Source: Hydrocarboniphaga daqingensis | GTDB taxonomy: Bacteria > Pseudomonadota > Gammaproteobacteria > Nevskiales > Nevskiaceae | Reading direction: 5' to 3' | NCBI RefSeq assembly: GCF_900129825.1 | Contig: NZ_FQWZ01000003.1 | Coordinates: 116,353-180,352 of the forward strand | DNA length: 64,000 nt | Shown here: positions 1 through 64,000 of the stretch, piece by piece | How the letters are laid out: every line of letters starts with the position of its first letter | Position numbering within the stretch: the first letter of the stretch is position 1 | Position numbers and translations under genes: made by a program | The notes under the pieces: model-generated | Databases searched by the model: none | The model's input: the letters and a program-made list of their open reading frames with translations, nothing else | What the model was told of the DNA's origin: nothing

Positions 1-254
1 TCACCTCGTCGCCGGAAGTGAAGGCGATCTTCATCAATATCTTCGGCGGCATCGTCCGCTGCGACCTGATTGCCGAAGGCATCATCGCCGCGGTCAAGCA
101 GGTTGGCCTGAAGATTCCGGTCGTCGCCCGACTGCAGGGCACCAACATGGAAAAGGGCCAGGCGCTGCTGCGCGAATCCGGCCTGGCCGTCACGCCGGTC
201 TCCGACCTCACCGAAGCGGCGCAGACGGTCGTTCGTCTGGCGCAGGGGAAGTAA
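1..254 (+). CDS. sucC: Succinyl-CoA synthetase beta subunit, C-terminal fragment
   Basis: Only the last 83 or so codons lie in the window; the reading frame is open from base 3 to the TAA at 252-254. The ATP-grasp subunit SucC works with SucD in the TCA cycle, converting succinyl-CoA and ADP/GDP to succinate, CoA and ATP/GTP. The visible part carries the conserved C-terminal stretch [15 protein letters not shown] and ends normally. sucD follows after 4 bases, the usual sucCD operon order, so the assignment is firm although most of the protein is missing. Confidence 0.95.
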
Positions 255-258
255 CGCA

Positions 259-1134
259 ATGTCCATCCTGATCGACAAGAACACCCGCGTCATCTGCCAG
301 GGTTTCACCGGCAAGCAGGGCACTTTCCATTCCGAACAGGCGATCGCCTACGGCACCAAGATGGTCGGCGGCGTGTCGCCCGGCAAGGGCGGCAGCAGCC
401 ACTTGAGCCTGCCGGTGTTCAACACCGCGCACGATGCGGTCAAGCAGACCGGCGCCGAAGCCACGATGATCTACGTGCCGGCTCCCGGCGCGGCCGATGC
501 GATCCTCGAAGCGGCGGATGCCGGCATCAAGGTCATCATCTGCATCACCGAAGGCATTCCGGTGATCGACATGGTCAAGGTCAAGGCCGCGCTGCGCGCG
601 CAGTATCCGGACAGCGTGCTGATCGGTCCGAACTGCCCCGGCGTGATCACGCCGGGCCAGTGCAAGATCGGCATCATGCCGGGCCACATCCACAAGCCGG
701 GTCGCATCGGCGTGGTGTCGCGCTCCGGCACGCTGACCTATGAAACCGTGCACCAGACCACGCAGAACGGCCTGGGCCAGAGCACCTGCGTCGGCATCGG
801 CGGCGACCCGGTTCGCGGCCTGGGCTTCATCGACGTGATCTCGCTGTTCGAAAAGGACCCGGCCACCGAAGGCATCATCATGGTCGGTGAAATCGGCGGC
901 TCCTCGGAAGAAGAAGCGGCCGAGTACATCAAGGCGCACGTCAAGAAGCCGGTGGTCGCCTACATCGCCGGCGTCACCGCGCCGCCGGGCAAGCGCATGG
1001 GCCACGCTGGCGCGATCATCGCGGGTGGCAAGGGCACGGCCGACGAGAAGTTCGCCGCGCTCGAAGCTGCCGGTGTCAAGACCGTCCGCAGCCCGGCCGA
1101 CCTCGGCTCGGCAATGTTGTCGCTGCTGAAGTAA
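259..1134 (+). CDS. sucD: Succinyl-CoA synthetase alpha subunit
   Basis: This 291-residue protein is full length for SucD, which binds CoA and carries the phosphohistidine intermediate of the TCA-cycle ligase. The N-terminal CoA-binding fold includes the [14 protein letters not shown] stretch. The catalytic histidine is about residue 249 in GHAGAII, followed by the GGKGTADEK segment that closes the active site. Translation starts 4 bases after the sucC stop, so the two subunits are probably co-translated. A strong hairpin lies just downstream. Confidence 0.97.
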
Positions 1135-1154
1135 GCCATCGCGTCTGCAGTCCC

Positions 1155-1178
1155 GAAGGCCCGCGCAAGCGGGCCTTC
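1155..1178 (+). terminator. sucCD terminator hairpin
   Basis: A perfect 10-bp stem (1155-1164 with 1169-1178) closes a GCAA tetraloop 20 bases after the sucD stop. Only a short T run follows, so termination efficiency is uncertain, but position and stem strength fit an operon end. Confidence 0.75.
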
Positions 1179-1265
1179 TTGCGTTGGCGCGCCGTGGCGG
1201 CCGCCTGATTCGATTCCCTTTCATCGCGCGGCGGCCGCAGCGCGCCACGCGACACCGGAGTGCCG

Positions 1266-1634
1266 ATGAGCGTCATCGTTTATGGCATCAAGAACTGCGA
1301 CACCGTCCAGCGCGCGCTGCAGGCGCTCGATGCGGCCGGCATCGCCTACCAATTCCATGACTTCAAGAAAGAGGGCCTGGACGCTGCCACAGCGCAGCGC
1401 TGGATCGACGCCCTCGGCGTCGATGTCGTGGTCAACCGCAAGGGCACGACCTGGCGCAAGCTCGACGAGCCCACCCGCAACGGGTTGACGGCCGCGTCGG
1501 CGGCCGCGCTGCTGGTGCGCGAACCGTCGCTGGTGAAGCGGCCGGTGATCGTGCATCGCGCAGGTATCACGATCGGCTTTGCCAAGGGCGACGAGGCCGC
1601 CGTGATCGATGCTGTCCGCGCTGGTGCCGGCTGA
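1266..1634 (+). CDS. ArsC/Spx-like thioredoxin-fold protein (YffB type)
   Basis: A 122-residue protein of the ArsC/Spx/YffB thioredoxin-fold family. The start opens with a beta strand then KNCDTVQ, the single-cysteine active-site position of the YffB branch. The C-terminal half has the conserved RPVIVHRAG segment that supplies the cis-proline-like region. The ATG at 1266 is preferred over the GTG at 1260 because a GGAG sits 8-11 bases upstream. YffB-type proteins are usually called arsenate-reductase-like, but there are no ars genes here and their physiological substrate is unclear, so I would not claim arsenate reduction. Confidence 0.85.
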   Translation: MSVIVYGIKNCDTVQRALQALDAAGIAYQFHDFKKEGLDAATAQRWIDALGVDVVVNRKGTTWRKLDEPTRNGLTAASAAALLVREPSLVKRPVIVHRAGITIGFAKGDEAAVIDAVRAGAG

Positions 1635-1714
1635 CCGCAGTGATGATGCGAGGCGCGCTGCCTCGCGCCTTTATCAATAGAAAGTCACACTGCTGATTCT
1701 GGAATAATCGAACG

Positions 1715-3328
1715 ATGTCCCAGCCTCTCCAATTCGCGCTGGCCCAGATCAATCTCTGGGTCGGCGATATCGACGGCAACGTCGACAAGATCGTCCGTGC
1801 TGCGACTCGGGCGCGTGACGAACTGCAGGCCGACCTGATCGCCTGCCCCGAGCTGGCCTTGGTCGGCTATCCGCCGGATGACCTGCTGCTGCGCACCGCA
1901 CTGCCGCAGGCGATCGCCGCCGGCGTCGAACGGCTGCTGGCCGAGGTCCACGGCATCACGCTGGTCGTGGGTTTGCCCGAATACGCCGACGGCGCGCTCT
2001 ACAACGCAGCGCTGGTGATCCGCGACGGCGCCGTGATCGCCAGCAGCCGCAAGCAGTTGCTGCCCAACTACGGCGTGTTCGACGAGAAGCGTCATTTCAC
2101 GCCCGGCAGCCGGACCACGGTGTTCGACTTGCGCGGCCTGCGCGTCGGTCTGTGCATCTGCGAGGACGTCTGGGGGCCGGGGCCGGCCGCACAGGCGCGT
2201 GCAGCGGGTGCGCAGGTGCTGATCAACATCAATGCTTCGCCGTTCGAGATCGACAAGGCGGCGGGGCGACTGCAGGTGCTGCGCGAGCGTGTCGCCGAAA
2301 CCGGCCTGCCGGTGCTGTACGTGAATCTGGTCGGCGGTCAGGACGATCTGGTGTTCGACGGCGGATCGATGGCCGTCAACGCCGATGGCGAACTCGGCTT
2401 TGCCGCGCCGCAGTTCGTCGAAGAGGTCTACCCGGTGCACTTCGACGGCCAGCGCTTCAGCGGCGTGTCGGCGCCGGCTTCCGGTGAAGAAGCGCAGGTG
2501 TATGCGGCGCTGGTGCAGGCCACGCGCGACTACGTCGATCGCAATGGCTTTCCTGGCGCGCTGGTCGGCTTGTCCGGCGGCATCGACAGCGCGCTGATCG
2601 CGGCGATCGCTGCCGACGCGCTGGGCCCCGACCGGGTCTGGGCGGTGTCGCTGCCGTCGCGCTACACCGCCGATATGTCCAATGACGATGCGCGGATCGA
2701 GGCCGAGGCACTCGGCATCCGCTATTCGGTGATTCCGATCGAGAATGCGTTCCAGGCGTTCGACGGCTTGCTGGCGCCGAGCTTTGCCGGACGCGCACCC
2801 GATCTGACCGAAGAAAACCTGCAGTCGCGCTGCCGCGGCGTGCTGCTGATGGCGCTGTCGAACAAGTTCGGCCACGTGGTGCTGACCACCGGCAACAAGA
2901 GCGAGATGGCGGTCGGCTACGCCACGCTCTACGGCGACATGTGCGGCGGTTTTGCGCCGATCAAAGATGTCTACAAGACGCTGGTCTACCGGCTTGCGCG
3001 CTACCGCAACACGCTCAGCGCCGTGATTCCGGAGCGCGTCATCACGCGCGAGCCGACCGCCGAATTGCGCAATGATCAGAAGGACTCGGATTCGCTGCCG
3101 CCATACGACGTGCTCGATCCGATTTTGCGGGCTTACGTCGAGGGATCACGCTCGATCCCCGAGATCGTCGCAATGGGTTTTGATGAGGCGACCGTCCGGC
3201 GCGTCGCCGGCCTGGTGCGGCGCTCCGAGTACAAGCGCCGTCAGGCACCGCCGGGGCCCAAGGTCACGCATCGGGCGTTTGGTCGCGAACGACGCTATCC
3301 GCTGACCGCGCAGTACGGCGATTTGTAG
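1715..3328 (+). CDS. nadE: Glutamine-dependent NAD+ synthetase
   Basis: A 537-residue two-domain enzyme making NAD+ from deamido-NAD+, ATP and glutamine. The N-terminal nitrilase-type glutaminase domain (about residues 1-250) has its Glu in CPELALVGYPP, a Lys in KQLLPNYGVF and the nucleophile Cys149 in CICEDVW. The C-terminal synthetase domain has the ATP-pyrophosphatase loop SGGIDSA at 287-293. There is no Shine-Dalgarno before the ATG; instead AATAAT lies at 1703-1708, 6 bases upstream, so the mRNA may be leaderless. The protein is slightly shorter than the 650-residue eukaryote-like form, as is usual in proteobacteria. Confidence 0.96.
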   Translation: MSQPLQFALAQINLWVGDIDGNVDKIVRAATRARDELQADLIACPELALVGYPPDDLLLRTALPQAIAAGVERLLAEVHGITLVVGLPEYADGALYNAALVIRDGAVIASSRKQLLPNYGVFDEKRHFTPGSRTTVFDLRGLRVGLCICEDVWGPGPAAQARAAGAQVLININASPFEIDKAAGRLQVLRERVAETGLPVLYVNLVGGQDDLVFDGGSMAVNADGELGFAAPQFVEEVYPVHFDGQRFSGVSAPASGEEAQVYAALVQATRDYVDRNGFPGALVGLSGGIDSALIAAIAADALGPDRVWAVSLPSRYTADMSNDDARIEAEALGIRYSVIPIENAFQAFDGLLAPSFAGRAPDLTEENLQSRCRGVLLMALSNKFGHVVLTTGNKSEMAVGYATLYGDMCGGFAPIKDVYKTLVYRLARYRNTLSAVIPERVITREPTAELRNDQKDSDSLPPYDVLDPILRAYVEGSRSIPEIVAMGFDEATVRRVAGLVRRSEYKRRQAPPGPKVTHRAFGRERRYPLTAQYGDL

Positions 3329-3399
3329 CCACCGGTCGCGGCCGATCTGACGTTGTCAGCGGCGCCTCGCGTGTCCGCCGCTGCCGCGGCGGTGCCGGT

Positions 3400-4374
3400 T
3401 CAGGGCGTCGCGGCGGGTTCGGCGTTGGCGGGCGCGGCCTCAGCCGCCGGCGCGGCGGGTTCCGCGGCCGGCGCTGCTGCATCGGGGCTCATGCCGCTGC
3501 TCGGCGGCTTGGGCGCGTCGGCGGCATCGCGGCGCAGCAGGCGATCCAGCCACGACGGGCTGCTCTCGCCACCCGGGAAGCCCGCCACATCCTGCGATCC
3601 AGCGGCAGGCTGGCCGGCCAGCAAGCGCGCGGCATCGTCAGCCTGCTGCTTGAGTCCGGCCTTGCGGTAGCTTTGTTCCATCAGTTCCAGCGCGCGGTAA
3701 GTCGCGGGCGCCCCGGGATATTGGGCGATGATCTGCTCGGCGCGCTTGGCAGCGGCCACATAGGCGCCGCGATCGGTGTAGAACTCGACCACGCCCAGCT
3801 CGTGCTCGGCGATCACGTTGCGCAGGTAGATCATCCGCTTGCGCGCATCGCCGACGTAACGGCTGGTCGGATGCTTCTGCACCAGCAGCGCAAAGTCATC
3901 GAACGCGCGGCGGTAGTTCGATACGTCGCCCTTGGATGCATTGCTGCCGAACATGCTGCTGAACGACGGATCGCGGTTGAAGTTCACCAAGCCGCGGATG
4001 TACTGCACGTAGTCGATCGCAGCGTTGCGCGGGTGCTCGCGCTGGAAGCGGTCGATTGCCGACAGCGCCCGGTCGGCGTCATAGCCGCGGTACAACGCGT
4101 AGATCGCTTCGACTTCACCCTGCGTGGCGAAGTCGGTGAACGGATAGCGCTTCGACAGCAGGTCGTAGCGCTGCACGGCGTCGTCGAAGTCGCTCTGGTC
4201 CAGGCTCTTGCGTGCCAGGCTGTACAATGCGGCCGCTTCGGCACGCAGCTCGCGGTCACTCTTCTCCTGGTTTGCGAAGGCATCGTCCTTCTTCTTCCCG
4301 TTGGAACAAGCGGCGCCCGACAGGACGAATGCGGCGGCCAATGCCGCTGCCAGAAGACGCTGGAGATTCATCAT
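3400..4374 (-). CDS. bamD: Outer membrane assembly factor BamD with an Ala/Pro tail
   Basis: BamD is the essential TPR lipoprotein of the BAM complex that folds beta-barrel proteins into the outer membrane. The start chosen (4374) gives MMNLQRLLAAALAA followed by a lipobox ending LSGAAC, a clear type II signal; the longer upstream reading adds an unlikely 21-residue extension. TPR-like repeats fill about residues 40-250, including the conserved RYPFTDFA and ALELMEQSYRKAGL segments. The last 40 or so residues are an unusual alanine/proline-rich low-complexity tail absent from E. coli BamD (245 residues). It is transcribed divergently from rluD, as is common in gammaproteobacteria. Confidence 0.93.
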   Translation of the reverse strand: MMNLQRLLAAALAAAFVLSGAACSNGKKKDDAFANQEKSDRELRAEAAALYSLARKSLDQSDFDDAVQRYDLLSKRYPFTDFATQGEVEAIYALYRGYDADRALSAIDRFQREHPRNAAIDYVQYIRGLVNFNRDPSFSSMFGSNASKGDVSNYRRAFDDFALLVQKHPTSRYVGDARKRMIYLRNVIAEHELGVVEFYTDRGAYVAAAKRAEQIIAQYPGAPATYRALELMEQSYRKAGLKQQADDAARLLAGQPAAGSQDVAGFPGGESSPSWLDRLLRRDAADAPKPPSSGMSPDAAAPAAEPAAPAAEAAPANAEPAATP

Positions 4375-4479
4375 GCGCGGAAGGAAGACGAGAGAAATGC
4401 TGGAAGGAGAGCCGCCATGCGGTCGATACGAAGCCAAACCAAACAGCCCGCGTGATGCGGCGGCAGCGGAGTATAGCCG

Positions 4480-5493
4480 ATGAGCACGGACGCACCGGAC
4501 GAACTGGAAGACCTCGAATCGGGTGCCTCGGTTCCGTCGTCGGAGACGCTGGCCCTGGTGCCGGCGGAGCTGGCGGGGCAGCGGCTCGACGCGGTAGCCG
4601 CCAAGTTATTCCCCGATCATTCGCGGTCACGGCTCAAGACCTGGATCGAAGAAGGCAGCTTGTGGGTCAATGGCGCGCCGGTGGCGCGCGGCCGTGACCC
4701 GGTCCGCGAGGGCGATCAGCTCGACCTGCGCGCCGATGTGCCCGAAGCCAACACCGATGTGCAGCCGCAGAACATCCCGATCGACGTCGTCTATGCCGAC
4801 GACGCGATCGCGATCATCCGCAAGCCGGCTGGGCTGACCGTCCACCCCGGTGCCGGGCAGAAGGCCAGCACGCTGCAGAACGCGCTGCTGCACCATTTCC
4901 CGCAGACCGCGTCGGTGCCGCGCGCCGGCATCGTCCACCGGCTCGACAAGGACACCTCGGGCCTGCTGGTCGTGGCGCTGACGCCAACGGCTCATACGCA
5001 CCTGGTCGACGCCATCGCCCAGCGCGACGTGGCGCGCGAGTACGACGCGCTGATCACCGGCACGATCGTGGCCGGCAGCACGATCGATCTGCCGATCGGC
5101 CGTCACCCGCGCGATCGCTTGCGGATGGCGGTCAACACCGCCGGGCGGCGCGCGGTTACGCACTACCGCGTGCAGGAGCGCTTCAAGCACCACACGCTGT
5201 TGCGTGTGAAGCTCGAAACTGGCCGCACGCACCAGATCCGCGTGCATCTGTCGCACGTGAAGTGGCCGATCGTCGGCGATGCGCTGTATGGCGGCCGGGT
5301 CGCGCGCGGCGTCGGTATGAGCTTGCGGCTGCGCGAAGCGCTGTTGGCGTTTCCGCGCCAGGCGCTGCACGCGCGCCACCTGGAGCTGGAGCACCCGGTG
5401 ACCGGCGAGATGATGAGCTTTACGGCCGAGCCACCCGAAGACTTCCAGGCATTGTTGCGTCTGTTGCGCGACGAGCAGCCGCAGGCGCTTTGA
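4480..5493 (+). CDS. rluD: 23S rRNA pseudouridine(1911/1915/1917) synthase
   Basis: RluD isomerises uridines in helix 69 of 23S rRNA. The 337-residue protein has an N-terminal S4 RNA-binding domain (about 30-95, including RSRLKTWIEEGSLWVNG) and a catalytic domain with HRLDKDTSGLLVVA, where the Asp of RLDKDTSG is the nucleophile. The motif ETGRTHQIRVH in the second half is also typical. The first 25 residues are acidic and variable. Divergence from bamD is the standard neighbourhood for rluD rather than rluC, which supports the assignment. Confidence 0.94.
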   Translation: MSTDAPDELEDLESGASVPSSETLALVPAELAGQRLDAVAAKLFPDHSRSRLKTWIEEGSLWVNGAPVARGRDPVREGDQLDLRADVPEANTDVQPQNIPIDVVYADDAIAIIRKPAGLTVHPGAGQKASTLQNALLHHFPQTASVPRAGIVHRLDKDTSGLLVVALTPTAHTHLVDAIAQRDVAREYDALITGTIVAGSTIDLPIGRHPRDRLRMAVNTAGRRAVTHYRVQERFKHHTLLRVKLETGRTHQIRVHLSHVKWPIVGDALYGGRVARGVGMSLRLREALLAFPRQALHARHLELEHPVTGEMMSFTAEPPEDFQALLRLLRDEQPQAL

Positions 5494-5679
5494 GTGAAAT
5501 GGATCGGGATGATCGCGTCCCGCCGCGTTCGGCGGCTGTAAACCTTATCTAAATCAAATGCCTGAGAGATGCTAAGAGTTTCCTAAGGACTTCCCCCGCA
5601 GTGCTCGCGACGATGCGCCACTGACAGGCGCCCGTAGGTGAGGTGTCGCTGTCGTTCGCGCACACCACGGAGCATCGTC

Positions 5680-8600
5680 ATGGCAGTCAAGCGGGTTTCC
5701 CGGCAACGGTTGGTTTCCGGTCTTTTGGGCGGTGTCCTGACCTTGCTGCTGACGGCTTGCGACACGCCCACGCGCGTCGCCGATGCGGCGGGTGCCGCCG
5801 GTCCGGTGCTCGACAACGTCAATGGCACGCTCAACGGCAGCGAGCGGATCGATCCGCCCAAGCCGCCGCTGGTGCCGCAGCGCGGCGCCGGTGAAGTCGC
5901 TGGCCGTCACATCGCGCTGGGGCGTCTTGCCGATGCTCAGGTCGTCGTCAGCCCGGCCGACCAGCTCGAGACGATCGTCGCCCGCGGTACCAGCGATACG
6001 GCTGGCCGCTTTTCGCTGAATTTCGAAGCCGGTACCGAAAACTTCGACAGCCAGTACCTGCTGGTGCGCGTGATCGGCGGTTCCGATCTGGATGCCGACG
6101 GTGACGGCACGGCCGATACGTCCGGCACTCCGAACCAGGGCGAATGGCGCCTGCTGATTCTCGGCCGTGAACTGCGCGAGAAGTCGGTGTCGGTGACCGT
6201 GCTCAGCGACGCGGCCTTCCGCGCGGTCTATCCGTTCCTGGCGACCTTGCCGCCGTCATCGATCCGCTACGCACTCGACGAGTTCGCCTACGCTGTGCTC
6301 AAGGATGACATCGACGGCGATGGTTTCATCTCGTACGCCGACGTCGTCGCGTTCAACCCGAATCGCGCCGGCGACCGCGCCAAGCTCGAAATTCGCTACG
6401 ACGATGTCTACGTTGCCGACGGCAGCGGTCAGCGTCTGATCGACCACTACCACGCCAATCGCCTGGGCGACATCAGCCGTCGCGTGTCGGAGATTTTTTC
6501 CGGCTACCTGCTGATGGATCTGCCGGACCCGAAGACCATCGCCAAGGCCTTTGCGACGGTCACCGTGCGCACCACGGGCGGTGGCCGAGTCACCAGCCCG
6601 CAGCAGCGCCGGATCGACGTCAGCGACGAAAAGCCCGAAATCCGGTTGACGTTTGACCGCGAAATCGCGACGCCGCCGTTCCAGCTCGTTGCCACGCCGG
6701 ATGCCGACTTCCGCTTCAGCCGCTGGGTCGGCTGCCCGCAGGTCAATGCCGACGGCTCGTGCACGGTGGACATCTCCACGCTGAAGGAACAACTGGTGTC
6801 CGCTCAGTTTTTGCTGAGCGAGAACCAGCTCAATCCGAATGCCGGCCTGGGCAAGGAAGTCGTGCTGCCCGACGCACCCGGCGTGTTCGGTGTGTCGATG
6901 ACCGGCTTTGAGCCGGCCGAGGCTGTGCCGCTGACCCAGGCAGCGCTGGCCGATGCTGCTGCTGCGCGCCCGGTCGCCGCCAAAACCGCGCGCACCGGCC
7001 GCATCGTGCTCAGCACCACGCTCGACGGTACGCCGCAGAGCGCATCGATGCGCGCGGTGATCGACCGCATTGCGGTCAACGACCTGGTCGACACCGGCAT
7101 CATGGACACGCCGCTGGTGCGTGTGAACCGCATCGTGTCGCCGCCGACGGCGATCGGCTCGCTGTTCTATCGCGCCGTCTACGAAGTCACCGAGATGACG
7201 CTGCTGGAGGCGTACGGACAGTTCTCCGCCGAAGCCCCCGACACCGAGATCGGTCTCGATGACCTGACCGGCGTCAGCTACCAGGACGTCGATGCTGCCG
7301 ACCAGTTGGTCACACTCGAACTGCCGGCCCGCGTGACGCGCTCGTTCATCCCCGGCCCGAATCCATCCGGCAGCGACCAGCCGCTGGGCCTGTGCCCGAA
7401 AGATCAGGTCTACGAGGAAATCTTTGCCCTCGAACCGACGTCCGACGGCCGTCCTGTGGTGCTGTGCATTCCCGAAAACGTGCCGCCCCTGGCAGCCGAC
7501 GAGAACTGCGGCAGCGGCCAGACCGCGATCGAAGTGCTCGACGGCCGCCGCTACTGCGTGGCCAGCAGCGCCGTTGGCAATGCGCGCCCCGAATCGGGCA
7601 CCGCGGGCAAGCCGTCGAACACGCTGCTGATCGGTGTTGATCCGTCGCCGGCCGTGTCGCTGGCACGACGCCAGCCGGCTCGCGAGGTCTTCCTCGCCGG
7701 CTACGGCCGCGCCTTCGACCTCGGCAACAACATGTACCTGACCAAGGCGCCGCAAGACGGCGGCCTGGCCATCGTCGAAGCGACGCGCACGATGCCGGTC
7801 TACGACCGCGCCGAAGCGCAGCGCCTGCAGCAGACCACCTGCGAGCTCAATCCGTATGCCGAAGGCTGCCAGGCCTGGGGCAATGGACCGACACCGCTGC
7901 TGTCGGCGCGTACTGCGTCGCGCAGCGGCTTCGACATCTTCCCGTCCGGCTTCGGCTTTGACCTGGGCACCGAGAACCTGAAGGCCGAGATCGGCTTGCA
8001 GCTCAACCTCAACGCCCGCGCCACCGGCAACTTCAACTACAAGCTGTTCTCGTTCAACCCGTACGTGCGCGCCAATACCAGCGGCTTCCTGCGGATCACG
8101 CCGAGCGTCGAGGTCAATCTCGTCGCCGAACTGGGTCGGGTCTGGGGCGCTGACGGGCGTACCGCCGATGACGAGGACAACCCCTCGGCGACGCTCGAGC
8201 GCAGTCTGTTCTCGTTCGACTACGCAACCAAGGCGGGCGGCGCGGCGGCGATCTTCACCGGCGAGCTGCGCAGCTCGATGGGCGTCGAGGTTAAGGGCAC
8301 CGCGCAGCTGCAGAACAAGCTGCGTCTGCCGATCATCGTCAGCTGGGACGGCAACGCCAACATCAGCTTGTTCGGCAGCAAGGACATCAGCCTCGCGGTC
8401 GTGCCCGAGCTGCAGTTCACCTACGTGCTGACCGGCGAAGCCAACCTGACGGTCGAGCCCTTCCTTGAATTCGCCGTCATCAACGGGCTGCGCGCCGTGG
8501 CGCCGGAACTGACCAAGGTCAGCCTGCGCGGCTTCGTCCAGGGCGAGATGATCCTGGCCGGACCGACGCTGAGCATCACCAACGAGCCCGAGCAGCGCGC

Positions 8601-9609
8601 GATCCAGGAAAACAAAACCGTCTGCCTCGATGGCGAAGGCGGGCTGGCGTTCAACGCCTACTACGGCCTGCGCTCCGAACTGGAGATCACGACGCGCGAT
8701 CAGCCGGTCGACGACATCGTGTCGTTCTCGCGGACTCACCAGATCGGCGAATGGAAGTGGAAGTTCGCGTCCTACGGCTGGGACTTCAAGTTCAGCGAAG
8801 GCAAGCTGGCGGAGCCGGCGAGCGAGTCCAACGGCTTCTCGGTGACCAACGTCGCCGACGAACCCGAGCCCTGCACCGGCGGCCTGCGTCCGGAGAACGA
8901 GGACTACACCGCCAACACCGGTGACCTGCAGTTGCGCGACAACGCATTCGTCGCCACCGCGACCCGTCAGCTGGTCATGCAGGAAGACGGCAACCTGGTG
9001 CTGTACGAGTACGACGGCGAAGCCGGCGAACAAGGCGCGCCGATCTGGGCCACGGGCACCAACGGCACGTTCAACGTCCGCATGGTGTACCAGCGCGACG
9101 GCAACCTGGTGCTGTACAACCTGCGCAACGAGCCGATCTGGGCGTCGGGCACGCAGCGCTATCCGAACAGCGAGCTGCGCATCACGGCCGACGACGAACT
9201 GCAGATCTACGACAAGGATCGCGAGATCGCCGTCTGGGGCTACGAGCTGACGCAGAAGGCCGGCGCGTTCACGCTCAAGCCGGGTGATTACATCGTCACG
9301 CCAAACCGGACGCTGTACATGCAGCGTGACGGCAACCTGGTGCTGTATCGCTTCAACCCGGATCGCAATCGCGATGACCCGGCGCTGTGGGCGTCCAACA
9401 CGTCCGGCAATTCGGGCGCGGCCGCCGTGTTCCAGGAAGACGGCAATCTGGTGGTCTACGCCGACGGCGGCGATGGACGCGCGCTGTGGGCGAGCAACAC
9501 CGGTGACCGGGCGCGCGACGGCACGCTGGAACTGACCCGCGACGGCAACCTGGAATTGCGTTCGGCCTCGGGCGAGACCGTGTTCTCGACCAATACGGCG
9601 GGTCGCTGA
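5680..9609 (+). CDS. Giant lipoprotein with Asp-rich Ca-binding-like loops and two bulb-type lectin domains
   Basis: This 1309-residue protein has a lipoprotein signal (about 27 residues, ending LLLTAC). ATG 5680 is chosen because a GGAG lies 8-11 bases upstream. Residues 136-146 and 210-221 are Asp-rich loops (DLDADGDGTAD, DIDGDGFISYAD) of EF-hand/thrombospondin-3 type. The central 800 residues match no family I recognise and contain many Cys and beta-rich segments. The C-terminus has six bulb-lectin subdomains in two sets of three. The mannose-binding pattern QxDxNxVxY is intact at about 1101, 1138, 1215 and 1252 and degenerate at 1169 and 1286. A secreted, outer-membrane-anchored adhesin or glycan-binding role is inferred. 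It precedes an SH3/beta-barrel gene by 41 bases. Confidence 0.85.
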   Translation: MAVKRVSRQRLVSGLLGGVLTLLLTACDTPTRVADAAGAAGPVLDNVNGTLNGSERIDPPKPPLVPQRGAGEVAGRHIALGRLADAQVVVSPADQLETIVARGTSDTAGRFSLNFEAGTENFDSQYLLVRVIGGSDLDADGDGTADTSGTPNQGEWRLLILGRELREKSVSVTVLSDAAFRAVYPFLATLPPSSIRYALDEFAYAVLKDDIDGDGFISYADVVAFNPNRAGDRAKLEIRYDDVYVADGSGQRLIDHYHANRLGDISRRVSEIFSGYLLMDLPDPKTIAKAFATVTVRTTGGGRVTSPQQRRIDVSDEKPEIRLTFDREIATPPFQLVATPDADFRFSRWVGCPQVNADGSCTVDISTLKEQLVSAQFLLSENQLNPNAGLGKEVVLPDAPGVFGVSMTGFEPAEAVPLTQAALADAAAARPVAAKTARTGRIVLSTTLDGTPQSASMRAVIDRIAVNDLVDTGIMDTPLVRVNRIVSPPTAIGSLFYRAVYEVTEMTLLEAYGQFSAEAPDTEIGLDDLTGVSYQDVDAADQLVTLELPARVTRSFIPGPNPSGSDQPLGLCPKDQVYEEIFALEPTSDGRPVVLCIPENVPPLAADENCGSGQTAIEVLDGRRYCVASSAVGNARPESGTAGKPSNTLLIGVDPSPAVSLARRQPAREVFLAGYGRAFDLGNNMYLTKAPQDGGLAIVEATRTMPVYDRAEAQRLQQTTCELNPYAEGCQAWGNGPTPLLSARTASRSGFDIFPSGFGFDLGTENLKAEIGLQLNLNARATGNFNYKLFSFNPYVRANTSGFLRITPSVEVNLVAELGRVWGADGRTADDEDNPSATLERSLFSFDYATKAGGAAAIFTGELRSSMGVEVKGTAQLQNKLRLPIIVSWDGNANISLFGSKDISLAVVPELQFTYVLTGEANLTVEPFLEFAVINGLRAVAPELTKVSLRGFVQGEMILAGPTLSITNEPEQRAIQENKTVCLDGEGGLAFNAYYGLRSELEITTRDQPVDDIVSFSRTHQIGEWKWKFASYGWDFKFSEGKLAEPASESNGFSVTNVADEPEPCTGGLRPENEDYTANTGDLQLRDNAFVATATRQLVMQEDGNLVLYEYDGEAGEQGAPIWATGTNGTFNVRMVYQRDGNLVLYNLRNEPIWASGTQRYPNSELRITADDELQIYDKDREIAVWGYELTQKAGAFTLKPGDYIVTPNRTLYMQRDGNLVLYRFNPDRNRDDPALWASNTSGNSGAAAVFQEDGNLVVYADGGDGRALWASNTGDRARDGTLELTRDGNLELRSASGETVFSTNTAGR

Positions 9610-9650
9610 TGCGCCGCCCGACCGTCTCATCCCGCCGACCGGAGTTCCGA

Positions 9651-10643
9651 ATGAAGCTTGTTTCCGGGGTGCGCCCCCTCGTCGTGGCCGCGTGGTCCAT
9701 CGCGGCAACCCTCTCGACGCTGTCGACCGCTGCGACGGCGGCGACCGCGCAGCAGGCGCAGACCCGGCTGCAGATCAATCTGCGTGAGGCGCCGGATCTG
9801 GCCAGCCGTATCGTCGCCGTGATGCCGCAGGGCGGCACGCTGGAGGTGCTGCAGTGGCAGGGTGACTTCGTCCGCGTGCGCCGCGCCGATGGCGTCGAAG
9901 GCTATCTGAAGCACAAGTATTTGGTTGGCGCGACGCCGCCGGTCGCCACGGCGGCTGCGCCAGCCGCCGCCGAGCCGGTCGTCCCGTCGACGGCTGCGAC
10001 CCCGGCTCCTGCTGCAGCGGTGGCGACCGCACCGGCTGCGGCTCCGGCCCCGACCGCTGCCCGCTCGAGCACGGCGGCCGCGGCACGCTGGACGATGCAG
10101 GTCAGTGCCGGCTCGTTCTTCAGCGGTCGGTCCGACGGCAAGGTCAGCGCCGATCTGGCGCAGGACGTTCCGGGCGCCTCGATTCGCGATCTCGACCAGC
10201 AGATGCCGTACGCCAACGTCCGCTTCAGCTACTGGGTGGCGCCGTCATTCGGCGTCGAACTCGGCTATCTGATTCTCAAGCCGCTGGACTTCAGCCTGCA
10301 GGCCGATGACCCGGAGCGCGATGTCGAGGCACTGAAGGATTCGCTGGATCGCAACCTGCCGGTGACCGGCCCCGGCATTACGCTGGCGCTGAAGACGCAA
10401 AAAGCCTGGGACCGGTGGCGCATCGAGGGTCGCGCCGGTGCCTGGTTCGGCTTGCGCAACGACGTGTCGTTCTTCGTCGATGACGACAAGGTTCGCCAGG
10501 CCGACGAGCGCGTCGCCGGGCTGCTGGGCGTCAGCGGGCACTACCGGCTGCACCCGCACTGGGATCTAGGCCTGGAGCTGACCGGAATGCACGCCGACCA
10601 CACGGTCGGCGGTGCCGGCCTGGTGCTGACGTTCACCCCATAG
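9651..10643 (+). CDS. SH3-domain outer-membrane beta-barrel-like protein
   Basis: A 330-residue secreted protein. ATG 9651 follows a GGAG 7-10 bases upstream; an upstream ATG overlapping the previous stop is less likely. The signal peptide ends near residue 33 (TAATA). Residues 36-92 form a bacterial SH3-like domain (LNLREAP-type opening, VLQWQGDFVRVRR, GYLKHKYLVG). An Ala/Pro linker of about 55 residues follows. The rest has alternating aromatic strands and ends GAGLVLTFTP, like the closing strand of a small OmpA-type barrel. It probably forms an operon with the lectin lipoprotein and may anchor to peptidoglycan through SH3; function is unproven. Confidence 0.8.
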   Translation: MKLVSGVRPLVVAAWSIAATLSTLSTAATAATAQQAQTRLQINLREAPDLASRIVAVMPQGGTLEVLQWQGDFVRVRRADGVEGYLKHKYLVGATPPVATAAAPAAAEPVVPSTAATPAPAAAVATAPAAAPAPTAARSSTAAAARWTMQVSAGSFFSGRSDGKVSADLAQDVPGASIRDLDQQMPYANVRFSYWVAPSFGVELGYLILKPLDFSLQADDPERDVEALKDSLDRNLPVTGPGITLALKTQKAWDRWRIEGRAGAWFGLRNDVSFFVDDDKVRQADERVAGLLGVSGHYRLHPHWDLGLELTGMHADHTVGGAGLVLTFTP

Positions 10644-10649
10644 TCGGTC

Positions 10650-10678
10650 GTTGCGGGCCGGCATCGACGGCCCGCAAC
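10650..10678. terminator. Bidirectional hairpin between convergent genes
   Basis: An 11-bp perfect stem (10650-10660 with 10668-10678) with a 7-base loop lies between the SH3 protein gene and yrfG, which converge. No long T run is present on either side. Confidence 0.65.
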
Positions 10679-10688
10679 CGGTTGCTGC

Positions 10689-11366
10689 CTACAGCGGCAA
10701 CAGCGCGCCCAGGCCTTCGGCCGCGATGAAGTCTTCCATCGGCCGCGGCGGCAGCCGCGAGTCGGGGCGGCTCATCGCCACGACGTGGCCGATGCCGTAG
10801 TCACGCGCAGCGCGCAGCACCGGCAGGCTGTCGTCGGCAAACAGTGCGCGCGACGGATCGAACGGATGCTGTGACTGCAGTGCCTGCCAGAAGCGCGGGT
10901 CTTCTTTGGGCGCGCCGTAATCGTGCGACGAGATGATCGCGTCGAACATCGGCGTCAGCTGTACTTGTTCGAGCTTGACCTGCCAGCTGTCCGGATGCGC
11001 ATTGGTCACCAGCCACAGCGCGCGCCCCGAGGCTTTGACCGCGTGCAGAAACTCCAGGCTGCCGCCGATGAAGGTGACGCGCTCGCGCACTTCTTCCTTG
11101 AGCTGGCGCAGGTTCAGGCCGGTGACGCGGCTCCAGTGGTCGGTGCAGTACCAGGGCAGCGTGTGCTCGATCGCGCGGAATTGCGGCAGCAGTTCGGCAA
11201 GCCCGGCTTCCAGGCTCAGGCCGCGCCGCTGCGAATAGCGCTGCGGCACCAGCTCCATCCAGAAGTAATTGTCGAAAGCCAGGTCGAGGATCGTGCCGTC
11301 CATGTCGAGCAGCACATGGTCGATGCCGGCCCAGTCGAGGCGCGGTGCAGGGGAGGGCGTGGTCAT
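10689..11366 (-). CDS. yrfG: GMP/IMP nucleotidase YrfG-like HAD hydrolase
   Basis: A 225-residue HAD-family phosphatase. Motif I is LDMDGTILDL near residue 20, motif II is WLVTNAH, and the Lys of motif III and Asp of motif IV fall in GAPKEDPRFW and LFADDS. The long helical cap after motif I (FDNYFWMELVPQ) matches the YrfG/YihX-like purine nucleotidases that dephosphorylate GMP and IMP. On the minus strand TATGAT ends 6 bases before the ATG and no Shine-Dalgarno is seen, so it may be leaderless. It is divergent from cysQ. Confidence 0.88.
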   Translation of the reverse strand: MTTPSPAPRLDWAGIDHVLLDMDGTILDLAFDNYFWMELVPQRYSQRRGLSLEAGLAELLPQFRAIEHTLPWYCTDHWSRVTGLNLRQLKEEVRERVTFIGGSLEFLHAVKASGRALWLVTNAHPDSWQVKLEQVQLTPMFDAIISSHDYGAPKEDPRFWQALQSQHPFDPSRALFADDSLPVLRAARDYGIGHVVAMSRPDSRLPPRPMEDFIAAEGLGALLPL

Positions 11367-11404
11367 CGCCGTATCATAAGGCCTGCCATCGAACGGGTCG
11401 GACT

Positions 11405-12211
11405 ATGAAAGCAGTGGATCTGCTGCAAGCGGTGCTGGATATCGCCGTCGAGGCGGGGCGTCGCATCATGGACGTCCGCGGCTCGGCAGATGTCGGCATC
11501 ACCGAGAAGGCCGATCACTCGCCGCTGACGCGGGCCGACATGGCCGCACACCAATACATCGCCAGCACCCTGGCGGCGCTGACGCCGACGATTCCGCTGC
11601 TGTCGGAAGAAGATGCCGATATCGACTTTGCGGTGCGCCGGCTGTGGTCGCGCTACTGGCTGGTCGATCCGCTTGACGGCACCAAGGAGTTCATCGGCGG
11701 CAATGCCGATTTCACGGTCAACATCGCGCTGATCGAAGATGGCTACCCGGTGCTCGGCGTGATCGTGGCGCCGGCGCTGGGCCTGCAGTATTTCGCGGCG
11801 CAGGGCGGCGGCGCATTCCAGATCCGCGACGGCCGGCTGTCGGTGCTGCACACGCGGCCCGTGCCGGCGCGGCCGGTGTACGTGGTCAGCCGCTCGCACC
11901 GCAATCCGGAGCTGGAAGCGTTCCTGGCTGCTGCGCCCGACCACGAAGCCCGCAGCCGCGGATCGTCGCTGAAGTTCTGCCAGATCGCCTCTGGTGAGGC
12001 GGACCTGTATCCGCGCACCGGGCCGACGTCGGAATGGGATACCGCGGCGGGCCAGTGCATCGCCGAGCAGGCTGGCGCGCTGGTGCTGCGGCTGCCCGAC
12101 CTGTCGCGGCTGCGCTACAACCAGAAAGCTTCGCTGCTCAATCCGCTGTTTGCGGTCATTGGCGACAGTGACCACGACTGGAAGCCACTGCTGGCGACGA
12201 TCACCGCGTGA
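11405..12211 (+). CDS. cysQ: 3'(2'),5'-bisphosphate nucleotidase CysQ
   Basis: CysQ removes the 3'-phosphate of PAP, the by-product of sulfate assimilation, at the inner membrane. The 268-residue protein is of family length. Metal-binding motifs of the inositol monophosphatase superfamily are present: LSEED, VDPLDGTKEF and, near the C-terminus, SEWDTAAGQ. The ATG at 11405 is used; an in-frame upstream ATG at 11345 would extend into yrfG on the other strand. The stop overlaps the start of the next gene by 4 bases. CysQ next to yrfG is common in gammaproteobacteria. Confidence 0.95.
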   Translation: MKAVDLLQAVLDIAVEAGRRIMDVRGSADVGITEKADHSPLTRADMAAHQYIASTLAALTPTIPLLSEEDADIDFAVRRLWSRYWLVDPLDGTKEFIGGNADFTVNIALIEDGYPVLGVIVAPALGLQYFAAQGGGAFQIRDGRLSVLHTRPVPARPVYVVSRSHRNPELEAFLAAAPDHEARSRGSSLKFCQIASGEADLYPRTGPTSEWDTAAGQCIAEQAGALVLRLPDLSRLRYNQKASLLNPLFAVIGDSDHDWKPLLATITA

Positions 12212-12723
12212 CCCTCGATGCCCTGTGGCGCGAGCTGGGCATCGACCCGGCGACGCTGCAACAACGTGGTGTGCGCATGGTCCGGCAAGCGCGACAGCTA
12301 ACGCCGGTCGGCTTGGGCACCGACGGCCGCGACAAGCTGCTGACGCCGGCTGCGGCTCGCGCCTGGTTGGCCATGCGCGAGCAGGCCGCTGCCGACGGCG
12401 TCGTGCTGCTGCTGGTATCGGCGTTCCGCAGCGTCGACTATCAGGCTGCGCTGCTGCGGGCGCGGCTGGCGCGAGGCGAGAGCATCGAGCAGGTGCTGCG
12501 GATCAACGCCGCGCCGGGCTGCAGCGAGCACCACAGCGGCCGCGCGGTCGACATCGGCGCGCCCGGTTGCGGCGGCCTGGACCCGGCCTTCGACCAGACC
12601 GAGGCCTTCGACTGGCTACGTCGCAACGCGGCCCGTCATGGCTACCGGATGAGCTATCCGCCCGGCAATCCGCAGGGCTATGCCTATGAGCCGTGGCACT
12701 GGTGCCACCGGCCGCGTCGCTGA
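12208..12723 (+). CDS. M15-family D-alanyl-D-alanine carboxypeptidase (VanY-like)
   Basis: A 171-residue zinc peptidase of the LAS/M15B group that cuts D-Ala-D-Ala termini of peptidoglycan or its precursors. It keeps SEHHSGRAVDIG, which gives the His and Asp zinc ligands, and YEPWHW, which gives the catalytic Glu and third His. The GTG start overlaps the cysQ stop (GTGA), so it is probably translated with cysQ. No signal peptide or membrane segment is visible, which is unusual for an enzyme acting on mature cell wall; it may act on recycled muropeptides in the cytoplasm. Confidence 0.88.
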   Translation: MTLDALWRELGIDPATLQQRGVRMVRQARQLTPVGLGTDGRDKLLTPAAARAWLAMREQAAADGVVLLLVSAFRSVDYQAALLRARLARGESIEQVLRINAAPGCSEHHSGRAVDIGAPGCGGLDPAFDQTEAFDWLRRNAARHGYRMSYPPGNPQGYAYEPWHWCHRPRR

Positions 12724-12757
12724 AACGGCGCTACACGGTCGGCGTGGCGCCGACGAC

Positions 12758-13432
12758 TCAGATGGAGACTTCGGAAAAGTCGCGCGCTTGCGGATGCGCC
12801 AGCGCCGGGCGCGCGATCGTGTCGCGGATCAGCTGGCAGGTTTGCATGCCGGCGCTGCGCGCCGCGTCGAGTTCTTCGCCGATGTCGGACAAAAACAACA
12901 CTTGCGCACCCGGCAGGCCGATCCGCGACAGGATCGTCCGATATGACGTCGCCTCGCGCTTGCCACCGACCTGCGTGTCGAAGTAGCCCGAAAACAGCGG
13001 CCTCAAGTCGCCCGCGTCGCTGTGGCCGAAGATCAGTTGCTGCGCTTCGACCGACCCCGACGAATACACGTACAGCTGCAAGCCCTGCTGATGCCAGCGC
13101 TGCAGGTAGACCGGCGTGTCGACGTAGACATGGCCTTTGAGTTCACCGGCCTGATAGCCGGTCTTCCAGATCATGCCTTGCAGCGTCTTCAGCGGCGTGG
13201 CCTTGCGGTCCTCGTCAATCCACTGCTCAAGCACACCGGCGGCCTCGTCGATCGACAGGTCCCAGCCGACGACGGCCTCGACGTCGTCGATCAGCGCCTG
13301 AACCAAGGGGTCGCCCGCCTGCTCGCGTAAGAACGAGCGCATATGCTGGCGCGCGTACGGAAACAGGCTTTTGTGGACGAACTCGATTGAGGAGGTGGTT
13401 CCCTCGATATCGGTGACGATGGCCTTAATCAT
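12758..13432 (-). CDS. mtnC: Enolase-phosphatase E1 (2,3-diketo-5-methylthiopentyl-1-P)
   Basis: MtnC is the bifunctional HAD enolase/phosphatase of the methionine-salvage pathway. The 224-residue protein begins MIKAIVTDIEGTTSS, the family's motif I, and contains YSSGSVEAQQ (motif II) and FLSDIGEELDAA (motif IV). The start at 13432 has a GGAGAG 5-10 bases upstream. It is the last gene of mtnB-mtnD-mtnC. The first ten codons and the ribosome binding site occur twice more upstream, between mtnD and mtnC, making two short coupled reading frames that end on the next copy's ATG. Confidence 0.96.
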   Translation of the reverse strand: MIKAIVTDIEGTTSSIEFVHKSLFPYARQHMRSFLREQAGDPLVQALIDDVEAVVGWDLSIDEAAGVLEQWIDEDRKATPLKTLQGMIWKTGYQAGELKGHVYVDTPVYLQRWHQQGLQLYVYSSGSVEAQQLIFGHSDAGDLRPLFSGYFDTQVGGKREATSYRTILSRIGLPGAQVLFLSDIGEELDAARSAGMQTCQLIRDTIARPALAHPQARDFSEVSI

Positions 13433-13461
13433 GTGCTCTCCAAAGCCATCCATGGCGCATC
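13407..13461 (-). repeat. mtnC 5'-end repeat, copy A (functional start)
   Basis: This 55-bp unit holds the ribosome binding site, the mtnC start codon at 13432-13430 and the first eight codons. It is repeated at 13517-13571 with one mismatch inside the unit. Confidence 0.9.
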
Positions 13462-13516
13462 AGTCCGGCCCGGCCCTCCGTGGCCGGACGTTCGTCTGTT
13501 TCCGGCTCGCCCTTCA

Positions 13517-13571
13517 ATATCGGTGACGATGGCCTTGATCATGTGCTCTCCAAAGCCATCCATGGCGCATC
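13517..13571 (-). repeat. mtnC 5'-end repeat, copy B
   Basis: Copy B is 110 bp upstream (in the mtnC sense) of copy A. Its ATG at 13542-13540 opens a 37-residue frame that begins like MtnC (MIKAIVTDIEG) and ends TDAPWMALEST. The TGA at 13431-13429 overlaps the real mtnC ATG as ATGA. A hairpin (8-bp stem 13463-13470 with 13482-13489) lies between copies A and B. Confidence 0.9.
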
Positions 13572-13577
13572 CGTTTC

Positions 13578-13604
13578 GATATCGGTGACGATCGCGCGGA
13601 TCAT
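13578..13604 (-). repeat. mtnC 5'-end repeat, copy C (partial)
   Basis: The third copy starts with ATG at 13604-13602, 4 bases after the mtnD stop, where mtnC would be expected to begin. It encodes MIRAIVTDIE and then runs into the shared segment TDAPWMALEST, giving a 21-residue frame. Its TGA at 13541-13539 overlaps the copy B ATG. Copies A, B and C differ by synonymous codon changes, such as ATC GAG, ATT GAA and ATC GAA for Ile-Glu. Confidence 0.85.
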
Positions 13605-13608
13605 CGGC

Positions 13609-14175
13609 TCAGGCCGTGATGTCGTAATGCGGCGCTTCGAGGCGCGGAAAGCGGTCGGCGATCTTGTCGCCGGTGAAGTTGGCAACCCAGCCTTCCGGCG
13701 TCGTGAACAAGCGGATCGCCTTCAGGTTCGGGTTGGGGCCCATGTCGAACCAGTGCGTGGTGTGCGCCGGCACGCTGAGCAGATCGCCTTTGACGCAGCG
13801 CATCGCGTAGACGTGGCCCTCCTTGCGGATGTTGAACAAGCCTTCGCCTTCAACAAAGAAGCGCACTTCGAAGTCGTCGTGCGTGTGCTCGTGCAGGAAC
13901 TTGTCGCGCATCGCGTCTTTTTGCGGATGGCTGGCATACAGGCTGATCACGTCGACGCTCTTGAAGCCGTAAGTCTTCATCAGCCGGTCGATCGAATCGC
14001 GGTACGCCTCGATCACTTCATCCTGGCTGGCTTGCGTGTCCAGCGGCTGGCTGGCTCCCCAGCGCTCGAAGCCGACGCCGATCTTGTCGAGCGCGCGGCG
14101 GATGTCGTCGTAGCCGGTGTGGATCGCGGCCGCCTGCTGGGCCGAACCTTCGGGATAGATGCGCAGCTCACTCAT
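13609..14175 (-). CDS. mtnD: Acireductone dioxygenase
   Basis: MtnD is the cupin metalloenzyme of methionine salvage; with Fe it yields the methionine precursor 2-keto-4-methylthiobutyrate. The 188-residue protein has the metal-binding set HEHTHDDFEVRFFVEG and the later histidine in PAHTTHWFDMG. The start at 14175 is supported by a GGAGAG 5-10 bases upstream and by its ATGA overlap with the mtnB stop; the longer frame upstream is mtnB antiframe. The stop is followed within 4 bases by the first of the mtnC-like starts. Confidence 0.96.
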   Translation of the reverse strand: MSELRIYPEGSAQQAAAIHTGYDDIRRALDKIGVGFERWGASQPLDTQASQDEVIEAYRDSIDRLMKTYGFKSVDVISLYASHPQKDAMRDKFLHEHTHDDFEVRFFVEGEGLFNIRKEGHVYAMRCVKGDLLSVPAHTTHWFDMGPNPNLKAIRLFTTPEGWVANFTGDKIADRFPRLEAPHYDITA

Positions 14176-14789
14176 GATTTGCTCTCCAGCTGTCGTTGCT
14201 TCAACTCGCACTCGAACATGAACTCCAGGGCTTCGACGCGGTGGCGTGCCTGCGCCACCGAGCTGCCCCAGGCATAAAGGCCGTGCCCGCGGATCAGATA
14301 CGCCGCCGACGCGTGCTGCTTGATATGGGCATCGACCCGCGCCGCAAGACGGGCGATGTCCTGGTCGTTGTCGAATACCGGAATTTCCACGGCCGCCTCG
14401 TGGGTGCTGATACCGGGCAGCAGCTTGAGCAACTCGTAGCCCGCCAGGCGGATCGACGACTCGCGCATCGACAGCACGGTGTTGGCCACCGAATGCGTAT
14501 GCAGTGCCGCACCGATGCGCTCGTCCATCCGGTACAGCTGGCAATGCAGCAGCGTCTCGTACGAGGCGCGTCCGCCCGGGTTGTCGGGCTTGCCGTCGAA
14601 GTCGGCCACCAGGAACGCGTCCGGCGCCAACTCGCCTTTGTGCCAGCCCGACGCCGTGATCAGCATCCGGTCTGACGACAGCCGCGCCGAAAAGTTTCCG
14701 CCGGTGGCCGGCACCCAGCCGCGCTGATGGAACAGCGCGCCCGCCGCGATCAGGTCGCGGCTGTGGCGGGCAATCAGGTCGGTGTTCAT
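14172..14789 (-). CDS. mtnB: Methylthioribulose-1-phosphate dehydratase
   Basis: MtnB is the class II aldolase-fold zinc enzyme that dehydrates methylthioribulose-1-phosphate in methionine salvage. The 205-residue protein has the family signatures GWVPATGGNFSAR near the N-terminus, ALHTHS with zinc-binding histidines in the middle and YLIRGHGLYAWG with the third histidine near the C-terminus. It is the first gene of mtnB-mtnD-mtnC on the minus strand. mtnA and mtnP are not in the window, so the pathway must be completed elsewhere. Confidence 0.95.
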   Translation of the reverse strand: MNTDLIARHSRDLIAAGALFHQRGWVPATGGNFSARLSSDRMLITASGWHKGELAPDAFLVADFDGKPDNPGGRASYETLLHCQLYRMDERIGAALHTHSVANTVLSMRESSIRLAGYELLKLLPGISTHEAAVEIPVFDNDQDIARLAARVDAHIKQHASAAYLIRGHGLYAWGSSVAQARHRVEALEFMFECELKQRQLESKS

Positions 14790-14980
14790 GGATCGGCGGC
14801 TCGGGGGGGCTGGCGAAGGGGCGCGACTGTACGGGAATGACCCAGGGCGTTCAACGCAGCAGCCGACCCTGGCTAGCCTGGCATTTTGCGCAGTGTCGAT
14901 GAATCTGTCGCGTCGGTTTCAAGGCGATTTGGGCCTGTCGTCATTCCGATCGAGGATCGGCGACAACCTCGCGCCTGCGT

Positions 14981-14998
14981 TTGTCATCGGCAGGTCAT
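14981..14998 (+). promoter_or_regulatory. Pho box upstream of the choice-of-anchor I lipoprotein
   Basis: TTGTCAT-CGGC-AGGTCAT is a 7-4-7 direct repeat matching the PhoB Pho-box layout (consensus half-site CTGTCAT). It lies 60 bases before the start at 15058. The same layout occurs upstream of the PhoX-like gene at 38408-38436. Confidence 0.6.
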
Positions 14999-15057
14999 AT
15001 CGCACTTTTACCGTCGACGACCGCCGAACTGACGGCGTCTACCGGGGAGTGATGCAG

Positions 15058-16764
15058 ATGATCCGTAACAAGAGCGCGCTGGCAACAGCGCTGCTGGCCT
15101 TGATGCTGTCCGCCTGTTCGGGCGATGACGGCGCCCCAGGTGCCAAGGGTGCACCGGGTGTTGCGGGTCCGGCTGGGCCCGAGGGTCCTGTCGGGCCGAG
15201 CGGCCCCACCGGTTCGACCGGTAGCAACGGCAGTGATGGCGTCGGCGATGTGGTGCTCGATGTCAGCCTGATCGGCCGTTATTCATCCGGCGAGTTCGGC
15301 AAGGGCGCCGCCGAGATCGTCGCCCACGACGCCGGCACGCAGCGGCTGTTTGTCATCAATGCGGCCGCCGTCACCGTCGACGTGCTCGACGTGCGCAACC
15401 CCGCCGCGCCGCAGAAGGTCGGCACGATTACCGCCACCGGCGGCAGCGCCAACAGTGTGGCCGTGCGTGACGGCATCGTCGCCGTGGCCATCGAAGCCAC
15501 GCCCAAGACCGATCCGGGCAAGGTGGCCTTCTATAGCGCCGCGACGCTCGACAAGCTGTCCGAAGTCGCTGTCGGCGCGCTGCCCGACATGCTGACGTTC
15601 ACGCCGAACGGCAATGCCGTGCTGGTCGCCAACGAAGGCGAGCCCAACGCGGGCTATACGATCGATCCGGTGGGCTCGATCAGCGTGATCGACCTGCGTG
15701 CCGGTGTCGCCAATCCGACCGTACGCACCGCGGGTTTTGAATCGTTCAACAGCCAGATCGACAGCTTGCGCGCCGCTGGCGTGCGCATCTACGGGCCCAA
15801 TGCGACCGTTGCCCAGGATCTGGAGCCGGAGTACATCGCAGTAGCCGCCGACAGTCAGTCTGCCTGGGTGGGTTTGCAGGAAGCCAACACCGCGGCCGTG
15901 CTCGACCTGCGCGACCTAGCTAACCCGAGCGTCACGCGCCTGCTGCCGCTGGGTTTGAAGGACCATTCGCTGATCGGCAACGAACTGGACGCCAGCGACC
16001 GCGATGGCCGCATCAACATTCGCAGCTGGCCGGTCAAGGGCATGTTCCAGCCCGATGCGATCGCCTCGTACCTGTTCAACGGCAAGACCTACTACGTCAC
16101 GGCCAACGAGGGCGACGATCGCAACGACTTCATCCCCGGTGAAGAAACGCGGCGCGTCAGCGCGCTGGCGCTCGATCCGGCGGTGTTCCCGGATGCGGCC
16201 ACGCTGCAGCAGAGCGCCAATCTCGGTCGCCTGACCGCGACCACGTTCCAGGTGCCGCGCAACGCCAACAACCAGTTCACCGAGATCCACGTGCTCGGCG
16301 GCCGGTCGTTCAGCATCTGGACGGCCGACGGTCAGCGGCTGTTCGACAGCGGCGCCGATTTCGAGCGGATCACGGCGCAGCGCAGCCCGAGCTTCTTCAA
16401 CGTCAGCAACGACAACAACTCGCTCGAAGACCGCAGCGACAACAAGGGCCCCGAGCCGGAAGGTCTGGCGGTCGGCACGATCGGTGGGCGCACGTTCGCG
16501 TTCATCGGCCTGGAGCGCATCGGCGGCGTCATGGTGTACGACATCAGCAACCCGCAGAACGCGCGCTTCGTGCAGTACGTCAATCCGCGCGATTTCACCA
16601 AGACGGTGACCGATCCCAGCGTCGGCGATCTGGGTCCCGAAGGCCTGGCCTTCGTGTCGGCCGAAGCCAGCCCCAACGGCAAGCCGCTGCTGGTGATCGG
16701 CAATGAGGTCAGCGGCACCACGGCGCTGTTCCAGATCGATTCGGTCGAGCTGAAAAAGCCCTGA
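15058..16764 (+). CDS. Choice-of-anchor I domain lipoprotein with collagen-like stalk
   Basis: This 568-residue secreted protein has a lipoprotein signal ending LMLSAC. ATG 15058 is chosen because a GGGGAG lies at 15044-15049; ATG 15052 is too close. Directly after the Cys come about 12 Gly-X-Y triplets (GAPGAKGAPGVAG and onward), a collagen-like stalk. The remainder is a beta-propeller-like domain of the choice-of-anchor I family: LFVINAAA, VLVANEGEPN, LEPEYIAV and PEGLAF. Members are secreted, often phosphate-regulated proteins of unknown activity. The Pho box upstream supports phosphate control here. Confidence 0.86.
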   Translation: MIRNKSALATALLALMLSACSGDDGAPGAKGAPGVAGPAGPEGPVGPSGPTGSTGSNGSDGVGDVVLDVSLIGRYSSGEFGKGAAEIVAHDAGTQRLFVINAAAVTVDVLDVRNPAAPQKVGTITATGGSANSVAVRDGIVAVAIEATPKTDPGKVAFYSAATLDKLSEVAVGALPDMLTFTPNGNAVLVANEGEPNAGYTIDPVGSISVIDLRAGVANPTVRTAGFESFNSQIDSLRAAGVRIYGPNATVAQDLEPEYIAVAADSQSAWVGLQEANTAAVLDLRDLANPSVTRLLPLGLKDHSLIGNELDASDRDGRINIRSWPVKGMFQPDAIASYLFNGKTYYVTANEGDDRNDFIPGEETRRVSALALDPAVFPDAATLQQSANLGRLTATTFQVPRNANNQFTEIHVLGGRSFSIWTADGQRLFDSGADFERITAQRSPSFFNVSNDNNSLEDRSDNKGPEPEGLAVGTIGGRTFAFIGLERIGGVMVYDISNPQNARFVQYVNPRDFTKTVTDPSVGDLGPEGLAFVSAEASPNGKPLLVIGNEVSGTTALFQIDSVELKKP

Positions 16765-16781
16765 GGTCGCCGGGCGGTGAT

Positions 16782-16816
16782 CACGACAGCAGCGGCATTG
16801 GGCCGCTGCTGTCGTG
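16782..16816. terminator. Long perfect hairpin between convergent genes
   Basis: A 15-bp perfect stem (16782-16796 with 16802-16816) closes a 5-base loop. It abuts the mgtE stop codon and follows the lipoprotein gene by 17 bases. There is no T tract. Confidence 0.7.
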
Positions 16817-18277
16817 CTAGATCAGGAACGTCGCCGCCAGCCCAAGGAAGATGAAGAAGCCCATGCTGTCGGTGATCGCCGTCAGGATCACCGACGAGCC
16901 CATGACCGGATCGCGACCAAAGCGCTGCAACAGCAGCGGAATGAATACGCCGGCCAAGGCGGCGACCATCAGCTCCAGAATCGTCGCGCCGGCGATCACC
17001 AGGGTCAGCGGCAGGTTGCGATACAGCAGCAGCGTGAACAGACCCAGCGCGCTGCCCCAGACCGCGCCGTTGAGTGCGGCGATCGACAGCTCCTTGGTCA
17101 GCATCTTGCGCAGCTGCGCCGCACCGAGCTGGCCCAGCGCCAGTCCCCGAATCACCAGCGCCATCGTCTGATTGCCGGTATTGCCGCCGATACTGGCGAC
17201 GATCGGCATCAGCACGGCCAGCGCCACCAGCTGCGCAATCGTGTCTTCAAATGCGCCGATCACCCGCGAGGCAACGAACGCCGTCAGCACGTTGAGCCCC
17301 AGCCATGGCCAGCGGTTGCGCGCGCTCTGTGTCACCGGCGCAAACAGGTCTTCTTCTTCCGACAAGCCGACCTGGCGCAGGCTTTCCGTGCTGGCGCGCT
17401 CCTTGATCTCGTCGACGATGGCGTCGACGGTGATCCGGCCGACAACCTGGTTGTGCAGGTTCACCACCGGCGCCGACACCAGATCGTATTTCTCGAACGC
17501 GGTGACCGCCTCTCGCATCCGGTCGTCGGTGTAGAAGAAGATCGTGTCGCGCGTCATCTCGGCAGCGACTTCCGATTCCGGGTCGGCCAGCAGCAGTCGT
17601 GTCAGCGACAGCAAGCCGCGCAACTGGTTGCCGCGGTCAACGACGAACAACTGGTTGGTGTGCGGTGGCAGCGTCTTGCGTCGACGCAGCAGACGCAGCA
17701 CGGCCTCCAGCGAGGCGTCTTCGCGGACCGCGACGAAGTCCAGGTCCATCAGCGAGCCGACCGAATCTTCGGGAAACGACAGCATCGACCGCACTTCGGC
17801 CTGGTCGGCATTGTCGAGCCGCTGCAACACTTCCTGGCCGATATCGTCGGGCAGGCTGCCGACCAAGTCGGCGATGTCGTCGGAGTCCAGTGGCGCGACC
17901 ACGGCCGCGATGTCGTCCGGCGCCATGCCGGCCACCAGCATGCGCCGCACGGCGTCCGAGGTTTCGAGCAGCACGGCGCCGCGGCGCTCGGGCTTGACCA
18001 GCGCCCAAGCCAGATCGCGGGCATCCGGATCCAGGCTTTCGAGCACGAACGCGATGTCGGCGGGGTGAAAGTGCGCCAGCCGGGTTTCCAGAGCGGCTTG
18101 ATGCTGGCGTGCGACCAGCTGGGCGACCACGTCCTGACGCCGGTTCTCCGACACCGTGCGCTGCATCAGCTCGCGCTCGACCGCCTGGCGCGACAGCAAC
18201 TCGATGACCTGCGCACGCGCTTGTTCCAGATGCCGGAAATGCTGGCGCTGGGTGCTCGGGTCGGCGAACTCGTTCAT
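16817..18277 (-). CDS. mgtE: Magnesium transporter MgtE
   Basis: MgtE is a homodimeric Mg2+ channel gated by its cytosolic domains. The 486-residue protein has the N domain (about 35-135), two CBS motifs (about 140-260) and a C-terminal membrane domain with five predicted helices, including GGNTGNQTMALVIRGLALG, the family's signature pore segment. Length is typical. On the minus strand TAATAT ends 6 bases before the ATG (18289-18284) with no Shine-Dalgarno, so a leaderless mRNA is plausible. The first 30 residues are a variable, charged stretch. Confidence 0.95.
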   Translation of the reverse strand: MNEFADPSTQRQHFRHLEQARAQVIELLSRQAVERELMQRTVSENRRQDVVAQLVARQHQAALETRLAHFHPADIAFVLESLDPDARDLAWALVKPERRGAVLLETSDAVRRMLVAGMAPDDIAAVVAPLDSDDIADLVGSLPDDIGQEVLQRLDNADQAEVRSMLSFPEDSVGSLMDLDFVAVREDASLEAVLRLLRRRKTLPPHTNQLFVVDRGNQLRGLLSLTRLLLADPESEVAAEMTRDTIFFYTDDRMREAVTAFEKYDLVSAPVVNLHNQVVGRITVDAIVDEIKERASTESLRQVGLSEEEDLFAPVTQSARNRWPWLGLNVLTAFVASRVIGAFEDTIAQLVALAVLMPIVASIGGNTGNQTMALVIRGLALGQLGAAQLRKMLTKELSIAALNGAVWGSALGLFTLLLYRNLPLTLVIAGATILELMVAALAGVFIPLLLQRFGRDPVMGSSVILTAITDSMGFFIFLGLAATFLI

Positions 18278-18341
18278 GGCGCGATATTACCCTCGGCCGA
18301 TGTCGATCTCGCATCCGATCGGCGCGGGCAGGTTCGCAGGC

Positions 18342-18373
18342 AAAAAAAACGCGAGCCGAAGGGCTCGCGTTTT
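18342..18373 (-). terminator. rpmBG intrinsic terminator
   Basis: A 12-bp stem (18346-18357 with 18362-18373) with a 4-base loop is followed on the minus strand by a run of eight U, with the outer A/T pairs included. This is the clearest intrinsic terminator in the window, 39 bases after the rpmG stop. Confidence 0.93.
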
Positions 18374-18411
18374 GGGTCCGTAGCAGTGGCGCCGCCGTAG
18401 CGACGCTGCAC

Positions 18412-18582
18412 TTACTTGATCTTCGCTTCCTTGAAGATCACGTGCTTGCGCACGATCGGGTCGTACTTCTTGAACTCGAACTTGTCCGGCGTGTTCTTCT
18501 TGTTCTTCGTCGTCGTGTAGAAGAACCCGGTTTCGGCGGTCGAGATCAGCTTGATCTTTTCGCGTTCTTTTTTCTTGGCCAT
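18412..18582 (-). CDS. rpmG: 50S ribosomal protein L33
   Basis: A 56-residue ribosomal protein of the large subunit, too short for long-ORF listings. It starts [14 protein letters not shown] and contains [22 protein letters not shown], ending [10 protein letters not shown], all typical of the zinc-free (C-minus) L33 form. It follows rpmB by 11 bases in the conserved rpmB-rpmG operon, and an intrinsic terminator lies downstream. The second residue run of lysines (KKK) replaces the more usual KGIR. Confidence 0.96.
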
Positions 18583-18593
18583 GACTTAGCTCC

Positions 18594-18830
18594 TTAGACC
18601 TTCACGCCATTCTTGCGAATGTCGGCGAGCACGACGTCGATGCCCTTCTTGTCGATGATGCGCAGCCCGTGGTTCGACACGCGCAGGCTGATGAACTTCT
18701 TCTCGGCCTCGACCCAGAAGCGATGGGTATGCAGGTTCGGCTCAAAACGGCGACGACGCTTGTTGTTCGCGTGGGAGACCGTATTGCCGACCAGCGGCTT
18801 CTTGCCGGTGACCTGACAGACTTTGGACAT
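18594..18830 (-). CDS. rpmB: 50S ribosomal protein L28
   Basis: The 78-residue L28 has the family opening [12 protein letters not shown] and the segments [19 protein letters not shown] and [16 protein letters not shown]. It is the first gene of the rpmB-rpmG pair. A GAGG lies 8-11 bases upstream of the ATG. A promoter with near-consensus spacing is visible about 70 bases further upstream. Confidence 0.97.
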
Positions 18831-18898
18831 GACACAACCTCATGCAGAAAGGGCGCGATCGGACCCGCAAAAACGCTGGGCGCCGAAAAGGGTCGCGA

Positions 18899-18927
18899 AA
18901 GATACCAGCGAAGATCGAGAGCGGCAA
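18899..18927 (-). promoter_or_regulatory. Sigma70-type promoter of rpmBG
   Basis: On the minus strand TTGCCG (18927-18922) and TATCTT (18904-18899) are separated by 17 bases. Transcription would start about 60 bases before rpmB. Confidence 0.6.
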
Positions 18928-18940
18928 GCCTTTGCGGCGG

Positions 18941-19306
18941 TTATTTGACCCGGGTCGGGTCGAACAGTGGGTTTTGGATCAAGCCCAGACGGTTGCCGAA
19001 CGGGTCAGCCACTGCCGCGACCCGGATGCCTTCGCCGACATCGTAGGCCGGCTCCAGCGGCGTGGCGCCCAAGCCGATCAGCCGCGCGTACTCGGCGTCG
19101 ATGTCGTCGACGCCCCACAGCACCTGGCTGCCGCTGGTGCCCGGTACGCCATCCGGGATCAGGCCCAACTCGAAGCCGCCAATCGAGAATCCGACGTAGA
19201 ACGGTTCGTCGAAGTACGGCGTGGCGCTGAAGGCCGCGCTGTACCAAGTCTTGGCGGCGGCAAGATCCGGCGCCGGATAGATCGCGGTGCGCAGTCCAAG
19301 AATCAT
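18941..19306 (-). CDS. VOC-superfamily (glyoxalase-fold) protein
   Basis: A 121-residue single-domain protein of the vicinal oxygen chelate superfamily, starting at MILGLRTAIYPAPDLAAAK. The two beta-alpha-beta-beta-beta halves end in ADPFGNRLGLIQNP, the typical second metal-binding region, where the Glu ligand of true glyoxalase is replaced by Gly/Leu positions. The longer upstream reading is discarded because the VOC fold begins at this Met. The substrate cannot be predicted. The gene lies alone between rpmB and radC. Confidence 0.82.
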   Translation of the reverse strand: MILGLRTAIYPAPDLAAAKTWYSAAFSATPYFDEPFYVGFSIGGFELGLIPDGVPGTSGSQVLWGVDDIDAEYARLIGLGATPLEPAYDVGEGIRVAAVADPFGNRLGLIQNPLFDPTRVK

Positions 19307-19340
19307 CGGCGTGTCGCTCGTTGGTACGTGCAGGGTCGCA

Positions 19341-20015
19341 TCATAGCCAGCCGCGTTCGGCGAACGATACCGGCGCACCGTCGCCGACGACGAAGTGGTC
19401 GAGCACGCGCACATCGATCAGTCGCAGCGCTTGCTGCAGCCGCTCGGTCAGCAGCCGGTCGGCGGCCGAAGGCTCGGCGACGCCGCTGGGGTGGTTGTGC
19501 GCGAAGATCACCGCCGCTGCCGATAGCTTCAGCGCCGCCTTGACCACCTCGCGCGGGTACACCGCCGCGCTGTCGATCGTGCCGACCGCCAGATGCTCGA
19601 ACGCGAGCACGCGATGCTGGGTGTCGAGAAACAGCGCAGCGAATACTTCCTGGTCGCGATCACGCAGCTGGGCCTGCAGGAAGCGGCGCACCGTGGCGGG
19701 ATCGTTCAGCGCCGAGCGTTCGCGGACCTGGCTGTCGAGATGGCGGCGGCTCATCTCGAGCACGGCCTGCAGCTGGGCATATTTGGCGTCGCCCAGGCCC
19801 GGTGCCTGGCAGAACGCGCGACGCTCTGCGGCGAGCAAGCCGCGCAGCCCGCCGAAGCGCGTCAGCAGCTCGCGCGCCAGATCCACCGCACTTTTGCCCG
19901 GTATGCCGGTGCGCAGGAAGATCGCCAGCAGCTCGGCGTCGGACAGCGCGCCGGCGCCACGTTCCAGCAGCTTTTCGCGAGGCCGTTCGCCGGCCGGCCA
20001 GTGGCGGATGCTCAT
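19341..20015 (-). CDS. radC: RadC-family JAB/MPN protein
   Basis: The 224-residue protein has the RadC layout: N-terminal [22 protein letters not shown] with a helix-hairpin-helix segment, then a JAMM/MPN metal-binding domain with [16 protein letters not shown]. The start at 20015 opens [12 protein letters not shown], the usual RadC N-terminus. Its DNA-repair role has been questioned and its biochemical function is unknown. Position divergent to coaBC is the conserved chromosomal neighbourhood, so this is the core copy rather than one from a mobile element. Confidence 0.94.
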
Positions 20016-20091
20016 TGCCGTCGATCCCTGGTTTGTGTCGTAGCGTCCCGGTGACGACTGTAGCGACAGGCAAAACAGTAGAATCCGGGCC

Positions 20092-21309
20092 ATGTCACAG
20101 ACCCACTCCTCGCATGCGCTGGCCGGGCGCCGCATCCTGCTCGGCGTCACCGGCGGCATCGCCGCCTACAAGGCCGCCGACCTCAGTCGCCGGCTGATCG
20201 AGGCCGGTGCCGAGCTGCAAGTGGTGATGACGGCCGGTGCCGAGCATTTCATTGGCGCGGCCACGTTCCAGGCGCTGACCGGCAAGCCGGTCCGGCAATC
20301 CTTGTGGGACCCGGCTGCCGAAGCGGCGATGGGCCATATCGAGCTGGCGCGCTGGCCCGACCTGATCCTGATCGCGCCGGCCACGGCCAACCTGATCGCC
20401 AGTCTCGCGCATGGCGCAGCGGACGACTTGCTGACGACGCTGTGCCTGGCCAGCGACCGGCCGGTCGCGGTCGCGCCGTCAATGAATCGCCTGATGTGGG
20501 CGCACCCGGCGACGCAGGCCAATGTGGCGACGCTGGTCGCGCGCGGCGTGCGCGTGCTCGGCCCCGGCGCTGGATTCCAGGCCTGCGGCGAGACCGGCGA
20601 AGGTCGCATGCGCGAGCCGCTGCAGATCCGCGACGACGTCGTGTCCTTGCTGGCCGACGGCCCGCTGCGCGGCGTCAAGGCGGTGGTGACCGCCGGCCCG
20701 ACGCGCGAGCCGCTCGACCCGGTGCGCTTTCTGACCAATCGCAGCTCGGGCAAGCAGGGCTATGCGGTCGCCGCGGCGCTGCGCGACCGCGGTGCCCAGG
20801 TGACGCTGATCAGTGGCCCGACGACGCTGCCGACGCCGCCCGGCGTAACGCGCGTCGACGTCGAAACCGCGGCCGACATGCTGCAGGCATCAATGCAGGC
20901 CTGCGCCGATGCGCAGCTGTTCGTCGCGGCAGCTGCCGTGGCCGACTATCGCGCGGCCGCGATCGCCGACAGCAAGATCAAGAAGCACAACGCCGAGCTG
21001 ACGCTGGCGCTGGCCCGCACCGACGACGTGCTGGCGACCGTGCGCCAAGCGTATCCGGCGCTGTTCGTCGTCGGCTTTGCCGCCGAAACCGATGATCTGG
21101 AAACCCATGCGCGCGGCAAGCTGCAGCGCAAAGGCTTGGATCTGATCGCCGCCAACTGGGTCGGCCAGGGCCGTGCCTTCGACCAGGACGACAACAGCCT
21201 GCAGCTGTTCTGGGACGGCGGTCAGCATGCGATCGGCCATGCCAGCAAGGCGGCCGTGGCGGCCGAACTGGCCGATGTGATCGTCGCACGCCGTGCGAAA
21301 AAGCTGTAA
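20092..21309 (+). CDS. coaBC: Bifunctional phosphopantothenoylcysteine decarboxylase/synthetase
   Basis: CoaBC makes 4'-phosphopantetheine in CoA biosynthesis. The N-terminal flavoprotein (CoaC) domain has [18 protein letters not shown], the active-site His in the [11 protein letters not shown] region and PSMNRLMW. The CoaB half begins near residue 200 with [15 protein letters not shown] and includes [15 protein letters not shown] and the KIKKHN lysine motif. The 405-residue length is typical. TAGAAT ends 7 bases before the ATG with no Shine-Dalgarno, consistent with leaderless translation. The operon continues with dut and argB. Confidence 0.97.
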
Positions 21310-21330
21310 ACCACTATAAAAGCAAATTTA

Positions 21331-22699
<1,369 letters not shown>

Positions 22700-22717
22700 C
22701 GTGCCGATGACGGCACG
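22700..22717. terminator. Hairpin between argB and pyrE
   Basis: A 7-bp perfect stem with an ATGA loop fills the 18 bases between the argB and pyrE stops, which converge. No T tract. Confidence 0.55.
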
Positions 22718-23365
22718 TCAGTCCTTGACGCCGTACTGCGCCTGATAAGCGTTGATCGCGGCGATCGTCGCCGCATCGCCGCCGCTGCGGCTCAAGTGGG
22801 CCAGCAGATCGCGCACCGTGACCAGCGGCAGCACGGCGATGCCGGCTTCGGCCGCCAGTTCCTGCACGGCCGAGCGGCCGTTGGGCCCGACTTCCTGGCG
22901 GTCGAGCGCGGTCATGGCCGCCACCGTCGTCGCGCCGGCCTGCTGCAACAGCGCGTGCGACTGGCGCAGCGCCGTGCCGGCGGTCAGCACGTCGTCGATG
23001 ATCACGACGCGACGCCCGTCCACCGGCGCGCCGACCAGCACGCCGCCTTCGCCGTGGTCCTTGGCTTCCTTGCGGTTGTACGCAAACGGCAGATCGCGGC
23101 CGCGTTCCGCCAGCGCGCAGGACACCGCCGCGACCAGCGGAATGCCCTTGTAAGCCGGCCCGAAAAGCAAATCGAACTCGATGCCCGAGGCCAGCAGCGC
23201 ATCGGCATAGGCACCGGCAAGGCGTCGCAGGCTGCTGCCGCTGGCGATCTTGCCGAGGTTGAAGAAGTAGGGGCTGATGCGGCCCGACTTGAGCGTGAAC
23301 TGGCCGAACTTCAGCACCTCGTGTTCGAGAGCCAGTTCGAGAAATGCGGTCTGATGCGGTTTCAT
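22718..23365 (-). CDS. pyrE: Orotate phosphoribosyltransferase
   Basis: PyrE joins orotate to PRPP to make OMP in pyrimidine synthesis. The 215-residue protein begins MKPHQTAFLELALEHEVL and carries the PRPP-binding motif VVIIDDVLTAGTA and the FGPAYKGIPLVAA loop. The start at 23365 is the family start; a longer frame upstream is noise. A TACAAT lies 28 bases before the ATG on the minus strand, a plausible -10. pyrE is divergent from xth and convergent with argB, as in many gammaproteobacteria. Confidence 0.96.
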   Translation of the reverse strand: MKPHQTAFLELALEHEVLKFGQFTLKSGRISPYFFNLGKIASGSSLRRLAGAYADALLASGIEFDLLFGPAYKGIPLVAAVSCALAERGRDLPFAYNRKEAKDHGEGGVLVGAPVDGRRVVIIDDVLTAGTALRQSHALLQQAGATTVAAMTALDRQEVGPNGRSAVQELAAEAGIAVLPLVTVRDLLAHLSRSGGDAATIAAINAYQAQYGVKD

Positions 23366-23420
23366 GCAGCGGGTCCGGTCGGCGTTTTCGCGCATTGTAT
23401 GTTTGCGGCACACTGCCCGG

Positions 23421-24200
23421 ATGAAACGAATCATCAGCCTCAACTGCAACGGCATCCGCTCGGCGGCCACCAAGGGCCTGTTCGAATGGCTCGACACGCA
23501 GAACGCCGACGTACTCTGCCTGCAGGAGGTCAAGGCGCAGCCGGCCGATCTCGACGGCAAGGCCGCGTTCGCGCCGCCCGGCTGGCATGTGCAGTTCAAC
23601 AGCGCGCTGCGCAAAGGCTACAGCGGCACGGCGATCTACTCGCGCGCCAAGCCCAATGCGGTGCTGACCACGCTCGGCGCCAGCGAATTCGATGACGAGG
23701 GCCGTTACATCGAGACACGCTTTGGCGATCTGTCGGTGATCTCGCTGTATCTGCCGTCCGGTAGCGCCGGCCCCGAGCGTCAGGAATCCAAGGACCGCTT
23801 TCTGACGTTCTTCCTGCCGCGCTTGCGGACGATGATCGGCGAAGGCCGCTCGTACATCGTCTGCGGCGACTGGAACATCGCGCACACGCAAAAAGACCTG
23901 AAGAACTGGCGCAGTAACCAGAAGAATTCCGGCTTCCTGCCGCACGAGCGCGCTTGGATGAGCGACGTGCTCGACAACGTCGGCTGGGTCGATGCATATC
24001 GCGCGCTGTATCCGGACGCCGAAGGCGAGGGCTACACCTGGTGGTCGAATCGCGGCAATGCATTTGCCAACAATGTCGGGTGGCGCATCGACTACCAACT
24101 GGTCACGCCCGATCTGCAGCCGGCCTTGCGTGCCGCGCAGGTGCACAAGACCAGCCGCTTCTCCGACCATGCGCCGCTGATCGTCGACTATGACATCTGA
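23421..24200 (+). CDS. xth: Exodeoxyribonuclease III
   Basis: This 259-residue member of the exonuclease-endonuclease-phosphatase family acts as an apurinic/apyrimidinic endonuclease in base-excision repair. It starts MKRIISLNCNGIRSA, has LCLQEVKAQ with the metal-binding Glu, GDWNIAH, and ends SDHAPLIVDYDI with the catalytic Asp-His. Length matches XthA-type enzymes. It is divergent from pyrE and overlaps ampG by 11 bases, so the two are probably co-transcribed. Confidence 0.94.
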   Translation: MKRIISLNCNGIRSAATKGLFEWLDTQNADVLCLQEVKAQPADLDGKAAFAPPGWHVQFNSALRKGYSGTAIYSRAKPNAVLTTLGASEFDDEGRYIETRFGDLSVISLYLPSGSAGPERQESKDRFLTFFLPRLRTMIGEGRSYIVCGDWNIAHTQKDLKNWRSNQKNSGFLPHERAWMSDVLDNVGWVDAYRALYPDAEGEGYTWWSNRGNAFANNVGWRIDYQLVTPDLQPALRAAQVHKTSRFSDHAPLIVDYDI

Positions 24201-25530
24201 GCCGGCGCCCGCACCGCGCCGCGCCGGATGGCGCGACGTGCTGCCGGCGCTGGCGCAGGCTCGCGTCCGGCTGACGCTGATGCTGGGGTTCTCATCCGGC
24301 CTGCCGTTCATGCTGGTCGGCAACACGCTCGGCTTCTGGCTGCGTGACGGCGGCGTGGCGCTGACGGCCATCGGTCTGCTGTCGGGCGTCGGCTTGGCGT
24401 ACTCGCTCAAGTTTCTGTGGGCCCCGCTGATCGACAAAGCCGACGCGCCACTGCTCGGACGCTGGCTCGGCCGGCGCCGCGGCTGGATGCTGCTGTCGCA
24501 GCTTGCCGTCATCGCAGGCCTGTCGGCGATGGCCCTGCTCGGCCCCGATCACGGTCTGACCGGCTTTGGCCTGCTGGCGTTGGTGGCCGCATTTGGCTCG
24601 GCGACGCAGGACATCGTGATCGACGCCTGGCGCATCGAAAGCGCCGCCAACGATGACGAACAAGGCCTGCTGACGGCCGCGTTCCAGACCGGCTATCGCG
24701 GTGCGCTGCTGATCGCCGATGCACTGATTCTGATCCTGGCCGGGCTGCTCGGCTGGTCGCTGTCCTACGGTGTGATGGCGGCGCTGATGCTGCTCGGCGT
24801 GCTGGCGACGCTGAGCGCCGCTGAGCCGGCCGCGAGCGTGGCCGGCGGGCCGTCGCAGCGGCCGACGTTGTGGACCGCCCGCGGCTTGTTCGATGCCGTC
24901 GCCGGGCCGTTCATCGCGTTCTTCCGCGAGCATGGTCGCTGGGCGCTGCTGATGCTGCTGGCGGTGGCGCTGTACCGGCTGCCTGACTTTGCGATGGGAC
25001 CGATGGCCAATCCGTTCTACAAGGATCTGGGTTTTGCCAAGGAAGTGGTCGGCGCCGTGCGCAGCTCGATCGGCTTGGTCGCGTCGATCACCGGCATTGC
25101 CGCCGGCGGGCTTTGCGCGGTGCGCTTCGGCTTCGTGCCGACCTTGCTGATCGGCGCGATCGTCGGGCCCGGCTCGAACCTGGCGTTTGCCGTGCTGGCT
25201 TGGCACGGCGCCGATCTGTCGCTGTTTTCGGCGGCGATGGCGATCGACAATTTCTCGACCGGCTTTGCCGGCACCGCGCTGGTGGCCTACATGTCGAGCC
25301 TGACCAGCTTGGGCTACACCGCCACGCAGTACGCGTTGCTCAGTTCGTTCTATGCCTTGCCCGGCAAGCTGGCCAAGGTCGCCTCGGGCGGCATCGTCGA
25401 AGCGCTGGAGCCGGGGCGTGGACTGATGGCCGCCTATTCGGTGTTTTTTACCGGTACGGCGCTGGTCGGCTTGCCGGCCTTGCTGCTGTGCCTGGTGCTG
25501 GTGCGCAAACGCGCCGCCACCGGATCGTGA
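24190..25530 (+). CDS. ampG: AmpG-family muropeptide MFS permease
   Basis: The 446-residue protein has about 12 membrane helices. The N-terminal half carries SGLPFMLVGNTLGFWLRD and the first intracellular KFLWAPLID loop typical of AmpG, followed by GRRRGWMLLSQ. AmpG imports anhydro-muropeptides for peptidoglycan recycling and so can feed AmpC-type beta-lactamase induction. It is shorter than Pseudomonas AmpG, which has extra C-terminal helices. It starts inside the xth C-terminus. Confidence 0.88.
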   Translation: MTSEPAPAPRRAGWRDVLPALAQARVRLTLMLGFSSGLPFMLVGNTLGFWLRDGGVALTAIGLLSGVGLAYSLKFLWAPLIDKADAPLLGRWLGRRRGWMLLSQLAVIAGLSAMALLGPDHGLTGFGLLALVAAFGSATQDIVIDAWRIESAANDDEQGLLTAAFQTGYRGALLIADALILILAGLLGWSLSYGVMAALMLLGVLATLSAAEPAASVAGGPSQRPTLWTARGLFDAVAGPFIAFFREHGRWALLMLLAVALYRLPDFAMGPMANPFYKDLGFAKEVVGAVRSSIGLVASITGIAAGGLCAVRFGFVPTLLIGAIVGPGSNLAFAVLAWHGADLSLFSAAMAIDNFSTGFAGTALVAYMSSLTSLGYTATQYALLSSFYALPGKLAKVASGGIVEALEPGRGLMAAYSVFFTGTALVGLPALLLCLVLVRKRAATGS

Positions 25531-25558
25531 CGGCGGCGCGCTCGCGCAGCGCGTCGCG

Positions 25559-26143
25559 TCAGCGCTTCAGCGACTGCACTGCCGTCAGCGCCTGCTCGAC
25601 GTTCTGAGCTGGCGCCAAGCCGCCGACCACGTTGGCAATCTTGCCATCGGGCTTGATGACGAAGGTCGTGCGCTCGGTGAAACCGTGGCCGATCTCGACG
25701 CCACGCGTGTCCTTGAACCCGGCCATGCCCTCGGTCACTTTCAGGTCGAACGAGCGGGCGATCTTGCCGTCACGGTCTGACGCCACCGGGAACTTGCCGG
25801 CGCAGTATTCGGGGTCGGCCGAGAAGTCGTTCAAGCGCTCGATGCTGTCCAGCGACACGCCGATGATCGTCGCACCGGCCTTGGCAAACTGGTCGGCCTT
25901 GACCGCGAACGTATGCGCTTGGACGTTGCAGCCGCCGGTGTAGGCCGACGGGTAGAAGTACACCACGACCGGGCCCTTCTTCAGCGCGTCCTGCAGCGAA
26001 AAATCAAAGCTCTTGCCGGCCAGCGAGGCTTGGGCCTTGAAGTCGGTGACGGCATCGCCTTCCTTCAGTGCCGCGACGGCGGGCAGGCAGGTCGAGGCGG
26101 CCAAGGTGGCGATCAGCAGCAGTGATTTGAACGGCATCGTCAT
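25559..26143 (-). CDS. Periplasmic AhpC/TSA-family peroxiredoxin
   Basis: A 194-residue thioredoxin-fold peroxidase with an N-terminal signal peptide (about 23 residues, ending PAVAA), so probably periplasmic. The peroxidatic motif is PSAYTGGC, fitting PxxxTxxC. A second Cys in DPEYCAGKF could be the resolving residue. The start at 26143 follows an AGGA. Related chromosomal peroxiredoxins are of the PrxQ/BCP or AhpC type and cytoplasmic, so secretion is the notable point. The gene stands alone, facing ampG. Confidence 0.86.
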   Translation of the reverse strand: MTMPFKSLLLIATLAASTCLPAVAALKEGDAVTDFKAQASLAGKSFDFSLQDALKKGPVVVYFYPSAYTGGCNVQAHTFAVKADQFAKAGATIIGVSLDSIERLNDFSADPEYCAGKFPVASDRDGKIARSFDLKVTEGMAGFKDTRGVEIGHGFTERTTFVIKPDGKIANVVGGLAPAQNVEQALTAVQSLKR

Positions 26144-26453
26144 CGAAGGATTCCTGTCAGTGGGTGTGGCTACGAGGGCATGAGTGCCGGCTAACCGGCG
26201 CTGCCTTGATCGGGGCAATGAAGCGTTGATGGGCGCGCGGCATGTCGTCATGGAGCCGTCTGATACCAGCGCGATGCGCGGTCAGATGCAGATCCGCCTG
26301 CAACAACAGTCCGCCGCCGCGGCGCTGCGGTTCCTCAAAGTCCACGCTGGCACAGCCGCGCCGTCGTCGAGCCCGAGCTTGAACGCGGCACGCATCGGCT
26401 GCGGTCCTGCGTCAAAGCCACCCCGATCGCCGCAGCGCGAGGCGTGACCTGCC
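26144..26453. other. Non-coding gap of 310 bases
   Basis: Short frames on both strands show no family resemblance and no good ribosome binding sites. The segment holds the leader of the peroxiredoxin gene at its left edge and the end region of the next gene; I see nothing else. Confidence 0.6.
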
Positions 26454-26747
26454 TCAGCCTGGATCGAGCTCCAGGCGTTTGAGCGTGTCGTCGACGCTCG
26501 GTGAGGGCACCGCGTCGACGGCCAGGTCTTCGGCGTCCAGGTCGAGCGCACCCGAATAGTCCTCGGGCGGTGCGCATGGCACCGCATCGAGTTCAATCCA
26601 GGCATCGAACTCCACCTCTTCGAGTGCGCCGTCGAAGTGCTGGACCAGGACCACTTCCGCGTCGGCGTCCACGCCAACGATCTCGAACGTGGTGGCGGCT
26701 GTCTGATACCAGTCGCCGGGGTTGATCTGCTGCAGCCATTGCGCCAT
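26454..26747 (-). CDS. Small DUF6763-like protein
   Basis: A 97-residue acidic protein opening MAQWLQQINPGDWYQT, with FEIVGVDADAEVVLVQHFDGALEEV. The GDWY start and the DG-EE centre resemble a small proteobacterial family I recall as DUF6763, of unknown function. A GGGAGG lies 7-12 bases before the ATG, so it is probably expressed. The C-terminus is rich in Asp and Glu. It sits upstream of the phosphoribulokinase-like gene in the opposite direction of reading order and shows no clear operon. Confidence 0.65.
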   Translation of the reverse strand: MAQWLQQINPGDWYQTAATTFEIVGVDADAEVVLVQHFDGALEEVEFDAWIELDAVPCAPPEDYSGALDLDAEDLAVDAVPSPSVDDTLKRLELDPG

Positions 26748-26818
26748 CGCCAGCCTCCCGTCGTACCGCGGTCAAGCCCGAACGTTGCCGCTAGTTCTAC
26801 GCCGCAATCAGCAGGGCA

Positions 26819-27718
26819 TCAAGCCAACGGCGTATCGCCGGCACGGACCTGCTCGCGGCGCGCCATCAGCGCTTGCAGCGCCGGCAGCAGGATCGACTCC
26901 ATCGCGGTGTGCATCTGCTCGCCGGGCACGACCAGCGTGTGGGCGTTGCTGCGGAATGCGCCGGGAATCTGGTGTTCGTAGCGATCCAGGTCGGGCGATA
27001 GCCGCGTGTGGTCGTTGAAGTGGATTACCACCAGACTTTCTTCGTTGCCGGGGATTTCCTGGACAACGAAAGGGTTGGATGTGTCCACCAGCGGCACGCG
27101 CTGGAAGTTCACATCGGTGCGCGAAAACTGCGGCGCGATATGGTTCACGTAGTCCGGCATGCGCCGCAGGATCGTGCTGGTGATTTCGGTCGGCGTGCTG
27201 CCACGCTCGTCGTTGTCGCGGCGGATTTTCTGGATCCACTCAAGATTGACGATCGGCACCACACCAACCAGCAAATCCATATGCTGGGCGATGTTGGCGT
27301 CTTCGCCGACATAGCCGCCGTGCAGACCCTCGTAGAACAGCACGTCGGTGTCGGCTGGTAGCGGCTCCCAGGGCGTGAACGTGCCCACGCTCTGTCGCGC
27401 CAGCTTGGCTTCGGCATCGGTGTGCAAGTAGCGGCGGCTGATGCCGTTGCCGCTGAGCCCGTATTCGCGCAGCAGCGTTTCGAGCCGCATCAGCAGATTG
27501 CCCGCCGGCCCCAGCAGCGAAAAGTGCTCGCCGCGGATGCGTGCACGGGCGATCGCGCGGCGGTTGCCTTCGCGGTCATAGGCATGGAAGGCGTCGCCTT
27601 CGACGATCGCCGGCTTGATGCCGAGCTGCGCGCACATCTGCTCGAACAGCCGGATCGCCGTGCTGGTGCCGGCACCGCTGGAGCCGGTGACGCCGATGAT
27701 GGGATGCCTGGCTGTCAT
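26819..27718 (-). CDS. prkB: Phosphoribulokinase
   Basis: A 299-residue P-loop kinase of the phosphoribulokinase/uridine kinase family, with GVTGSSGAGTST as the P-loop, EGDAFHAYDR and YEGLHGGYVG. It would phosphorylate ribulose-5-phosphate to ribulose-1,5-bisphosphate if it acts as in autotrophs. Many heterotrophic gammaproteobacteria, including E. coli with prkB, keep this class I-like protein without RuBisCO, and no cbb genes occur here. So its role is uncertain and the symbol is by resemblance. The C-terminal 20 residues are charged and variable. Confidence 0.88.
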   Translation of the reverse strand: MTARHPIIGVTGSSGAGTSTAIRLFEQMCAQLGIKPAIVEGDAFHAYDREGNRRAIARARIRGEHFSLLGPAGNLLMRLETLLREYGLSGNGISRRYLHTDAEAKLARQSVGTFTPWEPLPADTDVLFYEGLHGGYVGEDANIAQHMDLLVGVVPIVNLEWIQKIRRDNDERGSTPTEITSTILRRMPDYVNHIAPQFSRTDVNFQRVPLVDTSNPFVVQEIPGNEESLVVIHFNDHTRLSPDLDRYEHQIPGAFRSNAHTLVVPGEQMHTAMESILLPALQALMARREQVRAGDTPLA

Positions 27719-27853
27719 TCGACCTGAGACAAAAGATTGAACATTGCTTCGTAGACAGCGCGAAGATCACAGCGTGACGGTGTCGACGACTGCCGGACAT
27801 AGATAGCACGACGGTGCCGCATGGGTCGATGAACGACCGATCCGACCGCTGCG

Positions 27854-28567
27854 TCAGCGACGCTCCAGCAGCAGATCGAACACCTCGTGGCCCAGACGTT
27901 CGCCGCGGGCCTCGAAGCGGGTCTTGGGCCGCGTATCGGGGCGCGGTGCATAGCCGCCCTCCGGCGCCAGGTTGCGCAATTCGTCGACCGCGCTGACCAC
28001 CTCCAGCATGTGCGCCGCGTACGGCGCCCAGTCGGTCGCCATCCGCAGCAAGCCGCCCGGGTGCAGCGCCCGCGTCACCAGCGGCATGAAATGCGGCTGC
28101 ACCAGGCGCCGCTTGTTGTGCCGGCTCTTGTGCCAGGGGTCGGGGAAGTAGATGACGATTTCGCTGAGCGAGCCGGCCGGAATCCAGTCGCGCAGCACTT
28201 CGACCGCGTCGTGGCTCGACACGCGCAGATTGCCCAGCCCCTGCTGCGACGCCTGCATCATCACGCGGCCGCAGCCGGGGCGATGCACTTCGACGCCGAT
28301 GAAGTCGTGTTGAGGCTCGCTGGCCGCCCGCGCCAGCAGGTGATCGCCGTTGCCGAAGCCGATCTCGAACACGCGCGGTGCGTCGCGGCCGAAGATCCCC
28401 GGCAGGTCCAGCGGTGCATCGGGCACGTCGATGCCGTAACGCGGCCACAGCGCGTCGAGCGCGTCGCGCTGCCCGTCGGTCATGCGGCCCTCGCGGCGCA
28501 CGTAGGAGCGGATGCGGCGCAGCGGCGAATCGGTTGGCGGGGCGTCGGACATCGGTAGATCGTTCAT
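27854..28567 (-). CDS. trmB: tRNA (guanine46-N7)-methyltransferase
   Basis: TrmB adds m7G46 to tRNA using SAM. The 237-residue protein has an N-terminal IRSYVRREGRMT stretch, the SAM-binding FEIGFGNGDHL, and the family signature YFPDPWHKSRHNKRR. It is the last gene of the minus-strand series tRNA-Gly, thiS, thiG, trmB, lying 23 bases after thiG, an arrangement also known in pseudomonads. The linking of a tRNA gene and a tRNA methylase is probably incidental. Confidence 0.95.
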   Translation of the reverse strand: MNDLPMSDAPPTDSPLRRIRSYVRREGRMTDGQRDALDALWPRYGIDVPDAPLDLPGIFGRDAPRVFEIGFGNGDHLLARAASEPQHDFIGVEVHRPGCGRVMMQASQQGLGNLRVSSHDAVEVLRDWIPAGSLSEIVIYFPDPWHKSRHNKRRLVQPHFMPLVTRALHPGGLLRMATDWAPYAAHMLEVVSAVDELRNLAPEGGYAPRPDTRPKTRFEARGERLGHEVFDLLLERR

Positions 28568-28590
28568 CCAGTCAGAGGCGCGGCGCTGGC

Positions 28591-29391
28591 TCAGGCCGGC
28601 GACAGGCCGTCGAGCGGCGAGGACGCCGATGCATAGCGGCGGCGCGGCATGCGGCCGGCCAAAAACGCCTGGCGGCCGGCAATGATGCCGTGCCGCATCG
28701 CGCTGGCCATCAGCACCGGGTCGCGCGCCTCGGCGATCGCGGTGTTCATCAGCACGCCGTCGCAGCCCAGTTCCATCGCGATGGCCGCGTCCGACGCCGT
28801 GCCGACGCCGGCGTCGACGATGATCGGCACGCGGGCGTTCTCGACGATGCTGAGAATGTTGTAGCGGTTCTGGATGCCCAGCCCCGAGCCGATCGGCGCG
28901 GCCAGCGGCATCACGGCGACGCAGCCGATCTCTTCGAGCCGCTTGCAGATGATCGGGTCGTCGCTGGTGTAGACCATCACGTCGAAGCCGTCCTTGACCA
29001 GGATGCGCGCCGCTTCGAGCGTGGCCGGCACGTCGGGATACAGCGTGCGCGCATCGCCGAGCACTTCGAGCTTGACCAGCTTGTGGCCGTCGAGCAGTTC
29101 GCGCGCCAGCCGGCAGGTGCGGACCGCGTCGTCAGCGGTGTAGCAACCGGCCGTGTTCGGCAGCAGCGTGTAGCGCGACGCGGGCAACACGTCGAGCAGA
29201 TTGGGCTGGTTTGGGTCCTGGCCCAGGTTGGTCCGACGCACGGCCATCGTCACGATCTGTGCGCCGCTGGCGTCGATCGCGGCAGCCGTCTGCGCGAGGT
29301 CCTGATACTTGCCGGTGCCGACCAGCAAGCGGGAATCAAAATCGACGCCGGCAATGGTCAGCGCGTCGTTGGCGGTAACAGGCAGCGTCAT
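28591..29391 (-). CDS. thiG: Thiazole synthase
   Basis: ThiG forms the thiazole phosphate ring of thiamine from deoxyxylulose phosphate, a glycine-derived imine and the ThiS thiocarboxylate. The 266-residue TIM-barrel protein has [12 protein letters not shown], the Schiff-base Lys in VKLEVLGD and the phosphate-binding [18 protein letters not shown]. The start at 29391 matches the family; upstream in-frame codons are spurious. It follows thiS by 19 bases. No TPP riboswitch is visible upstream of thiS. Confidence 0.96.
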
Positions 29392-29410
29392 GTTCGGTGC
29401 GTGCGGCAGG

Positions 29411-29611
29411 TCAGCCGCCTCCAATGGCCTGCACGATCTCGACTCGGTCGCCGTCGTGCAGCAAAGCGTCTGCATGGGCAGAGCGCGGAATGATCTCGCC
29501 GTTGACCTCGATCGCCAGCCGCCGACCGGTCAGTCCGAGTCGTTCGACCAACTGCTGAAGACTGCAGGCAGCCGGCACGGGGTGAGGCTGGCCGTTGAGC
29601 TGGATCGTCAT
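29411..29611 (-). CDS. thiS: Sulfur carrier protein ThiS
   Basis: A 66-residue ubiquitin-like sulfur carrier. It starts [10 protein letters not shown] and ends in GGG; the C-terminal Gly-Gly is adenylated and thiocarboxylated. Another Met directly upstream (29614) would add one residue. It begins 46 bases after tRNA-Gly on the same strand and precedes thiG, so the tRNA may be processed from the same transcript. Confidence 0.94.
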
Positions 29612-29657
29612 CATCGTGGTGAGTGACAAGGCGGGCTGCCGTAGCAGCCGCATGGAA

Positions 29658-29731
29658 TGGAGCGGGTGACGGGAATCGAACCCGCGTCAGTAGCTTGGGA
29701 AGCTACAGCTCTACCATTGAGCTACACCCGC
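29658..29731 (-). tRNA. tRNA-Gly (anticodon CCC)
   Basis: A 74-nt cloverleaf with encoded CCA. The acceptor stem is GCGGGTG paired with CACCCGC, the T loop is TTCGATT, and the anticodon stem GTAGC/GCTAC closes a TTCCCAA loop giving CCC. TACAAT at 29745-29740 is a likely -10 just upstream. Confidence 0.97.
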
Positions 29732-29780
29732 ATTGCGGCATTGTAACGCGGCGCGATGCGATCGCGGCATCACGCAAAAC

Positions 29781-29811
29781 GCACAAGGCCCGCGATGGGC
29801 GGGCCTTGTGC
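29781..29811 (-). terminator. Terminator after the small membrane protein gene
   Basis: A 13-bp perfect stem with a 5-base loop is followed on the minus strand by a short GTTTTG tract, 15 bases after the small gene's stop. Confidence 0.8.
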
Positions 29812-29826
29812 GCAACAACATCGGGG

Positions 29827-30051
29827 CTAGAACGTCTCGTGACTGCGGCGATGCCGGGCGCGTCGCTCGACGCTGCCCGGCGGTCCCAGGTCTTCGAGAC
29901 GGCGGTCACCGCCATCCAATCCGCGACGCTCGTGGAACGGGTAGTTCCGCTTGGGCGGCGTCGCGTCCTTGGCAACCAGGCCGTAGAGAAACGCGACGAC
30001 GCACAAGGTGCCGACGGTCATCGTCGCCACATCCATCAGCCAAGTCAGCAT
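29827..30051 (-). CDS. Small single-pass membrane protein
   Basis: A 74-residue protein with one hydrophobic helix (about 5-27, TMTVGTLCVVAFLYGLV) followed by a basic, Arg/His-rich tail. I do not recognise a family. Its frame is bounded by a strong terminator, and the ATG is preceded by an AGGTGA-like sequence, so it is probably real. The likely topology is a short periplasmic N-terminus and a cytosolic basic tail. Confidence 0.55.
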   Translation of the reverse strand: MLTWLMDVATMTVGTLCVVAFLYGLVAKDATPPKRNYPFHERRGLDGGDRRLEDLGPPGSVERRARHRRSHETF

Positions 30052-30105
30052 GGTTCACCTCCGGAATGCGCTGTCGCGACAGCGCTTGCCGACGGTGTTC
30101 CGAGC

Positions 30106-30723
30106 CTAGCGCAGCTGCAGGTCGTTACCGTTGACCCGGACTGCGGTGCCGACCTGGATGCCTTCCGGCGAATTGACGCGCACCGTCTGATAGCCGCCAT
30201 TTTCCATCTGCACGCCGACTTCGTAATAGATGACGGCCCGAGCGCTGCGTTCGACCTGATGGCCGGCCATGCCGCCAGCGATGGCGCCGACGCCGGTGGC
30301 GACGTCCTTGCCGCGACCACCGCCGATCTGATGGCCGATCACGCCGCCGAGCACCGCACCGGCAACGGCGCCGAGGCCGGAGCCTTCACCGCGGGCGCGG
30401 ACTTCGTTGATGGACGCAACCGTGCCGCAGTCGTTGCAAACCTGACGCGGCGGCGGCGCGGATTCGCGCACCTCTTCGGCACGCTCCTCGCGCGCGGCGC
30501 GCTCGGCCTTGCGGGCGCGAGCCTGCGCGGCATCGAGTTCGGCCTGCTTCTTGGCCGCTTCTTCCTGGGCGGCGGCCAGATCGGCCTGGGCCTTGGCCAA
30601 CTCGCTGGCCTGCAGTTCGGCGGCGGCGGCCGCTTCCTGCGCTGCCTGGTCGGCCGGCGGTGCACAGGCCGAAACCAGCAGGGTGAACGCGGTCATCGCG
30701 GCGCACAGCGTCAATTTGTTCAT
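30106..30723 (-). CDS. Glycine-zipper 2TM outer-membrane lipoprotein
   Basis: A 205-residue lipoprotein with signal ending LVSAC. Residues 25-85 form an Ala/Glu/Gln-rich coiled coil, followed by a CNDC pair and then a glycine-zipper (repeated GxxxG with alternating Ala/Gly) resembling the Rickettsia 17 kDa antigen/SlyB family. A small C-terminal beta domain (YYEVGVQMENGGYQTVRV) follows. SlyB-like proteins stabilise the outer membrane under envelope stress; the coiled-coil extension is unusual. It is transcribed from an AT-rich promoter region. Confidence 0.82.
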   Translation of the reverse strand: MNKLTLCAAMTAFTLLVSACAPPADQAAQEAAAAAELQASELAKAQADLAAAQEEAAKKQAELDAAQARARKAERAAREERAEEVRESAPPPRQVCNDCGTVASINEVRARGEGSGLGAVAGAVLGGVIGHQIGGGRGKDVATGVGAIAGGMAGHQVERSARAVIYYEVGVQMENGGYQTVRVNSPEGIQVGTAVRVNGNDLQLR

Positions 30724-30837
30724 GACAATCTCGATCGGTACAGCAATATGGGAAGGCGGGCTGTGGTCGATGACCGCAAGCCCTCAAAAGCGTCGCTATC
30801 TTTACCGGGCAGGCTGAATGACACCTGAGTACATCAT

Positions 30838-30890
30838 CGCATTTTGCTTGTTACGTTATATTTTATAAAAATTTATTTTTGGTACAAAAA
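30838..30890 (-). promoter_or_regulatory. AT-rich promoter of the glycine-zipper lipoprotein
   Basis: This segment is far more AT-rich than its surroundings. On the minus strand TTGTAC (30887-30882) and TAAAAT (30865-30860) are separated by 16 bases, so transcription would start about 130 bases upstream of the gene. Confidence 0.5.
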
Positions 30891-31838
30891 TCACAAATGC
30901 CAGGCACGTCGCAGAAACGCGGCGGCGCTGGCGAGCGCTGCGTCGGCTTCCGGCACCAGTACCGGCATCGCCTGCCAGACGTGCCAGACGCCGTTCCAGA
31001 TCTGTAGTTCGGTGTCGACGCCGGCTTGGCGCGCGTTGTCGGCGAGGCGCCGCGAGTCGTCGACCAGAATCTCGCTGGCGGCGGCCTGGATCAGCAGCGG
31101 CGGCAAGCCGCGCAGGTCGGCGAACAGCGGCGACGCCAGCGGATTGCGCCGGTCGCCGTCGCCCAGGTAAGAGCGGACGAAGCGCTCGGCTTCGCGCGGG
31201 CTGAGCACCAACTCGGTCGCCGCGTTGCCCAGAAAGCTGTCGCCGCTGACGGTCAGGTCGGTCCATGGTGAGTAGGTCAGGATCGCGGCCGGTTGCGGCA
31301 TGCCGGCGTCGCGCGCTGCCAGCGCGCAGGCCAGCGACAGGCCGCCGCCAGCCGAATCCCCGCCGAAGGCGATATGCGCCGCGGGCACGCCCGACGCGAG
31401 CACGGCGCGGTACACGGCCAGCGCATCGTCGATCGCGGCTGGAAACGGATGCTCGGGCGCCAGGCGGTAATCCGGCAACAGCACGCGGGCACCGGTTAGC
31501 GCCGCCAGCCGGCTGGCCATCGAGGTGTACAAGCTCGGTGCGCCGACGGCATAGCCGCCGCCATGGAAGTAGATCAGTACGCGCTGGCGATCGGCGCCGG
31601 TCGGCGTCACCAGCAGGCCGGGCACGCCGGCCGTGGTCTGCGGCTGAATCCGTCCGCCACGGGCGTGCAGTGGTCGCAGCAGTGCGCCGGCGCGCAGCAG
31701 ACCGGCGCGCTGTTTCTGGTGCGGAGCCGGGCTGCTCATCACGCGCCCTATCGTCAGGCGGATCACGGGGTGCATCAGTCGGGCTCGCAACGAGACCGGC
31801 GCGGGGTTGGCGAAATCGGGCATGAAGGCCGTCTGCAA
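30891..31838 (-). CDS. HSL-family alpha/beta hydrolase
   Basis: A 315-residue esterase/lipase-type protein of the hormone-sensitive lipase family. It has the oxyanion motif YFHGGGYAVG, the nucleophile elbow GDSAGGGLS, the Asp in ILVDDSRRL and the His in VWHVWQAM. The real start may be the internal Met at 31823, which gives MPDFANP and loses only five residues. No signal peptide is visible. Substrates are likely short acyl esters, including polyester oligomers or butyryl-type compounds; the true one is unknown. Confidence 0.87.
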   Translation of the reverse strand: MQTAFMPDFANPAPVSLRARLMHPVIRLTIGRVMSSPAPHQKQRAGLLRAGALLRPLHARGGRIQPQTTAGVPGLLVTPTGADRQRVLIYFHGGGYAVGAPSLYTSMASRLAALTGARVLLPDYRLAPEHPFPAAIDDALAVYRAVLASGVPAAHIAFGGDSAGGGLSLACALAARDAGMPQPAAILTYSPWTDLTVSGDSFLGNAATELVLSPREAERFVRSYLGDGDRRNPLASPLFADLRGLPPLLIQAAASEILVDDSRRLADNARQAGVDTELQIWNGVWHVWQAMPVLVPEADAALASAAAFLRRAWHL

Positions 31839-31941
31839 AGGTTTGTGGCGCGCATCCTCGCCGGGTCTGCGATCAGCGGCAACCGCTGCGGTTCACCCGC
31901 CGCAGCGGCACACTGGCCGCCACTATCGAAAAGGAGCCACC

Positions 31942-32502
31942 ATGGCCCGAGCGGAATCGACACTGATCTTGCAACGGGGCGCCAAGGCGCCTGGGTTTTC
32001 GCTGCCGGACACGGTGGGCGGGCCGATGCTCGACTGGACGACCTGGCGCGCCGGGCGCCCCTGCGTGCTGATGTTCATCTGCAACCATTGTCCCTACGTG
32101 CTGCACTTGATCGGCACGATCGCCCGGCTTGCGCCGCAGTGGCAGGCGCGCGGCGTCGCGGTCGTCGCGATCAGCAGCAACGACGTCCAGCGCTATCCGC
32201 AGGATGCCCCGGCCGAGATGACGCGGTTCGCAGCCGCTCACGGGCTGAGCTTTCCGTACCTTTATGACGAATCCCAGCAAGTCGCGCGGGCCTATGGCGC
32301 TGCGTGCACGCCGGATTTCTACCTGGTCGATGGCGACGGGCGGCTGGCGTGGGCCGGACGCTTCGACGACGCCACGCCCGGCAACGGCCGGCCGGTGACC
32401 GGCGCCGATCTGTCGGCCGCCATCGACGACCTGCTGGCGGGCCGGCCCTGTGATCCGCAGCCGCGCCCCAGCGTCGGTTGCAGCATCAAGTGGAAGGTGT
32501 AG
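31942..32502 (+). CDS. Thioredoxin-family protein with CNHC motif
   Basis: A 186-residue redox protein starting MARAESTLILQRGAKAP, with a strong AAGGAG at 31931-31936 deciding the ATG. The AhpC/TSA-like thioredoxin fold has FICNHCPYVLH, a CNHC motif at the usual CxxC place, and an ATPD-like cis-Pro segment TPDFYLV. Related proteins are annotated as thioredoxin family or redoxin; function is unknown. There is no signal peptide. It lies upstream of the feo operon, with its own promoter likely. Confidence 0.86.
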   Translation: MARAESTLILQRGAKAPGFSLPDTVGGPMLDWTTWRAGRPCVLMFICNHCPYVLHLIGTIARLAPQWQARGVAVVAISSNDVQRYPQDAPAEMTRFAAAHGLSFPYLYDESQQVARAYGAACTPDFYLVDGDGRLAWAGRFDDATPGNGRPVTGADLSAAIDDLLAGRPCDPQPRPSVGCSIKWKV

Positions 32503-32547
32503 ATCCGTGTCGGCATCGGTCGTGCTGCATCGTCGCAACTGCTCTAC

Positions 32548-32566
32548 AATAAGAATTATTCTCATT
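32548..32566 (+). promoter_or_regulatory. Fur box in front of feoA
   Basis: AATAAGAATTATTCTCATT closely matches the 19-bp Fur box core seen in proteobacterial iron genes. It overlaps TACAAT (32545-32550), a likely -10, so Fur-Fe2+ would block transcription. The box ends 17 bases before the feoA start. Confidence 0.85.
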
Positions 32567-32582
32567 CCTTGAGTCCCGCTCG

Positions 32583-32822
32583 ATGCGGCTGTCCGACCTG
32601 TCCCGCGATGTGCCGGCGGTGATCGTCACTGTCGACGACGTAACGCGGCCTGATCCGATTTCGGGCCGCTTGCGCGACCTCGGCTTTGTCGCGGGCGAGG
32701 CGGTGCGCGTCGTTGCCAACGGCCCGTTCGGAGGCGATCCGATGCTGATCCAGATCGGCTTCACCCAGTTTGCGCTGCGCCGTGCCGAAGCGGCGCGCGT
32801 GCAAGTGGAGTGCGACGCCTGA
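32583..32822 (+). CDS. feoA: Ferrous iron transport protein FeoA
   Basis: A 79-residue SH3-like cytosolic protein that supports FeoB. It has the family pattern of a small beta barrel with RLRDLGFVAGEAVRVVANGPFGGDP. It begins right after the Fur box and its stop overlaps the feoB start as ATGA. Fe2+ import is therefore predicted to rise under iron limitation. Confidence 0.95.
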   Translation: MRLSDLSRDVPAVIVTVDDVTRPDPISGRLRDLGFVAGEAVRVVANGPFGGDPMLIQIGFTQFALRRAEAARVQVECDA

Positions 32823-34648
32823 TGGACACCTTGCGCGTCGCGCTGGTCGGCAACCCCAACTGCGGCAAGACCGCACTGTTCAACCAGCTGACCGGCAGCC
32901 GCCAGAAGGTCGCCAACTACGCCGGCGTCACCGTCGAGCGCAAGGAAGGCCGCTTCGTCGCCGGCAGCGGCCGTTTGGTGCAAGTGCTCGATCTGCCCGG
33001 CGCCTACAGCCTGGCCGCGACCAGCCCCGACGAAGCGGTGACGCGCGATGTCTGCATGGGACGCTTCGAAGGCGAGGCGAGGCCCGACCTGCTGGTCTGC
33101 GTTGCCGACGCCACCAACCTGCGTCTGCATCTGCGCTTCGTGCTGGAGCTGCAACAGCTCGGCTTGCCGATGGTGCTGACGCTGAACATGGTCGACGCCG
33201 CGCGTCGCCGCGGCATCGTGATCGACCGCGAACGCTTGCAGCAGATGCTCGGTGTGCCGGTGGTCGAAACGGTGGCGGTCCGTCGTGGTGGCGCGCGCGA
33301 GCTGGTCGAGCGTCTCGATGGCGTACTGCCGCCGGTGCCGGTGGCCTTGCAGGACGGCAGCGACCTGCATGCCCGCGTGGTGCGCTTGCTGAGCGACTGC
33401 GTGTCGATGCCGCGTCGCATCGCGCGCTTCGACGCGGCCGCTGACCGCGTGCTGCTGCACCCGGTCTGGGGACTGGCGATTCTCAGCGTCGTGATGTTCC
33501 TGATGTTCCAGGCGGTGTTCTCTTGGGCCGAGCCGCTGATGGACGGCATCGAAGCGGCCATGGCGGGCCTCGGTGTCGCGGTCGGCCAGTGGTTGCCCGA
33601 CGGCTTGCTGCGCAGCCTGGTCGTCGACGGCGTGATAGCCGGAGCCGGCGGCGTGCTGGTGTTTCTGCCGCAGATTCTGATCCTGTTCCTGTTCATCCTG
33701 ACGCTGGAGGAATCCGGCTATCTGCCGCGCGCGGCGTTCTTGCTCGACCGGCTGATGGTCGGCGCCGGCCTGACGGGTCGCGCGTTCATTCCGCTGCTGT
33801 CGAGCTTCGCGTGTGCGATCCCCGGCATCATGGCCACGCGCAGCATTCAAGATCCGCGCGAGCGCCTGGCGACGATCATGGTGGCACCGTTGATGACCTG
33901 CTCGGCGCGGCTGCCGGTCTACGCGTTGCTGATCGGTGCGTTCATTCCTCAGCGCAGCGTCGGTGGCCTGTTCAACTTGCAGGGTTTGGTCATGTTTGGC
34001 CTGTATGCGCTCGGCATCGTGTCAGCCGCGCTGGTGGCCTACGTGATGAAGTACTTCAAGCGAGACCACACCGAGCAGTCGTTGCTGATGGAACTGCCGT
34101 CGTACCGCTTGCCGCATCTGCGCGATCTGGCGATCGGTTTGTGGGAGCGCGGCTCGATCTTCGTCCGTCGCGTCGGCACGATCATCCTGGCGCTGACGGT
34201 GCTGCTGTGGTTCCTGTCGAGTTTTCCGGCGCCGCCGGATGGCCATCTCGGTGATGCGATCGACTACAGCTTCGCCGGCCGCATCGGCCACTGGCTGGAA
34301 TTCGTGTTCGCACCCGTCGGCTTCAACTGGCAGATCTGCGTGGCGCTGATTCCGGGCTTGGCAGCGCGCGAAGTGGCCGTGGCATCGCTTGCGACGGTGT
34401 ACGCGCTGTCGGGTGACGGTGTCGAAACGGCGCTCGCGCCGATCATCGCTGCGCAGTGGACGCTGCCGACCGCGCTGTCGTTACTGGCTTGGTACGTCTA
34501 TGCACCGCAGTGCATGTCGACGCTGGCCGTGATCCGTCGCGAAACCAACTCGTGGAAGACGGTCGGATTGGCGGCCGGCTATCTGTTCGGCCTGGCGTAT
34601 CTGGCCTCGTTCGTGACCTATCAGCTGGCGCGGGGCTTGGGCTTATGA
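32822..34648 (+). CDS. feoB: Ferrous iron transporter FeoB
   Basis: The 608-residue GTPase-permease imports Fe2+. The N-terminal G domain has GNPNCGKTALFNQLTG (G1), DLPGAYSL (G3) and NMVD (G4). The membrane part carries the GxxCAIPG-type Gate motif (SFACAIPGIMATR) and, in the second half, a matching TCSARLPVY core. It is shorter than E. coli FeoB (773 residues), lacking some of the linker between G domain and helices. It is coupled to feoA and to the next gene by ATGA overlaps. Fur control applies through feoA. Confidence 0.95.
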   Translation: MDTLRVALVGNPNCGKTALFNQLTGSRQKVANYAGVTVERKEGRFVAGSGRLVQVLDLPGAYSLAATSPDEAVTRDVCMGRFEGEARPDLLVCVADATNLRLHLRFVLELQQLGLPMVLTLNMVDAARRRGIVIDRERLQQMLGVPVVETVAVRRGGARELVERLDGVLPPVPVALQDGSDLHARVVRLLSDCVSMPRRIARFDAAADRVLLHPVWGLAILSVVMFLMFQAVFSWAEPLMDGIEAAMAGLGVAVGQWLPDGLLRSLVVDGVIAGAGGVLVFLPQILILFLFILTLEESGYLPRAAFLLDRLMVGAGLTGRAFIPLLSSFACAIPGIMATRSIQDPRERLATIMVAPLMTCSARLPVYALLIGAFIPQRSVGGLFNLQGLVMFGLYALGIVSAALVAYVMKYFKRDHTEQSLLMELPSYRLPHLRDLAIGLWERGSIFVRRVGTIILALTVLLWFLSSFPAPPDGHLGDAIDYSFAGRIGHWLEFVFAPVGFNWQICVALIPGLAAREVAVASLATVYALSGDGVETALAPIIAAQWTLPTALSLLAWYVYAPQCMSTLAVIRRETNSWKTVGLAAGYLFGLAYLASFVTYQLARGLGL

Positions 34649-34980
34649 ACACGCTGGGACCGATCGTGCAAGACCTGATCGTCGGCGCCTGCGTCGCGGC
34701 CGCGATGCTGTATGCACTCGGTCGCTACTGGCCGCAGGCGATCGATGCGCCACGCGCCGCGCTGGCCGACTGGCTGTCGCGGCGGGGCCATGCACGAGCG
34801 GCCGCGCAGTTGCAGCCAGTGGCACGCCGCACGTCGGGCTGCCATAGCGGTGGCGATGCCGCCGCAGCGGTGCCCGCGTCCTCGTGCGGGACCTGCGGTC
34901 AATGCGCGAGCGCTGCGCCCAGCGTCAGCCCCGCGCTCCCCACCGAGCAGACGGTCCGCTTCCAGCCGCGTCGTCGCTAG
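34645..34980 (+). CDS. Small Cys-rich feo-operon protein (DUF6587-like)
   Basis: A 111-residue protein with one N-terminal membrane helix (LIVGACVAAAMLYAL), a basic middle and a Cys-rich C-terminus (CHSGG...SSCGTCGQCA). It overlaps the feoB stop (ATGA) and so is the third gene of the feo operon. Similar small proteins in feoAB operons of xanthomonads are annotated DUF6587. The CxxCxxC cluster could bind iron or an Fe-S centre, taking the place of FeoC, but this is inference. Confidence 0.7.
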   Translation: MNTLGPIVQDLIVGACVAAAMLYALGRYWPQAIDAPRAALADWLSRRGHARAAAQLQPVARRTSGCHSGGDAAAAVPASSCGTCGQCASAAPSVSPALPTEQTVRFQPRRR

Positions 34981-34993
34981 CGCGCCAGCCGCG

Positions 34994-35578
34994 TCAGCTG
35001 GCGGCGTCGCGCTGCTCGCGCCGCGCCGCATGCCAGACATCGCGCGCGGCGTCGGCATTGAGCAGTGCGATGCCGATGCCGACGATCACGTCCGGCCACG
35101 GTTGCGGCCACAGCAGCGTGACCAAGCCGGCGCCGATGATCGCGAGGTTCGCGTAGGCGTCGTTACGCGCCGACAGGAATGCAGCGCGCGTCAGGCTGCC
35201 GCTGTGATCGCGAAAGCGCGTCAGCAGCAGTGCACAGCCGCTGTTGATCGCCAGTGCCCCCAAGCCGGTCAGCGTCAGCGATGTCGCCTCCGGCGCAACG
35301 CCGCTGGCGATCTGCTGCCACAGCGCCCACAGCGTCGCCAACCCCGGCACCATCAGCAGTGCCGCCATCGCCATGCCGGCGCGGGCTCGCGCGGCCAGTG
35401 ACCAGCCCAGCGCGAGCAGGATCAGCAGATTGACCGAGGCGTCTTCGAGAAAGTCGATGCTGTCGGCAAACAGGGAAACCGACTGAATGTTGATTGCCAC
35501 GCCGAACTCGACGCCGAACCAGGCGAGGTTCAGCAGCGCCACGGTCAGCACCGCGCGCCGCAGTGACAAGTCCGTCAT
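34994..35578 (-). CDS. CDF-like cation transporter (short form)
   Basis: A 194-residue protein with about six membrane helices, starting [20 protein letters not shown]. The segment [14 protein letters not shown] has the layout of the cation diffusion facilitator helix II, with Asp residues but Phe-Leu-Glu where zinc transporters have HxxxD. The cytosolic C-terminal domain is missing. The gene's start overlaps the crcB stop by 4 bases (ATGA), so it is translated with crcB. The transported ion is unknown. Confidence 0.78.
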
Positions 35579-35961
35579 CGGGCGCTGATCCACTGCACCG
35601 ACGCGATGCCGAGCAGCGTCATCGCCAGTGAGCCGCCAACGTGTAGCGCCACCGCGCCCGCCAGCATGACGAGCCGACCCTGCTGCAACAGGGCCACCAG
35701 CTCGGCCGAAAACGTCGAAAACGTCGTCAAGCCGCCACAGAATCCAGTGATCACCAACAGCCGCCACTCGGGAGCCAGCGACGCGGCTTGAGCAAACGCG
35801 GCGATTGCGGCGCCGATCACGTAGGCGCCGATCAGGTTGGCGATCAAGGTGCCCGGCGGGATTGCGGGAAACAGCGCGTTGGCGGCGAGCCCGAGCAGCC
35901 AGCGCAGCCAAGCGCCGAGCGCAGCGCCGATGGCCACGGCCAGCATGCCCAATGCAGTCAT
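35575..35961 (-). CDS. crcB: Fluoride exporter CrcB (Fluc)
   Basis: The 128-residue dual-topology channel exports fluoride. It has four helices, [10 protein letters not shown] near the start, a central [12 protein letters not shown] and the signature [15 protein letters not shown]. The ATG follows a GGAG. I looked for a fluoride riboswitch upstream and found none that fits the consensus. The gene is coupled to a CDF-like transporter downstream. Confidence 0.95.
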
Positions 35962-36034
35962 GTTGCGCTCCGGTGCGCGCCGCCCGGCAATACGGGCATC
36001 GGCCGATTGTAGGCAGCGTGACCGGTAGACGTGA

Positions 36035-36073
36035 AACGCCCCGCCGTGCGTGCGTGGCGCAGGGCGGGGCGTT
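36035..36073 (-). terminator. Hairpin after the PhoX-like gene
   Basis: An 11-bp stem (36035-36045 with 36063-36073) with a 17-base loop lies about 100 bases after the PhoX stop and before crcB. It is followed by TTTCACG on the minus strand. A terminator function is likely but unproven. Confidence 0.55.
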
Positions 36074-36170
36074 GGTCATGCGACGCGGTCATCCGACGCC
36101 AATTCTCAGTCGGCCGAGCCGATCGGCCGGACTGCGAATCGGCGCCGAACGGACGCCGATCCGACGCGGA

Positions 36171-38321
36171 TCAAACGCCGATCACACCACCGTCGTCCTT
36201 GGTGATGACCACCGTGGCCGAGCGGGGGCGCGACGTGCCGCCGTCCGGGAAGTGGCTGGTGATCGACGTCAGCGAGCCCGCTTCACCCGGATGCTGGATG
36301 TTGACGAACATCGCCTTACCATCCGGCGTCCACGTGATGCCGGTGATTTCGCATTCGACCGGGCCGACCAGGAAGCGACGCAGGTTGGTACCCGGCGCCT
36401 TGCCGACATAGGTGCGCGTCGTCGTCGTGCCGGACACCACGTCCTTGGCGGCGCCGTCGCCGTACGCGCCAGGGACAGCGGCCAGCATCATGCAGTTGGT
36501 CACGTCGGTGTAGGCGCCGTCGTCGGTCTGGATCCAGATCAGGCCGTTGGGGCCGAACGCCAGGCCGTCAGGGCTCGACATGTCGTTGTCATCGGTCAGC
36601 GACGACAGGTTGACGTTGGTGGCATCGGCGTCGGCCTGCGCGCCGAACACGTAGACGTCCCACTTGAACGTAAGGCTCGCCTGGTTGCCATCTTCCTTCC
36701 AGCGGATGATGTGGCCGTTGACGTTGCCCTTCTGCTCGCGAGTGCCCTTGAAGTCCGAGTACGCGCGCGGATTGGCTGCATCCAGCGGCTGGTTACTGCT
36801 GCTGCCGCGGTTGGCGTTGTTGGTCAGCGTCAGATACACCTCGCCGTTGGCCGGGTTGACCGCAGCCCACTCCGGGCGATCCATGCGCGTGGCACCGACC
36901 GAGTCAGCGGCCAGGCGCGTGGCCACCGCGATGTCGGCCTGGCTGGCGAACGGGTACAGCGTGTTGGCCGCGGTCAGGCCGTTCTGGCCCTGCTTGAGCG
37001 CGATCCACTGGCCGCTGCCATCGGCAGCGAACTTGGCCACGTACAGCGTGCCGGCATCCAGGTACTTGTCGCCGGCGGCCAGGCCGCCGGTGGCGTCGGC
37101 CGGGTTCCACAGCGCGTCGGACACCCACTTGTAGACGTATTCGCCGCGGCTGTCGTCGCCCATGTAGAACACCAGCGGCTGACCGCTGACCGGCTCGGCC
37201 GGCCAAGCGCCTTCATGGCCGAAGCGGCCCAGCGCTGTGCGCTTGCGCGGCACCGAGCTGGGGTTGAACGGATCGATCTCGACGATGTAGCCGTAGGTGT
37301 AGGCCTCGTTGCGGAAGTCGTCGGTGCCGTCGGTGGAGCTGCCCCGCAACGAGATGTCCCAGCGCGAGTATCCGGTTTCGCTGGCGCTGGCCGGCGTGAC
37401 GGTCGCCCAGGCATTGCTGCCGGCTGCGCCCTGGTTGGTGCCGCTGCGCTTGAGCAGCACCACTTCGGTGGCGCTGCGCTTGCTGTCGTCATCGGCGGCG
37501 CGGCGGAAGTAGCCGGCCCAGTTTTCTTCGCAGGTGAGGTAGGTGCCCCACGGCGTATAGCCGTTGGCGCAGTTGTTGATCGTGCCGCGCGTCATCGTGC
37601 CGGTCGGCGAGTACGCGGTCTTGGCGTAGGCGCTGCCAGCAACCGGGCCATTCAATTGAATCGGCGTGAACGGGGTGATGCGACGGTTGAACGTGGAGCT
37701 CTGAACGTAGGCAAAGCGGCCATTGCTGCCCTTGGCCACTTCCACGACGCTGACGCCGTGAGCTTCGATTTCCTTGCGCGCTTCCGACTCGGGCCGCGGC
37801 GCCGGGCTCGGGCCGTTCACATGCAGATAGATTTCGGTGATGTTCTCGTGGTTCATCACCAGCAGGCCGCGATCGACCGCGTTTTCAGAGTAGCGGCCGG
37901 CGCTGTCCATGCCGAAGAAATGCATACCGTCGTGATGGTCGCCAGCGCGCTGGCTAAAGTCGCTGTCGGTGCCGTCATTGCGATAGGCGCTGGTGCTGGC
38001 CGTCAGCGGATCGCCCAGGCGCAGCAGCGTCGTGGCCGTGTAGCCGGCCGGGATGCTGACGATATCGTTCCGGTTCTTGGCAACGGCGGTGAAACCCAGC
38101 GCGGTCGCCAGCGGCGGCGTCACGCTGTCGTCACCGTCTTCGTCGTCGTTGTCGTCGGTGCAGCCGATCAGGCTGGTGCTGCCGAGCACGGCCATCGCCG
38201 TGGCGGACAGGCCGCCGAGCAGCGCCTGGCGGCGCGACAGACGGGCGGCAAGCACCGCGTCGAACGAATTGGGGTCGGCCGCGACGGGAGCGCCCGCGGC
38301 GATACGGCGGAGATCATTCAT
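36171..38321 (-). CDS. phoX: PhoX-family (DUF839) phosphatase, Tat-exported
   Basis: A 716-residue secreted protein of the PhoX family, calcium/iron-dependent phosphomonoesterases induced by phosphate starvation. The N-terminus has a Tat motif SRRQALLGG (about residue 29) and then a hydrophobic segment ending LIGC, possibly a lipobox. Family segments include MHFFGMDSAGRYSENA, LLVMNHENIT, PWGTYLTCEENWAGYF and a C-terminal ITSHFPDGGTSRPRS. Upstream, three 7-base PhoB half-sites and a TTTTAA box are present (38408-38436). The name rests on family; whether it is a phosphatase here is inferred. Confidence 0.86.
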   Translation of the reverse strand: MNDLRRIAAGAPVAADPNSFDAVLAARLSRRQALLGGLSATAMAVLGSTSLIGCTDDNDDEDGDDSVTPPLATALGFTAVAKNRNDIVSIPAGYTATTLLRLGDPLTASTSAYRNDGTDSDFSQRAGDHHDGMHFFGMDSAGRYSENAVDRGLLVMNHENITEIYLHVNGPSPAPRPESEARKEIEAHGVSVVEVAKGSNGRFAYVQSSTFNRRITPFTPIQLNGPVAGSAYAKTAYSPTGTMTRGTINNCANGYTPWGTYLTCEENWAGYFRRAADDDSKRSATEVVLLKRSGTNQGAAGSNAWATVTPASASETGYSRWDISLRGSSTDGTDDFRNEAYTYGYIVEIDPFNPSSVPRKRTALGRFGHEGAWPAEPVSGQPLVFYMGDDSRGEYVYKWVSDALWNPADATGGLAAGDKYLDAGTLYVAKFAADGSGQWIALKQGQNGLTAANTLYPFASQADIAVATRLAADSVGATRMDRPEWAAVNPANGEVYLTLTNNANRGSSSNQPLDAANPRAYSDFKGTREQKGNVNGHIIRWKEDGNQASLTFKWDVYVFGAQADADATNVNLSSLTDDNDMSSPDGLAFGPNGLIWIQTDDGAYTDVTNCMMLAAVPGAYGDGAAKDVVSGTTTTRTYVGKAPGTNLRRFLVGPVECEITGITWTPDGKAMFVNIQHPGEAGSLTSITSHFPDGGTSRPRSATVVITKDDGGVIGV

Positions 38322-38394
38322 CTTTGAAGTTCCGATTGGCTGTGCTGGGAAGTCATGGCAAGCCCAGCCGCAATGCGGTGGGACGGCGACGACC

Positions 38395-38436
38395 TTAAAA
38401 TCCAGCGATGACAGCGCGGTGACGCTGCGATGACAT
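38395..38436 (-). promoter_or_regulatory. Triple-half-site Pho box and -10 for phoX
   Basis: On the minus strand ATGTCAT-CGCA-GCGTCAC-CGCG-CTGTCAT (38436-38408) is three 7-base half-sites with 4-base spacers, phased at 11 bases. A TTTTAA box at 38400-38395 follows 7 bases later and may be the -10. This is a strong PhoB-type promoter layout. Confidence 0.75.
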
Positions 38437-38488
38437 CGCCGCTCGGGCGGTTAGAATCGGCCTAGTCTCCAACCTTGGCCATTGTTCC

Positions 38489-40282
38489 TTGAACGCTGTC
38501 GTCTGCTACGCCGTCACGCTCGCCGATCTGCGCGCTCACCGGTTCGATGTCCGTTGTCACCTCGCTGACGCACCGGCCGATCTGGTATTGAGCTTGCCCG
38601 GCTGGATCCGCGGCAGCTATCTGGTCCGGGACTTCGCCAAGCATGTGCTCGCGCTGCGAGCCGAGCGCGACGGCATCGCGCAAACAATCGAGCGTCTCGA
38701 CAAGAACCGCTTCCGCGTGCCCGGTCGCGGCGCGCTGACGCTGCATTACGGCGTCAATGCGTTCGACGAGTCGGTGCGCAAGGCGTTTCTCGATACGCGG
38801 CGTGGGTTCTTCAACGGCAGCTCGCTGTTCTACTGCCCGGCTGGCTACGAGCGCGCCCGCTTCGAGCTGACGATCGAACGTCCGCTCGATCCGCTGTGCC
38901 ACGACTGGAAGCTGGCGACGACGCTGACCGCCGAAGACGTCGATGCCGACGGCTTCGGTCGATACTCGGCGCCCGACTACGAAACACTGATCGACAACCC
39001 GGTCGAGATCGCGCCGTTCCAGCGCTATGACTTCGACGTCGACGGCATCCCGCATGCGCTGGTGTTGTCGGGGCGTGTCGAGCTCGACGCGGCGCGCGTG
39101 ACCGGCGATCTACAGAAGATCTGCCATGTCGAGCGCGAGATGTTCGGCCAGCAGCCGGCGCGCGGCCCGGGCTTGGACTCGTATCTGTTCCTGACCAACG
39201 TGGTGTCGTCCGGTTACGGCGGCTTGGAACATCGCAGCTGCACGGCGCTGATCTGTTCGCGCGGCGACTTTCCGCGGCCCGGCAAGAGCGAGTTGAGCCG
39301 CGAATACCGCACGTTTCTCGGCTTGTGCTCTCACGAGTACTTTCACTTGTGGAACGTCAAGCGCATCACCGCCGCTGCATTCGCCGAGTCGGACCTGCAG
39401 CGCGAAGCCTACACGCGCGACTTGTGGCACTACGAAGGGACCACCTCGTACTACGACGATCTGTTTCTGCTGCGTGCCGCGATCATCGACGCGCCGGTCT
39501 ATCTGGACTTGGTGGCCGAGCAAGCGACGCGGCTGCAGCGCGCCCCGGCAAGGCTGACGCAGACGCTGGAAGACGCCAGCTTCGAAACCTGGATCAAGTA
39601 CTACCAGCCCGACGAAAACTCGATCAACGCCAGCACCAACTACTACGTCAAAGGCGCGCTGGTGTCGCTGTGTCTCGACTTGAAGCTGCGCCTTGAATCG
39701 AGCGTGACGCTCGACGATGTGATGCGCACCTTGTGGCAGCGCTATGGCGCTCAGGATATCGGCGTGCCCGAGAACGGGCTGGCCGACACCGCAGAGCAAC
39801 TCAGCGGTCTGGCCTTGCGGCCGTTCTTCGATCTTGCGCTGCGCAGCACCGACGAGCTGCCGCTGGCCGAGTTGCTGGCCGAGTTTGGCGTCACGGCCAC
39901 GCTACGCGCGGCGACGTCGCCGATCGACGATGGCGGGCGCACCGCCAGCCGCGCGCACGGCGTCTGGGCTGGGCTGCGCTTGCGGCCCGGCGACACCAGC
40001 ATCGCGGCTGTCATCAGCGATGGTCCCGCGATGCAGGCGGGCTTGGCGGCCGGCGATCAGTTGGTGGCGATCGACGGCTTGCGCGTCAGCGCGCAGAACT
40101 GGACCCGTCGTCTCGACCTGATCGACGCCGGGCGCGAGGTGCGGGTCGATTTCTTCCGTGGTGAAGAGCTGTTGTCGACGACGCTGACGTTGCTGCCGGC
40201 ACCGTTGGATACCTGGACGCTGACGCTGGCCGATGTCGACGGTGAGCGCCTGGCGCGGCGCCAAGCCTGGCTCGGCGTTTGA
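38489..40282 (+). CDS. M61-family (glycyl aminopeptidase-like) metallopeptidase
   Basis: A 597-residue zinc peptidase with the M61 N-terminal beta domain (about 1-180), catalytic thermolysin-like domain with HEYFHLWNVKRI at 282-293, and a C-terminal PDZ-like domain (about 490-560, VISDGPAMQAGLAAGDQLVAIDG). Start is taken as TTG 38489, the only sensible option before the conserved N-terminal segments; no ATG is available until much further in. No signal peptide is visible, so it is probably cytosolic. TAGAAT at 38452-38457 could be its -10. Confidence 0.87.
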   Translation: MNAVVCYAVTLADLRAHRFDVRCHLADAPADLVLSLPGWIRGSYLVRDFAKHVLALRAERDGIAQTIERLDKNRFRVPGRGALTLHYGVNAFDESVRKAFLDTRRGFFNGSSLFYCPAGYERARFELTIERPLDPLCHDWKLATTLTAEDVDADGFGRYSAPDYETLIDNPVEIAPFQRYDFDVDGIPHALVLSGRVELDAARVTGDLQKICHVEREMFGQQPARGPGLDSYLFLTNVVSSGYGGLEHRSCTALICSRGDFPRPGKSELSREYRTFLGLCSHEYFHLWNVKRITAAAFAESDLQREAYTRDLWHYEGTTSYYDDLFLLRAAIIDAPVYLDLVAEQATRLQRAPARLTQTLEDASFETWIKYYQPDENSINASTNYYVKGALVSLCLDLKLRLESSVTLDDVMRTLWQRYGAQDIGVPENGLADTAEQLSGLALRPFFDLALRSTDELPLAELLAEFGVTATLRAATSPIDDGGRTASRAHGVWAGLRLRPGDTSIAAVISDGPAMQAGLAAGDQLVAIDGLRVSAQNWTRRLDLIDAGREVRVDFFRGEELLSTTLTLLPAPLDTWTLTLADVDGERLARRQAWLGV

Positions 40283-40340
40283 GGCGATTCCGATGATGCG
40301 TTCTGAATCCCGGCGACGCGGCGCTGCGTACTAAACGCCC

Positions 40341-41000
40341 ATGATCGAAGCCATTGTGAAACTCGTTTGTGCGTACGCCGTCGGTAACCTGATGGGCGGA
40401 CAAATCGTCGGCTGGCTGCGCGGCGGCATCGACTTGCGCCAGCAGGGCAGCGGCAATGTCGGCGCCACCAATGCCTTGCGCACGCAGGGTGCAGCCTTCG
40501 CACTGTCGGTACTGCTGATCGACGTGCTCAAAGGCGTCGTGGCAGCGCGGCTGGTTCCATTGATCCCGTGGCCGCTGCCCGGAGCAGGCCACGTGCCGCT
40601 GGAATCGATCCAGTACCTGTGCGGCGTCGGCGTCGCGTTGGGACATTGCTATCCGGTCACGCTGGGCTTTCGCGGCGGCAAGGGCGTGGCAACGCTGGCC
40701 GGCGTGTTCGGTGCGCTGATGACGCCGGCGCTGCCGTGGATGTTGCTGGTGTTCGCGCTGGTGGTGATGCTGACCGGCTATGTCAGCGCCGCAACGCTGG
40801 GTGCAACCGGCACGGCGCTGCTGTACGTGCTGATCTTCAAAGCCCAGGCGCTCGCCGCGCCGGCCAGCGTGTTCACGCTGGCGATGGCCGCACTGGTGCT
40901 GTTCAAGCACCGCGACAACGTCCGTCGCTTGCTGACTGGCACCGAGCATCGCTTCGAAAAAGCCCGCGTGCTCGGCCGCTTGTGGGCGCCGCGTCGGTGA
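40341..41000 (+). CDS. plsY: Glycerol-3-phosphate acyltransferase PlsY
   Basis: PlsY transfers acyl groups from acyl-phosphate to glycerol-3-phosphate, the first step of phospholipid synthesis, in the inner membrane. The 219-residue protein has about five helices and the motifs GSGNVGATNALR, KGVVAARL, and GHCYPVTLGFRGGKGVAT. TACTAA ends 6 bases before the ATG and no Shine-Dalgarno is seen. Its stop overlaps the birA start. The C-terminal tail is basic, usual for the family. Confidence 0.95.
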   Translation: MIEAIVKLVCAYAVGNLMGGQIVGWLRGGIDLRQQGSGNVGATNALRTQGAAFALSVLLIDVLKGVVAARLVPLIPWPLPGAGHVPLESIQYLCGVGVALGHCYPVTLGFRGGKGVATLAGVFGALMTPALPWMLLVFALVVMLTGYVSAATLGATGTALLYVLIFKAQALAAPASVFTLAMAALVLFKHRDNVRRLLTGTEHRFEKARVLGRLWAPRR

Positions 41001-41944
41001 GCGAGAGCCTGCTCGATACTTTGGCCGACGGCCAGTGGCATAGCGGCGAGGCGCTGGCCGCCAGCGCCGGCATCACGCGTGCCGGGCTGGCCAAGCGCGT
41101 CGACAAGCTGCGCGAGATGGGCTTGGACGTGGAGGCGCGCCAGGGGCTGGGCTATCGGCTGACGCAGCCGCTGGAGCGGCTCGATGCGGCGCATCTGCAG
41201 GGCGGCGCACCGGCTGGCTTGCGCGTGGCGGTTGTCGACAGCACCGATTCCACGAATCGCCAGTTGCTCGATGCCGCCCCGATCGACGATCCGCAGGCGC
41301 TGCTGGCCGAATACCAGACGGCCGGGCGCGGTCGGCGCGGCCGGGTCTGGCGCTCGCCCTACGGCGCCAATCTGTACCTGTCGCTGGCCTGGTCGTTTAC
41401 CCAATGGCCGCCGCAGCTGACGGCGCTGCCGCTGGCGGTCGGCGTCGCCTGCGCGCGGGCGCTGCGCAGCGTCGGGCTGCAGACGCTGCAACTGAAATGG
41501 CCGAACGACTTGTGGGTCGACCATCGCAAGCTGGGCGGCATCCTGATCGAGCATCGAGGCGAGGCGGGTGGCGCCTGCCGGGTCGTCATCGGCATCGGCT
41601 TGAACGTGGCGATGTCGAACGCGCAGGCCGACGGTATCGACCAAGCCTGGATCAGCCTCGATGAAGCGCTCGGTGCCAAGGCATCGCGCAATGCCGTCGC
41701 CAGCGCACTGCTGACGGCGCTACACGGCGTCGTCGGTGCGTTCGAGTATCAGGGCTTCGCGCCGTTGGCGGCCGAATGGAGTGCGCTGGATCTGACGCGC
41801 GACCAGCCGGTGCAGATCACCGGGACGCCGTCGTATCAGGGCATCGCGCGTGGCGTAGACGAGATCGGCGCCTTGCGCGTCGACGTCGACGGCGAGCGAC
41901 GCGTCGTGCATTCCGGCGACGTCAGCCTGCGGCTCGCCTCATGA
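40997..41944 (+). CDS. birA: Biotin operon repressor / biotin-[acetyl-CoA-carboxylase] ligase
   Basis: BirA activates biotin to biotinyl-AMP and attaches it to BCCP; the N-terminal winged helix can also repress bio genes. The 315-residue protein starts at the GTG overlapping the plsY stop (GTGA). The helix-turn-helix (GEALAASAGITRAGLAKRVDKL) covers about 17-40, and the ligase has YQTAGRGRRGRVW, LKWPNDLWVDHRKLGGILIE and a C-terminal SH3-like domain. It overlaps coaX as ATGA, forming a plsY-birA-coaX operon. Confidence 0.94.
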   Translation: MSESLLDTLADGQWHSGEALAASAGITRAGLAKRVDKLREMGLDVEARQGLGYRLTQPLERLDAAHLQGGAPAGLRVAVVDSTDSTNRQLLDAAPIDDPQALLAEYQTAGRGRRGRVWRSPYGANLYLSLAWSFTQWPPQLTALPLAVGVACARALRSVGLQTLQLKWPNDLWVDHRKLGGILIEHRGEAGGACRVVIGIGLNVAMSNAQADGIDQAWISLDEALGAKASRNAVASALLTALHGVVGAFEYQGFAPLAAEWSALDLTRDQPVQITGTPSYQGIARGVDEIGALRVDVDGERRVVHSGDVSLRLAS

Positions 41945-42726
41945 GCGTCAGCAGCCCGATGCTGCTGCTCGATATCGGCAACAGCCGTGTGAAGGCGGCA
42001 TGGGCCGACGACGCGGAGGCGCCACTGCGGATGCTGCCGACCGAGCCGCACGACGCCGATCCAGCGGGTGCGCTGGCGCGGCTGACGCTGCCGCCGCAAG
42101 CGCCGGCGCAGATCTGGATCTCGCATGTGCTCGGTGCCGCCGGCGAAGCCGCGCTGGATGCGGCCGTTGAGTCGCGCTGGCGTTTCCGGCCGCAGTACGC
42201 CCGGGCGGTTGCGGCGCAGCAGGGCTTGCGCAGCGCGTATGTCGAGCCGGTGCGCCTGGGTGTCGACCGCTGGCTGGCGATGCTGGCGGCCTATCACTTG
42301 GCACCAGCCGGTGCGGTGGTCGTCGATGCCGGTACCGCACTGACCACCGACGTGATCGGTGCCGATGGTGAGCACCGTGGCGGCACGATCGGTGTCGGCC
42401 TGCTGACCGCGCAGCGTGCCGTGCTCGGCGCCACCCGCTTCGCTACGCGTGACCTGTCGGCCGGCTACGACGGCGGACTTGGCCGCGACACCGAAACCTG
42501 CGTGCGCCAAGGCGCGATGCTTGCCTGCCTAGGTGCGATCGACCGTGCGGCCGCGCTGGCAGGTCCCGATAGCGCCCGGTTCATTACCGGCGGCGACGCG
42601 ACGCAGTTGCTGCCCTATCTGACCGGGCCCTGGCAGCACCGGCCGCTGCTGGTCCTCGAAGGCCTGCGCTGGTGCGCGGCCGCTGCCTCGCCGGCCGCGC
42701 TGGCGGGCGGTGCCCTGCACGACTAA
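41941..42726 (+). CDS. coaX: Type III pantothenate kinase
   Basis: CoaX phosphorylates pantothenate at the first step of CoA synthesis. The 261-residue protein has the ASKHA fold: LLLDIGNSRVKAAW (phosphate 1), VDAGTALTTDVIG (phosphate 2) and a C-terminal FITGGDATQLLPYL (adenosine). Type III enzymes are not feedback-inhibited by CoA. The start overlaps the birA stop, the birA-coaX pair seen in many gammaproteobacteria. Confidence 0.96.
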   Translation: MSVSSPMLLLDIGNSRVKAAWADDAEAPLRMLPTEPHDADPAGALARLTLPPQAPAQIWISHVLGAAGEAALDAAVESRWRFRPQYARAVAAQQGLRSAYVEPVRLGVDRWLAMLAAYHLAPAGAVVVDAGTALTTDVIGADGEHRGGTIGVGLLTAQRAVLGATRFATRDLSAGYDGGLGRDTETCVRQGAMLACLGAIDRAAALAGPDSARFITGGDATQLLPYLTGPWQHRPLLVLEGLRWCAAAASPAALAGGALHD

Positions 42727-42740
42727 ACTTGCGGCCCTTC

Positions 42741-42815
42741 GCCGGGTTAGCACAGCGGTAGTGCAGCGGTTTTGTAAACCGAAGGTCGGGGGTTCAAATC
42801 CCTCACTCGGCACCA
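42741..42815 (+). tRNA. tRNA-Thr (anticodon TGT)
   Basis: A 75-nt cloverleaf with encoded CCA. The acceptor is GCCGGGT with ACTCGGC (one G-T pair), the T loop is TTCAAAT, and the anticodon loop TTTGTAA gives TGT. Base 27-43 of the anticodon stem is a G-A mismatch. It sits 14 bases after coaX. Confidence 0.95.
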
Positions 42816-42851
42816 AAAAAGCGACGGATGACGCGACACACCGCGTCGTCG

Positions 42852-42875
42852 AGCCCCCGGAAACGGGGGCTTTTT
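42852..42875 (+). terminator. Intrinsic terminator after tRNA-Thr
   Basis: An 8-bp stem (42852-42859 with 42864-42871) with a GAAA loop is followed by a T run to 42875. It ends the tRNA transcript. Confidence 0.9.
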
Positions 42876-43050
42876 GGTTGGGGTCGGTTGCCGCCGTCCC
42901 ATACCGGCGGGATCAGGCGCTCTCGATGGCCGCGAATGCGGCAGAGAATCGGCGCCTGCCCTTGGCGATGCGCTTCGCTGCCGTTGGTCGCGATCGATGC
43001 CGGCAGCAGCGGTGATCGGCCTAGCGTGCATCGACACGCAGGGGGTTCCA

Positions 43051-44037
43051 ATGCCCGCAACGTTCGATTCACCGCTAAGCGCCGCACCCGATCCAGTTGA
43101 TGCCGACGACGAAGGCGGTGGCGCGTCGATCGACGATCAGCGTCAGCAGTTGCTGAGCGTGATCCACGCAATGGTCGGTCAGCCTGTACCGCCGCCGCAG
43201 ACGGCCCGGCTTGATGAGGCGGCGTTTCTGGCCCAGATGCTGTCGATGGTCCGACAAGTGCAGCCGTTGGCGCTGCACTCCCAGAAGCTGGAAGCGATCG
43301 GCCAACTGGCGGCCGGCATCGCGCACGAAATCAACACGCCGATTCAGTTCATTTCCGACAACGTCGCGTTCCTGAAGCAGGCCTTCATGCTGCTCGACCC
43401 ACGTGCCGACGGCAGCAGTACCGTCAACGAGCGCCAGTTGCGGTACGCACGCGAGCAGATTCCGCTGGCGTTTGAGCAGACGATCGAAGGCTTGCAGCGG
43501 GTCATCCTGATCGTCTCGGCGATGAAGCGCCTGTCGCATGCCAGCAATGGACAGCGCGACTCGGTCGACATGATCGACATCATCAACACCACGTCGGTCG
43601 TGTCGCGCAACGAGTGGAAGTATGTCGCCGACATGCAGATCGACGTGACGCCCCAGATGCCGCCAGTGCCGTGCATCCGCGACGACATCTACAGCGTGCT
43701 GCTGAACATCATCATCAATGCCGCCCATGCAATCGCAAGCCAGGTCGAGGCCGGGCGCTACGAGAAGGGACTGATCCAGATTCGGGCCCGCGCCTTGGCC
43801 GACTGCGTGCGCATCACGATTGTCGATAACGGCTGCGGCATCGCCGATACCGCTCGCGGCCGAGTGTTCGAACCGTTCTATTCGACCAAGGCCGTGGGCA
43901 AGGGTACCGGGCAGGGCCTGGCGATCGCCCACTCGATCGTCGTCCAGAAGCATCGCGGTCGCCTGTGGTTCGATAGCGCGCCCGGAGAAGGAACCTCGTT
44001 CCATATCGAACTGCCGTTGCAGGCGACCAGCGAGTAA
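43051..44037 (+). CDS. Soluble sensor histidine kinase
   Basis: A 328-residue histidine kinase without membrane segments. The first 75 residues are a variable, acidic N-terminus. The HisKA-like region has GQLAAGIAHEINTPIQFIS with the phosphoacceptor His92. The ATPase domain has N-box LLNIIINAAHAIA, G1 VDNGCGIAD, and G2 STKAVGKGTGQGLAIA. ATG 43051 follows a GGGGG tract. With no sensor domain visible it may respond to a partner protein; the two REC genes directly downstream are the likely targets. Confidence 0.9.
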   Translation: MPATFDSPLSAAPDPVDADDEGGGASIDDQRQQLLSVIHAMVGQPVPPPQTARLDEAAFLAQMLSMVRQVQPLALHSQKLEAIGQLAAGIAHEINTPIQFISDNVAFLKQAFMLLDPRADGSSTVNERQLRYAREQIPLAFEQTIEGLQRVILIVSAMKRLSHASNGQRDSVDMIDIINTTSVVSRNEWKYVADMQIDVTPQMPPVPCIRDDIYSVLLNIIINAAHAIASQVEAGRYEKGLIQIRARALADCVRITIVDNGCGIADTARGRVFEPFYSTKAVGKGTGQGLAIAHSIVVQKHRGRLWFDSAPGEGTSFHIELPLQATSE

Positions 44038-44043
44038 GCGGCC

Positions 44044-45153
44044 ATGGACGTACTGTTCGTCGACGATGAAGAACTGATACTCAAGGGCGTACAGCGCACG
44101 ATCGGACTGGCGGGCTTCGATTGGAACGTACGCTATGCGACGTCGGGCCGTCAGGCGATCGCGTTTTGCGAAGCGGCAGCGCCCGACATCATCATCAGCG
44201 ACATGCGGATGCCGGGCATGGACGGTGCCCGTCTGCTCAAGCAGGTGCAGCAGCGCTGGCCTTCGACACTGCGTGTGATTCTGTCGGGCCATGCCGATGA
44301 AGAGATGACGATCCGTGCGCTCGACGTTGCCCATCAGTACCTGACCAAGCCTTGCGACCTGTCGACGCTGGAGACGTTGATCGAGCACTGCGCCGAGGAT
44401 CGACAGCGCCAGGATGATGCGTCGTTGGTCGCCCTGGTCGGGCAGTTCGACCGGCTGCCGGTGGCACCGCGCAGCTATCTGCAATTGCAAGCCTTGTTGA
44501 CGACGCCCGGCTATGACTTGGGCCAAGTGACGGCACTGATCGAGCATGATGTGGCGCTGGCCGCCAATGTGCTGAGGCTGGCCAACTCGGCCTATTTTCG
44601 AGCCAACGCACCGATCAGCGATGTTCACACCGCCGTCGTCCGGCTCGGACTCTCGACGATCAGGACCTTGATTCTGATCTGCGATCTGTATTCCGACGAC
44701 GCCTATCGTGACGATCCCGTGTTGGCCCGTCTGCGCGGCTGTGCCATCGAAGCCTCGATCATCGCGGCCACGCTGATGCACGGTACGCCGGGACGTGATG
44801 TGGCGATGACGGCGGCGCTGCTGGCCGATATCGGTCGCATGCTGATGCATCGGTATCGAATGTCGACGACCGATCGCCACGCGGAGGTCGGTGCTTACCT
44901 GCTGTCGACGTGGGGCATGCCGGATTCGCTGGTGGATCTGGTCCGGCAGCATCACTCGCCTCGATGGGTCGATGATGCGGCGATGCGCGAGCTGATCACG
45001 GCCACCCATATCGCCGTCTGCGTGGCCAACGCCGAGGCTTGCGACAGCGGCTATTTGCTGCAACTCGGTAACCGTGCCGACGCGCTGCTGGGTCTGGCTC
45101 GTCAATGTCTGGCGCAGACCACGGCGATCGATGGAGAGCGGGATCGTGGCTAG
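44044..45153 (+). CDS. REC-HDOD response regulator
   Basis: A 369-residue regulator. The N-terminal receiver (about 1-120) has the DD pair VDDEE, phosphoacceptor Asp53 in SDMRMPGMDG and Lys in LTKPC. A linker leads to an HDOD domain (about 140-340) with LPVAPRSYLQLQALL, LANSAYFRA and LADIGRMLM, an HD-like fold lacking a full HD pair and so probably not catalytic. HDOD proteins act in signal relay and gene regulation. It starts 6 bases after the kinase and overlaps the next gene by 23 bases. Confidence 0.9.
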   Translation: MDVLFVDDEELILKGVQRTIGLAGFDWNVRYATSGRQAIAFCEAAAPDIIISDMRMPGMDGARLLKQVQQRWPSTLRVILSGHADEEMTIRALDVAHQYLTKPCDLSTLETLIEHCAEDRQRQDDASLVALVGQFDRLPVAPRSYLQLQALLTTPGYDLGQVTALIEHDVALAANVLRLANSAYFRANAPISDVHTAVVRLGLSTIRTLILICDLYSDDAYRDDPVLARLRGCAIEASIIAATLMHGTPGRDVAMTAALLADIGRMLMHRYRMSTTDRHAEVGAYLLSTWGMPDSLVDLVRQHHSPRWVDDAAMRELITATHIAVCVANAEACDSGYLLQLGNRADALLGLARQCLAQTTAIDGERDRG

Positions 45154-46222
45154 CGTGCTGTTCGTTGATGACGAGCCCCAGGTTCTGGCTGCGATCGAGC
45201 GCAGCCTGTTTCAGCGCTACGAGCTGTACACGGCCACCTCCGGTATCGCCGGGCTCAAATGCCTGATTGACCATCCCGACATCCGCGTCGTGGTGTCGGA
45301 TATGCGGATGCCGGTACTCGACGGTGCGCAGTTTCTGCAGGAAGTCCGACGTCGTCATGAAGGCGTCGTCACGCTGCTGCTGACCGGCCATGCCGATCTC
45401 GAACAGGCTGCCGCGGCCGTCAACGAAGGCGCGATCTTCAAGTTGCTGACCAAGCCATGTCCGCAATCCACGCTATTCGGTGCGCTCGACGATGCGCTGG
45501 CGCTGGTACAGGCACGCGACGCCGAATCGGCCCTGCTGCACACCACGCTGCTGGAGACAATGCGGGCGATGTCGCAGATGCTGGCCTTGGCCAGTCCGGC
45601 GGCCTACTTGAAGACGCGCTTCGTCGAGCAGTGCGTACGCTACGGTTTGCCCCGATTGCAGTGGTCGGACCGCTGGCAATACGAAGCCGCCGCGACACTG
45701 AGCCAGATTGGCCGCGCCGGTGGCGACTCTGAGCCGTCCATCGTGGAAGGCAGTGCGATGCCTGCACATTCCGAGCGGGCATGGGCGCTGCTGCGCTCGA
45801 TACCCCGGCTCGACAAAGTTGCGCTGATGGTCCGGTATCACGACAGCGCGATTCCGGTCGAGCTCGACGAGACCAGTCGCCAAGGCGCGCAATTGCTACA
45901 TGCGGCCGTCGTGCTCGAAGGCCTGACCTACAGCGAGTTGGGCCATAACCGGGCCCAGCAAGCGCTGATCGCCGCACGCCACAAGATTGCGCCGAGGATC
46001 ATTGATGCCGTGCATGATTTCGTGCCGGACATCCATGGCGTGCGGCTCGAAGCCATTCACAAACTGGTGCCGGGCTGGCTGCTGGAGCAGGACGTGCTGA
46101 CTGATGCCGGCATGTTGGTGCTGCACAAGGGCCAGCGGCTCAGTGAAGCGGCCATTACGGCGCTGAACAACCTGTTGAAGCTCGGCAAGATCGCGGATGG
46201 CGTCAGAGTGCAGCCGCTGTAA
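45131..46222 (+). CDS. REC response regulator with degenerate HD-GYP-like output
   Basis: A 363-residue regulator. The receiver has FVDDEPQVL, Asp57 in SDMRMPVLDG and Lys in LLTKPC. The C-terminal half is HD-GYP-like: PAHSERAWALLRSIPRLDKVALMVRYHDS fits the HD helix and the region where GYP would follow, but the DGSGYP loop is absent, so phosphodiesterase activity is unlikely. It ends with the usual PGWLLEQDVLTDAGMLVLHKGQ domain. A GTG at 45146 is an alternative start (GGAG 9 bases before). Kinase, REC-HDOD and this gene appear to be one operon. Confidence 0.85.
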   Translation: MESGIVASVLFVDDEPQVLAAIERSLFQRYELYTATSGIAGLKCLIDHPDIRVVVSDMRMPVLDGAQFLQEVRRRHEGVVTLLLTGHADLEQAAAAVNEGAIFKLLTKPCPQSTLFGALDDALALVQARDAESALLHTTLLETMRAMSQMLALASPAAYLKTRFVEQCVRYGLPRLQWSDRWQYEAAATLSQIGRAGGDSEPSIVEGSAMPAHSERAWALLRSIPRLDKVALMVRYHDSAIPVELDETSRQGAQLLHAAVVLEGLTYSELGHNRAQQALIAARHKIAPRIIDAVHDFVPDIHGVRLEAIHKLVPGWLLEQDVLTDAGMLVLHKGQRLSEAAITALNNLLKLGKIADGVRVQPL

Positions 46223-46224
46223 CG

Positions 46225-47613
46225 CTAGCGCGGCTCATCCTTGGCTCGGCGATGGATGGCGCCCGCATCGTTGACGATGATCGTGAACCCGGAGGCTCGA
46301 CCGCCGCCTTCGTCATAATAGGTTCGCGATGATCGACCGCCGTCCAGACCCAGGCGCTGACCGCGTTCCATGGATCCGGTGAATAGTTGGTTGCGCCCGT
46401 TGCTCTTGGCGCGATACAGCGAGGTATCGGCCACCCGCATTGAATCGGTCAGCGTGCGACCGGGCGAGATCGAGCAGCCTCCGGCGCTGCAGGTCACGAT
46501 ATGGTCGGGACTTTGTTCATGCTCCAGACGCGCCAGCCGGATGTCGCGCAGCAGCGCTTCGACGCGTGCTTCACCGTCAATGGATGCGCAGTCGTACAGA
46601 AAGATCGCGAACTCGTCGCCGCCGATACGCGCCACCATATCGAAGGGCCGACGCGCGCTGCGGTTGAGGATCAGCGCCACATGCCCCAGAACCTGATCGC
46701 CCCGGACATGACCGTAGGTATCGTTGATCTGCTTGAACCGATCGAGGTCGATCAGCGCCAGGTAGTGGTGTGAGCCCTCGTCCGACCGGTGCTGCTGGCG
46801 CTGTACGCGCTCGAAATGATCTTCGAGTGCACGCCGATTCGGCAGTCCGGTCAGTGGATCGCGAAAGGCCTGGCTACGCAGCAGCAGCCGGGCGGCCCAC
46901 TCGTGTTGGATCGATACCTGCCGCAGCAGGTTGGACACCAGCATCGGTCCCAGGACCAGGGCCTGCATCAGCCAGATCGAGGGTGTCGGCGTGGAGTCGC
47001 TCGCCAGATACAGCGCATCAAACAGCAGGATCACCAATCCGTAGCAAATGACGAAGCCGATGGAACGTGTCGGCGGCTGGTTCACCAGCGACAGCATCAT
47101 CACCGGAACGACCAGCATGATCGACGGGGTCAGCTCGCCCCGGCTGAAGCCTTCGCTGTAGCGAACATATTCAGCGCAGACGACGGTGGCCATGAACATG
47201 CCGCCGATAGCCCAGTCGATCAATCGATGGCTGCAATCAACCAACAGGAAGCGCGTCAGAGCGGCGTATCCCAACAGCAGTCCGAACAGCAGTCCGTAGA
47301 CCACGACCGGGTCCTGCAAGGGATGCGGGATCGCGGCATAGATCCAGAGTGGTGCGACCGCCGTCATCGTCATCAGCCCCAGCACGGCATACAGGCGGTC
47401 GGGCAGCGTGCGATGGCCAAGATGAACACGCAGGCTCTCGGCGAGCGCGGGCGACAGCACCTCGGTGTGGAATCGCCCCGAGACGATGCGTTCCAGTGCC
47501 TGAAGATCTTCGGCCGCCAGATCCGGTGCAGCACTGTCGTCAGCGTCGCTAGGCGGCTTGAATGGCAGCCATGACCACCAGCCTCGTTCTGCCGAGTTGA
47601 CCAGCATCGTCAT
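46225..47613 (-). CDS. Membrane diguanylate cyclase (GGDEF)
   Basis: A 462-residue protein. The first half (about 75-220) has around six membrane helices with no recognised periplasmic sensor. The C-terminal GGDEF domain has RDPLTGLPNRRALEDHF, and RIGGDEFAIF, so it should make c-di-GMP. The inhibitory I-site RPFD lies five residues before GGDEF, so product feedback is expected. It is convergent with the kinase/REC operon, separated by 2 bases. Confidence 0.9.
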   Translation of the reverse strand: MTMLVNSAERGWWSWLPFKPPSDADDSAAPDLAAEDLQALERIVSGRFHTEVLSPALAESLRVHLGHRTLPDRLYAVLGLMTMTAVAPLWIYAAIPHPLQDPVVVYGLLFGLLLGYAALTRFLLVDCSHRLIDWAIGGMFMATVVCAEYVRYSEGFSRGELTPSIMLVVPVMMLSLVNQPPTRSIGFVICYGLVILLFDALYLASDSTPTPSIWLMQALVLGPMLVSNLLRQVSIQHEWAARLLLRSQAFRDPLTGLPNRRALEDHFERVQRQQHRSDEGSHHYLALIDLDRFKQINDTYGHVRGDQVLGHVALILNRSARRPFDMVARIGGDEFAIFLYDCASIDGEARVEALLRDIRLARLEHEQSPDHIVTCSAGGCSISPGRTLTDSMRVADTSLYRAKSNGRNQLFTGSMERGQRLGLDGGRSSRTYYDEGGGRASGFTIIVNDAGAIHRRAKDEPR

Positions 47614-47923
47614 CCATCCCTTGATTGATTGCTCTGCCGCATCCCATATCGGCAGTGGTTCCGGCGCGGTCGATCCGATGCGGGCCTGATCAGGCGCAGC
47701 GCTTCGTGTACGAGTGTTGCCTTGCGTCGGGCACCGAAAGTCTAGACGCGGCGTTGTACGGTCAACGCGCGCTCTGCCGGCAAATTGCTACCGGCTATCG
47801 ACCGATGGGGGTGTTTTGCAGGCGCAGGCCTCGTTTTGGCGCGTATCGCTGAGGCTGCAGTGGGCACTCTGTGGACAGCGAACCTATAGTGCCGTCTGTC
47901 CTCCACCGATCGAAACCACCCCG
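47614..47923. other. Intergenic region of 310 bases
   Basis: Divergent region between the diguanylate cyclase and a lipoprotein gene. TATAGT at 47885-47890 could be a -10 for the lipoprotein, but no matching -35 stands out. No other structure was recognised. Confidence 0.5.
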
Positions 47924-48589
47924 GTGAAAACGTTCATTACCGCTGGTTTGCTGGTCTTGGCTGCCCAGCTGGCCGCGTGCACGACGATCGCTGACCTCAC
48001 TGAGACACGGGACGGTGCGCGCTTCCGCGTCGGTGACCGTGCCAGTGCTCGCGTCGGCGACGTGATGCTGGATCGCTACCGTTATGCGACCGAACCGACG
48101 GCCAAGCCTCGGTCCGAGATTGCGGCGGCCCCCGGTCGTTACGCGTTACGTGCCGGCTATCCGTTGGTGGCGCGACGCGTCGACGGCGAGGCTGCGTATT
48201 GCACTCCGCCACAGGCCAGCAGCGTGGCCTGTTTCTACGACCGCGATGGCGATAGGGCTTTCGACCACGACTGGGTCAGCAACTGGGGCGTCGCCAGCAG
48301 CGTCCGGCCGCTGCCGGTGCCGGAGCCTTACGACAAAGTCGACAGCCGGATGGCGCGCGGCTTCAAGTCGGAGCTGATCTACCTGGGTCTTAACGGTCAG
48401 GTGATTCAGCTGCGCTACCAGGACTACACCGATGATCTGAGCGCGCCGAGCTATACCCAGCCGCTGCAAGTCAGGCTCGATACGGCCCCCGCCGTGACCG
48501 AGATTCGCTACCGAGACGCGTTGCTTCGGGTGCTCGAAGCTGATGCCACGCAGATTCGTTATCAGATCATCAGCGGATTTTCGGAGTAG
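47924..48589 (+). CDS. Hypothetical lipoprotein
   Basis: A 221-residue lipoprotein starting at GTG 47924, with signal MKTFITAGLLVLAAQLAAC. I do not recognise a family. The mature part is a mix of beta segments with FYDRDGDRAFDHDWV, a Ca-binding-like loop, and repeated YRDALL/QIRYQ elements near the C-terminus. There is no operon partner on its strand; uup follows after 84 bases with a separate start. Confidence 0.65.
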   Translation: MKTFITAGLLVLAAQLAACTTIADLTETRDGARFRVGDRASARVGDVMLDRYRYATEPTAKPRSEIAAAPGRYALRAGYPLVARRVDGEAAYCTPPQASSVACFYDRDGDRAFDHDWVSNWGVASSVRPLPVPEPYDKVDSRMARGFKSELIYLGLNGQVIQLRYQDYTDDLSAPSYTQPLQVRLDTAPAVTEIRYRDALLRVLEADATQIRYQIISGFSE

Positions 48590-48673
48590 CTGACCGACGC
48601 GTCGGCGCGCCGGCCGCGTCCGCCACGCGCCCGACCGGCTAGACTGGCCGCCCTTTGCCGCTGTGCCCGCCTC

Positions 48674-50560
48674 ATGCTGCTGACGCTACGCGATGTTTCT
48701 CTGAATCTGGGCAGCACCGTACTGCTCGACCACGCCGCTTTTTCGATCGACAAGGGCGAACGCGTCGCGATCATCGGCCGCAACGGTGCCGGCAAGTCGA
48801 CGCTGATGAAGGTCATCGACGGCGTCGTTGCGATCGACAGCGGCGAGATCGTCCGCGCGCAGAGCCTGCGCATCGCGCGCCTGGTGCAGGACGTACCGGC
48901 CGGCACCGACGGCAGCGTGTTCCAAGTGATCGCCCAAGGCTTGGGTACCGCCGGTGCGCTGCTGGCTCGTTATCACGAGCTGCTCGCCGCCGAGCGCTAC
49001 GACGAGCTGGGCGATGTGCAGTCCAAGCTCGAAGCGGTCGACGGCTGGACGCTGGACCAGCGCGTGTCCGAGACGATTTCTCGGCTTGACCTGCCCGGCG
49101 AGGCGATCTTCAGCAGCTTGTCGGGCGGCTTAAAGCGCCGCGTGTTGCTCGGGCAGGCGCTGGTGCAGCAGCCCGATCTGCTGCTGCTCGACGAGCCGAC
49201 CAACCATCTGGACGTCGAATCGATCGCCTGGCTCGAAGAATTCCTGGTCGGCTATCCGGGCGCGATCCTGTTCGTCACCCATGACCGTGCATTCCTGCAG
49301 CGGCTGGCGACGCGCATTCTGGAACTGGACCGCGGCTGGCTGACCAGCTGGCCCGGTGATTACGACAACTATCTGCGGCGCAAGGAAGAGCGACTGCACG
49401 CGGAAAGCCAGGAGCGCGCGCTGTTCGACAAGCGCCTAGCGCAGGAAGAAGCCTGGATCCGCAAAGGTGTCGAAGCGCGGCGCACGCGCAACCAGGGCCG
49501 TGTCGAGCGGCTCATGCAGTTGCGCCAGCAGTTCAGTCAGCGACGCAATGCGCCTGGGCAGGCGCGGATGCTGATCCAGGAAGCCGACCGCAGCGGCAAG
49601 CTGGTCGCCGAAGCCGACAACGTGGCCTATTCCTATGGCGAGCGTCCGATCGTGCGCGGTCTGACAACGACGATCATCCGCGGCGACAAGCTCGGCATCA
49701 TCGGGCCCAACGGCGCCGGCAAGACCACGATGATCAACCTGCTGCTGGGCCGGCTGCAGCCGCAGAGCGGCGCGATGAAGCTCGGCGCCAATTTGCAGAT
49801 CGCCTACTTCGACCAGCTGCGCGGGGGCCTGGACGAGAACGCATCGGTCGTCGACAACCTCGGCGACGGCAAGGACTACGTGGAGATCGGCGGCGCGCGC
49901 AAGCATGTGATGGGCTACCTGCAGGACTTCCTGTTCACGCCCGACCGGGCACGTTCGCCAGTCCGCGCACTCAGCGGCGGTGAGCGCAACCGCCTGCTGC
50001 TGGCCAAGCTGTTTGCGGTGCCGTCCAACTTGTTGGTGCTCGACGAGCCGACCAACGACCTGGACATGGAAACGCTGGAGCTGCTCGAAGAACTGCTGAT
50101 GGACTACGAGGGCACCGTGCTGCTGGTGTCGCACGACCGCGCGTTTCTGGACAACGTGGTCACGCGCTGCTTGGTGTTTGAAGGCGGTGGCCGCGTCAAT
50201 GAATACATCGGCGGCTATCAGGACTGGGTGCGGCAGCGCCCGGCGTCGGCCTTGCGCGCCAGCAGTGGCGGCAGCAACAACAACGCGGGCAGCAAGCCGG
50301 CTGCGGCGCCGGCCGTGGCCGCCAAGCTGACGATCGCGCGCGCGCTCAACGCCAAGGAGCGTCGCGAGCTTGAGGAGCTGCCGGCGCGGATCGAAAAGCT
50401 CGAAGCCGAGCAGGCCACGTTGGCCGACGAACTGAGCGCGCCCGGCTTCTATGACCGCCCGAAGGATCAAGTGCTGAAGGTACAAAAGCGCCTCGACGAG
50501 CTGGCGCGGACGCTGGCAACCGCCTACGCGCGCTGGGAAGAGCTCGAAGCGCTGAAGTAA
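48674..50560 (+). CDS. uup: ABC-F ATPase Uup
   Basis: A 628-residue protein with two ABC domains and no membrane part. Walker A motifs are GRNGAGKST and GPNGAGKTT; signatures are LSGGLKRR and LSGGERNR. The C-terminal 60-70 residues form a coiled coil (ELEELPARIEKLEAEQATLAD), the mark of Uup. Uup acts on ribosomes or DNA-branch stability; its exact role is debated. Start at 48674; the leader lacks a Shine-Dalgarno. Confidence 0.92.
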   Translation: MLLTLRDVSLNLGSTVLLDHAAFSIDKGERVAIIGRNGAGKSTLMKVIDGVVAIDSGEIVRAQSLRIARLVQDVPAGTDGSVFQVIAQGLGTAGALLARYHELLAAERYDELGDVQSKLEAVDGWTLDQRVSETISRLDLPGEAIFSSLSGGLKRRVLLGQALVQQPDLLLLDEPTNHLDVESIAWLEEFLVGYPGAILFVTHDRAFLQRLATRILELDRGWLTSWPGDYDNYLRRKEERLHAESQERALFDKRLAQEEAWIRKGVEARRTRNQGRVERLMQLRQQFSQRRNAPGQARMLIQEADRSGKLVAEADNVAYSYGERPIVRGLTTTIIRGDKLGIIGPNGAGKTTMINLLLGRLQPQSGAMKLGANLQIAYFDQLRGGLDENASVVDNLGDGKDYVEIGGARKHVMGYLQDFLFTPDRARSPVRALSGGERNRLLLAKLFAVPSNLLVLDEPTNDLDMETLELLEELLMDYEGTVLLVSHDRAFLDNVVTRCLVFEGGGRVNEYIGGYQDWVRQRPASALRASSGGSNNNAGSKPAAAPAVAAKLTIARALNAKERRELEELPARIEKLEAEQATLADELSAPGFYDRPKDQVLKVQKRLDELARTLATAYARWEELEALK

Positions 50561-50587
50561 AGAGCGCTCGCCTCCCGGTGCCGCGGC

Positions 50588-52012
50588 TCAGGGCGAGATG
50601 CAGCAGCGGTTGCGGCCGCTATTTTTGGCCTGATACAGCGCCTGGTCGGCACGCTCGAACAAGCTTTGCGGCGTGTCGTTGTCACGAAACCCGGTCACGC
50701 CGCAGGACACGGTGATCGACACCGGCATCTGCCGGAAGTGGAAGCCCAGCTTCTCCACGGTCTGCCGCAGCTTGTCGGTCACCGCCAGCGCACGCGACGG
50801 CGTCACGTCGTCGAGCAGCATCACGAACTCTTCGCCGCCGTAGCGAGCCAGGAAGTCGTTGTCGCGCAGCCGCCGTCCAAGCTGCTTGGCCAGCACCTGC
50901 AGCACCTTGTCGCCGGCGGTGTGCCCGTACTGATCGTTGATGTGCTTGAAGTGGTCGACGTCGAACGCGGCGATGCTGCGCGGTCGTTGGTCGCGCTTCC
51001 AGGCCAGCAATTCGGCCGCGACGCGCTCGTCATAAGCCGCCCGGTTGGGCACGCCGGTCAAGCCATCGCGGCTGGCTTTTCGCTCGAGCTTGCGCACCGA
51101 GTGCATCAGGGTCTGGGTTTGGTTCTCCAGTTCTTCGATCCGCGACCGTAGTGCCTCGTTGCGCTCACGATGCGTCTGCACGCGTGCCTCTTCGCGCACG
51201 CGGTAGTCGCGCACGCGTTGGTCGATTGCGGTCAGACGCCGATACACCTGGCTCTGCAAGCTGGCCAGATCCGCGGCGTCGCGCGTGTTGGCATACAGCG
51301 CCTCGGTTTCGCTGAGCAGCTGCTGGCCGAACGCATGGCCTTCGGCCAGCGCGCTGGCGCGCTCTTCGGTGTCGCCGCGCAAATGCTCGACGATGTCTTC
51401 CAGGCGTTCGTTGAACATCCGCAGCAGGCGATCGGCTTCGGCTTTCTCGCGGTGCAGCGTCTGCGCTTGGGCGTCGGCGAGATCGGCGACCTGTATCGCG
51501 ACGCTGGCCAGTGATTCATGCGTGGGCTGCGGGTCACCGAGCTTGCCGAGCAGTTCGCGCGCGCGGTCGCCGGCCCCGGGCAGTGCGGAGAGCCGGTCGA
51601 GCAGCCGTTGCAGCATCTGCGTCAGTGCCGGCGACGGTGGCGGCATCACCGCAGCGGGGGTTGTGACAGCGGGCAGCGCCGGGACCGGCGCCGACTGCGT
51701 GGCAGCGACAGCAGACCGCGCCGGTACGACGGCCGTGGTCGCGGGCGGCGCGTCCTTCTGGTCCAGCACGGTCACGGCCTGGGTCAGCTGGCCCAGCAGC
51801 GTCTCCAGCGGCCCCGGCTCGGCCGGACGGCGCAACGCGCCCAGCACTTGGGTCAGCGAGGCGTCGAGCGTCTCGTGCTGACCACGCGCGGCGATGCACA
51901 GCCGGCTCGCGATCCGGCGCAGCAGTTCCTCGGTGTCGCGCCAGTGTCGTTCGCGCTTTTCCAGCTCGTCGACGGTCTCGCGGTATTGGCGCTGCCAGCG
52001 GTCAGGCTCCAT
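50588..52012 (-). CDS. Cytosolic diguanylate cyclase (GGEEF) with coiled-coil N-terminus
   Basis: A 474-residue protein with no membrane segment. The N-terminal 280 residues are helical, with a start like MEPDRWQRQYRETVDELEKR and a proline/alanine linker. The GGDEF domain has RDGLTGVPNRAAYDERV and RYGGEEFVMLL, a functional variant; the I-site RDND is five residues before it. The helical module resembles that of DgcP-type enzymes. c-di-GMP output is predicted. It is divergent in direction from uup and downstream of the fRMsr gene. Confidence 0.9.
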   Translation of the reverse strand: MEPDRWQRQYRETVDELEKRERHWRDTEELLRRIASRLCIAARGQHETLDASLTQVLGALRRPAEPGPLETLLGQLTQAVTVLDQKDAPPATTAVVPARSAVAATQSAPVPALPAVTTPAAVMPPPSPALTQMLQRLLDRLSALPGAGDRARELLGKLGDPQPTHESLASVAIQVADLADAQAQTLHREKAEADRLLRMFNERLEDIVEHLRGDTEERASALAEGHAFGQQLLSETEALYANTRDAADLASLQSQVYRRLTAIDQRVRDYRVREEARVQTHRERNEALRSRIEELENQTQTLMHSVRKLERKASRDGLTGVPNRAAYDERVAAELLAWKRDQRPRSIAAFDVDHFKHINDQYGHTAGDKVLQVLAKQLGRRLRDNDFLARYGGEEFVMLLDDVTPSRALAVTDKLRQTVEKLGFHFRQMPVSITVSCGVTGFRDNDTPQSLFERADQALYQAKNSGRNRCCISP

Positions 52013-52101
52013 GGGGGCGTCGGGCGAACAAGGGGTAATCCGCCTATCGGCGCTTGTTCAGCGAACTTGAGCCGCCGCCGCGCCCGGCGGGGTGCTCGGA
52101 C

Positions 52102-52590
52102 TCAGTGATCCGATGCCGCGACCCACAGTGCGGCCAGCGCTTCGAGCCCGGCGCGATCGGTGTCGTCGAAGCGCGCGTGCTCGGGGCTGTCGAGATCCAG
52201 CACGCCCAGCAGGCGTTCGCCGTCCAGCAGCGGCACGACGATTTCGCTGTTGGACGCGCTGTCGCAGGCAATGTGGCCCGGAAACGCGTGCACGTCCTCG
52301 ACGACTTGCGTACGACGCGTCGCCGCAGCCGTGCCGCAGACGCCGCGTCCTAGCGCGATGCGGATGCAAGCCGGCTTGCCCTGAAACGGGCCGAGCACCA
52401 GCCCACCGTCCTTCAGCAAGTAGAAGCCGGCCCAGTTCAGGCCCGGCAGGCCGTGGAAGATCAGCGCCGACAGATTGGCCGCGTTGGCGATCGCGTCGCG
52501 CTCACCGGCAAACAAGCCTTGGGCCTGGCTCAGCAGTGCCGCGTAGCGTTCGGGCTTGGACAGAGTCGAGGTGTCGTGGAGTTCGAACAT
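52102..52590 (-). CDS. msrC: Free methionine-(R)-sulfoxide reductase (GAF domain)
   Basis: The 162-residue GAF protein reduces free Met-R-sulfoxide via thioredoxin. The three conserved Cys residues are present: CIRIALGRGVCG gives two, and HIACDSAS gives the third. ERLLGVLDLDSPEHARF at the end matches the family. TAGGCT sits 6 bases before the ATG but is a weak -10. It precedes the diguanylate cyclase on the same strand, with about 90 bases between. Confidence 0.93.
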   Translation of the reverse strand: MFELHDTSTLSKPERYAALLSQAQGLFAGERDAIANAANLSALIFHGLPGLNWAGFYLLKDGGLVLGPFQGKPACIRIALGRGVCGTAAATRRTQVVEDVHAFPGHIACDSASNSEIVVPLLDGERLLGVLDLDSPEHARFDDTDRAGLEALAALWVAASDH

Positions 52591-52599
52591 GGGTACAGC

Positions 52600-53643
52600 C
52601 TAACGGGAAAACGCGATGCCCAGGCCGATGCGCGTGACCGAGTCGTTGTAGTCGAGCAGGCTCTCGCCGTATCCATGCCACAGATAGGCTTGGTAGAAGA
52701 TCGAGCCGTCGCGTGATGGGATCGTGTAGTTGATGTTCAGCGCGCCGTGGCCGGTGTCCGGGTTCAGGCGCAGCATCGTGTGGACGACCTGACGCCGGCC
52801 GACCTGGCGCTGGTAGTGCAACTCGCCGTAGCCGTAGTGATCTTCGATGTCGGGGTTGTCGTCACCCTTGGGATCGTCCGGTGTTTTCTTGGCGTCCTCG
52901 GGCAGCCGGTACCAGGCTTTGACGTACAGCAGCGACTTGCCCTTGGCGCGGAACGGCGCGACGTACAACCGGTTCCAAGAGCGCGAGTCCGGCACGTCCT
53001 GGCCATTGGATTCGTGCTCGGCGCCAAAGTCGGCGCCCCAGTGGTTGAAGCGCTTCGGGTCCGGCGTCCAGCGGTAGAACAGTTCCGGGTTGTAGTCGGT
53101 TTCGCGGAACGGCCGCGAGCGGTCGGCGTCGTACACCTGCCAGAACGAGCGCTGGCTGTAGCCGAAGTACAGCGGCGTGCTGAACAACTGCACCTTGGCG
53201 CTGATCGCGAAGATCACTTCGGTCTGTGCGCCGGTGTAGTCGGGGCTGTACGTGGCCGGCAGGATGAACATCGGCTTGTGCGTCGACAGGCCGCGCGCCA
53301 CTGACACGATTGAATACGCGTCGGGATCGTCGCTGCGCATCCGCCCGAACAGACCCAGGTTCTGCGTCATCGGCGATGGCGGCGGCGGTGCGTCGGACGG
53401 CAGCGCGGCGCTGACTGCCGACATCGGAGCGCTGTCGCCCGTTGACCCGCTACCGAGTTCCGGCGTCACGGCCTGTGGCGCGACTTCGACGGCGGGCGGG
53501 CTGGCGACGATGGCGGCGCCTGGCGCGTCGATGGTCGGTGCGGAAGCGGGTTCGGGTGCGGCTTGCGCCAGCGCCGTCGCCGGGCACAGCGTCGATCCGA
53601 CGGTGAGGCAGAGGGCGGCGAGGGCCGAGGTCGCGGTTGTCAT
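52600..53643 (-). CDS. pldA: Outer membrane phospholipase A
   Basis: A 347-residue outer-membrane phospholipase A1 that cleaves phospholipids reaching the outer leaflet. A signal peptide (about 27 residues, ending ATALA) precedes an Ala/Pro linker of about 80 residues. The barrel has HESNGQDVPDSRSWNR, the His-Ser catalytic pair (HxSNG), and ends as a beta strand in IGLGIAF. Start 53643 is chosen as it opens the signal peptide. The linker is longer than in E. coli PldA (289 residues). Confidence 0.9.
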   Translation of the reverse strand: MTTATSALAALCLTVGSTLCPATALAQAAPEPASAPTIDAPGAAIVASPPAVEVAPQAVTPELGSGSTGDSAPMSAVSAALPSDAPPPPSPMTQNLGLFGRMRSDDPDAYSIVSVARGLSTHKPMFILPATYSPDYTGAQTEVIFAISAKVQLFSTPLYFGYSQRSFWQVYDADRSRPFRETDYNPELFYRWTPDPKRFNHWGADFGAEHESNGQDVPDSRSWNRLYVAPFRAKGKSLLYVKAWYRLPEDAKKTPDDPKGDDNPDIEDHYGYGELHYQRQVGRRQVVHTMLRLNPDTGHGALNINYTIPSRDGSIFYQAYLWHGYGESLLDYNDSVTRIGLGIAFSR

Positions 53644-53678
53644 TCCAGGCTTCCCATCGACTGGGTCGCGCTGCGGGC

Positions 53679-54287
53679 TCAGGCCGCCAACGCGTCCACG
53701 TAAGGTTTCATCACCCGCTCGACACGACACAGCTTGGCGTAGTGCCAGAGTTTGTCCTTGTCGACCTTATGCGCCGCGAACGCAGCGCGTAGCGCATCAA
53801 CTGCAATGTGCGGGCCGATCTTGTTGCGGAACTTGAACAAGTCGGCCAGCGTTTTTTCGAGCGCGTAGATGCTGACGGTGACGCTTTCGATCTCGTGGTG
53901 CTCGACGCCTTCGGTAAACGCGGGGCCGCCCAGGCGCGCCACCTTGACCTCGGGATAGTCGAGCCGCGGCCGCGCCGCGCGCCGCTCGATCGCGATATAG
54001 ACTTCGTCAGACAGCGGTTCGGCCAAGCCGTGGAACGCCAGCGCCGAGCGCAGGCAGATCACGCCGTTGGGTACGGCGCGACCGGCCACGGCCAGCGCCA
54101 AGTGCGAGGTCACCGGTTTGTCGGCCAGCACGTAGCTGCCGCGCCCGACCTTCTTGATCAGCCCCTTGTCGCAGACCCGGCGCAAGTATTCGGCTTGAAT
54201 GCCCTCGGCGGCCAAATCCTTCGGACGCAGCACGCCGAGCTTTGACGCCAGCTCGACGATGCGGTCGGATTTGCTTGGTTCGTCCAT
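53679..54287 (-). CDS. Orphan AbiEi-family antitoxin-like regulator
   Basis: A 202-residue AbiEi-type protein. The N-terminal winged helix (ASKLGVLRPKDLAAEGIQAEYLRRVCDKG) and RGSYVLADKP are followed by the AbiEi C-terminal domain with LRSALAFHGL and ALEKTLADLFKFRNK. AbiEi normally neutralises the nucleotidyltransferase toxin AbiEii and represses its operon. No AbiEii gene follows; pldA lies 35 bases downstream instead. It may be a solitary regulator. The start at 54287 avoids an odd AT-rich N-terminal extension. The upstream region is AT-rich with a palindrome. Confidence 0.82.
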   Translation of the reverse strand: MDEPSKSDRIVELASKLGVLRPKDLAAEGIQAEYLRRVCDKGLIKKVGRGSYVLADKPVTSHLALAVAGRAVPNGVICLRSALAFHGLAEPLSDEVYIAIERRAARPRLDYPEVKVARLGGPAFTEGVEHHEIESVTVSIYALEKTLADLFKFRNKIGPHIAVDALRAAFAAHKVDKDKLWHYAKLCRVERVMKPYVDALAA

Positions 54288-54395
54288 CCGGAGAGGCGGG
54301 CCTGTGTGCAAGCGTAAGATGTTTTTAAAATCTGTATATATTTGAGAACAAGTTTGAAAGTATTGCAAGAGATCGTTTCAAGCTATTAATTGTAA

Positions 54396-54416
54396 AAGAC
54401 TTTGTGACAAAGTCTT
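54396..54416. promoter_or_regulatory. 21-bp perfect palindrome, probable operator
   Basis: The arms AAGACTTTGT and ACAAAGTCTT (54396-54405 and 54407-54416) flank one base. It lies 109 bases before the AbiEi-like gene start and 74 bases before the Kef gene start, in an AT-rich region unlike its neighbours. A dimeric regulator site is likely; the bound protein is not known. Confidence 0.65.
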
Positions 54417-54489
54417 GAGTGCTTTCCGCACTATCCGTGAAACGCGAACGCCCATCCGGGCGCTCCATCCGAACAGGGAAGGACCCCCG

Positions 54490-56289
54490 ATGCTGGTCGA
54501 CGTCGCATTGTTTCTGGCTGCCGCCGTGATGTTCGTGCCGCTGTTCAAGCGCCTCGGTCTGGGCGCCGTGCTCGGCTATCTGGCCGCCGGCGTCAGCATC
54601 GGGCCCTGGGGCTTGGGGCTGATATCGGACGTCGAATCGATCCTGCATTTCTCCGAGTTCGGCGTGGTGTTGCTGTTGTTCATCATTGGCCTGGAACTGC
54701 AGCCTTCGCGCTTGTGGCGTCTGCGCTCGGCGGTGTTCGGCACTGGCGGCATGCAAGTGGTGCTGACGTCGATCGCGCTGGCCGGCATCGGCATCGCAGC
54801 GGGCCTGCCGACGGCTGCTGCCGTCATCGCCGGCTTCGGGCTGGCGATGTCGTCGACCGCCTTCGTGCTGCAGATGCTGGCCGAGCGCGGCGAACTGACG
54901 ACGCGGCACGGACGCGGCGCGTTCGCGATCCTGCTGTTCCAGGATTTGTCGGTGATTCCATTCCTGGCGCTGGTGCCGGTGCTGGGCGTACATCCGGGTC
55001 AGGCCGCTGCCAGCGGCGCATCGACCGCCATCAGTGTTGCGATGGCGCTCGGCGCCGTCGTGCTGACCGTACTTGGGGGGCGTTACGCGTTGCGGCCGCT
55101 GCTGCGCGCGCTGGCGCGGGTGCAAATGCCCGAGATTTTCACCGCTGCGGCGCTGCTGGTCGTGGTCGGAACCTCACTGGCGATGGAGGCGGTCGGGTTG
55201 TCGATGTCGCTGGGTGCGTTTCTGGCCGGCGTGCTGCTTGCCGACTCGGAGTATCGCCACGAACTGCAGGCCGACATCGAACCGTTCAAGGGCCTGCTGC
55301 TGGGCTTGTTCTTCATTGCCGTGGGCATGTCGGCCAACGTCGGACTGGCCACGCAGCAGCCGCTGCTGGTATTGGCGATCGTGTTCGGGCTGATCGCGGT
55401 CAAGGCCGTGGTGTTGTGGGGCGTCGGGCGCGTCAGCGGTATGCCGGGCGACTCGTCGCGGTCGTTGGCGCTGGCCTTGGCCCAGGGTGGCGAGTTTGCG
55501 TTCGTGCTGTTCGGCGTCGCCAGCGAATCGGGGCTGATCGACAAGCCGCTGCAGGACTTGTTGGTGTTGTCGGTGACCCTGTCGATGATGGTGTCGCCAC
55601 TGCTGTACCTGCTGCACGCACGGCTGCGGCCCGAAACGGCACCGCCGCCGTTTGACGAGATCGACGTCGACGCCGCGCCGGTGGTGATCGCCGGCTTCGG
55701 GCCTTTCGGGCAGATCATCGGCCGTATCCTGCGTACGCGGCGCATCCGCTACGCGGTGCTCGACAAAAGCGCCGATAACGTCGCGTTCCTGCGCAAGTTC
55801 GGCATCCTGGTGTTCTACAGCGATGCGGCACGGGTCGAAGTGCTGCGCGCCGCGCACGCCGACGAGGCGCGGTTGCTGGTCGTGGCGATCGCCGATGCGA
55901 CCGAATCGATGCGCGTCGTCGAGGTCGCACGGCGGCACTTTCCGGATTTGACGATCCTGGCCTGCGCCCGCACCCGTCAGCACGCGATGGAGCTGACCGA
56001 CCTGGGCGTGCACAGCGTGATCCGGCGCAGCTACTTCTCGTCGCTGGAGGCGACCCGGCAGATATTGCAGTTGCTCGGCGACAGCGAGTCGCAAGCCGAG
56101 CGCACGATCGACGGCTTCCGCCGCAACGACGAAAAAACCCTGCTACGTCAGCTCGCCGGGCCGCGCGACGAACAGTCCATGCAACAGGCCGCGCGCGAGG
56201 CCGCGCGTGAACTCGAAGAGCTGTTCGACGCCGACAAGCAGAGTGATGACGGGGCGGCGGTGCGCGCGGCGACGTCGGCCCGATCCTGA
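54490..56289 (+). CDS. CPA2-type K+/H+ antiporter (Kef/YbaL family)
   Basis: A 599-residue cation:proton antiporter. The N-terminal half has about 12 helices with LGLGAVLGYLAAGVSIGPWGL and the ion-site pattern in VIAGFGLAMSSTAFVLQML. A TrkA-N NAD-binding domain starts near residue 397 with VVIAGFGPFGQIIGRIL. This fits glutathione-gated KefB/KefC or YbaL; no KefF/KefG partner is present. ATG 54490 follows GGAAGGA. The palindrome at 54396-54416 lies in its upstream region. Acid or electrophile stress roles are inferred from the family. Confidence 0.88.
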   Translation: MLVDVALFLAAAVMFVPLFKRLGLGAVLGYLAAGVSIGPWGLGLISDVESILHFSEFGVVLLLFIIGLELQPSRLWRLRSAVFGTGGMQVVLTSIALAGIGIAAGLPTAAAVIAGFGLAMSSTAFVLQMLAERGELTTRHGRGAFAILLFQDLSVIPFLALVPVLGVHPGQAAASGASTAISVAMALGAVVLTVLGGRYALRPLLRALARVQMPEIFTAAALLVVVGTSLAMEAVGLSMSLGAFLAGVLLADSEYRHELQADIEPFKGLLLGLFFIAVGMSANVGLATQQPLLVLAIVFGLIAVKAVVLWGVGRVSGMPGDSSRSLALALAQGGEFAFVLFGVASESGLIDKPLQDLLVLSVTLSMMVSPLLYLLHARLRPETAPPPFDEIDVDAAPVVIAGFGPFGQIIGRILRTRRIRYAVLDKSADNVAFLRKFGILVFYSDAARVEVLRAAHADEARLLVVAIADATESMRVVEVARRHFPDLTILACARTRQHAMELTDLGVHSVIRRSYFSSLEATRQILQLLGDSESQAERTIDGFRRNDEKTLLRQLAGPRDEQSMQQAAREAARELEELFDADKQSDDGAAVRAATSARS

Positions 56290-56355
56290 GGTGCTGCCCG
56301 GCGTTCGCCCGCCGCAGCGCAAGCTGTACTAGGCTGTCGCGACGAGGGGGGAGCC

Positions 56356-57645
56356 GTGGGCAACATCACGCCGCAAATTCTGGTGTCGGTGGTCGCGCTG
56401 GGCATGGCGCTGGCGTTTCTGTCGGCCGACCGCCGCAGCAAGACCTCGCGCGCGCTGGCCGGTGCGCTGGGCACGACCAGCCTGGCGATTTTCCTGAACC
56501 AGAGCCTGATCCCCGATGCAGCGCATGCGCCGACCTGGTCCGGCTGGCTGGCGATTCCCGAGTCGCTGGCGATCGTGACGATGCTCGAATGGCTGCTGCG
56601 CGTGCGTCGCACGGTGCCGGCGCCGGCTGAATTCGATACCCGCTTCGGTGACCGGGTGCTGCGCTTCGGGCAGATCTGCGCCGGGTTCTATACGCTGTTC
56701 GCCTTGCTATGGCCGGACGTGCGTATCGAACAGTTCCTGCGCTCGGCCGGCGGCTCCGGCGCGTTCTTGCGCGGCGGCTTCTGGCTGTTTACAGTGCCGG
56801 TTTTGCTGTCGGTGCTCGCCGGGCTGACGTCGCTGGTGCTGCTGCTGAACCGGCGGCCAGACCGCGCCGAACGCGCTCGGCTGCTGGCGTTCGCCGGTTG
56901 CACGCCGTTCATGCTGTCGGGCTTCGTGCTGCCGACCAATCTGGGGACGATCGCGATCGTTATCGGCGAGATGATCTTGCTGATCGGCGCCGTTCACTAT
57001 CACGTGCTGCAGGGCCGGCGCGGCTTGTTCATGGCGCGCTTCCTGTCGCCCGAAGTCGCCAAGCTGGTGTCCGAGCGCGGCTTGCGCCAGGCGATGCAGG
57101 ACAACCAGCTGACGATCACGGCCGTGGCTTGCGATCTGCGCGGCTTCTCCAGCTTTGCTCGCGCCGTGCCGTCGCAGATGGTGATCCAGGTGCTGCGCGA
57201 GTATTACGACGCGGTCGGCGCGGTCGTGGCGCGCTACGGCGGCACGATCAAGGACTACGCTGGCGACGGCGTGCTGGTGCTGGTCGGTGCGCCGATCGCG
57301 ATGCCCGATCACGCAGCGCGTGCCACCGAAATGGCGCGCCAGCTTCGCGCCACCTGCCAGCAACTGGTCGGCCAATGGCGCGACACCGGCCCGTCGCTGG
57401 GCATCGGCATTGGCGTTGCCAGCGGGCCGGTCACGGTCGGCGTCATCGGCGGCGTGTCGCGGATGGAATACACGGCCGTCGGCACCGCCGTGAACCTGGC
57501 GTGCCGCTTGTGCGAGCAAGCCCATGATGGCGAGATCCTGATCGACACCTCGACCCGCATCGCGGCGGGCAACCTGCCGATGTCCGAGCGCCCCGCCGTC
57601 GTGCTCAAGGGCTTCGGCGACCCGGTGGCGCATTTCGCGATTTAA
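56356..57645 (+). CDS. Membrane class III adenylate/guanylate cyclase
   Basis: A 429-residue protein. The first 220 residues have about six membrane helices. The C-terminal catalytic domain has AVACDLRGFSSFAR (metal Asp), IKDYAGDGVLVLVG (second metal site) and IGIGVASGPVTVGVIGG. It should make cAMP or cGMP, acting as a homodimer. GTG 56356 is the start, with GGGGG 5-9 bases before. It converges with the DMT transporter gene, overlapping by 4 bases at the stops. Confidence 0.88.
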   Translation: MGNITPQILVSVVALGMALAFLSADRRSKTSRALAGALGTTSLAIFLNQSLIPDAAHAPTWSGWLAIPESLAIVTMLEWLLRVRRTVPAPAEFDTRFGDRVLRFGQICAGFYTLFALLWPDVRIEQFLRSAGGSGAFLRGGFWLFTVPVLLSVLAGLTSLVLLLNRRPDRAERARLLAFAGCTPFMLSGFVLPTNLGTIAIVIGEMILLIGAVHYHVLQGRRGLFMARFLSPEVAKLVSERGLRQAMQDNQLTITAVACDLRGFSSFARAVPSQMVIQVLREYYDAVGAVVARYGGTIKDYAGDGVLVLVGAPIAMPDHAARATEMARQLRATCQQLVGQWRDTGPSLGIGIGVASGPVTVGVIGGVSRMEYTAVGTAVNLACRLCEQAHDGEILIDTSTRIAAGNLPMSERPAVVLKGFGDPVAHFAI

Positions 57646-58595
57646 GCGGGCGGCGTCGGCGGGTCGGCCTGCGCCGCGCCGACGGCCGGCGCCGGCTCGC
57701 TGATCGCCACGACCACGCCGGCGATCAACAGCGCCGTCCCGACCAGCACCGTTGCCGCGGGCCAGCGGCCGGCGTGCAGCGCGCCGTAGCCGATGCCGGC
57801 AATGGTTTCGAACACGATCATCTGGCCCAGCAGCGACGGCCGAAGCCGGGTGCTGGCCATGTTCCACAGCGTATTGGCCGCCCAGGACGTGATCAGACCG
57901 AGCACCACGCTGACGACGATGAACGCCGTCCAGTCCTGCGGGATCGGCGACGTTGACGTGCCGGTGCTGGCGACGAACAGCATCAGCGCAAACGGCAGTG
58001 CCGCCACGCCTTGCAGCGAGGCCCATTCCACGCCGCTGGTGCCGGGCCGGCCGCGCAGGCACTCACTGTTGGCAATGCCGTAGAACGTCCACAGCGCCAG
58101 CGACAGAAACGCGCACGCCAGGCCCAGCACTTCGTCGGACGTGACGCGCACGAGGTCGTCGGCGCCGGCCGGCTGGCGCTCGTGGGCAAGCCACAGCCCG
58201 CCCAGAATCAGCAGCAGGGCCAGCGCATAGCGTGCGCTCGGCGCCTGCCGCGAGCGCCAGCGTCCGGCCAGCGACACCGTCACCGGCAGCAAGCCGATGA
58301 TCAGCGTCGGCATCACGTAGCCGGCTTTTTGAACCGAAACGCTCAGCAATGCGTAATACAGCAGGTTGCCGGTCAGCGTCAGCGCGGTGGCTTGGCGCCA
58401 CAGCCCGGGGCGATGCGGCGGCCGCGAGCGGTGGTACAGCAGCGCCAGCGCGACGGCCGATGCCAAGCCATAGGCGATGTAGCGGCCGGCGGCCACGGCC
58501 AGCCCTGGCCACGGGCCGAGAATCAGCGGCCCGACGAAGGCGAAGCCCCAGCCGGCGCAGGCCAGCACCGCGTAAAGCAGGCCAGCGCGGCTCAT
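57642..58595 (-). CDS. EamA-type DMT permease
   Basis: A 317-residue inner-membrane protein with about ten helices, in two EamA-like halves. It opens MSRAGLLYAVLACAGWGFAF and has GLLPVTVSLAG in the middle and LGLITSWAANTLWNMAS in the second half. EamA carriers move metabolites or drugs out; no substrate can be named. The stop overlaps that of the cyclase gene. It is divergent from spoT with about 100 bases between. Confidence 0.85.
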   Translation of the reverse strand: MSRAGLLYAVLACAGWGFAFVGPLILGPWPGLAVAAGRYIAYGLASAVALALLYHRSRPPHRPGLWRQATALTLTGNLLYYALLSVSVQKAGYVMPTLIIGLLPVTVSLAGRWRSRQAPSARYALALLLILGGLWLAHERQPAGADDLVRVTSDEVLGLACAFLSLALWTFYGIANSECLRGRPGTSGVEWASLQGVAALPFALMLFVASTGTSTSPIPQDWTAFIVVSVVLGLITSWAANTLWNMASTRLRPSLLGQMIVFETIAGIGYGALHAGRWPAATVLVGTALLIAGVVVAISEPAPAVGAAQADPPTPPA

Positions 58596-58698
58596 CGTTG
58601 AGGCTTCGGCGGTGCGGTGGTTGCGGGCGGGGTCATCGGCGGTGTTGGGTCTTTCGAGCGGGTCTTACGGAACGTGACGGGATTGTTATAGTCGAGCC

Positions 58699-60858
58699 AT
58701 GGATCTTCCGGTAATCAATCGTCTCAGCTCGGCCTTGCGCACGCGCAGCGTTGTGCGCGAGTTCGGCATCGAAGCGCTGGTCAAGGTGCTCGACGAGTAC
58801 CTGCCCGAAGACCAGATTGCCGATGTCCGCCGCGCCTACGAGTTTGGTGCGAAGTATCACGCCGGGCAGAACCGCAGCTCGGGCGAGCCGTACATCTACC
58901 ACCCGTTGGCGGTGGCGCGGATCCTCGCCGAAATGCGGATGGACGCCACGACGCTGATGGCGGCGATCCTGCACGACGTCGTCGAAGACACCGAAGTGTC
59001 GCCCGAGCGTGTCGCGATGGTGTTCGGCAAGGATGTGGCGAGCATCGTCGAAGGCGTCACCAAGATCGAAAAGGTCGAGGGCCTGTCGCGCGCCGAGCTG
59101 CAGGCCGAAAGCTTCCGCAAGCTGTTGCTGGCGATGACGCAGGACCTGCGCGTGATTCTGGTCAAGCTCGCCGACCGTCTGCACAACATGCGCACGCTCG
59201 GCGCACGCGACCCCGAAAAGCGGCGCCGCGTCGCCAAGGAAACGCTGCAGATCTACGCCCCGATCGCGCAGCGGCTCGGCATCAACACGATTCGCACGCA
59301 GCTCGAAGATCTGGCCTTCGCCAACATGTATCCCGAGCGCCATCGCGTGCTCGAACGCGCCATCGACGACCAGATCGGCGATTCACGTGATTTGATTCGC
59401 GGCGTCGAAAGCAAGCTTGCCAAGGCGCTGCGCGACGAAGGCATCGGCGCGACCGTGGTCGGTCGTGAAAAGAACATCTACAGCATCTACCAGAAGATGC
59501 GCCGCAAGAAGATGCGTCTGCTGCAGGTGATGGACCTGCTCGGCTTTCGCATCGTCGTGGCCAAGGTCGACGACTGCTATCGCGCGCTCGGCGTGGTGCA
59601 CCACGTCTACAAGCCGGTGCCGGGCGGGTTTGACGACTACATCGCCAATTCCAAGGCCAACGGCTACCAGAGTCTGCACACGACCTGTATCGGCCCCGAA
59701 GGTCACAAGATCGAAGTGCAGATCCGCACGCGCGAGATGCACCACATCGCCGACTCGGGCATCGCCGCGCACTGGCAATACAAGCTCGGCAGCAAGGACG
59801 GTGCGTCGGCGCCGCAAGTGCGTGCCAACGAGTGGCTGCGCAGCCTGTTCGACGAACTGGGCACGGCCGGCTCGCTGGAATTCATCGAAGGCGTCAAGGT
59901 CGACCTGTTCCCGGACGAGGTCTACGTGTTCACGCCCAAGGGGCTGATCCGCCGGATGCCGCGTGGCGCCACGTCGGTCGACTTCGCGTATTCAGTTCAT
60001 TCCGAGCTGGGCGACCGCTGCGTCGCCGCGCGCATCGACGGCAGCCTGGAGCCGCTGAACACGCCGCTCAAGAGTGGCCAGACGGTCGAGATCATCACCG
60101 CGCGCCACGCCCGTCCGAATGCGGCCTGGCTCAACTTCGTCAAGACCGCCAAGGCGCGCAGCCATATCCGCAACTTCCTGCGCAACCAGCGCGAAGACGA
60201 GGCCGTGCGCCTGGGCCGGCGCCTGATCGAAATCGCGATGCGCGACTTGGGCGTGCCGCTGGCCAAGCTTCGCGAAGATGCTGCCGAACCGGTGCTGAAG
60301 GCTTACGGGCTCAAGGACGTCGAAGAACTGTACGCGGCCATCGGTACCGGCGAGCGCCTCGCGCCGCTGGTCGCCCGGCATTTCTTGCCCGACCAGAACT
60401 CGCCGGACGCCGAAACCAGCAAGGCGGCGCCGCTGGCGATCGAAGGCACCGAAGGCCTGGTCGTCGACTACGCACGCTGCTGTCGTCCGATTCCGGGCGA
60501 CGAAATTCGCGGCAACGTCAGCGTCGGCCGCGGCATCGTGATTCATCGCATCGACTGCAAGCACGCCAAGGCGCGTCCGCAGGACTGGGTGCCGCTGATC
60601 TGGTCCGACAAGGTCCAGGGCGACTACCTGAGCGAGCTGCGCGTCCACGCGCAGAACATGCGCGGCTTGCTGGCGCGGGTCACGGCCGAAATCACCAGCA
60701 GCGAATCGAGCATCGAAAACGTGCAGATGCCCGATCGTGCCGGCGGCGAAACCATCGAGATGCGCTTCGTGATCACCGTGCGTTCCCGCGTGCATCTGGC
60801 GCATGTGATGCGCCGCCTGCACCGCCTCGACGGCGTCGAGAAGGTGACGCGCAGCTGA
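58699..60858 (+). CDS. spoT: Bifunctional (p)ppGpp synthetase/hydrolase SpoT
   Basis: SpoT makes and degrades the alarmone (p)ppGpp. The 719-residue protein has the HD hydrolase domain with intact LHDVVEDTEVS and VKLADRLHNMRTL, the synthetase domain (about 230-350) with DLLGFRIVV and SKANGYQSLHT, TGS domain (VYVFTPKGLIRRMPRGA) and C-terminal ACT domain. TATAGT ends 6 bases before the ATG without a Shine-Dalgarno. rpoZ, its usual neighbour, is not next to it. Confidence 0.95.
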   Translation: MDLPVINRLSSALRTRSVVREFGIEALVKVLDEYLPEDQIADVRRAYEFGAKYHAGQNRSSGEPYIYHPLAVARILAEMRMDATTLMAAILHDVVEDTEVSPERVAMVFGKDVASIVEGVTKIEKVEGLSRAELQAESFRKLLLAMTQDLRVILVKLADRLHNMRTLGARDPEKRRRVAKETLQIYAPIAQRLGINTIRTQLEDLAFANMYPERHRVLERAIDDQIGDSRDLIRGVESKLAKALRDEGIGATVVGREKNIYSIYQKMRRKKMRLLQVMDLLGFRIVVAKVDDCYRALGVVHHVYKPVPGGFDDYIANSKANGYQSLHTTCIGPEGHKIEVQIRTREMHHIADSGIAAHWQYKLGSKDGASAPQVRANEWLRSLFDELGTAGSLEFIEGVKVDLFPDEVYVFTPKGLIRRMPRGATSVDFAYSVHSELGDRCVAARIDGSLEPLNTPLKSGQTVEIITARHARPNAAWLNFVKTAKARSHIRNFLRNQREDEAVRLGRRLIEIAMRDLGVPLAKLREDAAEPVLKAYGLKDVEELYAAIGTGERLAPLVARHFLPDQNSPDAETSKAAPLAIEGTEGLVVDYARCCRPIPGDEIRGNVSVGRGIVIHRIDCKHAKARPQDWVPLIWSDKVQGDYLSELRVHAQNMRGLLARVTAEITSSESSIENVQMPDRAGGETIEMRFVITVRSRVHLAHVMRRLHRLDGVEKVTRS

Positions 60859-60868
60859 TCCTGTTGCC

Positions 60869-60894
60869 GTCACCGGCGCAACGGCACCGGTGAC
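60869..60894. terminator. Hairpin between spoT and the S41 peptidase
   Basis: An 8-bp stem (60869-60876 with 60887-60894) lies 10 bases after the spoT stop, between convergent genes. No T tract. Confidence 0.55.
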
Positions 60895-60906
60895 AGCGGC
60901 GCGGCC

Positions 60907-62472
60907 TCAGCGCGGTATCGCGCGGTAGGCGTTCTCGCGCAGCGGCGAGCGCAGCAGCGTCACCGGGCGAGTGTTCGCGCCGTCGGCGCTGCTGGGCCGC
61001 GTTGCACTGCCGCAGTTGCCGACGTCGCGATAGCGCAGCGCCGTTGCCAGTAAGTCTTCCTGCGGATTGCCGAGTGCGGCCGTGAAATCATCGGCGACGA
61101 TGCATCCCGGCACAAAGCCGTTGGCATAGTCGCCAAAGCCCTTGTTGTTGACCCCGGCGAACTCGATGGCGAAGTACGACAGCCCGCAGTTGTCCTGCGC
61201 ATAAAAGCCGTACGGCTTGCCGCAGGTCGTGTCGCCGATCAGAACGACGTCGACGTCGACGCCGCGCAAGCCGTTGATGATCGCCTCGCTGGCCGAGCAG
61301 GTGCCGTCGCCGATCAGCACGAACACGCGCGGCAGGTTGAGCGTCGGCAGCGGGGTGCCTTCGGCCACGCTGCGGTCGAAGCCCTGCGTGCTGCTATGGA
61401 ACGGCGTGGCGACGTCGGACGCACGCGCCAGCGGATTCTTGTCGTTGAACGACAGCCGCTCGAAGGTCTTGCCGCGCGTGCGCGTATCGCCGGCGATCAT
61501 GAACGACAGCTCGCTGGCGATATCCAGAAAGCCGCCGCCGTTGTAGCGCAGGTCGAGCACCAGGTCGCTGACGCCGGCGTCGCGCAGCTGCGTGATCGCG
61601 CGCAGCAACTGGCCTTCGGCCGTGGCGATGTGGTCGTTGAACAGCAGATAGCCGACGCGGCCGCTGGCGGTATCGAGCGTCAACACGTTCTGCACCGGCG
61701 TCGAGGTGACCACTTGCGCTGACAGCGTCACGTCGCGGGTGCTGTCGCTGCCCAGATCGCGGATCGTGAACGTGTGGCGCTCGCCCTCGGTCGACGGAAA
61801 CAAGCCGCGATTGAGCGTGTCGACGCCGTCGTCGCTGCTGTCGTTGACCAGATCCACGCCGTCGATGGCCAGGATCGCGCCGCCGCGCGCAATCGACGCG
61901 GCTGCCGCTGGCGTGTTGGGGTCGGTGTAGGCGATCCGTGCTTCACGCGGCGGCCGCGTGGCGAGCAGTGCCACTTGCATGCCGTAGCCGACGCTGACGC
62001 CGCCTTGTGACAGCGCGCGCCACTCGTCGGTCGGGAACGTGAAGCTGAAGCCGTCCTTGGGCCGGTCGTCGACGATCTGCGGTGTTTTCAGCGCCTGGAA
62101 GTACGCGTCCAGCGCATCGGTCACGCTGCCGCCGTACTCGGCGGCGGTGTAGTTGCCGGCATCGACGAACGGAATCTCGCGGTACCAGAGATACACCTCG
62201 TCCATGTAGGTGCGTACCCAGTTGCGCTCATCGGCCAGCGTGCCGCTGCGGTCGGGGTAGGGCCGGTTGTTGTTGAACGGGTCGACTCCGGTGCGCGGCA
62301 CCGCGCAGATCGCGGCGATCTTGTCCGACTGCGCGGTGCGTTGTTCCCACAGCGTCAGATTCGAGCCGGCAAACGATCCGGACGATCCCCCGCCGCCGCA
62401 AGCGGCCAGCAGCACCGACGACGCGAGCAGCAGCAGTGGGGTACGCAAGGGTGACGGCAATGAGCAGCGCAT
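60907..62472 (-). CDS. S41-family tail-specific peptidase lipoprotein
   Basis: A 521-residue secreted lipoprotein with signal ending LLAAC followed by a Gly/Ser stretch. A PDZ-like region (GYGMQVALLATRPPREARIAY) lies about residue 165-245. The S41 catalytic part has VGYLLFNDHI, LVLDLRYNGGGFL and the nucleophile Ser in GTCSASEAIINGLRG. It therefore resembles CtpA/Tsp-like proteases but with a large N-terminus, and would act in the periplasm or at the outer membrane. It converges with spoT. Confidence 0.88.
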   Translation of the reverse strand: MRCSLPSPLRTPLLLLASSVLLAACGGGGSSGSFAGSNLTLWEQRTAQSDKIAAICAVPRTGVDPFNNNRPYPDRSGTLADERNWVRTYMDEVYLWYREIPFVDAGNYTAAEYGGSVTDALDAYFQALKTPQIVDDRPKDGFSFTFPTDEWRALSQGGVSVGYGMQVALLATRPPREARIAYTDPNTPAAAASIARGGAILAIDGVDLVNDSSDDGVDTLNRGLFPSTEGERHTFTIRDLGSDSTRDVTLSAQVVTSTPVQNVLTLDTASGRVGYLLFNDHIATAEGQLLRAITQLRDAGVSDLVLDLRYNGGGFLDIASELSFMIAGDTRTRGKTFERLSFNDKNPLARASDVATPFHSSTQGFDRSVAEGTPLPTLNLPRVFVLIGDGTCSASEAIINGLRGVDVDVVLIGDTTCGKPYGFYAQDNCGLSYFAIEFAGVNNKGFGDYANGFVPGCIVADDFTAALGNPQEDLLATALRYRDVGNCGSATRPSSADGANTRPVTLLRSPLRENAYRAIPR

Positions 62473-62581
62473 GGTGATCCGGGCATGAGGTGACGGGTCG
62501 TGTCGTCAAGATTAGTGCCCCGCGCCGGTCGTTGCGCGGTATCGAGCGACGGGTGGTGTGAAGCAGCCCGTACAATGAGGG

Positions 62582-64000
62582 ATGCCCCGCCGTAACCGCA
62601 CCCCCGAAGTGGTCTCTCGCCCCGGCGAGCCCGAACCGGCCGCCGACTGGCGGATGCTGCCGGCGCTGCTGCCGCATCTGCGCGACTACCCCGGCCGCAT
62701 CGCGTTGGCGATGGCCTGCCTGGTGGTCGCCAAGCTGTCCGGCGTGACCTTGCCGCTGGTACTCAAGCACCTGGTTGACGACCTCGACGGCACGCGCGCC
62801 GCGCTCGTCGCCGTGCCGCTGGCCTTGTTGCTGGCTTATGGCGCGCTGCGCTTCGTCAACGTGCTGATGGGCGAGTTGCGCGACGTGGTGTTCGGCCGCG
62901 TTGCCGAACGCGCCGTGCGCCGCAGTGCGCTGCAAGTGTTCCGCCACCTGCACGCGCTGGATCTGGACTTCCACCTGAGCCGCCGCACCGGCGGCCTGTC
63001 GCGCGACATCGAGCGCGGCGTCGCCGGCATCAGCTTCCTGTTGCGCTTCATGCTGTTCAACATCCTGCCGACGATTCTCGAGCTGCTGATGGTCGCCGGT
63101 ATCCTGCTGTGGGCCTATGGCCCGGCGTTCGCGATCATCACCGCACTATCGGTGGCGATCTACGTGGCGTTTTCGGTGGTCGTCACCGAGTGGCGCACGC
63201 GCTTCATCCGCGCCGCCAACCAGCTCGATTCACGCGCCAACACGCGGGCCGTGGACTCGCTGCTGAACTACGAGACGGTCAAGTACTTCGGCAACGAGGC
63301 GCACGAAGCGGCCGAGTACGACCGCTTTCTGGCCGAGTGGGAATCGGCACAGCAGCAAAACCGCATGTCACTGGGCGCGCTCAATGTCGGCCAGTCGCTG
63401 ATCGTGGCCGGCAGCCTGACGCTGATGATGGTGCTGGCCGCGTCGCGCGTGGTGTCGGGCGCGATGAGCCTGGGCGACTTCGTCGCGATCAACGCCTACG
63501 TGATCCAACTGTTCATCCCGCTGAACTTCCTCGGCTTCGTCTACCGCGAAATCCGCCGCGCGCTGACCGACATGAACCGCATGTTCGGCCTGCTGAACAT
63601 CCGTCCCAAGGTGCAGGACGCGGCCGACGCTAGCGAGCTGCAGGTTGGCTCACCGTCGGTGCGCTTCGACAACGTGCAGTTCGGTTATCACGACGACCGC
63701 CGCATCCTCAACGGCGTCAGCTTCGAGATACCGGCCGGCAAGACCGTCGCCGTCGTCGGTGCCAGCGGGGCCGGCAAGAGCACGTTGGCGCGGCTGCTGT
63801 TTCGCTTCTACGACCCCGATGCCGGTGGCATCCTGATCGACGGCAAGGACCTGCGCGGCTTCAGCCAGGCCAGCCTGCGTGCTGCCATCGCCGTGGTGCC
63901 GCAGGACACCGTGCTGTTCAACGACACGCTGTTCTACAACCTGCAATACGGCCGCCCGGGCGCCAGCCGCGACGAGGTCGAACAGGCCGCGCGACTGGCG
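62582..64000 (+). CDS. Atm1-type ABC exporter (truncated by window end)
   Basis: The first 473 codons of a half-type ABC transporter with fused membrane and ATPase domains. Six helices span about 35-330, including GELRDVVFGRVAERAVRRSA and NYETVKYFGNEAHE, the marker of the Atm1/HMT1 subfamily. The ATPase begins near 360 with VRFDNVQFGY and Walker A VVGASGAGKST. Atm1-like bacterial proteins export glutathione-bound metals or sulfur species. TACAAT ends 5 bases before the ATG, and GAGG overlaps that gap. The C-terminus lies outside. Confidence 0.9.
   Translation, partial: MPRRNRTPEVVSRPGEPEPAADWRMLPALLPHLRDYPGRIALAMACLVVAKLSGVTLPLVLKHLVDDLDGTRAALVAVPLALLLAYGALRFVNVLMGELRDVVFGRVAERAVRRSALQVFRHLHALDLDFHLSRRTGGLSRDIERGVAGISFLLRFMLFNILPTILELLMVAGILLWAYGPAFAIITALSVAIYVAFSVVVTEWRTRFIRAANQLDSRANTRAVDSLLNYETVKYFGNEAHEAAEYDRFLAEWESAQQQNRMSLGALNVGQSLIVAGSLTLMMVLAASRVVSGAMSLGDFVAINAYVIQLFIPLNFLGFVYREIRRALTDMNRMFGLLNIRPKVQDAADASELQVGSPSVRFDNVQFGYHDDRRILNGVSFEIPAGKTVAVVGASGAGKSTLARLLFRFYDPDAGGILIDGKDLRGFSQASLRAAIAVVPQDTVLFNDTLFYNLQYGRPGASRDEVEQAARLA

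What the first reader, a model, noticed from the sequence alone, without database searches (positions are those of the whole stretch)
13429..13608. Triplicated mtnC 5' end makes a chain of coupled mini-ORFs
Between mtnD and mtnC the mtnC start region occurs three times. Copy C, just after the mtnD stop, encodes MIRAIVTDIE then TDAPWMALEST (21 aa, 13604-13539). Copy B encodes MIKAIVTDIEG... and ends with the same TDAPWMALEST (37 aa, 13542-13429). Each mini-ORF stop overlaps the next ATG as ATGA, so mtnD, C, B and mtnC could be one coupled series. The copies differ by synonymous changes (Ile-Glu is ATC GAG, ATT GAA or ATC GAA), which argues against an assembly artefact. The chain could lower or time MtnC synthesis, or be a remnant of recombination between mtnC alleles.
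Basis: seen in the sequence. Interest (0 to 1): 0.7.

Follow-up and report, generated by a model that had tools for sequence, protein, structure and literature searches.

The report
Hairpin repeat that duplicates gene ends
The three copies of the start of the mtnC gene come from a small hairpin-forming DNA repeat that lands inside genes, after two G's, and leaves a second copy of the gene's end, so the gene survives; related repeats have done the same to other genes in related bacteria, and here the leftover starts still read right up to the real start of mtnC.

Summary
In detail: three mtnC start regions, mini-ORFs of 21 and 37 aa, each stop overlapping the next start as ATGA. B and mtnC are separated by a short structured repeat (13510-13445); only its last hairpin seems to remain between C and B. 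Relatives of this repeat occur across the bacterial family (Solimonas/Nevskia relatives) and in some other genomes of the class. They sit just after GG (101 of 112), and 27 of 112 are flanked by direct repeats of 20-115 bp (control 3 of 890, all same-gene pairs), nearly always a gene terminus: mtnC, mutL, ddl, mnmG, leuC, lysS, leuS, a tRNA, a glycine riboswitch. At mtnC, 16 of 56 family genomes (6 of 12 genera) carry orphan start + repeat + real start at the same codon. So the triplication is an insertion scar, duplicated once more in this lineage. The coupling idea has partial support: in the 6 genomes whose repeat lacks a built-in TGA, all 7 orphan frames end 0 to +7 nt from the next start; in the other 10 they stop after 9-12 codons. 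The mobilising enzyme is unknown. The loops fit the CsrA consensus and resemble TwoAYGGAY RNA; binding is untested.

The parts
13609..14175 (-). mtnD (acireductone dioxygenase family, Pfam ARD), last complete gene upstream
   Evidence: Pfam E 6e-37
13539..13604 (-). copy C: orphan mtnC start, mini-ORF of 21 aa, stop overlaps start of copy B (ATGA)
13555..13576 (-). probable remnant of the repeat: only its 3' end with the third hairpin (model positions 88-109)
   Evidence: 10.1 bits, E 0.79 on its own; five weak matches elsewhere in the window score higher; the assignment rests on its place inside the 64-nt repeat, 94% identical to the second copy
13429..13542 (-). copy B: orphan mtnC start, mini-ORF of 37 aa running through the repeat, stop overlaps mtnC start (ATGA)
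13445..13510 (-). interspersed structured repeat, directly after GG 13512-13511 (codon 11 of copy B); first hairpin mostly lost; hairpins with loops ACGGAG and ATGGAT
   Evidence: cmsearch with model R1 39 bits, E 4e-7, best of 8 window matches; model from 33 family copies
13401..13464 (-). 64-nt direct repeat, right copy (repeat 3' end + spacer + mtnC start)
13511..13574 (-). 64-nt direct repeat, left copy
13438..13441 (-). GGAG, Shine-Dalgarno-like, before mtnC (the same motif at 13548-13551 before copy B)
   Evidence: sequence
12758..13432 (-). mtnC (HAD hydrolase; enolase-phosphatase by its name, recalled), functional copy
   Evidence: 224 aa; matched in 56 of 58 family genomes; Pfam Hydrolase E 9e-12

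Best explanation
A short (about 66-116 nt) interspersed repeat with a conserved hairpin structure inserted after the GG of codon 11 of mtnC. The insertion left the first 33 or so bases of mtnC on both sides, so the gene to the right of the repeat is whole and the left copy is an orphan start (shown by comparison; the event itself is inferred). In this lineage the unit [repeat 3' end + mtnC start] was then duplicated and most of the first repeat was lost, giving copies C, B and mtnC (inferred from the 64-nt repeat and the probable remnant). MtnC is made from the last start, which has its own Shine-Dalgarno-like GGAG (inferred). The two orphan ORFs give ribosomes coming from mtnD an almost unbroken path through the hairpins to the mtnC start, each ending on the next start. 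The comparison suggests that this path has been kept in the lineages whose repeat carries no stop (inferred, moderate support). What moves the repeat, and how the long duplication forms, is unknown. My preference is insertion with a long, variable target duplication, as opposed to replacement of the gene end by an imported allele.
For: Same structure, same codon: 16 of 56 family genomes with mtnC, 6 of 12 genera (which show 230-260 nt upstream; G001 of the own genus shows one start and no repeat). Five of 18 orphan copies (G013, G035, G063, first of G074, G076) differ from their own mtnC by 0-1 of 27 nt and from that of each of the 15 other genomes by 2 or more, and the repeats differ between genera: repeated insertion, or conversion. 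General behaviour: 27 of 112 repeat copies have an abutting direct repeat of score 14 or more, against 3 of 890 mismatched pairs, all at one and the same gene; 101 of 112 lie directly after GG (61 of 67 found by pattern, 40 of 45 found only by the model), background 8.6%. Family searches name the duplicated genes: mutL, ddl, mnmG, leuC, lysS, leuS, typA, nirB, an OmpR-type regulator; a glycine riboswitch. In 6 of 10 loci fetched from other families a tRNA 5' part is duplicated, once as seven tandem units. Structure: 28 consensus pairs, 15 with changes on both sides, while the hairpin-2 loop stays ANGGAY in nearly all. Coupling: 7 of 7 orphan copies without a built-in stop end 0 to +7 nt from the next start; gaps in the genus are 140, 137, 110 and 62, all 2 mod 3.
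Against: 85 of 112 repeat copies have no flanking duplication that reaches the threshold. In 8 of 18 cases the mtnC orphan is closer to another genome's mtnC than to its own, and in 4 it ties, as expected only if those are old or imported. At 3' ends of genes, where the orphan lies beyond the stop codon, the copies differ by 41 synonymous against 8 nonsynonymous codons, which duplication followed by drift of the orphan does not predict. Coupling by chance is not negligible: with base-permuted middles of the same length, 49-64% of sequences with a gap of 2 mod 3 end on the start, 1.1% for G026, and only about three lineages are independent. Neither PF01797 transposases nor RVT_1 reverse transcriptases go with the repeat.
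Confidence: 0.68

Rival explanations
1. Imported-allele model: the repeat marks the edge of incoming homologous DNA. The gene end to its right came with the repeat from a diverged relative, and the left orphan is the old resident end; there is no target duplication.
For: Orphan and functional copies differ mostly at third codon positions (91 of 126 differences in 36 pairs; 43 of 53 in the 12 pairs at gene 3' ends), as if both had been functional while diverging. Functional codons are rarer than orphan codons at 57 of 80 synonymous differences. Rare codons run about 8 codons into the gene body in 9 of 12 3'-end genes (p 0.004), against a milder decline at 91 control gene ends. Eight of 18 mtnC orphans are closer to another genome's mtnC than to their own.
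Against: In G013, G035 and G063 the two mtnC copies are identical over 27 nt; copies are exact over 115, 96 and 68 nt at mutL, ddl and the riboswitch, though the first two are tandem units. Locus by locus the orphan-functional difference in codon rarity is not significant (9 of 12, p 0.13), and some loci are not independent (leuC twice, one NAD synthase gene twice). At mtnC codon rarity does not differ between 16 genomes with and 35 without the insertion (p 0.68 and 0.65; 6 with remnants set aside). The same codon is used in six genera.
Confidence: 0.27
2. Regulatory leader: the chain C-B-mtnC was built by selection to lower or time MtnC synthesis.
For: Coupled geometry in 7 of 7 copies of the stop-free class, and gaps in the genus that keep the frame.
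Against: The same kind of insertion occurs in many other genes, at 3' ends and in tRNAs, where no leader ORF is possible; 10 of 16 mtnC cases are uncoupled.
Confidence: 0.2
3. CsrA/Rsm control: the ANGGAY hairpin next to the Shine-Dalgarno sequence, together with GGAG, is a CsrA site, so the repeat puts mtnC under CsrA and the repeats act as dispersed CsrA sites or sponges.
For: Hairpin-2 loop CANGGAYG mostly kept while stems covary; two CsrA-family matches over cut-off in this genome; TwoAYGGAY RNA, with like loops and tandem G-A, was proposed to bind CsrA (PMC4333381, passages).
Against: No binding data. In 12 of the 36 coding pairs the repeat lies antisense to the gene it touches. In the window the hairpin-2 loop is ACGGAG, and the predicted folds do not show the third hairpin as such; they are little or no stabler than shuffles (z -1.9, 0.1, -0.2).
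Confidence: 0.25
4. Assembly or sequencing artefact.
For: Short tandem repeats with hairpins are hard for short reads (general knowledge).
Against: Copies differ by synonymous changes, and 15 other genomes show the arrangement.
Confidence: 0.02

Closest known systems
TwoAYGGAY RNA (Rfam RF01731)
   Same: Two hairpins with AYGGAY-type loops and tandem G-A in a stem (PMC4333381 passages; consensus); listed for Gammaproteobacteria (PMC2864571, table row seen); also dispersed in this bacterial family.
   Different: The mtnC repeat does not match RF01731, nor did the repeats in the loci given to Rfam; the fixed GTGAG...CGAAC ends are its own; RF01731 copies read here lie inside another, longer repeat. 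No insertion into genes or duplication of gene ends is mentioned in the passages I saw.
REP / BIME sequences with RAYT transposases
   Same: Short, GC-rich, hairpin-forming, interspersed.
   Different: The IS200/IS605 family makes no larger target duplications (PMC2817692 passage); most REPs in the table rows seen there begin GTAG or GTGG; no PF01797 gene in several genomes that carry these repeats.
Integrative elements in gene 5' ends (IME in dusA, SXT in prfC)
   Same: Insertion in the 5' end of a gene restores the frame with a new, diverged 5' coding sequence (PMC8409611 passages).
   Different: Those elements carry an integrase and use one fixed target gene; this repeat is about 110 nt, too short for an enzyme, and hits many genes.
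Rickettsia palindromic elements / MITEs (recalled; review PMC10969869 seen in a listing only)
   Same: Small mobile hairpin DNA found in or next to genes.
   Different: Long duplication of gene ends and the GG site are not features that I recall for them.

Membership tests
TwoAYGGAY RNA RF01731 | match to the Rfam covariance model over its cut-off | tested here: not met
   In G000 two over-cut-off hits, on contigs 2 and 9, and one below cut-off on contig 2; none on contig 5 where mtnC lies. No Rfam hit to the repeat at gathering (13 sources with the window) or E up to 5 (12 loci). Three copies in G024 do overlap over-cut-off hits, and four elsewhere overlap weak ones of 23-25 bits.
TwoAYGGAY RNA RF01731 | two hairpins with AYGGAY-like loops | tested here: inconclusive
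   Consensus hairpin 2 has ANGGAY; the hairpin-3 loop was required by my own selection, so it is no test; in the window the loops are ACGGAG and ATGGAT.
TwoAYGGAY RNA RF01731 | tandem G-A in a stem | tested here: inconclusive
   GUGAG...CGAAC is invariant in the 33 aligned copies, but those were picked by patterns containing most of it; copies found only by the model often keep it.
REP with RAYT | RAYT-type gene (PF01797) in the genome, beside the repeat | tested here: not met
   No match in G000, G002, G003, G024, G074, G035, though 42 of 58 family genomes have one. In 50 PF01797 loci, left end and core together only in L202 (G010), about 1.1 kb from the gene; lone core motifs in 13 others.
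MITE | terminal inverted repeats and a cognate transposase | tested here: inconclusive
   Left and right ends are not inverted repeats of each other in the consensus (by eye); a cognate transposase was not searched beyond PF01797 and PF00078.
MITE or insertion element | target duplication on insertion | tested here: inconclusive
   27 of 112 against 3 of 890 control pairs, but 20 to 115 nt long and variable, 85 without, and divergence at some genes fits imported ends as well.
Retroelement | reverse transcriptase in genomes with many copies | tested here: not met
   PF00078 in 6 of 12 genomes; absent from G024, G011 and G025, which have 33-34 copies each.
CsrA-regulated leader | ANGGA in a hairpin loop near the Shine-Dalgarno sequence | tested here: inconclusive
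   Sequence present: GCGCC-ATGGAT-GGC 13458-13445, then GGAG 13441-13438; but the fold prediction favours another pairing.
CsrA-regulated leader | CsrA binds and represses | not testable with these tools
   needs protein and RNA
Translationally coupled ORF series | stop of each ORF at or over the next start, kept in relatives | tested here: inconclusive
   kept in 7 of 18 orphan copies (all of the stop-free class, 3 genera), absent in 11, which stop after 9-12 codons

The most novel reading that the evidence does not exclude
A new class of gene-end-duplicating mobile element: a non-coding, structured element of about 110 nt, found in several gammaproteobacterial families, that inserts after GG in genes (proteins, tRNAs, riboswitches) with a long, variable duplication. 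It therefore rebuilds the gene end it breaks, behaving like a bacterial SINE or a miniature cleave-and-rescue element. In some lineages its leftover gene starts have become ribosome relays into the gene.
Probability: 0.35. Interest if true: 0.88.

Novelty: new variant of a known kind. Interest (0 to 1): 0.74.

Why it matters
Short interspersed hairpins are usually thought of as intergenic. Here one family repeatedly lies inside the ends of housekeeping genes and tRNAs, and the gene is intact because its end is present twice. If confirmed, it gives a cheap route by which genes acquire new starts, leaders and stops; it explains odd truncated gene starts in annotations; and it raises a sharp question about the enzyme, because the two enzyme families that I tested (PF01797, PF00078) do not go with it. 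The mtnC site, used in six genera, is a ready test bed for target choice and for coupled reinitiation.

Tried and rejected
Simple CGCCATGGATGGC motif in the window: 8 matches with up to 2 mismatches, 5.4 expected, so the motif alone says nothing; the whole-genome contexts did. REP/RAYT origin: rejected. Reverse transcriptase: no association. Known Rfam family: none reached gathering or E 5 for the repeat in the sources given; RF01731 matches mostly other repeats in these genomes.

Idea that the repeat's TGA is selected as the stop of the upstream gene: open frames of 100 codons or more run into it in 45, 40 and 18 of 94 elements by frame, no clear preference; dropped. Idea that the rebuilt target is recoded to escape re-targeting: suggestive at 3' ends, absent at mtnC with a proper control (of its 35 genomes without insertion two are from other families of the order); left open, not claimed. 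First automatic frame calling chose wrong frames and was replaced by motif-anchored frames; one row there (L095, second) was mis-phased and re-entered by hand. Five of 41 repeat pairs were set aside as non-coding or unassigned (L109, L149, L153, L282, L268), and the GspF pair (L167) is doubtful. In one search nine mtnC loci were added by hand, so the 41 pairs are not a random sample; the count of 27 of 112 is without them.

Ten paper searches (two returned nothing) listed no paper whose title or abstract start describes such gene-end-duplicating repeats. The library lacks most subscription journals; I saw listings, and passages of four papers.

Full report
OBSERVATION. On the minus strand the order is mtnD (13609-14175), copy C (ATG 13604), copy B (ATG 13542), mtnC (ATG 13432 to 12758). 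The details of the finding hold. The strongest repeat is 64 nt long, 94% identical, 110 nt apart, and covers more than the mtnC start: it also holds the sequence upstream of it (GATGCGCCATGGATGGCTTTGGAGAGCAC).

WHAT LIES BETWEEN THE COPIES. The segment between B and mtnC holds hairpin-forming sequence. A like sequence occurs as a tandem pair elsewhere in the same genome (contig 2, near 592,254-592,420). Relatives gave the key. MtnC was found in 56 of 58 family genomes (not in G009 and G036), and I read 230-260 nt before its start in all 56. In 16 of them, in 6 of 12 genera, an extra mtnC start of about 33 bases ends at the GG of codon 11 (Asp-Ile-Glu-Gly) and is followed by such a hairpin sequence and then the real start: G000, G002, G003, G011, G013, G015, G021, G024, G026, G035, G063, G074, G075, G076, G079, G080. 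G074, like the window, has three starts. G001, of the own genus, shows one start and no repeat. Nearest named relatives of the protein are Solimonas, Nevskia and Polycyclovorans MAGs (73, 71 and 63% identity).

THE REPEAT FAMILY. A strict pattern for its first hairpin hit 23 of 58 family genomes. Thirty-three copies align: a stem with fixed ends GUGAG...CGAAC (tandem G-A; these ends were largely part of the search pattern), a variable hairpin whose nine pairs covary, a second hairpin with loop ANGGAY closed by C-G, a spacer of two lengths, and a third hairpin. RNAalifold gives 28 pairs, 15 with changes on both sides. The third loop was part of my selection and is no evidence. A covariance model finds 3-5 copies in each of four genomes of the own genus and 33-46 in six genomes of four other genera; these are lower bounds, since only 150 candidates per genome were scored. 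In the window it finds the repeat at 13510-13445 (39 bits, E 4e-7; first hairpin mostly lost). The 3' remnant 13576-13555 between C and B scores only 10.1 bits (E 0.79); five weak matches elsewhere in the window score higher, so it is assigned by its place in the 64-nt repeat.

GENERAL BEHAVIOUR. I took 112 distinct copies with flanks (67 from the patterns, 45 found only by the model). In 101 of 112 the bases just before the repeat are GG (61 of 67 and 40 of 45; background 8.6%). In 27 of 112 a direct repeat abuts the left end and recurs to the right of the repeat (score 14 or more); 3 of 890 mismatched pairs reach this, and all three are pairs at the same gene. Six of the 27 are at mtnC; 25 of the 27 are at the end of a gene or RNA as I read them, two unassigned (L109, L282). 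In the pairs I read, the right copy belongs to the intact gene and the left copy is the orphan. Family searches with the right-hand genes, mostly fragments cut at the edge of the locus, give as best match MutL, D-Ala-D-Ala ligase, MnmG, LeuC, LysS, LeuS, TypA, an OmpR-type regulator, NirB and a HAD phosphatase, and pterin dehydratase, Rdx (SelW-like), NAD synthase, HisI-type cyclohydrolase and T2SSF; L274 and L270 had no match. A glycine riboswitch reaches the Rfam threshold in both copies. The pattern for the first hairpin occurs in 13 of 274 genomes of the class (the one in G041 looks like chance). In 6 of the 10 loci fetched from them the repeat sits in a tRNA gene whose 5' part is duplicated, once as seven tandem units (complete tRNA found by Rfam in 5 of the 6; the sixth, L294, was not searched). 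In the other four I saw no such duplication on reading.

TANDEM CASES. In mutL (L283) and ddl (L262) two repeats in a row share their 3' part but have different first hairpins. So the newer copy took its 3' part from, or recombined with, the resident one. The window's C-B-mtnC series is of the same tandem kind.

HOW THE COPIES DIVERGED. In 36 coding pairs (400 codons; nine mtnC loci were added by hand) the differences fall 22/13/91 on codon positions 1/2/3, with 80 synonymous and 33 nonsynonymous codons. In the 12 pairs at gene 3' ends, where the orphan lies beyond the stop codon, they fall 6/4/43, with 41 synonymous and 8 nonsynonymous. Drift of a dead orphan should give many first- and second-position changes. 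The functional codon is the rarer one at 57 of 80 synonymous differences. At 3' ends the rare codons reach into the gene body (9 of 12 loci, p 0.004), but the orphan-functional contrast locus by locus is not significant (9 of 12, p 0.13; control ends); leuC and the NAD synthase gene each count twice. At mtnC itself there is no such effect (16 against 35 genomes). I leave this unexplained; imported alleles are the main rival reading. At mtnC, of 18 orphan copies five are within 0-1 of 27 nt of their own functional copy with the next best at 2-4 (G013, G035, G063, first of G074, G076), one more is slightly nearer to its own (G079, 5 against 6), four tie, and eight are nearer to another genome's copy. 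The five favour duplication within each lineage, or conversion; the eight may be old or imported.

THE COUPLED CHAIN. In 10 of 16 genomes the repeat starts GTGA, or the orphan has an earlier stop (G076); the orphan frame then ends after 9-12 codons, 59-106 nt before the next start. In the other six genomes (own genus G000, G002, G003; G013 and G079 of g11; G026 of g3) the repeat starts GCG, and every orphan frame (7 of 7, counting copy C, which is followed only by the remnant) runs on to a total of 21-48 codons and ends 0 to +7 nt from the next start. In the own genus the gaps are 140, 137, 110 and 62 nt, all 2 mod 3, so length changes kept the frame. Chance is not excluded: with the gap fixed at 2 mod 3, 49-64% of base-permuted middles do the same, 1.1% in G026, and there are only about three independent lineages; the test was devised after seeing the pattern.

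CONTROL BY CsrA. Loop and closing pair fit the CsrA consensus (recalled), two CsrA-family genes are present, and TwoAYGGAY RNA, which has like loops and tandem G-A, has been proposed to bind CsrA (PMC4333381, passages). The repeat at mtnC is not a member of RF01731 by model score. The predicted fold of the window segment puts the mtnC start region in another hairpin, in which the GATGGC of the repeat pairs with GCCATC of mtnC (z -1.9; two other segments z 0.1 and -0.2). Binding is untested.

KNOWN OR NEW. Gene-5'-end insertion with restoration by a diverged sequence is known for integrative elements (dusA, prfC; PMC8409611 passages). IS200/IS605-type transposition makes no larger duplications (PMC2817692 passage), and PF01797 genes are absent from several genomes with these repeats. 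I found no description of this repeat or of its gene-end duplications in the listings of ten searches of the open library.

CHECK.

Noticed in passing
G074 (59 matches), also G021 (14), G002 (9), G076 (7); G000 contig 2:413472-413855 and contig 9:100757: TwoAYGGAY RNA (RF01731) occurs here as part of another, longer dispersed repeat (CGTGCTCGGGG...GTGTGCTTTCT...), in G074 often as inverted pairs about 200 bp apart; the known RNA family may itself be an interspersed repeat.
   Followed up: partly
L295 (G100:C1:1015895-1016817): Seven tandem units of repeat plus tRNA 5' part (period about 145 bp) in front of one complete tRNA gene.
   Followed up: partly
L153:532-824: A glycine riboswitch aptamer interrupted and present again behind the repeat; the 68-bp repeat is exact, so this looks recent.
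   Followed up: partly
L283 and L262: Tandem repeats in front of mutL and ddl share the 3' half but have different first hairpins, a hint at how new copies are joined.
   Followed up: partly
L022 (G029), L013 (G031), L073 (G077), L083 (G062): Repeat or remnant between mtnD and mtnC without an orphan start in the stretch read, possible later stages of decay.
   Followed up: no
sufB-sufC junction in L100 (G002), L102 (G024), L119 (G021): The repeat lies at the same gene junction in three genera without a duplication over threshold; gene names by eye.
   Followed up: no
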